From Candidatus Bathyarchaeota archaeon (lineage in GTDB: Archaea > Thermoproteota > Bathyarchaeia > Bathyarchaeales > Bathyarchaeaceae): a stretch of DNA of 38,605 nucleotides. Location of the stretch: the NCBI GenBank assembly GCA_004376295.1, contig SOJZ01000035.1, positions 1 through 38,605 on the forward strand, read 5' to 3'. Made by a program: the position numbers and the translations under genes. The notes under the pieces are model-generated. The model was not told the DNA's origin, ran no database searches, and was given only the letters and a program-made list of their open reading frames with translations. Below, one piece after another: positions 1 to 38,605 of the stretch; within the stretch, counting starts at the first letter, position 1, and each line of letters begins with the position of its first letter.

Positions 1-187
1 TTGTTATCGGATCAACACATACGGAGCAGGCTTTGGCGTACACGAGCGAGTAGAGCTCCCCTTTCTCATTTTTTCTAACCAAACAGAACCCTACAGCGCC
101 TTCAGCTATTATGCAACGCCTCCCGCAAAGGTTGCATCGCACCTTGTTTCCTGGCAACTCTTCGTAAAGCATGGCTTCTTTTACCAT
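1..187 (-). CDS. amrS: AmmeMemoRadiSam system radical SAM enzyme, N-terminal fragment
   Basis: Only the first 62 codons lie in the window; the gene runs off the left edge. Translation from the ATG at 187 begins MVKEAMLYEEL, followed by V-R-C-N-L-C-G-R-R-C and a G-F-C-L-V-R-x-N segment, then LYSLVYA and VDPI. This is the cysteine-rich N-terminal signature I know from the PflA-like radical SAM proteins of the AmmeMemoRadiSam system. The radical SAM CxxxCxxC cluster would lie beyond the edge and cannot be checked. The gene starts 13 bp after the upstream wHTH gene on the same strand, so the two are probably cotranscribed. Another member of the system, AMMECR1, is 20 kb away at 19812-20438. The substrate is not known to me. 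Confidence 0.8.
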   Translation of the reverse strand, partial: MVKEAMLYEELPGNKVRCNLCGRRCIIAEGAVGFCLVRKNEKGELYSLVYAKACSVCVDPIT

Positions 188-200
188 CTTACGCCCTCTC

Positions 201-509
201 TTACTCCTTCTCCTCCTCCAACTGAATCCCATTTCCGTTAAACCGTATGATCAACGCCCTTGTTACGGCTTTGAAACCTCGCCTAGACCCGTTTAGCTCG
301 ACGAGGTTTGCTTCCCTAAGCTTGTTCATGTGGAACCAGACGGTCATGCGTGGCTCCGACGTTATCTGTTGCAGTTTGGAAATCGTTAGCCTATTTGGGT
401 ATGCTTTTATGAGTTCTTGCAGTATGCGCATTCGACTGGGAAGACTTAGAGCTTCACATACCTTATGACCGTTTAACTCTTTTTCAGAATGCATCTCATG
501 AACTCTCAT
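201..509 (-). CDS. ArsR-like winged helix-turn-helix transcriptional regulator
   Basis: A 102-residue single-domain protein. Residues about 18-95 read as a winged helix: an LSLPSRMRILQELI helix, a second helix ISKLQQIT, a recognition helix containing MTVWFHMNKLREANLVE, and a basic wing (NGSRRGFKAV). ArsR-type regulators have this layout. No cysteine pair or other metal ligand set is obvious, so the signal sensed is unknown. A TATA box about 25 bp upstream and an inverted repeat across the start codon suggest a leaderless, autoregulated transcript that continues into the radical SAM gene 13 bp downstream. The last residues (LEEEKE) are an acidic tail. Confidence 0.82.
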   Translation of the reverse strand: MRVHEMHSEKELNGHKVCEALSLPSRMRILQELIKAYPNRLTISKLQQITSEPRMTVWFHMNKLREANLVELNGSRRGFKAVTRALIIRFNGNGIQLEEEKE

Positions 510-537
510 ACTATCGTACTAGTATAAAGGTATAAAT
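508..537 (-). promoter_or_regulatory. Promoter with inverted-repeat operator of the wHTH/amrS operon
   Basis: A TATA-like TATAAAT lies at 531-537 (ATTTATA on the minus strand), 22-28 bp from the ATG at 509, so transcription should start at or next to the start codon. A perfect inverted repeat ATACTA-N6-TAGTAT occupies 508-525, over the expected start site and the ATG. That placement suits a repressor, most simply the wHTH protein itself. The repeat and TATA box are seen directly; repression is inferred. Confidence 0.5.
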
Positions 538-811
538 CTTCCCCACATCTTCTTGAAAAGTCTACGCCTTTCCAAATGGTCGGTCAAAATTGTTGTTTTT
601 ATGGTTTCCACTTTTGCGGTTAGCTCTAAGAAACCTATCGGGAGACGCCACTCGAAAGTTAGCTGAAAACTGGGGCGCCTTCAAAGGGAACATCATCTAC
701 TATCTAGTCTGCGCAGAAAGATCACAGAAGAAAAATGATTTCCGAAAAATGAGTTAAATTCTTATGCTATGTATATTCATCTAGTAAAATTAGAAATTAA
801 GGTGGCTCAAA
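510..811. other. Intergenic region between wHTH operon and HMG-CoA reductase
   Basis: About 300 bp between divergent genes. The left 30 bp hold the wHTH promoter. A ribosome binding site (GGTGG, 801-805) precedes the TTG start at 812. An AT-rich stretch around 750-790 probably carries the plus-strand promoter, but I cannot single out one convincing TATA box. I see no small gene or clear RNA structure between about 560 and 740. Confidence 0.5.
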
Positions 812-2083
812 TTGAGTAGAACGTCTCAGATTTCAGGATTCTATAAACTAACCCCAAAAAAAAGAGTGCAAATCGTAAAAGACTTTGCTGGTTTAACAGA
901 TGAAGAAGTTGAAACTCTCCTATCCACAGGGTCTCTAAAGCTGGAGTTAGCCAACCGAATGATCGAGAACGTCGTAGGAGCATTTCCCATACCCCTCGGA
1001 ATTGCAGTTAACTTTCTAATCAATGGACGAGACTATTTGATTCCGATGGCGATTGATGAGCCTTCCGTAGTGGCTGCAGCCAGCTACGCGGCGAAGATGA
1101 CAAGAGCAAAGGGTGGCTTCCACACTAGCAGCACCGAGCCAATCATGATTGGACAAATCCAAGCGGTAAATATAGACGACCCGTATGGGGCTAAGATGGC
1201 TGTTCTGGCGGCAAAAGAGAAAATCCTCCAGAAGGCGAACGAGCAGGATCCCATGCTGGTTTCGGTTGGAGGAGGCGCCAAAGACCTAGACGTAAAGGTG
1301 ATACATGCTACCAGTGGCCCCATGGTCATCACCGAGCTTCACGTAGACTGCAGAGATGCAATGGGTGCAAACGCTGTCAACACTATGGCAGAGGCTGTTG
1401 CTCCGCTGATTGAAAGAATTACGCACGGCCGAGTGTATCTGAGAATCATTTCTAACCTAGCCACAAAACGGCTGGCAAGAGCTTGGACTGTCGTGACAAA
1501 GGAGGAATTAGGTGGAGAAAAAATCGTAGACGGCATCATAGAAGCTTACAACTTCGCTGCCGCCGACCCGTACCGCGCCGCAACACACAACAAAGGCATA
1601 CTCAACGGCATAATCGGTGTCGTAATCGCTACATGCAACGACCACCGCGCCGTAGAGGCGGGAGCCCACGCCTACGCAGCAAGATCAGGCCAGTACAGTC
1701 CGCTAACAGTCTGGGAGAAGAACAAAGACGGAGACCTCGTAGGCTCAATTGAACTACCAATGGCTGTGGGAACCGTTGGAGGCGCCACAAGAGTGCACCC
1801 CGTGGCTAAAATAGCATTGAAGATTTTGGGTGTAAAAACCGCCAATGAGCTGGCTGAAGTTTTAGCCGCCGTGGGGCTGGCACAGAACCTTGGTGCATTG
1901 AGAGCACTGGCTCATGAGGGTATCCAGAGGGGGCACATGGCACTGCACGCTCGAAACGTGGCGATTATGGCTGGAGCATCTGGAGAACTGATCGATCTAA
2001 TAGTTGAAAAGATGGTTGAAGAACGTAAAGTAAGGTTAGACCGAGCCAAAGAACTAGTTGAAGAATATGGGAAAGCGAAGTGA
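812..2083 (+). CDS. hmgA: Hydroxymethylglutaryl-CoA reductase, class II
   Basis: Converts HMG-CoA to mevalonate, the precursor of archaeal isoprenoid ether lipids. The 423-residue protein has the class II architecture without a membrane domain. Catalytic residues match the Pseudomonas mevalonii numbering well: Glu83 (IDEPSVVAAAS), Lys261 (HNKGI), Asp277 (NDHRAVEAGAHAYA) and His375 (QRGHMALHARN), the last three shifted by a constant six residues. The dinucleotide-binding segment DAMGANAVNTMAE is at 182-194, and GTVGGATRVHP is at 320-330. The start is TTG, supported by GGTGG 6 bp upstream. Most archaea use class I enzymes; class II in Archaeoglobus and Thermoplasma relatives is usually explained by transfer from bacteria, and the same may apply here. 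Cofactor preference (NADH or NADPH) cannot be read safely from sequence. Confidence 0.95.
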   Translation: MSRTSQISGFYKLTPKKRVQIVKDFAGLTDEEVETLLSTGSLKLELANRMIENVVGAFPIPLGIAVNFLINGRDYLIPMAIDEPSVVAAASYAAKMTRAKGGFHTSSTEPIMIGQIQAVNIDDPYGAKMAVLAAKEKILQKANEQDPMLVSVGGGAKDLDVKVIHATSGPMVITELHVDCRDAMGANAVNTMAEAVAPLIERITHGRVYLRIISNLATKRLARAWTVVTKEELGGEKIVDGIIEAYNFAAADPYRAATHNKGILNGIIGVVIATCNDHRAVEAGAHAYAARSGQYSPLTVWEKNKDGDLVGSIELPMAVGTVGGATRVHPVAKIALKILGVKTANELAEVLAAVGLAQNLGALRALAHEGIQRGHMALHARNVAIMAGASGELIDLIVEKMVEERKVRLDRAKELVEEYGKAK

Positions 2084-2103
2084 GACTTACCCGATTAATC
2101 GTA

Positions 2104-3003
2104 TTACGGGTTTCCTTTCTGTTGGGTTTTTGTGGTCTCCCATGGAAGATTCTCTATTTTTAAACCTAACTTGGATGTTAGAAGGCGGATAAGTAGAAAG
2201 GTGAGTATTGTAACAACTGTCCAGATTAGGCCTTCTATCCCGAAACGAACTCCGGGACTTAATCTTTCATAGTCGAAACTAAACCCGTAAGCGAGGGATT
2301 GTGTATCTAAGAAAGCGTGTAGGAAAATTGGACCCGTCAGTACACCGCTCAGGTAATAGAGATACCCCATTATAGAGCCACTTACGAAAACCCCTAATAG
2401 ATGGAAAAGCATCATCCAAACATCATATCTCCAAATAAGTATATCGATGGGAACATGTGCTAACGCGAAAAGCATCGAAGAAAAAATTATCGCGAATCTC
2501 GGACCAAAGTGTTCCAGTAAACGCGTTTGAAAGTATCCTCTAGTCTCTATTTCTTCAGAGGGGCCGACGACTAAAAAGAAAGTTAGGGGCATTAGAAAAA
2601 TTGAAGTTAGGCCTAGGTTTTCAGGGTTTATAGTGAGTGTTATTGGACCAGCTCCTAATGGAACGAACAGAACGTATGCAAGGCAAACAAATGCAATACT
2701 ATTAAATAGTGAGAGAAAAATCCCGAAGAATGCGTTTCTAATGAACTTTTGCCTAGATAAACCTATTGACCCTATTCTTCTTTTCTCAACGTAGCGAACG
2801 ATGAAAAGTATCGGTAACAACGTCAGTAACAGTTGAAAAACAATCTGCGTTACAAAGAACATTCTCCAATTCATCTCACCATCATAAATGATCAAGTTTA
2901 CAGACCATAGTCGATAGAGAGTCCAAATCCCCGTTAATACCAGAAAAACTCCAACGACCTTCAAAAAAGCTCTCAGCTTTTCACCCAAAGGGTTCAGCCT
3001 CAT
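2104..3003 (-). CDS. CPBP family intramembrane glutamic endopeptidase
   Basis: A 299-residue polytopic membrane protein with about eight hydrophobic segments. The three CPBP (Abi/CAAX protease) motifs are present: EExxxR at 150-155 (E150, E151, R155), FxxxH ending at His183 (LFALAHVPID), and HxxxD at 229-233 (HAFLD). These residues form the active site in the Rce1-like intramembrane protease family. Prokaryotic substrates are mostly unknown, and archaea with prenylated proteins or bacteriocin-like peptides are only possible contexts. The gene is convergent with HMG-CoA reductase, with 20 bp between stop codons. No partner gene is evident. Confidence 0.88.
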   Translation of the reverse strand: MRLNPLGEKLRAFLKVVGVFLVLTGIWTLYRLWSVNLIIYDGEMNWRMFFVTQIVFQLLLTLLPILFIVRYVEKRRIGSIGLSRQKFIRNAFFGIFLSLFNSIAFVCLAYVLFVPLGAGPITLTINPENLGLTSIFLMPLTFFLVVGPSEEIETRGYFQTRLLEHFGPRFAIIFSSMLFALAHVPIDILIWRYDVWMMLFHLLGVFVSGSIMGYLYYLSGVLTGPIFLHAFLDTQSLAYGFSFDYERLSPGVRFGIEGLIWTVVTILTFLLIRLLTSKLGLKIENLPWETTKTQQKGNP

Positions 3004-3117
3004 AGACAGATAGTTTTTAGAGGATTATAACTGAATTAGAAGTTATCTTTTTCCATCGGCCGTGAAGTTAGAAAGTAAACAGGAACACATTGTTAAGGGA
3101 ACGATAATTATAATTCT

Positions 3118-4032
3118 GTGTACAATACTATTTTCTCCAGTGAACACACATTGATAATAATTCCAGGCCCAGCGTCCCCAGAACTAGGTCGAAAGATCGC
3201 GAACATGCTGAAAATAGAGGTTGTTCCAGTAGAGTTCAAGCGTTTTCCCGACGGAGAATCTTACATTCGATTTGACGGAAACGCAGAGGATGAGGACATT
3301 GTTATTGTTCAGACGACAAGTCCACCCCAAAATGAACGTTTAATTCAACTCTTTATTATGGCGGATAATGCGAAAGACCAAAAGGCAAAGAGCATTACCG
3401 CGGTTGTTCCATATTTTGCGTATGCGAGACAAGACAAACGCTTCAGATCCGGCGAAGCCTTCAGCATAAAAACGTTAATGAAACTTTTAGAAAAGTGTGG
3501 TGTAAACAGAATAATCACCGTAAACTCTCATAACCCTAAAATCCTAAAAACCTTCAAAATACACATTGATGATCTATCAGCCATCAGTCTCCTAGCTGAG
3601 TATTTCAAGAAAAAAGGTTTTGATGGAGCGTTTTCTCTGTCGCTTGGCAAAAAAGCGTTAGACACAGCGGTGCAGGCAAACAAGGTCTTGGAAGGTGGAT
3701 ACGGATGTATCTCAACTCACAGAAACCGAATAACTGGAAAAGTTACAATTGAGAAAGAATCTTTACCTGTGAAGAATCGAAACGTAATCATATTCGACGA
3801 CATCATCAGCAGTGGTGGGACAATGATTAAAGCCGTCAAATTGGTTAAGGCTGAAGGCGCTGACAAAGTGTTCGCAACGTGCGTGCACCCTCTTCTCATC
3901 GGAGACTCGAAAGACAGAATCCTGAAAAGCGGTGCTGATGAAATCGTGGGCACAGACTGCGTTCCCAGCCCTGTTAGTGTTGTCTCGGTTGCTCCATTAA
4001 TCGCGGAGGCGCTGGCTAAAAGAGGAGTCTAA
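3118..4032 (+). CDS. prs: Ribose-phosphate pyrophosphokinase (PRPP synthetase)
   Basis: Makes PRPP from ribose 5-phosphate and ATP for nucleotide, NAD and histidine synthesis. The 304-residue length is typical for archaeal Prs. Visible motifs are FPDGESYIR near the N-terminus, the flexible-loop/ATP region YFAYARQDKRF, and the PRPP-binding loop VIFDDIISSGGTMIKA in the C-terminal half. The start is GTG at 3118, which places MYNTIF ahead of the first beta strand; no in-frame ATG gives a better N-terminus. It leads a tight run with the tRNA methyltransferase (2 bp later) and RNase Z. Its product would feed the nadC enzyme encoded at 33887. Confidence 0.95.
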   Translation: MYNTIFSSEHTLIIIPGPASPELGRKIANMLKIEVVPVEFKRFPDGESYIRFDGNAEDEDIVIVQTTSPPQNERLIQLFIMADNAKDQKAKSITAVVPYFAYARQDKRFRSGEAFSIKTLMKLLEKCGVNRIITVNSHNPKILKTFKIHIDDLSAISLLAEYFKKKGFDGAFSLSLGKKALDTAVQANKVLEGGYGCISTHRNRITGKVTIEKESLPVKNRNVIIFDDIISSGGTMIKAVKLVKAEGADKVFATCVHPLLIGDSKDRILKSGADEIVGTDCVPSPVSVVSVAPLIAEALAKRGV

Positions 4033-4034
4033 GC

Positions 4035-5072
4035 GTGGCTAGGCTTTTCTTTCTACTCTCAGGCGAACACCCAACCCTACCTCAAGCGGAACTCCAATCC
4101 ATTTTGAAGGCGGAAGACCATGAATACCGAATCTTGGAGAAATTGGCTCAAGTTCTTCGCATAGAAGCGAGTTTAGACAGCGTAGAATCAGTTAAATCGA
4201 GGTCGGCTATGACCCGAGTTTGTGGTCTGGAGCTATTAAATTGTCATGCTACTGTTGCCAACATCAAAAATAAGATGGGCTCCACCTCTTTAGATAATAT
4301 AATTGAACGAGACGAAACTTTTGTTGTTCGCGTGAGAAGAGTTAGAGGAAGCGCTTCACCTGCTATTAGAGTGGAACTGGAACGAAAACTTGGTGAGCTA
4401 ATTCTAAGCAAGGTTAAAGGTACTAAAGTGAGCTTGAAGAAGCCTCAAAAGACTTTTTTCGGAATTTTGACAGAAGATCGATTTATTTTTGGGCTAAAAA
4501 CAGCTGATATCTTACCGAAACCTTTTGTCGCGAGAGGGCCCCGAAAGCGACCTTTTTTCCATCCTTCAGCCATGGCCGCAAAGCTTGCAAGGTGTATGGT
4601 GAATTTAGCTCAGCCGAAGGCAGGAGAGTTGGTGCTTGACCCTTTCTGCGGAACTGCCACAATGCTTGTAGAAGCAGGGCTGATAGGGTGCCGTGTGATC
4701 GGTTTTGATATACAACCACGCATGGTGAAAGGGAGTCTCCAAAACCTTCTCTACTACGGTGTGCACCCAGAGGGGATGGTGGTTGCAGACGCTAGGCACC
4801 TTCCAATAGCCAACACTGACTGTATCGTCACAGATCCTCCTTATGGCAAATTGGCAACAACGCTTGGATGGAACACTCGGCAGATTGTTGAGGATACGCT
4901 GTCAATGATAGATGACAAACTTCCGAAGGGGCGGCGAATCTGTATGGCCTCTCCAAAATCAATAAAGATAGGTGAAATCGGCGAACAGCTAGGTTTTAAG
5001 CAAGTAGAGTCTCATTTTGTGTACGTACACAGAAGCTTAACAAGAGAGATAGTCGTCTTCGAGAGGACTTGA
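4035..5072 (+). CDS. tRNA (guanine(10)-N2)-dimethyltransferase, TrmG10 type
   Basis: A 345-residue THUMP plus Rossmann methyltransferase. The N-terminal half (about 1-155) is the ferredoxin-like/THUMP tRNA-binding region. The C-terminal half has the SAM-binding motif LDPFCGTATMLVEAG, acidic FDIQPRMVKG, DARHLPI and the catalytic N-methyltransferase motif TDPPYGK (D/N-PPY type). This arrangement matches the archaeal enzymes that methylate G10 N2 in tRNA. The start is GTG two bases after the prs stop codon, and RNase Z follows after one base, so translation is probably coupled. A different guanine N2 target (for example position 6, Trm14-like) cannot be excluded without alignment. Confidence 0.88.
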   Translation: MARLFFLLSGEHPTLPQAELQSILKAEDHEYRILEKLAQVLRIEASLDSVESVKSRSAMTRVCGLELLNCHATVANIKNKMGSTSLDNIIERDETFVVRVRRVRGSASPAIRVELERKLGELILSKVKGTKVSLKKPQKTFFGILTEDRFIFGLKTADILPKPFVARGPRKRPFFHPSAMAAKLARCMVNLAQPKAGELVLDPFCGTATMLVEAGLIGCRVIGFDIQPRMVKGSLQNLLYYGVHPEGMVVADARHLPIANTDCIVTDPPYGKLATTLGWNTRQIVEDTLSMIDDKLPKGRRICMASPKSIKIGEIGEQLGFKQVESHFVYVHRSLTREIVVFERT

Positions 5073-5073
5073 A

Positions 5074-5997
5074 ATGAGCTTACGTGTTGTCTTTTTAGGA
5101 ACCGCGGGAAGCATCCCAACGCCTCAGAGAAGCCTGCCAGCTATTGCTGTTCAACGAAAAGGTGAGCTTTTTCTATTTGATTGCGGCGAAGGCGTTCAAA
5201 GACAGATGATCAAAGCTAAGGTGAGTTTCCATCGAAAAATGAAAATTTTCATTACGCATATGCATGGAGACCATGTGCTCGGTTTGCCTGGGCTTCTTCA
5301 AACCATGTCCTTGTTGGATAGGGAAAAGAAACTGGAGATTTACGGGCCTCCCGGGATCAAAGCATTTGTGGAAGCGATTAAGCAAACTGTTCAGTTTGTG
5401 CTCACTTTTCCCATAGAAATTTCTGAAATTGAGGATGCTGGCGTGGTCTATGAGGAGAAAGAATACGAAGTAGATACGATTTGGACGGAACATGTTATTC
5501 CAAGTCTGGCCTATGCGCTTGTGGAAAAACCTCGACCAGGAAAATTCTATCCAAAGAAAGCGAAATCTTTAGGGGTTCCAGAAGGGCCCCTATGGTCAAA
5601 ACTACAGCATAGTTCAACAGTCAAGCTTCCAGATGGACGAATTGTCAAGCCTGAAGAAGTGTTGGGTCCTCCACGCCCCGGAAGGAAAATCGTCTATACA
5701 GGGGACACCAAGCTTTTGAATAGCATCATAAAGTTCGCTGAAGGCGCAGACTTGTTGATTCATGACGCCACATTTGATGACGAATTGTGGGAGAAAGCTG
5801 AAGAGGACGGGCACTCTACCCCCAGCCAAGCAGCGGAGGTTGCAAAAAAGGCGAAGGCTAAGTGGCTGGTACTAACTCATATCAGTGCACGATACAAGAC
5901 AGCTGACCTTTTGCTTGAACAAGCGAAGAAGACGTTCCCTCGCGTAGACGTGGCTGAAGACTTTATGAAGATTGACCTACCGCTCCTAGACGCTTAG
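5074..5997 (+). CDS. rnz: Ribonuclease Z (tRNA 3' endonuclease)
   Basis: Cleaves the 3' trailer of pre-tRNA so that CCA can be added or exposed. The 307-residue short-form enzyme has the metallo-beta-lactamase zinc site HMHGDH (His62, His64, Asp66, His67 area) with FDCGEG before it, then YTGDTK, LIHDATFDDE, HSTPSQAAEVA and the last histidine in LTHISARY. The insert at about 150-180 (VEKPRPGKFYPKKAKSLGVP) corresponds to the flexible arm region that binds tRNA. The ATG is one base after the stop of the upstream methyltransferase. Its last codons overlap by four bases the convergent isomerase gene. Confidence 0.95.
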   Translation: MSLRVVFLGTAGSIPTPQRSLPAIAVQRKGELFLFDCGEGVQRQMIKAKVSFHRKMKIFITHMHGDHVLGLPGLLQTMSLLDREKKLEIYGPPGIKAFVEAIKQTVQFVLTFPIEISEIEDAGVVYEEKEYEVDTIWTEHVIPSLAYALVEKPRPGKFYPKKAKSLGVPEGPLWSKLQHSSTVKLPDGRIVKPEEVLGPPRPGRKIVYTGDTKLLNSIIKFAEGADLLIHDATFDDELWEKAEEDGHSTPSQAAEVAKKAKAKWLVLTHISARYKTADLLLEQAKKTFPRVDVAEDFMKIDLPLLDA

Positions 5998-6791
5998 GTG
6001 AAAAGCTTCTGTAGTTTTTGAAGACTTTCTTCCACATGTTCTACCGATTCCAAGATGATAAGTCCGTTGTATTTGACTTTCTCAAGCGCCTTCGCAACAC
6101 CGTTCCAGTCTATGGTTCCATATCCTATTCCAAGATGCTGGTCGCCAACTCCATCATTATCACTTGCATGTATGTGGACGATCTTATCAGAAAAACGTAC
6201 AATGAAATCCTCGGTCTGACGGTTGACGTTCGCGTGGCCTATGTCAAACACTAGTCCTAGGTCTTCGTCGAGCTCGTTGTAGAAACGCGAAAAGTCCTGC
6301 ACGCTCTTCATTAGAAACGGATATGGCTCAGGAACATTCTCAATCGCTATTTCAACGCCGTGCTTCTTGGCAATTCCTAACAATGTGTGCACTGAATCCA
6401 AGTTCAGTCGCCATTCTAATCCAGGATAAAAGGGACTGACCGCCGTCTTTAAGCCGGGATGAAAAACCCATAGTCGACAACCAAGTTGAGAGGCATAGAA
6501 AATGGATTTTTCTTGTCGCTTCAAAATTGTCCGTCGCAAAACCGGACTGGGAGAAGCTATGTTGATATCCGCAAATGGTGAGTGAAGCGACAGCTCAAGG
6601 CCACGGGATCGAGCTACCTTCTTCAGAGCTTTTACTCGTCTGCCGTTAAGCGTGTGCAACCCCTCGTCAAGAAGTTCCACGTGGAATACGTCAATGGTGT
6701 TAAGGCGTTTCATAAGAGAGAAGAAGGGTGCCCCAAGGCAGAAGAGCATGGATAAACCGATTCTTGTTTTAGGCAATGCAACCACATACAA
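5994..6791 (-). CDS. Sugar phosphate isomerase/epimerase family TIM-barrel protein
   Basis: A 265-residue AP-endonuclease-2/xylose-isomerase-like TIM barrel. Metal-ligand style motifs are visible: HSPF-ADIN, the VFHPG strand, IAIENVPEP, LVFDIGHANV, HIHASDND and a late LILESVE glutamate. Such proteins act as isomerases, epimerases or endonuclease IV relatives; the substrate cannot be named here. The start used is TTG at 6791, one base after the UPF0201 stop; GTG at 6785 is also possible. It is the last gene of a three-gene minus-strand operon and overlaps the end of rnz by four bases. Confidence 0.82.
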   Translation of the reverse strand: MYVVALPKTRIGLSMLFCLGAPFFSLMKRLNTIDVFHVELLDEGLHTLNGRRVKALKKVARSRGLELSLHSPFADINIASPSPVLRRTILKRQEKSIFYASQLGCRLWVFHPGLKTAVSPFYPGLEWRLNLDSVHTLLGIAKKHGVEIAIENVPEPYPFLMKSVQDFSRFYNELDEDLGLVFDIGHANVNRQTEDFIVRFSDKIVHIHASDNDGVGDQHLGIGYGTIDWNGVAKALEKVKYNGLIILESVEHVEESLQKLQKLFT

Positions 6792-6792
6792 A

Positions 6793-7209
6793 TTATTTCT
6801 GTTTGCGTTCGGTTGTCTTTGGAGTCAACCATTTAATGAGCTCTTGCGGACTGTCACAGCGAATTTGAACCTTGATTGGCCCCAACGGCGATTCTCCCAC
6901 AGGCGCAGAGAATGAAATGTGCCCCACATACGCAACTTGCTTGTTCAAATAGAAGACTACGGATTTATTGCTTAACCCTTCAAAAAACACACCACGGGCG
7001 GCATCACGAATCCTTTCCCTGCGAAGCAAATCACGGAGCGTTGTAAGTCCATCGATGCCCATGGCTTCTGCGACGAGCAGGCTGCCCCGTTTTTCAGGTG
7101 TAACCTCGAACTCTATGTTTCCAAAGATGTTTTCCACAGCCTTCTTCACCTTTTCCAAATCCTCAGTGGGATTGACTTTAACCTCAACGTGAACGTTTAT
7201 TTCATCCAC
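6793..7209 (-). CDS. UPF0201 family RNA-binding-like protein
   Basis: A 138-residue protein matching the archaeal UPF0201 (COG1325) pattern: VKVNPTEDLEKVKKAVENIF at the N-terminus, LRDLLRRERIRDAARG in the middle, FYLNKQVAYVGHISF, and SPLGPIKVQI near the end. This family has been called a predicted exosome-linked RNA-binding protein; activity is unproven to my knowledge. Its ATG lies inside the last codons of the UPF0200 gene (13 bp overlap). In some archaea, such as Archaeoglobus, UPF0200 and UPF0201 are annotated as one fused protein, so this overlap looks like the unfused state of the same pair. Confidence 0.88.
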   Translation of the reverse strand: MDEINVHVEVKVNPTEDLEKVKKAVENIFGNIEFEVTPEKRGSLLVAEAMGIDGLTTLRDLLRRERIRDAARGVFFEGLSNKSVVFYLNKQVAYVGHISFSAPVGESPLGPIKVQIRCDSPQELIKWLTPKTTERKQK

Positions 7210-7766
7210 TTCTCGGTCACACTCTCCAAAACTTTACGCACTTTTCTTTTTAGTTGCACTCGCGTCGCCTCGTTTATGAGCATGTAATCCGCCGTGGCCA
7301 TGACATCTCCTAGGCCGACGCTGAGCTCCCTCAAATCACGTTCCGTGAAGACTTCCCAGCTCTTTGGGTCATCGCTTCGCTTCCTTTGAAAGAGACGTTG
7401 AAACCTTGTTTCAGGCGATGCATGAATAGCAATGAGAAAGAAGTTTGGAAAACGTTTCTTGAACTCGTTTACCTCATACAAGCTTCGAATTCCATCAACG
7501 ACAACAACGTTTCCTTCTGCTCTTTCAATTTTTGGAACACATCGTCTGGCTACTACAGCTTGGCCATCTTCTTCTCTCAACTTAAGCATGAGTCGGCCGA
7601 GGTTTTTCGGAGTGGGCTTCAGTTTCCTTCGCTTAGCCTCTTCACGTATCTCGTCTCCCATCACAACCATTGAATAGTCCATTTCTTGAGCAATCTCCTT
7701 CACTGTTGCTTTCCCAGAGCCGGGCATGCCAGCTACGCCGACAACAATTTTCTCCTTCATCGCCAC
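7197..7766 (-). CDS. UPF0200 family P-loop nucleotide kinase-like protein
   Basis: A 189-residue P-loop protein related to dephospho-CoA kinase and adenylate kinase folds. The Walker A loop is GMPGSGKAT (13-21); the residue after the lysine is Ala, where Ser or Thr is usual, somewhat like the GKG of adenylate kinases. VVVDGIRSLYEVNEF supplies the Walker B-like acidic strand, and RFQRLFQRKRSDDP looks like an arginine-rich lid. The start shown is GTG at 7766; ATG at 7760 is equally plausible. It shares a bidirectional promoter region with thpR. The biochemical role of UPF0200 is not established to my knowledge. Confidence 0.87.
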   Translation of the reverse strand: MAMKEKIVVGVAGMPGSGKATVKEIAQEMDYSMVVMGDEIREEAKRRKLKPTPKNLGRLMLKLREEDGQAVVARRCVPKIERAEGNVVVVDGIRSLYEVNEFKKRFPNFFLIAIHASPETRFQRLFQRKRSDDPKSWEVFTERDLRELSVGLGDVMATADYMLINEATRVQLKRKVRKVLESVTEKWMK

Positions 7767-7802
7767 ATCATACTCGCGCGTTGTAAATGTATCTACATGC
7801 TC

Positions 7803-7820
7803 GACTTAAAACCTTTAAAC
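7803..7820. promoter_or_regulatory. Shared bidirectional promoter of UPF0200 operon and thpR
   Basis: The 99-bp gap between divergent starts holds an AT-rich core, CTTAAAACCTTTAAAC, in which TTTAAA- and TTAAAA-type boxes can be read on both strands. It lies about 40-55 bp from each start codon, leaving short leaders. Assignment as a promoter is inferred from position and composition. Confidence 0.4.
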
Positions 7821-7865
7821 GCAACAGAATCAATAGATTTACAGAATTGGCAGGAATGAGTTGCC

Positions 7866-8429
7866 ATGTCAGAGAAGATTCGAAGCTTTATTGCATTCGA
7901 CATTGACAGCGAGCCAGTGCTGAGAAAGTTTTCAGAAGCTCAAGGGATCCTCGTTAATACGGGCGCAGGTTTGAAGCTTGTTCAACCACGAAACATACAC
8001 ATAACCATGCGATTCCTCGGAAACATATCCCTCAGCATGATTGACTCGATTCATGAAGAAATGAACAAGGTTTCGTTTGCTCCGTTTGACGTGGAAATCA
8101 GAGGTCTAGGCGCGTTTCCCAGTTTGAAATACACACGGGTTGTTTGGGCTGGAATCCGAAAAGGCGCAGACGAGCTTACAAATATTTCCAGTCAACTGGA
8201 ACCATGGCTCCAGAAACTGGGCTTTAAACCAGACCGGAAAGGATTCAGTCCGCACCTCACAATTGCCCGCGTAAAAACAGGACGAAATAAGGCTGAACTC
8301 GTCCGATGCATCGAGGAGCTGGCAGACTACGATTTTGGTGTTGTTAGGGCTAACTGCTTGAAGCTGAAAAAGAGCGTTTTGACGCCAAAAGGACCTATCT
8401 ACTCGACCTTGAGAGAAGTTTGCCATTGA
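7866..8429 (+). CDS. thpR: RNA 2',3'-cyclic phosphodiesterase
   Basis: A 187-residue member of the 2H phosphoesterase superfamily, also named 2'-5' RNA ligase. The two catalytic HxT motifs are intact: HIT at 45-47 (HITMRFLG) and HLT at 130-132 (SPHLTIARV). FIAFDID at the N-terminus is also typical. The family opens 2',3'-cyclic phosphates on RNA and can ligate tRNA halves in vitro. The CCA-adding enzyme follows after 33 bp on the same strand, a pairing that fits tRNA processing. Confidence 0.93.
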   Translation: MSEKIRSFIAFDIDSEPVLRKFSEAQGILVNTGAGLKLVQPRNIHITMRFLGNISLSMIDSIHEEMNKVSFAPFDVEIRGLGAFPSLKYTRVVWAGIRKGADELTNISSQLEPWLQKLGFKPDRKGFSPHLTIARVKTGRNKAELVRCIEELADYDFGVVRANCLKLKKSVLTPKGPIYSTLREVCH

Positions 8430-8462
8430 AACATAGAAAACGGTTTCATCTGGTGACATTAT

Positions 8463-9887
8463 TTGGGCTTAACTCTTGAAGAAGTTTGTGCAGATGTTCT
8501 GAAAAGGGTCACTCCAAGCAGTGAAGAAAGAAAGCGTATTCTCGAGTTAGCCGACAGGCTGGTAAACAAAGTAACAACTGCGGCTAAAGAAGCTGGGATA
8601 GACGCCAAGGTGCGGGTAGAGGGCTCAGTTGCAAAAGACACTTGGCTGAGCGAAGAGCCGGACATAGACATTTTCATACGGGTGCCAACCACCCTAACAC
8701 GCGAATCGTTTGGAACCACTTGCCTAAAAATCGCTAGAAAAGCCACTGAGGGTTTCAAGCAGATTGAAAGATTCGCCGAGCACCCCTATCTTGAGTCTAT
8801 AGTCGACGAGGTGCGAGTGAACATTGTTCCGTGTTATCAAGTCAAGCGGGGTGAATGGATCAGCGCCACCGATAGAACTCCGTTTCACACAGATTATGTG
8901 AAGCCCCTTTTGGATGAAACAATACGTGGAGAAATCAGGCTCTTAAAGAAATTCATGAAGGGCATCGGCGTTTACGGCGCCGAGATAAAGATCGGCGGGT
9001 TCAGCGGATACCTCTGCGAACTTCTCACCCTAAACTACGGATCGTTTATAGAAGTTTTGAAAGCAATAGCGGACTGGAAGGAAAAAAGAATCATTGATTA
9101 TGAAGGGTATTATAAGGGAAGAGAAAAAGAGGCAGGAAGAATTTTTGAAGGACCGCTTGTTTTTGTGGATCCTGTTGATAAGGGAAGAAATGTGGCAGCA
9201 GCGGTGAGAAAGGAAAGGCTGGATGAGCTTATTGTTGCGGCAAGGGCGTTTCTTCAAAGTCTCAGTCTGAGATTCTTTTATCCAAAAGATGTCAAAATCT
9301 TGAATGCTAAAGGGCTGGTCAGTGCTATAAAAACTCGTGGATCAACCATCGTTTTTGTAAAATTCGGAGAGGTGAAAGTAGTATCAGACGTTCTGTGGGG
9401 TCAACTCTACAAATCTCAACGGTCGCTGTGTAAAATGCTTCAACAACACGATTTCAACGTCGTTCGTGATGTTGCTTGGAGCGATGAAGAAAACCTGAAC
9501 TTATTTATCTTCGAGGTAGAACAGCGTTTCCTTCCACTTATGAAGAAACATTTAGGGCCTCCTATCAGGAAAAGAGCAGAGTGTAAGAGGTTTTTGCAGA
9601 AACACGTTGGAGCGTCGCACACGATTTCGGGACCATACGTAGAAGCAGGTCGCTGGATGGTGGAAATAAAACGAAAATACACAGATGTGGTGAAATTGTT
9701 CACCGAGAAATTAAGGGAAGGCGGAAGGCATGTTGGTGTAGCATATCTAATTTCTCAAACTATTCCAAGCAGTCTCGAAGTTTTGGTGAACGAAGAAGTC
9801 GTGAGACTGTATTCATCTAGTCCCGAATTTGCGAAGTTTCTAATAGAATATCTGAAAGGAAAGCCCAGATGGCTTGAGCGAAAATAG
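8463..9887 (+). CDS. cca: CCA tRNA nucleotidyltransferase, archaeal class I
   Basis: Adds or repairs the 3' CCA of tRNA without a nucleic acid template. The 474-residue size and order fit the archaeal class I enzyme: nucleotidyltransferase motif GSVAKDTWLSEEPDIDIF (Gly54-Ser55, Asp67 and Asp69), a third carboxylate strand near RVNIVPCY, a central IGGFSGYLCELL segment, then FVDPVDKGRNVAAAV and a C-terminal tail/body domain. The start is TTG with GGTGA six bases upstream (8452-8456). It lies behind thpR and ends 19 bp from the 3' end of a convergent tRNA-Pro gene that already encodes CCA. Confidence 0.95.
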   Translation: MGLTLEEVCADVLKRVTPSSEERKRILELADRLVNKVTTAAKEAGIDAKVRVEGSVAKDTWLSEEPDIDIFIRVPTTLTRESFGTTCLKIARKATEGFKQIERFAEHPYLESIVDEVRVNIVPCYQVKRGEWISATDRTPFHTDYVKPLLDETIRGEIRLLKKFMKGIGVYGAEIKIGGFSGYLCELLTLNYGSFIEVLKAIADWKEKRIIDYEGYYKGREKEAGRIFEGPLVFVDPVDKGRNVAAAVRKERLDELIVAARAFLQSLSLRFFYPKDVKILNAKGLVSAIKTRGSTIVFVKFGEVKVVSDVLWGQLYKSQRSLCKMLQQHDFNVVRDVAWSDEENLNLFIFEVEQRFLPLMKKHLGPPIRKRAECKRFLQKHVGASHTISGPYVEAGRWMVEIKRKYTDVVKLFTEKLREGGRHVGVAYLISQTIPSSLEVLVNEEVVRLYSSSPEFAKFLIEYLKGKPRWLERK

Positions 9888-9906
9888 AAGTTTCTTGTAG
9901 TTTTTC

Positions 9907-9985
9907 TGGTGGGGTCGCGGGGATTTGAACCCCGGATCTCGCACACCCCAAGCGCGAATCTTAGACCAAACTGGACCACGACCCC
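9907..9985 (-). tRNA. tRNA-Pro (anticodon GGG), CCA encoded
   Basis: Hand folding gives a complete cloverleaf on the minus strand. The 7-bp acceptor is GGGGTCG/CGACCCC, the D-loop has GG, and the anticodon stem CGCGC/GTGCG (one G-U) closes loop TTGGGGT with anticodon GGG. The T-arm CGGGG-TTCAAAT-CCCCG is perfect and the discriminator is A. The body is 76 nt (9910-9985) with no intron. CCA directly follows the discriminator at 9907-9909 (TGG on plus). The D-stem has one weak C-A pair. The gene is convergent with cca. Confidence 0.95.
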
Positions 9986-10020
9986 ACGCTCTGCACATCA
10001 GCTTTTTGTTAGTTGCCTTT

Positions 10021-10803
10021 CTAAACCTTACGGAGTTTGCATGTGTTCAAGATGTTTTCGAAGTTTTCCCGTGTGCGTTCTCGCTTATAGTTTCTCAAGG
10101 TCTCTATTAGTTGTGCTTTATCGATTTTACCGAGTTTCCTCTTTATCATCTTTGCGACACGGCTTCCCAAGAAGAGATATTGACAGATTGAGGTTACGTT
10201 GGAAACTCTTCGGTTGACGCTGGCGGTTTCGAAATCTACTATGCAAGGTTCGTCATTCATGCGTACTAGAATGTGTTTTGGGGCTGTGCTCAACTCTCCA
10301 TGGTCTAAGCCTTCTTCGTCCAGTCTCCAGCACTGTTCCAAGACGTTTCGCAAGACCTGTCGAATCCTAGCCGTCGTTCCCTTCCCACTTGACATTTCAA
10401 CCCATTTTGGAAGCAAGGGGCCTTCAATAAACTCCATTAGAAGGAAGTTCTCGGTGACATCGAACAGATTTGGACCAACCTCGATAGCGTTTGCTTTTCT
10501 CAACATTTCCGCTTCGTGTTGCATCCCAGCTCTATCTGCGTCTACCCTGCGAATTTTCAATGCAACTTTTCCTCGGTCCGTGTGAGTGATGACTACTATG
10601 CCTACGCAGCCTTTACCTAAAACTGGCACGTTAAAAGCTGTTTTTCCTCCAGAGAACTCTAATGTCTCAATGCCGAGCCTCTTTAGCTCCTCAAGACGCT
10701 TTCTTAATTCCTTCAAATCATATTTTGGATAACACAAGACTCGAGCGTATTTCTCTTTATTGAGTTGCTCTAGAGGGATTTGTTCGTTTTGATGCAACAA
10801 CAC
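10021..10803 (-). CDS. Archaeal RIO/Bud32-like Ser/Thr protein kinase homologue (COG2112 type)
   Basis: A 260-residue predicted kinase. A glycine-rich loop (LGKGCVGIV, 62-70) is followed by the ATP-anchoring Lys83 (VALKIRR), a C-helix glutamate, a catalytic-loop-like segment HGELSTAPKHILV (168-180), and DFE at 190-192 in place of DFG. The catalytic loop has Glu where HxD kinases have Asp (HGE), so activity is plausible but not certain. The N-terminal 55 residues (LKELRKRLEELKRLG) form a separate helical part. The start is GTG; a TATA-like TTTATCT about 30 bp upstream suggests a near-leaderless transcript. I recognise the group from archaeal predicted kinases; its target is unknown. Confidence 0.75.
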   Translation of the reverse strand: MLLHQNEQIPLEQLNKEKYARVLCYPKYDLKELRKRLEELKRLGIETLEFSGGKTAFNVPVLGKGCVGIVVITHTDRGKVALKIRRVDADRAGMQHEAEMLRKANAIEVGPNLFDVTENFLLMEFIEGPLLPKWVEMSSGKGTTARIRQVLRNVLEQCWRLDEEGLDHGELSTAPKHILVRMNDEPCIVDFETASVNRRVSNVTSICQYLFLGSRVAKMIKRKLGKIDKAQLIETLRNYKRERTRENFENILNTCKLRKV

Positions 10804-11274
10804 TCTTCAGCTTAATGATAAGGTTTCAGAGAGATAAAGCATACTAGAAAATTGCTGTTGAAGCAGTTCAGCGATTTAGAGCGGTGATACAAAAAATAGT
10901 TGTCTATCTATCGAGTTTCATATTTTCTAAGTATACATGGATAAAAATGTCAGGTTCTTACATGAGTATTGTTGAAAGGAATCTTTAATTGTTCTCTACC
11001 AAATCGTCCATGTATTACTCTAAGATATACGACCCTAAGATGTTTGCAAAAAATATATATAGAAATGAACATACAAACTTTGTTCCCGATGAAGGGGATG
11101 CGTGTATAAAGAAAACTCTCCTTTCTCTTTCAGGGCTTATTTTTAAAGCCTAACACGCATTCCCAGAGTATCTTTTCTCACTTCTAGAATTTCAAGTTTA
11201 TGGAGGAATCTTCTATATCTAATTAAATCTAAAGTTACATTTGAAAGCGTGATTACCTTAGTGAGGCGGTGGAT
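10804..11274. other. Long intergenic region with inverted repeats
   Basis: A 470-bp stretch without a convincing open reading frame. The left 40 bp hold the kinase promoter (TTTATCT on minus near 10832-10838). A perfect 9-bp inverted repeat, ATACATGGA (10933-10941) and TCCATGTAT (11007-11015), encloses 65 bp. A TATA-like AATATATATA run (11050-11060) precedes a possible structured RNA at 11094-11164. A second AT-rich box at 11211-11228 may be the promoter of the downstream SAM hydroxide adenosyltransferase gene, which has GAGGCGGTGG just before its start. Confidence 0.5.
11094..11164 (+). ncRNA. Possible structured RNA or leader element
   Basis: The sequence GGGGATGCGTGT (11094-11105) pairs fully with ACACGCATTCCC (11153-11164), one G-U included, giving a 12-bp closing stem. 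Inside it are a hairpin GGGCTT/AAGCCT (11133-11138 with 11146-11151, one G-U) and a weaker AAAGA/TCTTT pairing (11108-11112 with 11126-11130). A TATA-like box about 35 bp upstream could start transcription just before the stem. No known RNA family was recognised. It may be a free RNA or part of a long leader of the gene at 11275. The structure was found by eye and has no covariation support yet. Confidence 0.35.
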
Positions 11275-12174
11275 ATGTCACAACTTAATGAAAGGGGTAA
11301 AAGGCATAGTTCGAAAAGTATTATGAACTCAGGAAAGGAAAGAAATACGGAGACTATGAGGTTAACTATACCGCTTATAACGTTGCTTTCAGATTTTGGT
11401 GTAAAAGACCCATACGTAGCAGAAATGAAGGCGGTGACGCTTTCTATCTGTCCCGAGGCACGTATCATAGACATAAGTCATCAGGTTGAAAAGTTCAACA
11501 TATACATGGGCGCCTTTGTGCTTGCTTCTGCAGCGTCATATTTTCCAGTGGGCACAGTTCACGTGGCTGTTGTAGATCCTGGAGTTGGAACCAAGCGGCG
11601 TCCTCTCATCGTTGAAACTAAACGTTATTTCTACGTGGGTCCCGATAACGGTCTCCTCATGCTTTCTGCTCAAAAGGAAGGAATACGCCATGTTTATAAC
11701 ATTAGCAACCCGCACTACATGCTTCCAACGATTTCACGAACTTTTCATGGTAGAGACATTTTCGCTCCAGCAGCCGCACACCTCGCTAAAGGATGCACCC
11801 CCTCTGAGTTTGGTTCAGAAATCCATGACTTTTTGATCCCTAGATTTGTGAAGCCCCGAATGGGAAAAGGCGGTTTGCTCGGAGAGGTTCTTTACATAGA
11901 TGATTTTGGCAACGTAGTCAGCAACATCTCAACAAAGGATCTTGAAGAGGTTGGTATGGAAGAGGGTTGCCTAGTTTACGTGAAGTTTAGAAAAAAAGTG
12001 TCAAAGTTGAAGTTTTGCCCAGCTTATGGAAAGGTTCCAGTCAAAGCGCCGTTGGCACTCATCGGAAGCAGCGATTTTCTGGAAATCTCCGTAAATCAGG
12101 GGAACGCCTCTGAAACGTTTAAGGTGAAAATAGGGGATCCCATTTGTGTGTCTCTTTTCTCGCCTGCTCGCTAG
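11275..12174 (+). CDS. SAM hydroxide adenosyltransferase / DUF62 family
   Basis: The family hydrolyses S-adenosylmethionine to adenosine and methionine and is related to SAM-dependent fluorinase/chlorinase. Family motifs: ITLLSDFGVKDPYVAEMKA, VAVVDPGVGTKRRPLIVE (supplying the Asp and Arg of the Asp-Arg-His triad of hydroxide-using enzymes), VGPDNGLL, and FHGRDIFAPAAAHLA (the His). The C-terminal barrel region includes YIDDFGNVVSNIS. That pattern favours the hydrolase over a halogenase. Conserved homology begins only at about the ATG at 11356, which would give 272 residues; GTG 11269 or ATG 11275 has the better ribosome binding site (GAGGCGGTGG) but adds a basic, low-homology extension of about 27 residues. 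Confidence 0.88.
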   Translation: MSQLNERGKRHSSKSIMNSGKERNTETMRLTIPLITLLSDFGVKDPYVAEMKAVTLSICPEARIIDISHQVEKFNIYMGAFVLASAASYFPVGTVHVAVVDPGVGTKRRPLIVETKRYFYVGPDNGLLMLSAQKEGIRHVYNISNPHYMLPTISRTFHGRDIFAPAAAHLAKGCTPSEFGSEIHDFLIPRFVKPRMGKGGLLGEVLYIDDFGNVVSNISTKDLEEVGMEEGCLVYVKFRKKVSKLKFCPAYGKVPVKAPLALIGSSDFLEISVNQGNASETFKVKIGDPICVSLFSPAR

Positions 12175-12229
12175 TTTCAGAAGACAAGGCCCTCAGGTCT
12201 CGTTGAGCTTTCATTTTTTTATATTAGAG

Positions 12230-12850
12230 CTATTTCTCAATCAGGATGCCATTGTTGGCGATAACCACTGTTTTTCCTTTTCTCGACACTATGATCTCTT
12301 GGGGGCGTTTCAAAACGCTTTGGCTTCCTTTTGATATATAGACCTTCTTTTCCGACTTGTATACCAGCTTGTCGTTTTTTGAGACTAAAATATCTAATTT
12401 GTCTTCTTCATTCAGAAATGCGAACAATCGAGAGTCTTTTCCATTGAAGTCTACGTGGCATTGTTTTTCTTTCAACAAGCGTCCACAGAGTTCTTCTGCA
12501 TGCTCTATAAAGGCGTCTACTCTTTCGTAACCTGCATTTTGTAGATCAGAGGCATCAGCATTACCTAAATTGTCTTTGATTTCCTCAGCTCCTCCAAGCA
12601 TCATAAATGGGTGTTTCAAGTCTTTGACTGTGGGTTTCCCGACGGCTCCTTTCGTTGTCTCAATAATCGAGTCTACCACGAGTTTACCTGCCCCGTGGAA
12701 AACATATCCCTGAACCTTTTCGTCAATTAGTATAGGGAGAGCTAAGGTGCCTTCTAGGGCATCCACAACGCATCTTTCGTTCTTCAACAGCGTTGTGTCT
12801 TCGACAATCTTTAGAGGTTCATTGCTAAGTTTATAATTTGGATATTTCAT
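12230..12850 (-). CDS. Unknown protein cotranscribed with a coiled-coil wHTH regulator
   Basis: I do not recognise this 206-residue protein. It has no signal peptide or membrane segment. The C-terminal third is beta-rich (DKLDILVSKNDKLVYKSEKK, then KTVVIANNGILIEK); the middle is helical and acidic (YERVDAFIEHAEELCGRLL). Three cysteines are scattered, without a zinc-site spacing. The GYVFHGAGKLVVDSIIETTKGAVGKP segment could be a ligand or membrane-lipid contact, but that is a guess. Its ATG overlaps the stop of the upstream wHTH gene by four bases, so the two proteins probably work together, for example as sensor and regulator. It is convergent with the SAM hydroxide adenosyltransferase gene. 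Confidence 0.7.
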   Translation of the reverse strand: MKYPNYKLSNEPLKIVEDTTLLKNERCVVDALEGTLALPILIDEKVQGYVFHGAGKLVVDSIIETTKGAVGKPTVKDLKHPFMMLGGAEEIKDNLGNADASDLQNAGYERVDAFIEHAEELCGRLLKEKQCHVDFNGKDSRLFAFLNEEDKLDILVSKNDKLVYKSEKKVYISKGSQSVLKRPQEIIVSRKGKTVVIANNGILIEK

Positions 12851-13410
12851 TCTGGTTCCAGTTCCTTCTCAATGAACCTTGCGATTTTTTTCGCCATTTT
12901 GTACGCCATTCTTCCGGGTATGGTAATTAGATATCTTCCTCTAACCTTCTCTTGAGCTACTAAACCAGCCTTTTCAAGAACGTCGAGATGGCTGGAAAGC
13001 GTGCTAGCGGTGATTTCAAAAAGTTTGTCTTGCAGTTCACTAATGTACCGTCCACCGTACATAAGTTCCCCTAGAATCCTCAGCCTATACTCGTTTCCGA
13101 GGGCGCTCATTGCAGAAGCCGCTTTTGCAGGGTCAGTTTTGACCACATCTTCTTTGCGTCTTCCTCTAGACACCCTTACGCCGTGTGGGCCGATAAACAC
13201 GGACCTTTCAAGTTCGCCGCTGATTCCTTCTGCCACGCCTTCCATAATGTCCCCAACGTAGTCGTGTATTTTTTCCCCCATGTCTATATGAAAAAGTCGA
13301 GGCTTCTTTCGCAGTCTATCCGACATCTCGCTTAGCTCGCTTAGTTGTTCCTTCATATTGGCTAGTTCTTCCTTGAGCTTTTTCATTTCATCTTTCAATT
13401 CTTCCGACAT
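12847..13410 (-). CDS. Coiled-coil plus ArsR-like winged-helix regulator
   Basis: A 187-residue protein with two parts. Residues 1-35 are a strongly charged coiled coil (heptads in EELKDEMKKLKEELANMKEQLSEL). After a linker with a GEKIHDYVGDIMEGVAEGI amphipathic stretch, residues about 95-187 form a winged helix: SALGNEYRLRILGELMYG, ISELQDKL, recognition helix ASTLSSHLDVLEKAGLV, wing VRGRYLITIPGR. The coiled coil suggests dimers or higher oligomers. The gene is first in a two-gene operon and its promoter carries a perfect 11-bp inverted repeat across the expected transcript start, so autoregulation is likely. GGTTGAG upstream of the ATG serves as a weak ribosome binding site. Confidence 0.85.
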   Translation of the reverse strand: MSEELKDEMKKLKEELANMKEQLSELSEMSDRLRKKPRLFHIDMGEKIHDYVGDIMEGVAEGISGELERSVFIGPHGVRVSRGRRKEDVVKTDPAKAASAMSALGNEYRLRILGELMYGGRYISELQDKLFEITASTLSSHLDVLEKAGLVAQEKVRGRYLITIPGRMAYKMAKKIARFIEKELEPE

Positions 13411-13446
13411 TTTTATCTCAACCTTTTTCTAATCGTATTTTGTCGT

Positions 13447-13488
13447 TTTCTATTAGATAAACGTCTAATAGAAATAGAGCAATATAAA
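13447..13488 (-). promoter_or_regulatory. Operator and TATA box of the coiled-coil wHTH operon
   Basis: A perfect inverted repeat TTTCTATTAGA-N6-TCTAATAGAAA spans 13447-13474. A TATA box (TTTATAT on minus, 13482-13488) would place the transcript start near 13460, inside the repeat. This layout is classic for a repressor that blocks its own promoter. The spacer length (6 bp) equals that of the repeat in front of the other ArsR-like gene at 508-525. Confidence 0.65.
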
Positions 13489-13582
13489 TGTTTCTTTCAA
13501 AAATAGTGAAGTCAAATTGACAAAGATCAGGAAACTCCATCAAAGCACTGGAATTTGAACTCGTTAAAAAATTATAGAAACC

Positions 13583-14107
13583 TCAAGTGTTTGCCGATGA
13601 AATTTTATCTGTTTTAGCCGCCTCCTGCAACCTTTCTACGCCGCGAATTTCCTTGACGGATTTACTTACTGTCCTCGGAACAAGTTCTTCCCAATCTTTA
13701 TCTTCTTCCATCATTCTCCTAATTTTTCTAGCAGAATAACGTCCAAACATGGGATGTTCTTTCACAGGGATTTCAAAAAGGTCAAAACATTGTTTTACCC
13801 AAAGGCTTCTTGTGAAAACAACGTCGAATTTTGCTTTGTTTAAAATGCTCTTAACCCAACGTTCACAATTAAAGACGTCAGGAATCCCGATTATTTCATA
13901 TATTTCTTCTTTAACACTTTCTTTTTCTAAAGACTTTTTGATCATCTCTTTTCTTTCTTCAAATGTAAATGGGTTTCTTTTAGTAAAGGATCCCTGTGAG
14001 CTTCCTATTACGACAGTTACGTTTTCACATCTTTCTAAGATCCATTTTATGGCTTTTAGATGCCCCAGATGAAAAGGTTGAAACCTCCCCACGAATAGGC
14101 CCTTCAC
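13583..14107 (-). CDS. nadM: Nicotinamide-nucleotide adenylyltransferase, archaeal NadM
   Basis: Joins NMN and ATP to NAD. The 174-residue length and motifs fit archaeal NadM: GRFQPFHLGHLKAI (7-20) with the nucleotidyltransferase HxGH (His13-His16), TVVIGSSQGSFTKRNPFTFEER, and the C-terminal phosphate-binding segment GRYSARKIRRMM. The ATG is at 14107, 28 bp behind the pncC stop codon on the same strand, so an NMN amidohydrolase and an NMN adenylyltransferase are cotranscribed. The C-terminus extends about 25 residues past the RRMM helix (SKSVKEIRGVERLQEAAK). Confidence 0.95.
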   Translation of the reverse strand: MKGLFVGRFQPFHLGHLKAIKWILERCENVTVVIGSSQGSFTKRNPFTFEERKEMIKKSLEKESVKEEIYEIIGIPDVFNCERWVKSILNKAKFDVVFTRSLWVKQCFDLFEIPVKEHPMFGRYSARKIRRMMEEDKDWEELVPRTVSKSVKEIRGVERLQEAAKTDKISSANT

Positions 14108-14135
14108 AGTTCTTCGCCACTTTTTAAATAGCTAT

Positions 14136-14618
14136 TCATAATTTCAATAAATATTTCTTCAGTGTGCTTAAAGCTGCATCTGAGAAAGTCTTTTTATTTT
14201 CATCTCGATTTCCATGAAAAATATATTTTTTAGATATAAGAACATCTTTGATTGCCAATCCTATATAGACTAGACCAACAGGTTTTTCTGAAGTACCACC
14301 GCCAGGTCCAGCAATGCCGGTAGACGCCAAGCCTATATCAACGTCCATTTCTCTTCTGACTCCCTGAGCCATCTCTTTACTAGTTTCAGAGCTCACCGCC
14401 CCATAATTTCTGAGGGTACTTTCCTTAACGGCTAAAAGATTCGTTTTTACTTTGTCACTATAAGAAATTATAGATCCTTCAAAATATTCAGAGCTGCCCG
14501 GAATATTTGTTATTCTATGCGATATTAACCCTCCTGTAGCCGATTCAGCGACACCCATCTTTAATTTATGCTTCCGTAACAAGTCTCCAATCTCTTCTTC
14601 CAGCAACTTTTCTTTCAC
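14136..14618 (-). CDS. pncC: Nicotinamide-nucleotide amidohydrolase, CinA C-terminal type
   Basis: PncC converts NMN to nicotinic acid mononucleotide and ammonia. The protein is the stand-alone CinA C-terminal domain of about 160 residues: GVAESATGGLISHRI, FEGSIISYSDKVKTNLL, GAVSSETSKEMAQGVR and STGIAGPGGGTSEKPVGLVYIG. The start at GTG 14618 is preferred because AGAGGG sits seven to twelve bases upstream; a TTG at 14633 would add five residues that include that site. Operon with nadM. Together they interconvert the NMN branch of NAD synthesis or salvage. Activity of the archaeal branch members is less documented than in bacteria. Confidence 0.92.
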   Translation of the reverse strand: MKEKLLEEEIGDLLRKHKLKMGVAESATGGLISHRITNIPGSSEYFEGSIISYSDKVKTNLLAVKESTLRNYGAVSSETSKEMAQGVRREMDVDIGLASTGIAGPGGGTSEKPVGLVYIGLAIKDVLISKKYIFHGNRDENKKTFSDAALSTLKKYLLKL

Positions 14619-14864
14619 ACTAATCCCTCTCAAAATGATGATAATTGAAAAGAAGCCCTAAAAAGTTTTCCAACGAGGAAATCAAAGACCTTTTCGCTTT
14701 CCACGGCAACGACGTACCAGATTCCACCGATTCTCAGCAACAAACGTAGATCACGTTAACTCCTCAGATCTATGCTAAAGATTTGAAGATAAACTTTTTC
14801 GGCGTTTAGTCTATCGGAAAGTTTAAAATTTTGTGGTTAAGTTTAATAGTCCCCTGACCTGTTA

Positions 14865-15506
14865 GTGCATAAAATGGAGGAAACAAACTTGGATGAACGA
14901 TCGCAACCACGATATCTCTATGTCCCGGGCGCCACTACTATAGGTGTCGTCTGCTCGGACGGGGTGATACTAGCCTCCGAAAAGAGGGTTTCATACGGCT
15001 ACATGGTAGTTAGCCGAGTTGGAAAGAAGGTTTTCAAGATAACCGACAAAATTGGTGCAGCATGTGCAGGATTGGTTTCTGACATGCAAGTCTTGGTTCG
15101 TGAAGTGGAGGCTTACGCGAACCTTTTCAGTCTCGACGCGGGAAGACCGATGCCTGTCAAGTCTGCTGCCAAGTTGATGTCTAACTTGCTCTTCAATCGA
15201 CGGTTGGCACCACTGATTACCCAAACACTCATAGGTGGAATCGACGAAGATGGAGCCGCCCTTTACTCACTAGACATATTAGGATCGCTCATCCCCGACA
15301 AATATGCCGTGGTGGGCTCTGGAGCAGCAATTGCTGTTGGGGTCTTAGAGGAAGGATACAAAGAGAATATGCCAGTCGAGGAAGCGAAAGCGCTTGTGGT
15401 TAGAGCCATAAAATCAGCGGTAAGCCGAGATATCATGAGCGGCGACGGTGCGGATTTTTTCACCATCACCAAAGAAGGAATCCGAGAAGAGTCCTCAAAG
15501 TTTTAG
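14865..15506 (+). CDS. psmB: Proteasome beta subunit homologue with Ala at the catalytic Thr1 position
   Basis: A 213-residue 20S proteasome beta-type Ntn-hydrolase. Family features: ASEKRVSYGY, KKVFKI, AGLVSDMQVLVR, TLIGGIDEDGAALYSLD, VGSGAAIAVGVLEEGY and SRDIMSG. The processing site of active subunits is normally Gly|Thr-Thr-Thr-V-G. Here the codons read G22-A23-T24-T25-I26-G27, so position 1 is Ala (GCC at 14931-14933). The register is fixed by Glu39 and Lys55, which fall exactly where Glu17 and Lys33 fall in Thermoplasma numbering. Such a subunit should be neither self-processed nor proteolytic. It is probably a structural partner of an active beta subunit elsewhere. The start may be GTG 14865 or ATG 14874; a TATA-like TTTAAAAT lies at 14822-14829. 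Confidence 0.93.
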   Translation: MHKMEETNLDERSQPRYLYVPGATTIGVVCSDGVILASEKRVSYGYMVVSRVGKKVFKITDKIGAACAGLVSDMQVLVREVEAYANLFSLDAGRPMPVKSAAKLMSNLLFNRRLAPLITQTLIGGIDEDGAALYSLDILGSLIPDKYAVVGSGAAIAVGVLEEGYKENMPVEEAKALVVRAIKSAVSRDIMSGDGADFFTITKEGIREESSKF

Positions 15507-15541
15507 CATTCAGCCACTAGTATGAAGCAGTGTTTCTACAT

Positions 15542-16213
15542 TTACCCTTGGGTAATTGAACCATCACGGATTCTATACGTTACATCTGCAAATTCGACCA
15601 TTTTTTCGTCATGTGTGACAACTATTACAGCTGCTTTCTGTTTTCTGCACAGGTCGGAAAGCAGTTTTATGATCTCAAACCCTGTTTCAGAGTCAAGTTC
15701 ACCCGTGGGTTCATCTGCAAGTATCAAAGACGGACTGTTCGCAAGAGCCCTCGCAATTGCCACCCGCTGCATTTCTCCAGTGCTGAGTTCCTTTGGTCTG
15801 TGTTGAAGCCTACTTGCCAGTCCAACGGTTTCAAGGAGTTGAACAGCTCTTCGCCTTTGCGTCTCCTGAGAGATATTAGCTAGCGCCATTGGCAACTCAA
15901 CGTTTTCAAGAGCCGTAAGTGTAGGCAACAGATTGAAGGTCTGGAAAACGAATCCAATGTTTTGAAGCCTTATCTTTCTTCGTTCCTTTTCAGCCAGAAG
16001 CGAGGTATCTTTTTCGTTGATAAAGACCTTTCCAAATGTTGGATGGTCATTTAGTCCTATGAGATGCAGGAGTGTGGTTTTTCCGGAGCCAGACGGTCCG
16101 ATAATCGCCACAAGGTTCGCTTTATCCACCTCAAGATTGACTTTGTTTATCGCCGTTATACGGGAGGAACCAAGGCGATATATGCGCGTTAACTCTAGTG
16201 TCCTTACAATCAA
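15542..16213 (-). CDS. ABC transporter ATP-binding protein, MacB/LolD type
   Basis: A 223-residue ATPase subunit. Walker A is GPSGSGKTT, the Q-loop is in FVFQTFNLLPTLTALENVELP, the signature is LSTGEMQRVAIARALA (LSTGE for LSGGQ, common in the LolD/MacB group), Walker B is LILADEPTGELDSETG, and the H-loop is VVTHD. It overlaps the permease gene by four bases, upstream on the same strand. MacB/LolD-type systems usually do not import small solutes; they work as mechanotransmission exporters or lipoprotein/envelope complexes. The gene is convergent with the proteasome subunit, with 35 bp between stops. Confidence 0.94.
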   Translation of the reverse strand: MIVRTLELTRIYRLGSSRITAINKVNLEVDKANLVAIIGPSGSGKTTLLHLIGLNDHPTFGKVFINEKDTSLLAEKERRKIRLQNIGFVFQTFNLLPTLTALENVELPMALANISQETQRRRAVQLLETVGLASRLQHRPKELSTGEMQRVAIARALANSPSLILADEPTGELDSETGFEIIKLLSDLCRKQKAAVIVVTHDEKMVEFADVTYRIRDGSITQG

Positions 16214-17379
16214 TATTCTGACCTCAGAACTTCCGAAATGTTCGCGCTCATAGCACTTATGGCTGGAATGATGCCAGCAACACAGCTTACAATAAGAGTG
16301 GATGCCAGAATTTCAACCATGAAAATGGGAGAAACTACGCCGAATAAGCCTTGGAAGAACAATGTAAGTGGAATGCGGGTGTAAATGCTTGCCAGAAAAA
16401 GCGTTGCAATCGTGCCTACCAGTATTCCGAGAAGCCCGCCAAACAAGCCTATTAAAGTGGTTTCAGTAATGACCATGCGGAAGATGGATTTTCTGGGAGC
16501 ACCTAGAGCGCCCAATGTGGCAAAATCTCTTCTCCTCTCTGAAATGTTCATTATGGCAACCGTTGTCACAAGGATCATGCTCAAAAAGAAGAGCATACCT
16601 CTCATTCCCAGATTCCACGTCTCGATATCGGAGAGAAGAGGCGCAATGGTCTCGTTTCTCTCATCAGCTGTTAAAGCCTTAACACCTGTAATGTTCGCTT
16701 CGATGTTCGAAGCAACTTCCTTTCCCATGCTTTCTTCTTCCGGTTCGACAACTATCATGTTAATCCATGAGGAATTTGTGGGAAAATATACGTGTTGAGC
16801 TAGTCTGAGAGGCATGATGATCGCGCGAGCCAGGGTCGTTGAAGGGGTGTCGAGAATTCCTACAATTGTTAGGTTGTAATTTTTGATTCTTATTGTTGAG
16901 CCGAGGGCGAGGTTGTATTGGTCAACAAGAGATGGACCGATTGTGACTTCTTTCGTGCTTGAATTTGCGGATGGCCATCTTCCGTCAGGTTTCAGAGGCG
17001 TAGATCCAACCAGAATTTCCCATCTTTCAGAAGGTATTCCAATGCTGATGTTTGTTGGTACAAGTTGAATAGCATCTTCAAGTTCGTAGCCGAAGAAGAC
17101 TAGCATCGGAACCGCTGTTCTCACTCCTTCTATTCGCTTCACTTCGTCAACTATGTCTTCTGGAAGGTTTCCTCCGCTTATCGGAAACGCTTGGACTACT
17201 ATGGAGCCTTTGGCGACGACCACAATGTCTCCGCTGAAGAATACGTTCATTTCTTTGATGATGGATGTGTATCTTGAAGTTGTCGCGCCAATGGTTACTA
17301 TGAACATGACGGCTAAGGTGATGCCGAGGATGCAAAGTGAAGTTCTGAGTCGTCTGCGAAGAAGGTTTCGTATGCACAT
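16210..17379 (-). CDS. ABC transporter permease, MacB/FtsX type
   Basis: A 389-residue permease with one N-terminal transmembrane segment after RNLLRRRLRTSLCILGI, a long extracytoplasmic MacB periplasmic-core-like domain (about 40-265), and three C-terminal membrane segments of the FtsX fold. ATLGALGAPRKSIFRMVITET between them is the usual coupling segment. Four Asn-x-Ser/Thr sites lie in the outer domain. It forms an operon with the ATPase (four-base overlap). A 724-residue-class surface protein is transcribed divergently 150 bp away, making that protein a candidate partner of the transporter. Confidence 0.92.
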   Translation of the reverse strand: MCIRNLLRRRLRTSLCILGITLAVMFIVTIGATTSRYTSIIKEMNVFFSGDIVVVAKGSIVVQAFPISGGNLPEDIVDEVKRIEGVRTAVPMLVFFGYELEDAIQLVPTNISIGIPSERWEILVGSTPLKPDGRWPSANSSTKEVTIGPSLVDQYNLALGSTIRIKNYNLTIVGILDTPSTTLARAIIMPLRLAQHVYFPTNSSWINMIVVEPEEESMGKEVASNIEANITGVKALTADERNETIAPLLSDIETWNLGMRGMLFFLSMILVTTVAIMNISERRRDFATLGALGAPRKSIFRMVITETTLIGLFGGLLGILVGTIATLFLASIYTRIPLTLFFQGLFGVVSPIFMVEILASTLIVSCVAGIIPAISAMSANISEVLRSEY

Positions 17380-17480
17380 TGTTGTGATTCGCGTGGTCTT
17401 ACCGTCTCCTCTAGTTCTGAATCTGAATTATATCTAATTCTACAATCTGTCTGTATAATCCAATTGCATAATTCAATAGG

Positions 17481-17523
17481 CTTATAAATAATTTATCTGG
17501 TTTACAGTTATAGTAAGGTGAAG
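17481..17523 (+). promoter_or_regulatory. Promoter and ribosome binding site of the surface protein
   Basis: CTTATAAATA (17481-17490) is a good archaeal TATA box; transcription should begin near 17512. GGTGAAG (17517-17523) then lies six bases before GTG 17530 and supports that start over the GTG at 17518, which sits inside the Shine-Dalgarno itself. Confidence 0.6.
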
Positions 17524-17529
17524 ATAAGA

Positions 17530-19692
17530 GTGAAAAGAAATAGCAAAATCATGATGATAACGCTGATATCAGTTCTAACGCTTTCAATTCTGTCGATTTT
17601 CACGGCACAAACATCCCATGTGAATGCTGAATTATTTCCGACTTCTTCTGAAGATGTGGAAGCAAGTTTCGTTGTATACCCAGATGGGCGTGTTGTCATA
17701 GCAGTGGCATTGAATTCCACAGGAGTCACATTCCCGTATACCATGCCTAAAACACATGGATTTCTAGGTTTCACGAAGAGCAACGACTTAACAGTGGCAT
17801 CAGCCGATTTCACGTTTATCGTTCCACCAGAAGAAGCAACGCAATTTCCATTCAACACAACAACCGTTTCATACCTTGCGGAATGTTCGGAGAGCCTTGC
17901 CAGCACAGAGATTAACTGTTCAGTAATCTTACCCCCAAGTATCGCATCAGAATTTCCGTTTAACTCCACAGACTTCCAAGTGACAGGAGAATATTCAGAC
18001 AACACAGTAAGTGGCGCAATAACGGTTCACTCACTGCCGGGTTTTGTGTTAGGTGACTTGAATATTAACTTCCAAGGAAACAGAACAGATCTTTCCCTTA
18101 GTGGGGACGTAACAGTCGTCTATGGCAACTTCTACGGCGTCGAGTTAGATGAAGAAGAACTTGTCATGTTGCTTGAACAAGCTGAGGGCATTGTTGGAAC
18201 AGGAGAAGGTTCGCTATATGAAATGACAGATGGCACATTGGAGTGCACCAAATTGGAAACGACGAAGACTCCCATAACGGGTGGCGCTACAGTGGATTTT
18301 GAGGTGACAATTCAAAGCGAAGATTTCATCCAATCGTTAGTGTCTATGATGTATGGAGACATACCTGGCATAACACCTGGTGAGATGCCGGATGAGGAAA
18401 TGTTGTATCCAATGTTAAACGCAACGTTTTCTTCAATTGAAAGTGCGTCCTTTCAGCTGGCGTATATGTATAGTCAAAGAGAGTTTGAATTTAAACTAAC
18501 AACAGTTGGAGATGTGGAAGAGAGTAAAGCACAAATGACTTCAATGATTTCAATGCTGCCAGATGAAACAATCCCTCTGGAAGTAAGGCAGTTGATAGAG
18601 TCACTTATGAACAAGACGTATTGTTCCATGAAATCCTATGAAGAATCTATAACATACGCTGGGGGACAGGCCGATCTTGAAGGAACCTATACCATTGAAG
18701 GCGATCTAAACGCCGAAATCGAATACATAAAAGATACATTGTTGGCTTACATCGCATTGCAATCGATATCGCCGCCACAACCATCACCGTGGCAATTGTC
18801 TTTCATAAACAGAACAGAATTAGAAGTAAGCGATCTCAGATGTGGCTTCGACATGACTGAGGATTCCTTGGCACTTACTGTAGAGGGACTAGCTGTTCTG
18901 CCGCCATTAAATGATACGACTGCTACGAGCTTCACGCTTAGAGGTTTCTTCAGTCTCTTTGAAGACAGCCCTCAATCTCTTAAAGTGACAATTGCAGGAG
19001 GTAGTAATGCTACTCATACGGTTATGTTGACTAGACCCGGCACCGTACCAGAACCTGATGAAACAGTTTCCGACAATAAAGTCATGATCTGGTATGACCA
19101 ACCCCTCAGCAACCTTAAAGACATGATATTTAACATTCAATCAGAAGCAGGTGCAACCGTATCCACCATAATAAACCCTGATCTCGTCAATTCTCAGAGG
19201 CCCTTCACTATTGACGCTACTGAAAACGCGGCAACCATCTTGAATATAACTGAAGTCTCTAAGCCAGTTACCATAGTCCTTGAAAGCGTAACAGTCCCTG
19301 AAAGTGTAGAGCCACCTCCGGGAACGTTTAAGGTTTTAGGGAACTATGTAGAAGTCACCGCCAGCGAGACAGACTTCACATTCAGCGCTACAATTCGTAT
19401 GTATTACACACTGGAACAGCTGAGTGCAGCAGGACTGAGCGAAAACATGCTGAAAATCCACTATTGGGATGCCACGCTGAACAAATGGGTTGCAGTAGAC
19501 AGCCAAGTAAACACCACTGAGCATTACGTATCAGCAACGATTGATCACTTTAGCCTCTGGGTCCTCATGGGACAACCAGCAGTGGCGATATGGAATGAGC
19601 CGTGGTTCTTGGCAGTTATCGGCGTTGTTATGGTCATCATCGTAGCTGTCCTTGTCTATGCTGTTAGAAGGAAAAAACCTTCGCCACAATAA
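17530..19692 (+). CDS. Secreted, C-terminally membrane-anchored surface protein of unknown function
   Basis: About 720 residues. A signal peptide (MKRNSKIMMITLISVLTLSI onward, likely cut after HVNA) is followed by a large, acidic, beta-rich ectodomain with many Asn-x-Ser/Thr sites. One membrane helix (LAVIGVVMVIIVAVLVYAV) and a short basic tail RRKKPSPQ end it. The segment just before the anchor (IRMYYTLEQLSAAGLSENML, HYWDATLNKWVAVDS, DHFSLWVLMG) resembles the membrane-proximal module found in many archaeal surface proteins. No enzyme motif is visible. It is divergent from the MacB-type ABC operon, so it may be an export substrate or an envelope partner; that is inference from position only. 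Confidence 0.85.
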   Translation: MKRNSKIMMITLISVLTLSILSIFTAQTSHVNAELFPTSSEDVEASFVVYPDGRVVIAVALNSTGVTFPYTMPKTHGFLGFTKSNDLTVASADFTFIVPPEEATQFPFNTTTVSYLAECSESLASTEINCSVILPPSIASEFPFNSTDFQVTGEYSDNTVSGAITVHSLPGFVLGDLNINFQGNRTDLSLSGDVTVVYGNFYGVELDEEELVMLLEQAEGIVGTGEGSLYEMTDGTLECTKLETTKTPITGGATVDFEVTIQSEDFIQSLVSMMYGDIPGITPGEMPDEEMLYPMLNATFSSIESASFQLAYMYSQREFEFKLTTVGDVEESKAQMTSMISMLPDETIPLEVRQLIESLMNKTYCSMKSYEESITYAGGQADLEGTYTIEGDLNAEIEYIKDTLLAYIALQSISPPQPSPWQLSFINRTELEVSDLRCGFDMTEDSLALTVEGLAVLPPLNDTTATSFTLRGFFSLFEDSPQSLKVTIAGGSNATHTVMLTRPGTVPEPDETVSDNKVMIWYDQPLSNLKDMIFNIQSEAGATVSTIINPDLVNSQRPFTIDATENAATILNITEVSKPVTIVLESVTVPESVEPPPGTFKVLGNYVEVTASETDFTFSATIRMYYTLEQLSAAGLSENMLKIHYWDATLNKWVAVDSQVNTTEHYVSATIDHFSLWVLMGQPAVAIWNEPWFLAVIGVVMVIIVAVLVYAVRRKKPSPQ

Positions 19693-19811
19693 TCATCAGT
19701 TCCTTTCTTTTTTTCTACGATGCATAAACTTAATTTTAACAAGAATAATAAGCACGGTCTAGAACCTTAAGTAACATTGACCTATGTCTTTCGCGATTCG
19801 AGGGGAATCAC

Positions 19812-20438
19812 GTGTCGTTTCAATTAACCATGGAAGAAGGGAAACTCCTTGTAAGGCTCGCACGGAAAGCCGTGGAGGAATGCCTCAAAACCGGAAAGAT
19901 TATGCCAACGCCTACGGATATCTCCCCGAAGCTTGAAGAGCAATGCGGAGTTTTTGTCACGCTGAACAGTGTTAGACACGGAAAAAAAGAACTTAGAGGC
20001 TGCATTGGTTTCCCTTATCCAACTTTACCATTGGCACGCGCAGTAGTTGAGTCAGCCATCAACTCTGCAACACAGGATCCTCGTTTTCACCCTGTCTCTG
20101 TCGACGAACTCAGCTACATAGCGTTTGAGGTAAGCGTGCTTACTCCGCCCCAACTGGTTAAAGTGAAGACGCCTATGGATTATCCCTCAAAAATTAAGGT
20201 TGGGCAAGACGGGCTGATCGTTGAGGACGGCTACTCTAAGGGTCTCCTGCTCCCTCAAGTGCCTGTCGAGTGGAACTGGAACGAAGAAGAGTTTCTCTGC
20301 CAGTGCTGCATAAAGGCAGGCTTGTCACCAGATTGCTGGCTGCTTAAAGGAACAAAAATCTACAAGTTCAGCTGCGTTATTGCACAAGAAGTCTCTCCCA
20401 ACGGAGAAGTCGTTGTCAAGGATATGGGCGTATCTTAA
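19812..20438 (+). CDS. amrA: AMMECR1 domain protein (AmmeMemoRadiSam system protein A)
   Basis: A 208-residue AMMECR1 protein. The family signature LRGCIG is present ([21 protein letters not shown]), followed by [27 protein letters not shown], a [20 protein letters not shown] segment, and [12 protein letters not shown] with clustered cysteines. The start is GTG with GAGGGG seven bases upstream. Function is unknown, but in many prokaryotes it occurs with a Memo homologue and a PflA-like radical SAM protein; the latter is present at the left window edge and Memo was not seen. It may be the first gene before the DUF401 permease. Confidence 0.92.
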
Positions 20439-20468
20439 GAAGCATACATGTTTTGTTGAGTGAGTTTA

Positions 20469-21662
20469 ATGTCTCCACTTTTGGTTTGGACCGGGTTCTT
20501 CCTTGCACTCTTCATTTTACTAATCGTCTCCAGAAAAAATTTCGCCTTAGGCATGTTTTTAGGAGCGTTTATTCTGGCAATTTTCACCATACCGTTCAAT
20601 GAAATGGCCTCGCCATTTGTTTCAGCTTTCATCGACCCATCCACAATATTATTGGCCGTAGCTGTGGGGTTGATCCCAATTATAGGGGGTATATTAAAGG
20701 ATACTGGGCAAATGGACGATTTGGTTAAGAACCTGAGAATAGGGAAAAAGGCTTTTCTCGCAGTTTCTCCTGCATTGCTGGGAATGCTTCCTATGCCAGG
20801 CGGTGCTCTCCTTTCGGCGCCTATGGTAGAAAAAGCGGGTAAGGCGGTATCAAAGGAGAAAAAATGCGGCCTGAACGTATGGTTCCGTCACATTATGTTT
20901 CTCATTTATCCTTTGTCTCCAGCCTTAATTATCTCTGTCAAAATCGCTCAACTTGATCTTTACCAAGTTCTCTTATATTTGGCCCCCTTCTTTCTTTTCT
21001 CCATCTTTCTGGGATATTTCTTCTTTCTTCACAAGATCACAGGGGAAATTGACTATGAACAGAAACTCTCCTTGAAAAAGCTCTTTCTACCACTAACAGT
21101 GATCTTAATCGCACCAATCTTTGACTTCTTAATCAAAACTCTTTTTGCGCCTTCTATCCCTGAAGTAGCTACGCTGATTGCCATAACGAGTAGCTTGATT
21201 CTTGCCGTGGTCGTTGGAAGATTAGGAGCTAGAAGGTTCGGCAAAATCACTTGGGAGTCAAAACCTTGGGATTTCGCTTTCATAATCGTGGGGATGACCG
21301 TTTTCCTCAATGTGTTCACTGCCTCGGGCATTCCAACGTTGATACAAAACCTTCAGATCCCTCCGGTGCTTCTCTGCGTTGTCATAGGATTTTTACTTGG
21401 TTTTGCCACCGGAAGAATCCAAACACCCGCTCTAATTATCGTTCCCATATTTTTGACGAAGGGATGGATCTTGTCTGCTCCTGTCTTCGCCATAATGTAT
21501 TTCAGCATTTTTCTTGGTTACGTTCTCTCCCCGATACACCCATGTGTGTCTTTGTCTCTGCAGTTCTTCCATGTGGAAATCAAGGATTTTCTGAAAGTCA
21601 TTTCTCCGCCAACGTTGATTGGTTTTGTGGTTAGCTTCGTTCTACTTTTCGTTATTATGTGA
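20469..21662 (+). CDS. DUF401 family integral membrane transporter
   Basis: About 397 residues with ten or more hydrophobic segments. The conserved block AVSPALLGMLPMPGGALLSAPMVE and a second half with FATGRIQTPALIIVPIF and SPIHPCVSLSLQFF fit the DUF401 family, distantly related to gluconate/C4-dicarboxylate-type ion transporters. The substrate is unknown. ATG 20469 is preferred over GTG 20460 because GAGTGAG lies just upstream. It follows AMMECR1 by 30 bp on the same strand, so the two may be cotranscribed. Confidence 0.85.
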   Translation: MSPLLVWTGFFLALFILLIVSRKNFALGMFLGAFILAIFTIPFNEMASPFVSAFIDPSTILLAVAVGLIPIIGGILKDTGQMDDLVKNLRIGKKAFLAVSPALLGMLPMPGGALLSAPMVEKAGKAVSKEKKCGLNVWFRHIMFLIYPLSPALIISVKIAQLDLYQVLLYLAPFFLFSIFLGYFFFLHKITGEIDYEQKLSLKKLFLPLTVILIAPIFDFLIKTLFAPSIPEVATLIAITSSLILAVVVGRLGARRFGKITWESKPWDFAFIIVGMTVFLNVFTASGIPTLIQNLQIPPVLLCVVIGFLLGFATGRIQTPALIIVPIFLTKGWILSAPVFAIMYFSIFLGYVLSPIHPCVSLSLQFFHVEIKDFLKVISPPTLIGFVVSFVLLFVIM

Positions 21663-21730
21663 AATCTTTGTCTCTTTGTGTGCGCTAAAAAAGGACAGGA
21701 CGTAGTCGATAACTACTTGCTTGAAGATCA

Positions 21731-22621
21731 TCAGTTTTCTTTTGACACAATGTTTCTTAATGTCCCGATTTTCTCGATTTCTATTTCTACCAAGTCGCCA
21801 GGAGATAAGAACTTGGGTTTCGGTTTCATGAAGACTCCTACTCCAGCGGGGGTTCCAGTTGCGATTATGTCTCCGGGTTCTAAAGTCATAACCTGACTAA
21901 GACGGTGAACTATCTCATAGACGTTGAAAACCATGTTTTTGGTAGAAGAGTTTTGTCTGAGCTCATCATTTACCCTTGTGCGGACACTTAAGTTGTTAGG
22001 GTCTTCAATTTGATTAGCGGTTGTGATACAAGGCCCCATAGGCGCGAAAGTGTCAAAACTCTTGCCCCTAGTCCACTGTTTGTCTTTGAACTGGATGTCA
22101 CGAGCGCTTATGTCGTTGAAGACTGTATATCCAAAGATGTGTTTTTTGGCCTCTGAGACAGGAATGTTTTTTCCTTTCTGGCCTATGACTATTGCTAGTT
22201 CCACTTCATAATCCAATTGTTTTACCATTTTCGGTCGAATTATTGGTTGGTCAGGGCCGATTATGGCTGTACGGGGCTTCATAAACAAAATTGGTTCATC
22301 TGGTATATCCTTTCCTTGCTCTTTCGCATGATCTCTATAGTTTAGGCCTAAGCAAACAATTTTTGGAGGCATGAGCACGGGTGCTAAGAGTGTTACATCG
22401 TCAACACTGATGGTTGCATTCCTCTTCTCGTTCTGTGATGAAATTCTCATCAACCGTTCCACAACTTTTATGCCCTTGTTGCCAAGGGCTATGAGTTCGT
22501 CGAAGGTGAGTGGAGGAGGACATTTCAGCGCCTTTGGCAGTGCCAAGAGACATGTGATTCCATGGTCAACTAGAACACCATAGGATTCCATATTAGAATG
22601 CAGATAGCGAGCTAACTTCAT
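21731..22621 (-). CDS. Fumarylacetoacetate hydrolase family protein
   Basis: A 296-residue protein with the FAH fold in its C-terminal 200 residues: IVCLGLNYRDHAKEQG, EPILFMKP, metal-binding DYEVELAIVIG (Glu, Glu), GYTVFNDISARD (Asp), QWTRGKSFDTFAPMGP and GDIIATGTPAGVG. Members cleave or decarboxylate acylpyruvates and related diketo acids; the specific substrate is not readable. The frame stays open to 22756, but homology to FAH N-termini begins with MKLARYLHSNMESYGVLVDHG, so ATG 22621 is chosen. A GTG at 22642 with no strong site is an alternative. The preceding 45 codons are hydrophobic and do not resemble the family. Confidence 0.88.
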   Translation of the reverse strand: MKLARYLHSNMESYGVLVDHGITCLLALPKALKCPPPLTFDELIALGNKGIKVVERLMRISSQNEKRNATISVDDVTLLAPVLMPPKIVCLGLNYRDHAKEQGKDIPDEPILFMKPRTAIIGPDQPIIRPKMVKQLDYEVELAIVIGQKGKNIPVSEAKKHIFGYTVFNDISARDIQFKDKQWTRGKSFDTFAPMGPCITTANQIEDPNNLSVRTRVNDELRQNSSTKNMVFNVYEIVHRLSQVMTLEPGDIIATGTPAGVGVFMKPKPKFLSPGDLVEIEIEKIGTLRNIVSKEN

Positions 22622-22788
22622 GACTTCATCAACCGCCTTCACCTTGTATAAGAGTAATGGTTTTAGATAAAAGCCTAAAGAGAAGAAACCTTGATAAGAA
22701 GATAATGCGAGAGCAAGTTTATGCTCAACAATCAGATCAACAGAGCCCAAACACAAGGAAACGGTAGCCTTAATTCGTAAATCGCCAA

Positions 22789-23688
22789 ATGAAGTGTGCG
22801 GATGGAAACATGGTATCCAAGGAAGGCCTAGCAGACATCACCCTACTAGGAGTCTCGATTATTTGGGGAGGAACATTTCCTCTCATAAAAGTTGCCCTCC
22901 AAGACAGCTCCCCCTACGCCTTCCTCTCTCTTCGGTTCCTCATAGCAACTCTCATCCTAGCCGCTGTCTTCAGGAAGGAGGTGGCATCAACCAGCAGAGA
23001 CGCCTTAAAGGCTGGCTTTCTAATCGGATTATTCGTTTTCATCGGTTATATTACCCAAACCGTTGGCCTAAAATACACGACAGCATCAAAATCAGGATTC
23101 ATCACAGGGCTCTATGTGGTCTTCACACCCATTCTTGCATATCCAATCTTAAAGGCCACTCTTCAAAGAAGACTGATTCTAGCAGTATTCCTGGCCTCAA
23201 CGGGGCTCTTTCTCCTATCTGGAATTGATCCAAGAGGTCTAAGCATGAACTATGGAGATTTCCTGACATTGGTGTGTGCCGTCGCGTACGCCTTCAGCGT
23301 AGTTCTGATAAGCAAGTATGCCAAAAAGCATAGCCCATCAGTTCTAGCTACCACACAAGCCTTTACGACTTGGATTTTCTGCACGCTCTCATGGGTCATC
23401 ATTGAACCCTTTTCTCTTCCCACGTCAACAATAGCTTGGGGTGCCGTATTCTTCACGGCGGTTTTTGCAACATCGCTGGCTTTCTTGGGTCAAAACTACG
23501 CTCAAAAGTACACCACAGCCGCTAAGGCTGCCATAATCTTCACGGCTGAGCCAGTTTTTGCCTTGATTTTCTCCTCTGCTACCCTAGGTGAAACCCTCAG
23601 TCAAGAAGGAGCTCTTGGGGCGGCTTTGATAGTTGTGGGGATGTTACTCTCGGGATTCGGATGGAAAAGAAAGAAGCTAGCTACATAG
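22789..23688 (+). CDS. DMT family transporter (two EamA domains)
   Basis: A 299-residue membrane protein with about ten transmembrane segments arranged as two EamA repeats. Repeat one begins ADITLLGVSIIWGGTFPLIKVAL and contains PYAFLSLRFLIA; repeat two begins YGDFLTLVCAVAYAFSVVLISKYA and ends near TAEPVFALIFSSATLGE-LSQEGALGAALIVVGM. These are standard drug/metabolite exporter motifs. The substrate cannot be assigned. A short basic tail (WKRKKLAT) is cytoplasmic by the positive-inside rule. It is divergent from the FAH-family gene. Confidence 0.9.
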   Translation: MKCADGNMVSKEGLADITLLGVSIIWGGTFPLIKVALQDSSPYAFLSLRFLIATLILAAVFRKEVASTSRDALKAGFLIGLFVFIGYITQTVGLKYTTASKSGFITGLYVVFTPILAYPILKATLQRRLILAVFLASTGLFLLSGIDPRGLSMNYGDFLTLVCAVAYAFSVVLISKYAKKHSPSVLATTQAFTTWIFCTLSWVIIEPFSLPTSTIAWGAVFFTAVFATSLAFLGQNYAQKYTTAAKAAIIFTAEPVFALIFSSATLGETLSQEGALGAALIVVGMLLSGFGWKRKKLAT

Positions 23689-23732
23689 AGACTGGTTGTG
23701 ACTTGTGTGCACGCGCTTTGGTGCCTAAGAAT

Positions 23733-24971
23733 TTAGGAGAAAAGCGTGTCTACTTTTTGCGGTTCCTTAGCTAATGAAACATGTTCGTCCATTCTTAATT
23801 CACTGGTATACTGTACTTCGCCACTTATGTGACAGTTGGATTCTATGGTGATATTTTCACCGTAAACGTTTTCCGCTTGTGCCCCCCTTCTGAGCAGAAC
23901 CTGCTTTCCATAAATGTCTTCTGCATGTGCATCTCTACCAATAACAACTCGGTCTGCCTTTATAGGTCCACGGACTTGGCCTCTTCTTCCTATTTCAACA
24001 CAACGTGCCGTTACGCCTTCTACACTAATTATTGATCCGCCAACCTCTATGCACTCTTCTGCCGTGGCCTTCCTTGAGCGTAATACTCCGCCTACCTCGA
24101 TGTTTTTTGCTGAAATTTCCTCGTTGACTTCCACTTTGCCTCCTACGTCAAGGTTTCCTGAGAGATTTAGTGACTTGCCTACTTTCACTTTGCCGCCAAC
24201 GTCCATTTCGCAGCCTTCGCCGGAACCAGTTATCTCTACTTTGCCTCCTACATCGATGTCTTTGAATTTCAAGTCTCCTTCGACTTTGAATGAGCCTCCA
24301 ACATCTACGTCGCCCCCCTTGTTTTTGTTGGCTAGTCGAACTACTCCACCCACATTGATTTTTTCAAACTCTAATGGGTCTTTCGACTCAAAGCATCCAC
24401 CGACATCTACTTCGCAGATTTTGCATGTACATGTGCATTCTCCGCCTCCAACTTTTGCCGTGCCACCTACATCTAGTTTTGTGATGTTCACTTTGGATTC
24501 GATTGAGACGCTTCCGCCCACGTCTATTTTCTCTGCCTCTACTTCTCCTTTGGCTTTGAAGCTTCCACCTGCATCTATGTTTTCGGCTTTAACATTTCCA
24601 TCAACCTTTAGGCTTCCGCCAACATCAACTTTTTCAACCGTCAGATCCTTGCTCACATATAGGGCCGCGTCTACATCTACACGTTTTGCAGTCATTTTGC
24701 CGTGAACTTCTAAGTGGCCGTCTTCCACCTTAACGTCATTTTCTATTTCCAAGTTTCCATGAATTGTTACGTTGTCTTCGGCTTCTAGGTTTTCTGCTGA
24801 GACGTTGCACTCGAAGGTGTTGTCTCCTTCACAGTAAATTGTGCCGGAAACTTTCACCGTGGGTGGTGTCCCTGTTCCATCGATAACTGCACGCCGGCCT
24901 ATCACCAAGTTTCCTTCAACAAAATCTAGTGTTGTTCTGCTTCTCGAAGGGACAGATATTCTGTTGTTCAC
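23733..24971 (-). CDS. Bactofilin-like polymer-forming beta-solenoid protein
   Basis: A 412-residue protein built almost wholly from short beta-strand repeats. Twelve copies of a [I/V/L]-[D/E/N]-[V/A]-G-G turn, about 15-25 residues apart, run from about residue 117 to 335, flanked by less regular rungs such as VEIGRRGQV and VVIGRDAHA. This matches a right-handed parallel beta-solenoid, as in bactofilins, which polymerise without nucleotide. One rung holds a cysteine cluster CTCTCKIC, unusual for the family and possibly a metal site. There is no signal peptide or membrane segment, so it should be cytoplasmic. The start is GTG with GGAGGA six bases upstream (24978-24983) and a TATA-like TTTTAT further up. 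It is divergent from the KaiC-like ATPase. Confidence 0.8.
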   Translation of the reverse strand: MNNRISVPSRSRTTLDFVEGNLVIGRRAVIDGTGTPPTVKVSGTIYCEGDNTFECNVSAENLEAEDNVTIHGNLEIENDVKVEDGHLEVHGKMTAKRVDVDAALYVSKDLTVEKVDVGGSLKVDGNVKAENIDAGGSFKAKGEVEAEKIDVGGSVSIESKVNITKLDVGGTAKVGGGECTCTCKICEVDVGGCFESKDPLEFEKINVGGVVRLANKNKGGDVDVGGSFKVEGDLKFKDIDVGGKVEITGSGEGCEMDVGGKVKVGKSLNLSGNLDVGGKVEVNEEISAKNIEVGGVLRSRKATAEECIEVGGSIISVEGVTARCVEIGRRGQVRGPIKADRVVIGRDAHAEDIYGKQVLLRRGAQAENVYGENITIESNCHISGEVQYTSELRMDEHVSLAKEPQKVDTLFS

Positions 24972-25060
24972 TGTTAGTCCTCCGACATAGTAAGCTGTAA
25001 CTCCGAGGCATAAAAGGGAAACTCACGTCTTGTAGTCACAATTTGTTACTATATTATGAG

Positions 25061-25113
25061 AGTCCCCCAGGCGCGCGGACTGTTTTGCCGGTCTAGAGGT
25101 GTCTGTTCAAAAC
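25061..25113. other. GC-rich tandem hairpins between divergent promoters
   Basis: In an AT-rich intergenic region this GC-rich island contains two adjacent inverted repeats: AGTCC/GGACT (25061-25065 with 25077-25081) and GTTTTG/CAAAAC (25082-25087 with 25108-25113). They lie between the bactofilin and KaiC starts. TATA-like sequences occur on both sides (about 25049-25056 and 25142-25151), so a small RNA on either strand is possible. No known family was recognised. Confidence 0.3.
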
Positions 25114-25141
25114 CTACGGATGCGAGCGTTGGATATGCATA

Positions 25142-25151
25142 AGGTATAAAT
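25142..25151 (+). promoter_or_regulatory. TATA box of the KaiC-like ATPase gene
   Basis: GGTATAAATA, 41-50 bp before the ATG at 25192, implies a transcript start near 25170 and a leader of about 20 bases. AGGAGAAAC (25179-25187) can serve as ribosome binding site. Confidence 0.55.
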
Positions 25152-25191
25152 ATTCACTAAAGATTATCTAAAGTCACTAGGAGAAACAGAA

Positions 25192-25950
25192 ATGTCAAAA
25201 AAGATTGCTACCGGGATTAGCGGCTTAGATGAACTGGTTGGCGGTGGCATTCCTGAAGGAAGGGTCATTTTGGTCATCGGGGGACCAGGCACTGGAAAGA
25301 CCATCCTGTGCAGCCAATTCCTGTATAAGGGAATCCATGAAAAACAAGAGAATGGAGTTTTCGTCAGCCTAGACGAAAGCAAAAACCACTTCTACTCGGA
25401 AATGCAGAAATTCGGGTGGGATTTTCGCAAAGTAGAAGAGGAGAAGAAATTTGCTTTCATAAACGCAACGCGAATGTCACGAGTAGCCATGCTGAAAGAG
25501 AAACTCTACAAAGAAGAGACTCGCAGCTTACGAGGTAAACAACTGTCTATCGACAAACTAATTGAAGACCTGCAAGCGCAAATCCAGCGTACTAATGCGA
25601 AAAGGGTTGTAGTGGACACTTTGGCGGCGCTTACCTACAGATTTCCAGATCCTATAGAACGAAGGACCGCGATTGTGGATTTGATTGAATCGCTGGCGGA
25701 TTTGGGAGTTACCAGTCTTGTGACAACTGAACTCGGGTATTTGGGTCTTGAACGTAATGCCGTGGAAGAAGAATTTCTGGTTCACGGGGTTATCATGATG
25801 CAGACTCTGTTTTCAGGTGGAACTACTACGAGAGCGATACAAGTCGAAAAAATGAGAGAAGCTAAGGTCAATCCAAGCCTTGTGCCATATTCAATAGATC
25901 AAAATGGCATTGAAATCTTTCCTAACATGCCGCTATTTGGGGAAAAGTAG
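25192..25950 (+). CDS. KaiC-like RecA-superfamily ATPase, single domain
   Basis: A 252-residue KaiC/RadA-like protein. ATGISGLDELVGGGIPEG leads into Walker A GGPGTGKT (30-37), and Walker B is RVVVDTLAAL near residue 140. FVSLDES after the second strand matches the KaiC catalytic-glutamate region; no tandem second domain is present. Archaeal KaiC-like proteins are linked to signalling, gene regulation and archaellum control; the specific role is unknown. This is the catalytically intact relative of the degenerate KaiC-like domains in the two neighbouring minus-strand genes at 26039 and 30654. It is convergent with the giant TPR gene. Confidence 0.9.
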   Translation: MSKKIATGISGLDELVGGGIPEGRVILVIGGPGTGKTILCSQFLYKGIHEKQENGVFVSLDESKNHFYSEMQKFGWDFRKVEEEKKFAFINATRMSRVAMLKEKLYKEETRSLRGKQLSIDKLIEDLQAQIQRTNAKRVVVDTLAALTYRFPDPIERRTAIVDLIESLADLGVTSLVTTELGYLGLERNAVEEEFLVHGVIMMQTLFSGGTTTRAIQVEKMREAKVNPSLVPYSIDQNGIEIFPNMPLFGEK

Positions 25951-26038
25951 GCCCATAAAAACTCTAACATATTCTTACACGTACTGTCTGTTAATGTACA
26001 ACGAATCCTAAGGCTTACGCTTTAACTGCTTCCTTCTT

Positions 26039-26725
26039 TCATGTTTCTAGTCTTTCTTTTCTCAGAGGCAATTCGCTCTCTAAATATCTCTGATCATACA
26101 TTTTCCTGATTTTCAGGAATTTTTGCAAACCTTTTTCGGTTTCTTTTTCACAGATGTTTATTTCTCCTTCGAAAAGATCTAGAATTGCTTGGACTTCTTG
26201 TGAAGGATGCATGTGTGGATTAATTACTGTCAGAGTGGTGAACCTTTTTGACCTCAATTCTGGGATAAGTCCAGTTAGCCATCTCCTAGCAGAAACGGCG
26301 TGATGTTGGAGCAAGATGTCTGAGATTATTTCTATGCAGGCTCTTCTTGGACCTTTCTGTTTCTTGTCTAATCTGCGGAAAGCTGAGGTCAAGGAGATAC
26401 TGATTTCGGTAAGGTTTTCTACCCCCTTCAATTTGAATACGTTAGGTAAGGTTTCTATCATTTTGTCTGCTTGAGGATTGCAAATGAAGAGGTAGAAGTT
26501 TGATTGAAATTCTTCTGCGAGGGTCCTTACCCCACTCGCATCAATGGTGACATGAAATGTGGTTTCGCCCCGCCTTGCCCCTGTCTCGAGAAATGTCTTG
26601 ATTAGCAGGTCTCTTTCGTCGCATGAAGGTGAGGTCAGTATAACTGCATAGTTTTCAGGTATTCCACCAAAAAGCAAATTGTCAAGATTTCTATGTCCTG
26701 TAATAATGCGACCGGGAAGAATAAC
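26039..26725 (-). repeat. Duplicated pseudo-KaiC module, copy 1
   Basis: Codes for the last 228 residues of the TPR protein. Aligned without gaps to copy 2 (30654-31340), 173 of 228 residues are identical by hand count, and the DNA is also clearly similar. The upstream parts of the two genes are unrelated, so this is a domain duplication joined to different N-termini. Confidence 0.85.
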
Positions 26726-29700
26726 CTCTGAAACATTAATTGTTACAGGTTCAGGCTCACAAAACATCTGATGCCCAGTTTCGTCTACGTAAACAATTCT
26801 TGGCTTTATCGTAAATGTGCCTTTGTCAAACGACCTTAAGACAAGTCTGATTTCTTCGGTTTTTAGCGGGTTGAGTTTTTTTCCTTTCATGTCAACATAT
26901 GCGTCTTCGAAGCGGCAGTATTTGGGTTTTGCAACGGGTTCGAAGCCTGGAGGGAGGATTCCCTCAACTTTGGTTAACGAGGCCGGCTCTTTCCCTGTGT
27001 TAACAAGTTTTATCTCCAATGCAAGGTCTTCGGCTACGTTGGCCTTTTTGGGGCAAATGGTAAGATTCGCTTGGACATAAGCTTGTTCAAACCTCTCTAG
27101 ACCGACTGCTTCTTCATGGGTTGGGCCTGGTGTCGATATGCTGCTAGTACTGGAGGCGATAGACGGTGCCGACAAAACCTCTCTTAGAGAAAGCATGAAT
27201 TCGCGTTTTTGCTTTACCTTCTCTATGCTCCTTAGAACTTCATTTCTCTTCCTTAGATAGCCCGCTTTCTCAAAGAGATTTGCTGAACGGTCCAAGAATT
27301 TTTCAGCCAGAAGATAGAGCCTCAGCTTCTTCTCCGGATCAACCTCTGTTTCCGCTTTGCCCATGTAAACATAGGAGTCAAACAGGACTTGAGTAGCGTT
27401 GATCCAAAATGACTCTTTTTTGAAGCCTGCTTCTGTATAACAATCAGATGCACTTTCCATGTATTGTTTAGTTTTGGAGTAGAACTTCATGTTTCGAGTG
27501 TCTTTGAATCTGGCGCCCAATTCTAGAGCCTTACAGAAGTAGGAGTTACCGGCCGCTAAGAGACTAGTTCTTTTCTTTAGGCTGCTTTCCTTGGCTTTCA
27601 TGAAGAGCTGGGATGCTTCCGCATAAAGGGTTGGGTCAAGTCTTTCTTCTGCTAGCTTCATTTTCTGCCACGCTCTGCATAAGTAGACTATGGACTGCAA
27701 CTCTCTCTGGCCTGACTTGATTTCCATTCCTTCCAGTACTTTTTCAAATGCTTTGGCTGCCAATCCATATCTCTTAGCGCATGGCTCACAATCACCTTCT
27801 CTGTCAAATACTCTAGCCTCTTCAACTCTGACCCTACCGATACAATATTCTCTTCGCTGGTCACAGGCTCTACTTAGTTCGCTTACCTTCTCTTTTTCAT
27901 GAGGATCCACAATTTTGCCCCAAGCCGTCTCAAGAGATTTCTTAGCTTCCTTAAACATCTCAGCCGCTCGTTGGAAAACCTGTGTTGACGCTTGATTTTT
28001 GTCTTGTCTACTCAGGTGTTCAGCATGTTCTAGAAGGGCCCACGCCGAATAGTTTGGAGCGAGATAATTCCATAATGTCGAAGATCGGAGGTAATTGGCA
28101 GCTTTATTATAATGTTCCTCTGAACCAGTGTATTCTTCTCTCTCGTGGGCAAGTTTTGCCTTCTCTATTTCACTCCAAGCCTGCATGTAAGTGGCGTAGT
28201 CCGAATAGAAATCGTCGAGCCGCCGTATCTTCTCTGCAGATGTTTTGTATGCGTCAGCCGCAGACTCAAAATTTTCTGAGGCTTTCACATATTCACCGAG
28301 GCGATCATACAGCTTAGCTATATTCCAGTGAGCCTCAGCCAAGCGGCTCGGTAGCTCAGCTTTACTGTACGTGTCGGCAGCCCTTTCATAAGCTTCAATA
28401 GCCTCTTTCAAGACTTTTTCATCTTCAGTCAGCCACCACAACTGGTTCAGAATGCCACCAAACCAGTCATAGTACTCTCCAAGGACAGCAAAAATTCTTG
28501 TCTGCGGGTATAGTTTTGCCCATTCTTCAATTAATTTCAGGCAATTGTTCATGTTTGAGGCGGCTTCTTCTAAGAGCTCTCTTTTCCTTTTCTTTTTTGG
28601 TTCTGTCTTGGCCAACTCAGCTCTTATCAAAGCTTGGTAGTTTTGACCTACACCACGAACCCAGTAGTTAGACGGATACAGCCTTTCTACAATGTCTGTG
28701 TAGCCTTGTCTGTGCTTTGACGCCTCCTCAAGCAGCTTTTTTTTCGCGTCGATTTTCGTCTTCACGTTGGAAAGGGAGTACAAGGCTTTGCTCAGTTCAT
28801 GGAGGTTGGCCCCAATGGCCTCTGGGGAACCTGATCGCTCAGCATGTTCTAGGCTTTTTCGCCCAGCTTCAACGGCCCTCTCCAAGAAAATCCGCTTTTC
28901 TTCTCGGTTGGTCTCAACTTCAAATGCCAGAAAGAAGTAGTTCGCAGCAAGAGGGGTTAAAGCAACAAGATAATCATTAGCGATTATGCGGAGATGGCGT
29001 ATCGCGTCCTTAGCATATCGAATGGCTTTACTGTATCCTTCTCTTTTCTTGTCTGGATCCTCTTCTACGTCCATCATCCAACTGGTGGTAGAAGCTAGTC
29101 GATAGCATGCCACTCCCATCACATAATTGTCTTGTATGGTCATGCCTTGCTGCAACATTTTCTCAGCATGTTCTAGTGAGGATACCAAGTTGCCAGAGAA
29201 ATGGAAGGCCCCAAGGGCTGCTGCCCAGTTCGACAAACCAATCAGGTAGCTGTCTCCAACTTTCTCGGAAAGCTCCAAAGCCTTCTTCGCATAACTTAAG
29301 CATTTCTGACTGAACTCCTTCGTTTTCTCCTCCAGCTCACTAATGTTCGCGCCGTAGTAACAGTGGAGGCTTGTCATGGAATATGCTCTAGCAAGTTCTT
29401 GCTCGTCTCTGATTTCAGATAGAGCTTCTATAGCGGTTTCTCCATAGCCCACCGCTTCCTCTACAATTTTGTTCAGCTCCTGTCTATCCCACTCAATCCG
29501 AGACCTATCATATAGGCAGTATAGGAGCTCGTTACATAGTTTTCCGTGGCCTAGGCGGTCTCCAGTCTCCTCGAAGGCCCTTAAAGCATTCTTCTCCAAT
29601 TTCCAACACTCGTCCAGCAACGCTTTCCTCTCAGACGAACCCTCAGCAAGCCAAGATCTGTTGTATAAGGCCATTGCTCTACAACAGTTTACTCCTCCAT

Positions 29701-29986
29701 GCTTCTTTGAATCCTCCAGCCTCTCGAATAGCCCGGCTGTCTCTTCATAAGCCTCTAACGACAACTCCATGCGCCTCCTAAATTCTTTCTGGGTCTCGGC
29801 TTGAAACGCAGCTCGATAGAAGCAGTACCCAATCCTCTCTCGAATCTCCCCCTTCTTCAAAAATTCGTTTTTTCCGATCACGCGTGAAGCCCGCTCATAA
29901 AGATCTGCAGCCTTTACCCAATTATACTCATTCTCCAGCGTCCCAGCTTTGCCAAGAACCTCTTCTACTTTTTCTCTCTGAGGCAT
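26039..29986 (-). CDS. Giant TPR / Ig-like / pseudo-KaiC protein
   Basis: 1,315 residues from ATG 29986. Residues 1 to about 930 are helical TPR-type repeats (for example NEYNWVKAADLYERASRVIG, LGEYVKASENFESAADAYKT). After a Ser/Pro linker (near 940-960), about 970-1085 is a beta-rich domain like the Ig/CARDB type (LALEIKLVNTGKEPASLTKV). Residues 1088-1315 are KaiC-like (GRIITGHRNLDNLLFGGIP), but the P-loop reads TSPSCDERDLL, lacking the Gly-Lys-Ser/Thr needed for ATP binding. The same domain ends the HTH protein at 30654-31637. No signal peptide. The frame is open to a GTG at 30166, but those extra 60 residues are hydrophobic, cysteine-containing and unlike TPR, and have no ribosome binding site. 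Likely a signalling scaffold; ligand unknown. Confidence 0.85.
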   Translation of the reverse strand: MPQREKVEEVLGKAGTLENEYNWVKAADLYERASRVIGKNEFLKKGEIRERIGYCFYRAAFQAETQKEFRRRMELSLEAYEETAGLFERLEDSKKHGGVNCCRAMALYNRSWLAEGSSERKALLDECWKLEKNALRAFEETGDRLGHGKLCNELLYCLYDRSRIEWDRQELNKIVEEAVGYGETAIEALSEIRDEQELARAYSMTSLHCYYGANISELEEKTKEFSQKCLSYAKKALELSEKVGDSYLIGLSNWAAALGAFHFSGNLVSSLEHAEKMLQQGMTIQDNYVMGVACYRLASTTSWMMDVEEDPDKKREGYSKAIRYAKDAIRHLRIIANDYLVALTPLAANYFFLAFEVETNREEKRIFLERAVEAGRKSLEHAERSGSPEAIGANLHELSKALYSLSNVKTKIDAKKKLLEEASKHRQGYTDIVERLYPSNYWVRGVGQNYQALIRAELAKTEPKKKRKRELLEEAASNMNNCLKLIEEWAKLYPQTRIFAVLGEYYDWFGGILNQLWWLTEDEKVLKEAIEAYERAADTYSKAELPSRLAEAHWNIAKLYDRLGEYVKASENFESAADAYKTSAEKIRRLDDFYSDYATYMQAWSEIEKAKLAHEREEYTGSEEHYNKAANYLRSSTLWNYLAPNYSAWALLEHAEHLSRQDKNQASTQVFQRAAEMFKEAKKSLETAWGKIVDPHEKEKVSELSRACDQRREYCIGRVRVEEARVFDREGDCEPCAKRYGLAAKAFEKVLEGMEIKSGQRELQSIVYLCRAWQKMKLAEERLDPTLYAEASQLFMKAKESSLKKRTSLLAAGNSYFCKALELGARFKDTRNMKFYSKTKQYMESASDCYTEAGFKKESFWINATQVLFDSYVYMGKAETEVDPEKKLRLYLLAEKFLDRSANLFEKAGYLRKRNEVLRSIEKVKQKREFMLSLREVLSAPSIASSTSSISTPGPTHEEAVGLERFEQAYVQANLTICPKKANVAEDLALEIKLVNTGKEPASLTKVEGILPPGFEPVAKPKYCRFEDAYVDMKGKKLNPLKTEEIRLVLRSFDKGTFTIKPRIVYVDETGHQMFCEPEPVTINVSEVILPGRIITGHRNLDNLLFGGIPENYAVILTSPSCDERDLLIKTFLETGARRGETTFHVTIDASGVRTLAEEFQSNFYLFICNPQADKMIETLPNVFKLKGVENLTEISISLTSAFRRLDKKQKGPRRACIEIISDILLQHHAVSARRWLTGLIPELRSKRFTTLTVINPHMHPSQEVQAILDLFEGEINICEKETEKGLQKFLKIRKMYDQRYLESELPLRKERLET

Positions 29987-30187
29987 AATATTGACCAGCA
30001 AAGCCTTACACGTTGCACCCAAAAAATCTTTTGTAAACACGCACGCGAACTGCTTGCTCGTGAACGCACACGCGTAAAACAAATTGATGCTTATTGGCAC
30101 AAGAGAAAAGAATGAGTTATTAGTGTTTACTTCATTTTGCTTGATATCTGCATTCAATGAGGACACTTATTTGGAGTGAGATTCATA

Positions 30188-30195
30188 TGCATGCA
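30188..30195. repeat. TGCATGCA palindrome, site 1
   Basis: Perfect self-complementary octamer inside ATGCATGCAT, in the gap between the giant TPR gene and the zinc-ribbon gene. Four such sites (one doubled) lie only in intergenic DNA between 30.1 and 35.7 kb. Confidence 0.5.
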
Positions 30196-30234
30196 TGACA
30201 ATTGAGAGTTCAAAGTTTCCAAAGTATTAATGCA

Positions 30235-30354
30235 CTATCGTACCTCAAAAATGCTCTTTGGATTGAGATAAACTAATTTACAATCTGTATTTGGACACAC
30301 ATGTAATTCGTGGTTTTTCTTTATCATTTTGGTCCCACATTTTGGACAATTCAA
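30235..30354 (-). CDS. Small zinc-ribbon protein, 39 residues
   Basis: A short gene: TTG start at 30354, stop at 30235-30237. The product starts MNCPKCGTKMIKKNHELHVC and continues PNTDCKLVYLNPKSIFEVR. CxxC (Cys3, Cys6) and C-x4-C (Cys20, Cys25) form a zinc-ribbon-like site. Translation is strongly supported by a full Shine-Dalgarno, GGAGGTGAT (30358-30366), just before the start; few genes in this window have one this good. It lies between the two pseudo-KaiC genes on the same strand. Single zinc ribbons often bind nucleic acid or act as protein adaptors; here the function is unknown. Confidence 0.8.
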   Translation of the reverse strand: MNCPKCGTKMIKKNHELHVCPNTDCKLVYLNPKSIFEVR

Positions 30355-30545
30355 CTTATCACCTCCTTTCTTCTTTGTGGACCTGGAATCATTGCGTAGG
30401 AATTACATTTTGCGATCTAATAAGTTTTGTCTGTATGCATGTATAAGAACCTACAAAACTAATCCATGAGTGCATAAAATGTTGATTTTCTCTTTTGTCT
30501 AATCATGGTTTTTTGTCTTCATTCCGACGTAACCAAACACCTGCC

Positions 30546-30553
30546 TGCATGCA
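30546..30553. repeat. TGCATGCA palindrome, site 2
   Basis: Perfect octamer about 100 bp downstream of the HTH/pseudo-KaiC stop codon and about 190 bp upstream of the zinc-ribbon start. Confidence 0.5.
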
Positions 30554-30653
30554 TAACTCACAAGAGCCCTGACACGACTTCACAGATGTTATACATTAAT
30601 GCAACAACGGGATTCTCAGTGGTTTAGGTCCTTTGACACTCGCTTCTCTTCTT

Positions 30654-31340
30654 TCATGTCTTCAGTTTTTCCTTTCTTAGAGGCATTTTGCTCTCTAGAT
30701 ATCTTTGATTATACATTTTTCTGATTTTCAGGAATTTCTCTAAACCTTTCTCTGTCTCTTTCTCGAAGATGTTGATTTCTCCTTCGAACAGACCTAAAAC
30801 CGCATGAACCTCTTGTGGAGAATGCATGTGGGGGTTCATTACTGCCAAAGAAGTAAAACCTCTTGATTTCAAATCTGGAATAAGTCCAGTCAACCATCGT
30901 CTAGTATGAACCGCATGATGTTGCAACAAGACATCTGAAACAATTTCAACGCAAGCCCTTCGTGGACCTTTGAGTGATTTGTCTAATTTGCGGAAAGCGG
31001 AGGTCAACGCAATGCCAATGTCAGTAAGGTTTTCTACACCCTTTAGTTTGGATACGTTGGGTAAGGTTTTGATGATTTTGTCTGCTTGAGGATTACATAT
31101 GAAAACGTGAAGGTTTGATTGAAACTCCTCTGCTAAAGCCCCTACTCCCCCCGCCTCTGTAGTAACGTAAAACGTGATTTGCCCCTCTTTCGCTCCGGCT
31201 TCCAGAAACCTCTTAATTAGGAGGTCTTTTTCATCGCATGAAGGTGAGGTTAATATGACTGCATAGTTTTCAGGTATCCCGCCGAACAACATGTTATCAA
31301 GGTCTTTGTACCCTGTAGTAATGCGACCGGGAAGAACGAC
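30654..31340 (-). repeat. Duplicated pseudo-KaiC module, copy 2
   Basis: Second copy of the 228-residue module, here behind a DNA-binding domain. It has equal length to copy 1 at 26039-26725, with no gaps in the protein alignment. Confidence 0.85.
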
Positions 31341-31637
31341 CTCTGGAATCTTCACTGTTACAGGTTCTTCTAACGCGGCGAAGAACTTTTGCATGCGCTT
31401 GAATGCTTCCAGATATTCTAGGCCCCATTTTGTTGCTCTGTATTTTTTGCGGTCGCCTACGGTTATTTCTCTTACGACTCCATGTGAGACTAGAAAATTC
31501 AACGTTTTCTTCAATCTATCTACAGGCATGTTTGCTCCATAGGAAACTCTAGTTAAAGAGCATACACCCTTCCTTGCAATCACTTCTATTATGTCTGCGT
31601 AAATGTCATATTTTGTTCTTCTTCGTTCGTCAGGCAA
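30654..31637 (-). CDS. ArnR1-like wHTH fused to pseudo-KaiC domain
   Basis: A 327-residue regulator. Residues 1-90 form a winged helix of the ArnR1-like/HTH_45 type (RRRTKYDIYADIIEVIARKG, NMPVDRLKKTLNFLVSHGVV, KYRATKWGLEYLEAFKRM). Residues 100-327 are the KaiC-like module shared with the giant TPR protein; the P-loop is again degenerate (TSPSCDEKDLL), and the Walker B strand keeps only ACVEIVSDVLL. The start is TTG at 31637 with GGAG ten bases upstream and GTATAAC (31674-31680) as TATA box. ArnR proteins regulate archaellum genes in Sulfolobus, but no archaellum gene is near. The pseudo-KaiC part may sense a ligand or pair with the intact KaiC at 25192. Confidence 0.87.
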   Translation of the reverse strand: MPDERRRTKYDIYADIIEVIARKGVCSLTRVSYGANMPVDRLKKTLNFLVSHGVVREITVGDRKKYRATKWGLEYLEAFKRMQKFFAALEEPVTVKIPEVVLPGRITTGYKDLDNMLFGGIPENYAVILTSPSCDEKDLLIKRFLEAGAKEGQITFYVTTEAGGVGALAEEFQSNLHVFICNPQADKIIKTLPNVSKLKGVENLTDIGIALTSAFRKLDKSLKGPRRACVEIVSDVLLQHHAVHTRRWLTGLIPDLKSRGFTSLAVMNPHMHSPQEVHAVLGLFEGEINIFEKETEKGLEKFLKIRKMYNQRYLESKMPLRKEKLKT

Positions 31638-31767
31638 TAGGCAACTTCTCCGAGTTTTCCACTGTTATTAAATGTTATACGCTTAATCTTAATTTTGGTG
31701 GATAACCATGCACCCGATAGGTTCTGGCAGCAAGGAATTATGCGTGCATATGTGCCAAATTCTTCTT

Positions 31768-32583
31768 TTAATTTGGAACAATTCCAATTCTTCTTACGGA
31801 AACATTTCTCTTTTCAAGTTCATGAATTAGAGGATTTATTCCCACAGAATCGCTTGCAATGTGCCCAGTGACTATGAGGTTTCCCCTTTTTTCAGCTTTC
31901 AGTTTTTCCAAATCTCCGGGTCGTATGTGAATGTATACAACTGTTCCGACGCCGTATTTGAAATATGTTTTCGCAATTTCATAACCGCCGTTCGTTCCGG
32001 CACCGTGCGACACCACAACTTTTCCAGCCGGGTTTTCAGCTTTTCCCAGTCGAATCTTGATTTCGGTAACTGCGTTTTTGAATTCAGGAAGCTCTTTTAA
32101 AGCATAAATCACATCTTGCACTGTGGAATTTTTTCTGATTCTGCTGTTAATTCTTCCAGTCATTATCTTTCTTCCAACTTCATCCAAAGGCGTGTGTATG
32201 TTCATGTAGGGTATTTTCAACAGCCTTGCAACATCAACTGCGTGCCCATAGTTTCGTGTATGCGCTTCAACCTCCAATTCTTCAAGCCTCTTCTTAACAG
32301 CTTCTTCTGCTTCTTCCATTGGAACCCCAGCCGCAACCATTTGTTGAATGTGTCTTTTGAAAACCTGATGGAAATTTATGGTTGCCGTTCCCCCTTGTGG
32401 ATGATGAGCAATCACAGCATCATAACCTAATTGTTTCGCGAGCAAAAGTTCTGGAACACCAGCGTCTATGCCGAAGAAGATCTTTCTAATGTTGTCGCCG
32501 CTTACATATATGGCACTGTCTTCCGGAACATCTTCTAATCCAGCAAGTTTCAGAGCTAACCCCATAATCTCTTCCGTATCCAT
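31768..32583 (-). CDS. NIF3-like dinuclear metal centre protein (DUF34)
   Basis: A 271-residue NIF3/DUF34 member. The metal-binding pattern is seen: GIDAGVPELLLAKQLGYDAVIAHHP with paired histidines, an internal NYGHAVDVARLLKIPYMNIHTPLDE, and the C-terminal GHIASDSVGINPLIHELEKR. The family forms hexameric toroids with two metals per subunit; it is widely annotated as GTP cyclohydrolase I type 2, but that activity is poorly supported. The ATG at 32583 has GGTGA seven bases upstream. It is divergent from the glycosyltransferase, with a 116-bp shared promoter region. Confidence 0.88.
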   Translation of the reverse strand: MDTEEIMGLALKLAGLEDVPEDSAIYVSGDNIRKIFFGIDAGVPELLLAKQLGYDAVIAHHPQGGTATINFHQVFKRHIQQMVAAGVPMEEAEEAVKKRLEELEVEAHTRNYGHAVDVARLLKIPYMNIHTPLDEVGRKIMTGRINSRIRKNSTVQDVIYALKELPEFKNAVTEIKIRLGKAENPAGKVVVSHGAGTNGGYEIAKTYFKYGVGTVVYIHIRPGDLEKLKAEKRGNLIVTGHIASDSVGINPLIHELEKRNVSVRRIGIVPN

Positions 32584-32699
32584 TGCATGTTCACCTTCGA
32601 ATTCTTAATATGCTATAGTATTAATAGCGCATACATCATAAAACTTATTTGAATATACCGAAGCGTAAAACTGAAAGAAATCTATAGGAAATAGTTTCA

Positions 32700-33884
32700 A
32701 TGCGCGTTCAGTTCTCTCCGTGTGGAATAGGATTAGGTCATGTGGGACGTTGCCTTCCTATAGCTAGGAAACTGGAGGAGAGAGGAGCCAAAGTTTTGTT
32801 CTCCACCTATAGAGACGGTACACAATACGCTCAGCAAGAAAGATTTCAGGTAGTGGAGGTCCCACCGATAGAATTCGTTGTTAAACCGGATGGAACCGTG
32901 GATTTTAAGCAATCACTGGTCAGCATAGGACCGTTCTTATCGTCATTCACACTCTTGAAACAGGTTGAAGCTGAAATCGATGTTATGAAGGCGTTCAAGC
33001 CTGATGTGGTTGTATCGGACTCGCGAGCTTCGCCTTTGATAGCTGCAAAATTGTTGGGAATCCCCGACATCTGCATCCTCAATCAGTTTCAGATTATTGT
33101 TCCACGACGGACACGGTTTTTGAGGCTTGCTAGACTGGCAGATGCGGGCACATTAGCCATCATTGGGAAGTTGTGGACCTCTGTAAAACGCGTTCTAATT
33201 CCGGACTACCCTCAGCCCTATACGCTTTCAGCAGGAAATCTGCGAATTCCAAATGGGTATCAAAAACGAGTAAGGCTTATAGGTCCCATAATACCCGTGC
33301 GTCCCAACGAGTTGCCTAGTCAAAAACAAATTCGGAAAAAGCTTGGTTTAAGTGAAAATAAGCCAGTTATTTTTGCACCGATAAGTGGACCGGTGAAGGA
33401 ACGTGCCTACTTTACAGGTGTCCTCCGACAGATTTTTAGAGAGTTTCCAGACGATTATCAAATTGTCATGTCACTCGGCTATCCGAACGCCTCAACTGAG
33501 CCTATTCGCAAGGGAAATGTGACTGTTTATGAATGGATGCCTAACCGTTTCGAATACCTAAAAGCTTGTGATCTTGTGGTCGCTAGAGCTGGGCATGGAA
33601 CGTTGGCGCAGTCCATCTGTTACGGTAAACCTATCATCCTCGTCCCGACGCCTAGCCATACTGAACAGCTTAACAATGCTGGAAGAGCTGTTGAACTCGG
33701 TATAGCGGAAATGATTGAACAAGATAATCTTAACAAGCAAACGCTTCTTAGAGCCGTTCAAAAACTGTTGAGAGATAAGCGATTTAAGGATAGAATGAGA
33801 CAGATTCAGGAAGAGGTTATAGGACTGGACGGTATAGAAACTGCTGTTCAAAATATAATGGAAGTAACCGAGTGGGGAAATTAG
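32700..33884 (+). CDS. MurG-like glycosyltransferase (GT28/GT-B type)
   Basis: A 394-residue GT-B enzyme. The N-terminal domain starts with GIGLGHVGRCLPIARKLEERG, the glycine-rich loop of the MurG/GT28 group; the C-terminal domain has the donor-binding region VVARAGHGTLAQSICYGKP followed by ILVPTPSHTEQLNNAGRAVELGI. The acceptor is unknown; archaea lack MurG's peptidoglycan substrate, so lipid or protein glycosylation is likelier. The nadC ATG is two bases after its stop, so the two are cotranscribed, though no metabolic link is obvious. Confidence 0.87.
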   Translation: MRVQFSPCGIGLGHVGRCLPIARKLEERGAKVLFSTYRDGTQYAQQERFQVVEVPPIEFVVKPDGTVDFKQSLVSIGPFLSSFTLLKQVEAEIDVMKAFKPDVVVSDSRASPLIAAKLLGIPDICILNQFQIIVPRRTRFLRLARLADAGTLAIIGKLWTSVKRVLIPDYPQPYTLSAGNLRIPNGYQKRVRLIGPIIPVRPNELPSQKQIRKKLGLSENKPVIFAPISGPVKERAYFTGVLRQIFREFPDDYQIVMSLGYPNASTEPIRKGNVTVYEWMPNRFEYLKACDLVVARAGHGTLAQSICYGKPIILVPTPSHTEQLNNAGRAVELGIAEMIEQDNLNKQTLLRAVQKLLRDKRFKDRMRQIQEEVIGLDGIETAVQNIMEVTEWGN

Positions 33885-33886
33885 TA

Positions 33887-34753
33887 ATGTTTCTTCCTAA
33901 GAGAGTCTTGGAGGAGAAAATCCGCAAATTTCTGGAGGAAGACGTTGGACAGGGAGACATAACTACCGCGCTTGCAGTTTCTTCTGGAACGATTGTTGAA
34001 GCTGAAGTCGTTGCAAAGGAGGCTGGGGTGATAGCTGGAATAGAAGAAGCGCTAACGTTTTTAGAGAGTTTGAAGTTGCAGGCTGAAGCTCTTGTGACAG
34101 ATGGGTCTAAAATTGAGAGAAAAACAACCATAATGAAGATCGTTGGAGATGCTAGAACGTTGCTTTCAACTGAAAGAACCCTTCTCAATCTTCTAACGAG
34201 AATGAGCGGCATAGCCACCGCAACCAACCGACTAATCAAAAAGGTTCGAGGCGCTGGTTATAAAACTCGAATAGCTTGCACCCGAAAGGTAGCACCTGGG
34301 CTTCTGTATTTTGATAAAAGGGCGGTGATGCTTGGAGGTGGTGATACACACCGTCTCCACATGGATGACCTTGTCCTCATAAAAGACAATCATCTTGCAA
34401 TCATCGGAAACGTTGCAGATGCCGTGAAAAAAGTTAGAAATACTGTTTCGTTTTCTAAGAAAATTGAGGTTGAGGTTACTGATGTCAAAGAGGCTTTGGT
34501 AGCGGCGAAAGCGGGAGCAGATATCGTTATGTTTGACAATTTTTCTCCTCAACAAGTGAAGGAAGCTGTAGCGCTATTGGAAAGGGAAGGATTCCGAAAC
34601 AAGATTTTGATCGAGGCGAGTGGGCGGATAACCGAGCGAAATATTCTTGAATATGCTGCCACGGGAGTGGACATCCTCAGTCTCGGAGAGCTTACCGACA
34701 GCGTGAAGGCACTTGACATGAGTCTTGAAGTGTTAAAAGTAAAGAGAAAGTAG
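33887..34753 (+). CDS. nadC: Nicotinate-nucleotide pyrophosphorylase (quinolinate phosphoribosyltransferase)
   Basis: Makes nicotinic acid mononucleotide from quinolinate and PRPP. The 288-residue protein shows DVGQGDITT near the N-terminus, ERTLLNLLTRMSGIAT, CTRKVAPGLLYFDKRAVMLGGG with the substrate-binding Arg/Lys, HRLHMDDLVLIKDNH, and EVEVTDVKEALVAAKAGADIVMFDN, all typical of NadC. The start is taken at ATG 33887 with GTGGGG about nine bases upstream; a GTG at 33872 would add five residues and overlap the glycosyltransferase. With nadM and pncC at 13.6-14.6 kb this covers three steps of pyridine nucleotide metabolism. Confidence 0.95.
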   Translation: MFLPKRVLEEKIRKFLEEDVGQGDITTALAVSSGTIVEAEVVAKEAGVIAGIEEALTFLESLKLQAEALVTDGSKIERKTTIMKIVGDARTLLSTERTLLNLLTRMSGIATATNRLIKKVRGAGYKTRIACTRKVAPGLLYFDKRAVMLGGGDTHRLHMDDLVLIKDNHLAIIGNVADAVKKVRNTVSFSKKIEVEVTDVKEALVAAKAGADIVMFDNFSPQQVKEAVALLEREGFRNKILIEASGRITERNILEYAATGVDILSLGELTDSVKALDMSLEVLKVKRK

Positions 34754-34772
34754 ATTTCAAAATTCTTGGAAT

Positions 34773-34825
34773 AGAGAGACATGCATGGATTAGATCGAAA
34801 ATGAATTTTTCTTGTCTCTCTTTTT
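34773..34825 (+). terminator. Inverted repeat and T-run after nadC
   Basis: AGAGAGACA (34773-34781) is complementary to TGTCTCTCT (34813-34821), with a 31-base loop, followed by a run of five T. It starts 20 bp after the nadC stop, so it may help end the transcript. The long loop makes this weaker than a standard hairpin terminator. Confidence 0.35.
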
Positions 34826-34868
34826 CTGAGCTCAGTGTTCTTCTCTACATTCTTGCTCGTAGATTGGA

Positions 34869-34876
34869 TGCATGCA
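34869..34876. repeat. TGCATGCA palindrome, site 3
   Basis: Perfect octamer between nadC and the unknown 202-residue gene, about 145 bp before that gene's start. Confidence 0.5.
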
Positions 34877-35020
34877 CAAAAACCTCTTCTGTCTCCATTC
34901 TAACCGCCTCAAACCCTTGTTAGCAAAAACCACAAATCCTACTTTCTAAGCTGATATATGCCACAAACTGAAATAACGAAGTAATATACTAACAACGATC
35001 AGGTCTCATAGAGAACTGAA

Positions 35021-35629
35021 ATGAACCTTATCCAACTGCTCCTACTAGAGAGTTTAAGAAACAGAAATCTCCACCTCGACCTACAAGGGTCAGACAAGAG
35101 AATTCTAAGCATAGCCAGTCAAGACTTCATGAATTATCTGATTTTTCACTGGAAGCTCACGAGCCAAGAAATAACTCAACCTCAATTCACAGAAAGAATG
35201 CGCAGATACCTTCACGAAAAGCCGGAAGAACTTAAAGAATTCCTGAACATCTGGTCAGGAATTTGGATAAAAAAATGGAATGAAAGAGTTAGGCTTGTAA
35301 CAGAAACAGAGGAATCTCAACGCCTGAAGAAAAATCGCAAACGACTAAGCCAAGTTGAACCCACATGGAGACAGCTTAGAAACCGCAGTGAAATCGAAGA
35401 CATAATAGTGCAAACGCTGATTAGAAATGGAGAAATTTGTGGAACATCAATCCTGACCGAGCACCTACTCAAAACCGAATTGGCATCAAGGATAGAAAGA
35501 AAAATTTCCACAAACAGCCTGGAGGATCTTCTAGACATCACAAATAGAGTGCTAGCAAGGGCAAGGTATCTTTCCCGAAGCAAGGGTAAAACAATCTTCA
35601 TCATAATTGGAAAATCGCGTCTCATGTAG
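35021..35629 (+). CDS. Unknown 202-residue helical protein
   Basis: I do not recognise this protein. It is mostly alpha-helical, very basic (many Arg and Lys), with a Trp-rich middle (HWKLTSQEITQ, NIWSGIWIKKWNERVRL) and a C-terminal half that could hold a helix-turn-helix-like bundle (SEIEDIIVQTLIRNGEIC, SLEDLLDITNRVLARARYLS). There is no cysteine motif, signal peptide or membrane segment. ATG 35021 follows a TATA-like TAATATA (34982-34988) with a short leader. It is flanked on both sides by TGCATGCA palindromes (34869 and 35636). A nucleic-acid-binding role would suit its charge but is unproven. Confidence 0.7.
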   Translation: MNLIQLLLLESLRNRNLHLDLQGSDKRILSIASQDFMNYLIFHWKLTSQEITQPQFTERMRRYLHEKPEELKEFLNIWSGIWIKKWNERVRLVTETEESQRLKKNRKRLSQVEPTWRQLRNRSEIEDIIVQTLIRNGEICGTSILTEHLLKTELASRIERKISTNSLEDLLDITNRVLARARYLSRSKGKTIFIIIGKSRLM

Positions 35630-35634
35630 CAGTA

Positions 35635-35647
35635 ATGCATGCATGCA
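35635..35647. repeat. Overlapping TGCATGCA palindromes, site 4
   Basis: ATGCATGCATGCA holds two overlapping octamers (starting 35636 and 35640), six bp after the stop of the unknown gene. A related GCATGCAT follows at 35726-35733. The rest of 35630-35837 shows no gene. Confidence 0.5.
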
Positions 35648-35837
35648 GCGACTTTGACCCACCATCTTAAGTGGAATCGTTACACCGAGAAAGAAGCAAA
35701 AGAGCATCTTCATGCCTTGAATCTGGCATGCATTAAGACAAAGTCACAATGTCACGCTACGTAGAAACCGTCACACACGCGCACATCAAGGTTTTTGCAG
35801 AACGTCATATTCTATCCCGTGGCGGTTAACGTATGCA

Positions 35838-37082
35838 CTATTCATGCTCACCCACTCGTTTCTCAGGTTCATGTACAAGAAACACAACTACGGGGAATGC
35901 TACTGCGATCAATCCAAGTGTTACATAAAAGGGCAGTTGAGGAATTGAGCTAACATAGAGATAATTACCCAGCAACATGCCGAAACCCATCACAATGTAA
36001 CCGACGAAATTTCTGAATCCAACTACCTTGCCCCTATTCTTTGGAGGTACAAGATCTGCTGCAAGCGCCATCACCGAAGACATCACCAACAACTGACCGA
36101 TTGCAAATAAACACATCGAAACCATGACTCTGAAGAAGTTGCCAGTCACAAAAATCCATGTAGCCACGCCAAAGATGAAGAGGCCAAGAGCTAATGGAAT
36201 TTTTCTTCCAATCCTGTCAACCATCTTGCCAATTGGGATAGAAGCCACAACGATTGTCAACAAGAGCGGGATGAAGACAAGCCACCATTGTTCCGTGGGT
36301 ATTAGAAGCACATCTCTAGCGTAGAGTGCATTGATCACGTTAGTAAGCGACATGCCGAACATTATGAGGCTCTGAAGAACAAACAGCCAGAACATTGATC
36401 GTGGCACGACTTTCCAGACCTTGAAGCTTTCTTTGATGGCCTTAGGGTACGAAGAGATAAAATACCTGAAGCGAATCGGCTCTCCGCTCGTAATGGTTTC
36501 CTTTAATCTGAGCCGCCATACCGCTGCGGTGAGAAACAGCGCGGTCATGATTAGATAGATGATTCTCATGCTTGAGATCAGCCCGAACTGCAACAGCAAA
36601 AAACCAGCGATTATGGGACCAGGAGTATTAAAGGTACCATGGATAAGCATTATGATTGAAGACCCCATACCTCTACGCTCCGGTGGAAGCGAATCCTGAA
36701 CCATAGCGAACAATGCAGGTTGATAAATCAGGCAAAGACTGCTCACGATTGATCCTAACAGAATGAAATGCCATGTAGGTGCAAGCGCAAAAAACAGCCA
36801 TGACAAAGCCATTCCAAACGTCATGGTCGTTATCAGCCAACGTCTTCCATATTTGTCTGTAAGGTAGCCACCAGGAAAGGCTACTGCTGCCATTGCGAGG
36901 AAGTTGGCAAGACCGATAAGTCCTAGAGCTACGCCGGTTCCGTCTAGAGCTTCAACGTAGTACTGAAAGTTTGGGGCAGGCATTTCAAAAGCCAAGTCCA
37001 TTATTATCCAGCTCACTACAAGAATTCGATAATTCCCTTCAATGAAAGAGAACTCTCGCCTAAGAACGTCCACTAACCCCAT
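35838..37082 (-). CDS. MFS transporter
   Basis: A 414-residue, about 12-helix major facilitator. The motif GGYLTDKYGRRW between helices 2 and 3 is the MFS signature, and the second half has an IGKMVDRIGRK repeat of it. The frame stays open to 37268, but ATG 37082 (MGLVDVLRREFSFIEGNYRI) is chosen because GGAGTGG lies five bases upstream (37088-37094 on plus) and the following helix begins there. No substrate motif is recognised. Upstream, 37083-37376 is a divergent promoter region; the plus strand there is rich in A and C. Confidence 0.9.
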   Translation of the reverse strand: MGLVDVLRREFSFIEGNYRILVVSWIIMDLAFEMPAPNFQYYVEALDGTGVALGLIGLANFLAMAAVAFPGGYLTDKYGRRWLITTMTFGMALSWLFFALAPTWHFILLGSIVSSLCLIYQPALFAMVQDSLPPERRGMGSSIIMLIHGTFNTPGPIIAGFLLLQFGLISSMRIIYLIMTALFLTAAVWRLRLKETITSGEPIRFRYFISSYPKAIKESFKVWKVVPRSMFWLFVLQSLIMFGMSLTNVINALYARDVLLIPTEQWWLVFIPLLLTIVVASIPIGKMVDRIGRKIPLALGLFIFGVATWIFVTGNFFRVMVSMCLFAIGQLLVMSSVMALAADLVPPKNRGKVVGFRNFVGYIVMGFGMLLGNYLYVSSIPQLPFYVTLGLIAVAFPVVVFLVHEPEKRVGEHE

Positions 37083-37376
37083 AAATTCCACTCCTGAACA
37101 AACAATACCCGCCGATATAAGGCTTAGTTTCAACATGACACCAGAACCCCCAACCTTCCCACAAAAGCGAACAGACACATTCATGCGAAGTCCCAGAGTC
37201 GCCCCCAAGAAGCAGAACACTCCCAAAACCCAGTTTTCACTTTCCACCCCCTCTATAGAGGGGTCCATAAGAGAGAGACATACGCAAACAACAAGACAAA
37301 CACGTCAAGGCCAAAAAAGAAAAACACTTAAAAGAACCCCGACCACACAAAAATACACAAAACAGAGGAACAAAAA

Positions 37377-37568
37377 ATGCCAACACACGGATCACTATCA
37401 AAAGCCGGAAAAGTCCGCTCACAAACCCCAAAAATCACAACCACACCAAGAAAAACACGAATGCCAAGAATACGATGCCGACGCAACTACGAAAAACGAG
37501 TAATCCTACAACGCACCCCAGGCCAAAACCCACTCAAACGACGAAGACGAAGACGACGAAGACACTAA
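37377..37568 (+). CDS. rps30e: 30S ribosomal protein S30e with polyarginine tail
   Basis: A 63-residue basic protein. MPTHGSLSKAGKVRSQTPKI is the typical archaeal and eukaryotic S30e N-terminus, followed by RMPRIRCRRNYEKRV and RTPGQNPLK. Archaeal S30e usually stops near PGQNW; here it continues as a run of eight arginines and a histidine, encoded by CGA/AGA-type repeats. ATG is preceded by GAGG about eight bases upstream and a CACTTAAAAG box at about 37325-37334. A minus-strand shadow and an overlapping plus-strand frame are not real genes. Confidence 0.93.
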   Translation: MPTHGSLSKAGKVRSQTPKITTTPRKTRMPRIRCRRNYEKRVILQRTPGQNPLKRRRRRRRRH

Positions 37569-37724
37569 CGCTGTCAACCTCAAAATCATCTTTAAACATT
37601 CTGAAAACGATTACTTCAATGCATAACATTTAGTCATTGCAATTTCTGAAAAAAGAGCATTATTAAGTGACAAACCAGCCCAATAATCTAAGAACACACC
37701 AGACCTAAAAAGAGAAGACCCATA

Positions 37725-38605
37725 ATGTGGGCAGACCTAGTTCTAACAAACGCAAACGTTCTAACCATGAACCCATCCAAACCACACGCTCAAGCCATAG
37801 CCATTAAAGACCGCAAAATCGTTAAAGTCGGCACAAGCAAAGAAATCAAACCATACATCGGAAAAAACACGAAGATGATAGATCTTAAAGAAAAAACAGT
37901 TGTTCCAGGCTTCATAGACACCCATGTACACATCACAGGATACGGAAAATCACTGAAAGAAGTCAACCTCAGAGGAGCCAACTCCATCAAAGAAATACAG
38001 AAAAAACTAAAAAACCGTACACAAAGGATCCCAAAAGGACAATGGATCTTAGGCCGCGGATGGGACCAAGACCATCTCACAGAGAAACGATATCCCACCC
38101 GATGGGACTTGGACAAGTTTTCGCCAAACAACCCGGTAGTTCTTACACGTGTATGCGGGCACCTCTGCGTTGCGAACAGCCAAGCATTAGAACTAGCAGG
38201 CATAACAAGAGAAACAACGCCTCCATCCGCAGGGCAGATTGACAAAGATTTGAAAACCGGTGAACCAACGGGCATCTTACGTGAAAATGCAATGGATCTG
38301 GTTTGGAAGGTTATACCGGAGCCCAGCGAGGAAGAACTCATCGAAGCGTGTAGTCTAGCGTGCCAGAAAGCCGTAGAAGCGGGACTGACCAGTGTCCACT
38401 GGCTGACCAGCTCACCAGCCGAGATACGCGTTATCCAGAAGCTTCGTGAACAGAATAAACTGCCTTTAAGAGTGTATATTATGGTTTCAGTGAAACTTTT
38501 GGACCATCTGATCGATCTAGGCCTGCACACAGGCTTCGGAGACAGCAGGATACGAATTGGAAGTGTAAAAATCTTTTCAGACGGTTCTCTAGGTGCGCGT
38601 ACTGC
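37725..38605 (+). CDS. Amidohydrolase family 3 (YtcJ-like), N-terminal part
   Basis: Starts at ATG 37725 and runs off the right edge with 293 complete codons and no stop. The N-terminal segment ADLVLTNANVLTMNPSKP and VVPGFIDTHVHITG (His67 and His69 as metal ligands) mark the metal-dependent hydrolase superfamily; SIKEIQKKL, GRGWDQDH, PVVLTRVCGHLCVANSQAL and GSVKIFSDGSLGAR are typical of the YtcJ-like amidohydrolase 3 group. The substrate is unknown. The 5' part has very few G and T on the coding strand. The promoter may be the ATTATTAAG box near 37661-37669. Confidence 0.9.
   Translation, partial: MWADLVLTNANVLTMNPSKPHAQAIAIKDRKIVKVGTSKEIKPYIGKNTKMIDLKEKTVVPGFIDTHVHITGYGKSLKEVNLRGANSIKEIQKKLKNRTQRIPKGQWILGRGWDQDHLTEKRYPTRWDLDKFSPNNPVVLTRVCGHLCVANSQALELAGITRETTPPSAGQIDKDLKTGEPTGILRENAMDLVWKVIPEPSEEELIEACSLACQKAVEAGLTSVHWLTSSPAEIRVIQKLREQNKLPLRVYIMVSVKLLDHLIDLGLHTGFGDSRIRIGSVKIFSDGSLGART

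Follow-up and report, generated by a model that had tools for sequence, protein, structure and literature searches.

The window, a 38,605-nt stretch corresponding to contig C35 of a Bathyarchaeia metagenome-assembled genome (G000; 1.89 Mb, 99.8% complete), carries an intact KaiC-like ATPase gene at 25192–25950 (+ strand; 252 aa; Pfam KaiC, 214 bits) that converges with two minus-strand genes. As the first-pass annotation had claimed, the products of these two genes end in the same 228-residue domain, with exactly 173 identical positions, and all three ORFs were confirmed. We refer to this C-terminal pseudo-KaiC domain as pK. The first of the two genes (26039–29986, −) encodes 1315 aa from a homology-supported ATG at 29986, and its open frame extends to 30166 (ORF 26039–30166, −, 1375 codons). 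Its TPR/helical-repeat head (27107–29986, −) is real, with homologous heads in other genomes, if weak in Pfam (TPR_12, 1.1e-5; SNAP, 7.7e-6). Between this head and the pK domain (26042–26752, −; delimited by sequence comparison, profile search and an AlphaFold model) lies an Ig-like, DUF11/BatD-like domain (26786–27076, −; residues about 1031–1127), which is all-beta in AlphaFold model mfa2945bd4282 and whose homologues match DUF11/BatD.

The second gene (30654–31637, −; 327 aa; TTG start; HTH_45, 48.9 bits; KaiC, 43.1 bits; AlphaFold model m0b96eb3bc880) encodes an HTH_45/Sso10a-like winged-helix head (31365–31637, −) followed by pK (30657–31364, −; supported by sequence comparison, the AlphaFold model and Foldseek). 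A small zinc-ribbon ORF (30235–30354, −; 39 aa, MNCPKCGTKMIKKNHELHVCPNTDCKLVYLNPKSIFEVR, TTG start) lies between the two pK genes. On the other side of KaiC, and divergent from it, is a bactofilin-like gene (23733–24971, −; PF04519, 45.8 bits), the sole bactofilin gene in the genome. Elsewhere in the window, a 724-aa ORF at 17518–19692 (+) with zero Pfam matches adjoins a MacB-like permease gene.

By its motifs, the product of 25192–25950 is predicted to be an active KaiC ATPase: the Walker A motif GGPGTGKT (25279–25302, + strand, read from the ORF translation), the DE catalytic acid pair and the Walker B motif VVVD are kept across 30 orthologues. It nevertheless scored under every curated cut-off of the named KaiC equivalogs compared (TIGR03877, TIGR03880, TIGR03881, circadian KaiC and ArlH), the best scores being 147 bits against a cut-off of 307 for TIGR03877 and 168 against 408 for PRK09302.

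The winged-helix head exceeds the HTH_45 cut-off (25.5 bits) and scores 48.5 bits against the Sso10a family NF053610, under the cut-off of 60. It is 75–88% identical to stand-alone 91-residue Bathyarchaeia proteins that stop exactly where the tail starts (FFAALEE-stop). Relative to Sso10a/HTH_45 DNA-binding proteins, the head matches both families and the protein differs in the added pK tail, the stand-alone forms existing in relatives. The TTG start is also used by seven stand-alone orthologues. Fused winged-helix-pK genes were found in 17 genomes and stand-alone ones in 21, with both forms in one (G113). Most fused genes occupy the slot next to KaiC; exceptions include that of G184, and the fused gene of G113 lies ~2 kb away. 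Fused and stand-alone genes of families f1 and f4 have ~45 bp of upstream sequence in common, in which alignment reveals an imperfect palindrome, CCACCAAAATTAAG-N15-TTTAATAACAGTGG (31659–31701, −, upstream of the winged-helix-pK gene), overlapping a TATA-like box. This palindrome is a single site in the genome at ≤3 mismatches, on which ground a regulon was rejected, and we regard it as a candidate autoregulatory operator of the winged-helix gene itself. The simplest reading is that an existing DNA-binding protein, perhaps self-regulating, was brought under pK control.

The pseudo-KaiC domain and its altered ATP site

The two window tails are clearly related to each other (BLASTP 178/237, E 2e-130; 78% DNA identity over 715 bases) and to KaiC, exceeding the Pfam cut-off of 26.6 bits with scores of 38 and 43; PF06745 (KaiC) matched 36/36 pK domains scanned at E≤0.01. 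The winged-helix-pK AlphaFold model, built from 12 sequences with a mean pLDDT of 76.6, matches PH0284 (Foldseek, 2.5e-11), SSO2452, KaiC and FlaH in the PDB, and a second model, of the Ig-pK part, likewise places the KaiC-like fold after an all-beta domain. PH0284 and SSO2452, both solved archaeal KaiC-like RecA ATPases, are the closest solved folds, and pK differs from them in lacking their P-loop.

In place of G-x-x-x-x-G-K-T, the window proteins have S-P-S-C-D-E-[K/R]-D (SPSCDERD at 26609–26632 in the TPR protein and SPSCDEKD at 31224–31247 in the winged-helix protein, both on the − strand, from translation and pK alignment), which bears out the earlier reading of a P-loop turned into SPSCDE. 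Across 67 aligned pK domains this position reads TSxSCDE[RK]DLL, with D135 and E136 at 97–100%, while C181-N-P, S234-D235-x-L-L-x-H240, R246-x-W248 and M271-H272 are conserved at 96–100% (up to 67 domains). Walker A GxxxxGK[TS] is absent from pK domains and the Walker B acid position is not conserved. In the AlphaFold model, most of the conserved pK residues lie where the central strands end C-terminally, a position occupied in KaiC by ATP and magnesium. Since conserved polar residues now line the old ATP cleft, the site appears to have been rebuilt, not left to decay. Alignment and model thus present pK as a KaiC fold whose predicted ATP site has been exchanged for a different conserved polar site. 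Normal ATP binding seems unlikely given acidic residues at the phosphate positions, with some small doubt left by the K/R kept at the Walker Lys position.

Estimates of dN/dS are 0.05 and 0.16 for the two window pK domains and 0.12 between them, at a dS of ~1.1, which together with the 78% DNA identity argues for an old tail duplication under selection, neither chance nor recent. Relative to the sister genome G068, the pK tail of the TPR protein (26042–26752) has a dS of 0.09 and the TPR head a dS of 0.26; the lower value in the tail is a possible sign of recombination there.

With a KaiC fold, placement in signalling proteins and lost ATPase motifs, pK domains have the features that define the inactivated KaiC (iKaiC) class. 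MEDS and DUF835 have been termed inactivated KaiC, MEDS being a sensor domain (PMC5847659). Neither MEDS (PF14417) nor DUF835 (PF05763) matched any of the 36 pK domains scanned at E≤0.01, which rules out pK as a member of either; the likeness is that of inactivated KaiC folds in signalling proteins, and the partners differ, including REC, PAS and histidine kinases for DUF835/MEDS and winged helix, TPR-Ig, STAND, ATP-cone and CBS for pK. By contrast, DUF7504 (PF24336), found in Haloferax among the control genomes, matched 29/36 at E≤0.01 (best 1.2e-9), and is probably the nearest named relative of pK; the window pK reaches 25.7 bits against a cut-off of 27, and some other pK domains reach 28–44. 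KaiC hubs and inactivated KaiC are already known in archaea (PMC5847659, citing Makarova et al. 2017), and the pK family matches neither the MEDS nor the DUF835 model. In the literature searched, with the 2017 hub paper itself outside that search, we found no description of the pK family, its pairing with KaiC or its link to bactofilin.

Distribution and head domains of the pK family

A search with a single pK sequence gave matches in 130/257 Bathyarchaeia genomes, many being weak and probably ordinary KaiC; 45 genomes had strong matches, and a single genome could hold as many as ten. When 398 genomes across the phylum were searched with a profile, just two from outside the class came up at E≤1e-15. 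Within this family, pK is combined with ten or more kinds of head and is C-terminal in nearly all proteins. The heads include the HTH_45 winged helix, winged helix-Ig, TPR-Ig, an AAA_16 STAND-TPR protein, an ATP-cone protein, FIST_C, two CBS domains followed by Ig, an Ig domain behind a short N-terminus of helical or coiled appearance, and CBM96-Ig or a WD40-type propeller with a hydrophobic segment that, judged by eye, resembles a membrane anchor. In the last group, some proteins look like membrane receptors, with a WD40-type propeller or CBM96 outside the cell and pK on the cytoplasmic side (L157:9679-11664, L163:7813-9768 and L164:7816-9639). One protein has a tandem pair of pK tails. Two genomes from a different family encode pK with a class III cyclase domain on its C-terminal side (L156:5022-7097 and L161:1591-3360), which suggests a cyclic-nucleotide output in some Bathyarchaeia.

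On the pK tree, where many forks have low support, the head types require no fewer than 19 label changes where 6 would be the minimum, so that by this count heads appear to have moved between pK tails. TPR heads outside the sister species are 33–46% identical to that of the window, their tails 42–71%. The two window tails share 75% identity, more than the window TPR tail shares with the tails behind TPR heads in other genera (≤71%). Homogenisation of tails within genomes was considered and rejected: mean identity within a family is 0.59 within genomes and 0.60 between them, and therefore there is no general concerted evolution. A pK clade specific to the KaiC-adjacent slot was likewise rejected, as the tree is mostly unresolved and KaiC-adjacent tails are not separated. 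An apparent KaiC-ATPcone-pK fusion in G055 (L095) was set aside as a Rosetta stone, because its open frame crosses a stretch of N and it may be a scaffolding artefact.

A few pK copies are damaged by stops, frameshifts or truncations (G057, G066 and G187). In G057 the head of the winged-helix-pK gene is broken by a frame change or stop, and in G066 the KaiC slot has just Ig-pK, a remnant of a TPR-Ig-pK gene, with a stand-alone winged helix elsewhere (L066 and L068).

Gene neighbourhood of KaiC and pK

To place the locus in a wider context, we compared orthologues of the window KaiC (64–100% identity) at 33 loci in 29 genomes of families f1, f4 and f6. A convergent pK domain lies within 800 nt of KaiC at 26 of the 33 loci, 25 of them within ~111 nt, against a chance expectation of ~0.3% per locus, and pK is present in 27/29 KaiC genomes as compared with 45/257 genomes overall; neither set of counts is independent, because the loci share descent. 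The gap is typically 15–111 nt. The KaiC-adjacent slot carries different heads (winged helix, winged helix-Ig, TPR-Ig or Ig) on an unchanged tail domain. In G067, of the same genus, in G156 and G157, and in the f6 family, winged-helix-pK directly adjoins KaiC, with no TPR gene between. Three loci deviate yet keep the neighbourhood, G070 (codirectional, 407 nt), G112 (668 nt) and G141 (codirectional). The first-pass annotation had proposed looking for the three genes in relatives, and a finding that they never co-occur would have spoken against its reading. The outcome is mixed: among the loci read, winged-helix-pK, TPR-Ig-pK and KaiC occur in this order only in the window and G068, so the trio falls as a conserved unit, and the pair of KaiC and pK nearly always recurs. 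What is conserved is KaiC with a single pK gene, usually accompanied by bactofilin.

Bactofilin is the exception among flanking genes, which mostly differ between families. It is found near the KaiC-pK pair at 19 loci, the window among them, and usually lies ~200 nt upstream of KaiC in divergent orientation; at two loci it has been relocated to the far side of the pK gene, yet within the cluster, and it is missing from all three KaiC loci without pK that were examined. Outside Bathyarchaeia, two genomes of another class of the phylum (G401 and G318, two species) have KaiC and TPR-Ig-pK convergent with stops that overlap by 4 nt. Their KaiC is 35% identical, and their P-loop is degenerate in a different manner, with the SDVLL-H-TRRWL and MNSxLHS motifs kept. 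The KaiC-pK pair is therefore either old or has moved as a pair.

The association has exceptions in both directions. Two KaiC genomes are without pK (G047, 88% complete; G054, 69% complete), several pK genomes are without a close KaiC, e.g. G042 (99% complete), and most pK paralogues are located far from KaiC. Because convergent neighbours are not co-transcribed, this linkage is weaker evidence than an operon, and the mirror correlation between KaiC and the slot pK (r = 0.65) may reflect the species tree only. Terminator and sigma-type signals between the genes showed no excess over shuffles; the promoter scan is one not designed for archaea.

A candidate signalling tail for a proposed KaiC hub

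Purifying selection, the many heads and a KaiC neighbour across families and in another class support the suggestion that the pseudo-KaiC domain acts as a signalling module common to different proteins. Our preferred reading, to which we give about an even chance, is that pK is the common transmitter or receiver tail of a Bathyarchaeia signalling network whose hub is the tail-to-tail KaiC ATPase; linkage and architecture point to the KaiC-pK partnership itself. The presence of diverse sensors (extracellular propellers, CBS, FIST) on one tail argues that this tail communicates with some shared component, a role proposed for KaiC because it is the only gene repeatedly found with pK apart from bactofilin. 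Inputs would come from the TPR-Ig scaffold, the STAND NTPase, ATP-cone, CBS and FIST proteins and the extracellular propeller or CBM heads, and outputs would be the winged helix on DNA and the nucleotide cyclase heads. We consider it most likely that the tails dock on the KaiC ATPase or are remodelled by it, and the ATP-dependent state of KaiC would be read by, or set by, the attached head. In the window, the TPR-Ig protein would bring in the signals of bound partners, KaiC would serve as the ATP-driven switch, and winged-helix-pK would be the transcriptional output, probably acting on its own promoter too. In this scheme we infer the physical contact, the direction of signalling, the ligand, the operator and the role of bactofilin.

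A less probable but serious competitor is that pK is an autonomous sensor of a small molecule (or of metal or redox state) that controls its head directly, with KaiC in the same pathway and no contact between them. The strictly conserved polar site, which includes Cys, His and Asp and occupies what was the nucleotide cleft, would suit a ligand pocket of this kind, pK does occur in genomes lacking a close KaiC, and MEDS offers a precedent for an inactivated KaiC as sensor (PMC5847659), albeit one whose profile, like that of DUF835, pK fails to match. Tails on propeller, CBS and FIST heads nonetheless resemble receivers or transmitters, because the head is already a sensor, and direct sensing leaves the KaiC linkage across classes unexplained. 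Sensing by pK and partnership with KaiC could also hold simultaneously.

We consider it improbable that the tail-to-tail layout is kept for RNA reasons (overlapping 3′ ends, a shared terminator or antisense) instead of protein cooperation. The short gaps and the overlapping stop codons of the outgroup would fit such an origin, but the KaiC-adjacent head changes among winged helix, winged helix-Ig and TPR-Ig while the tail is constant, the loci of G070, G112 and G141 break convergence or distance with the neighbourhood kept, and the terminator scan gave no excess. Slightly more doubtful still is an unusual form of nucleotide binding by pK, perhaps with enzymatic activity or as a nucleotide-gated subunit in a mixed ring: the KaiC fold is kept and nearly all listed P-loop strings have K/R at the Walker Lys position, but the glycines are gone, the Thr/Ser is mostly Asp, a conserved D-E occupies the phosphate positions, and the Walker B acid has not been conserved. 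That pK domains are functionless decaying duplicates, as the few broken copies might hint, is very improbable and already contradicted by the selection estimates from the window domains and between the paralogues despite their dS, and by a signature conserved in 67 domains.

KaiC-like ATPases have been proposed as archaeal signal transduction hubs (Makarova, Galperin, Koonin 2017, mBio 8:e01959-17, cited in PMC5847659). As far as that proposal is represented in the citing paper, our reading shares with it a KaiC ATPase hub and KaiC-type domains fused to diverse signalling domains, and differs in that pK is a separate, inactivated, lineage-specific family whose genes lie tail-to-tail with one active KaiC. 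Much is still to be learned about signal sensing and relay in archaea that have few two-component systems, and the hub proposal has lacked defined partners; the present loci supply one ATPase whose gene has a conserved partner, together with a tail that can be recognised in tens of proteins bearing sensor or effector heads. We tentatively suggest, at somewhat less than even confidence, that in Bathyarchaeia and at least one other class a single KaiC ATPase is addressed by interchangeable pK tails, the tagged proteins being its clients, possibly on a bactofilin polymer. If true, this would be an archaeal counterpart of two-component receiver domains, built on an active enzyme together with a disabled version of itself, and the clients would include membrane propeller receptors, DNA-binding proteins and cyclases. 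pK would then also be a marker by which further members of the network could be located in abundant uncultured archaea, and it gives concrete protein pairs with which to begin.
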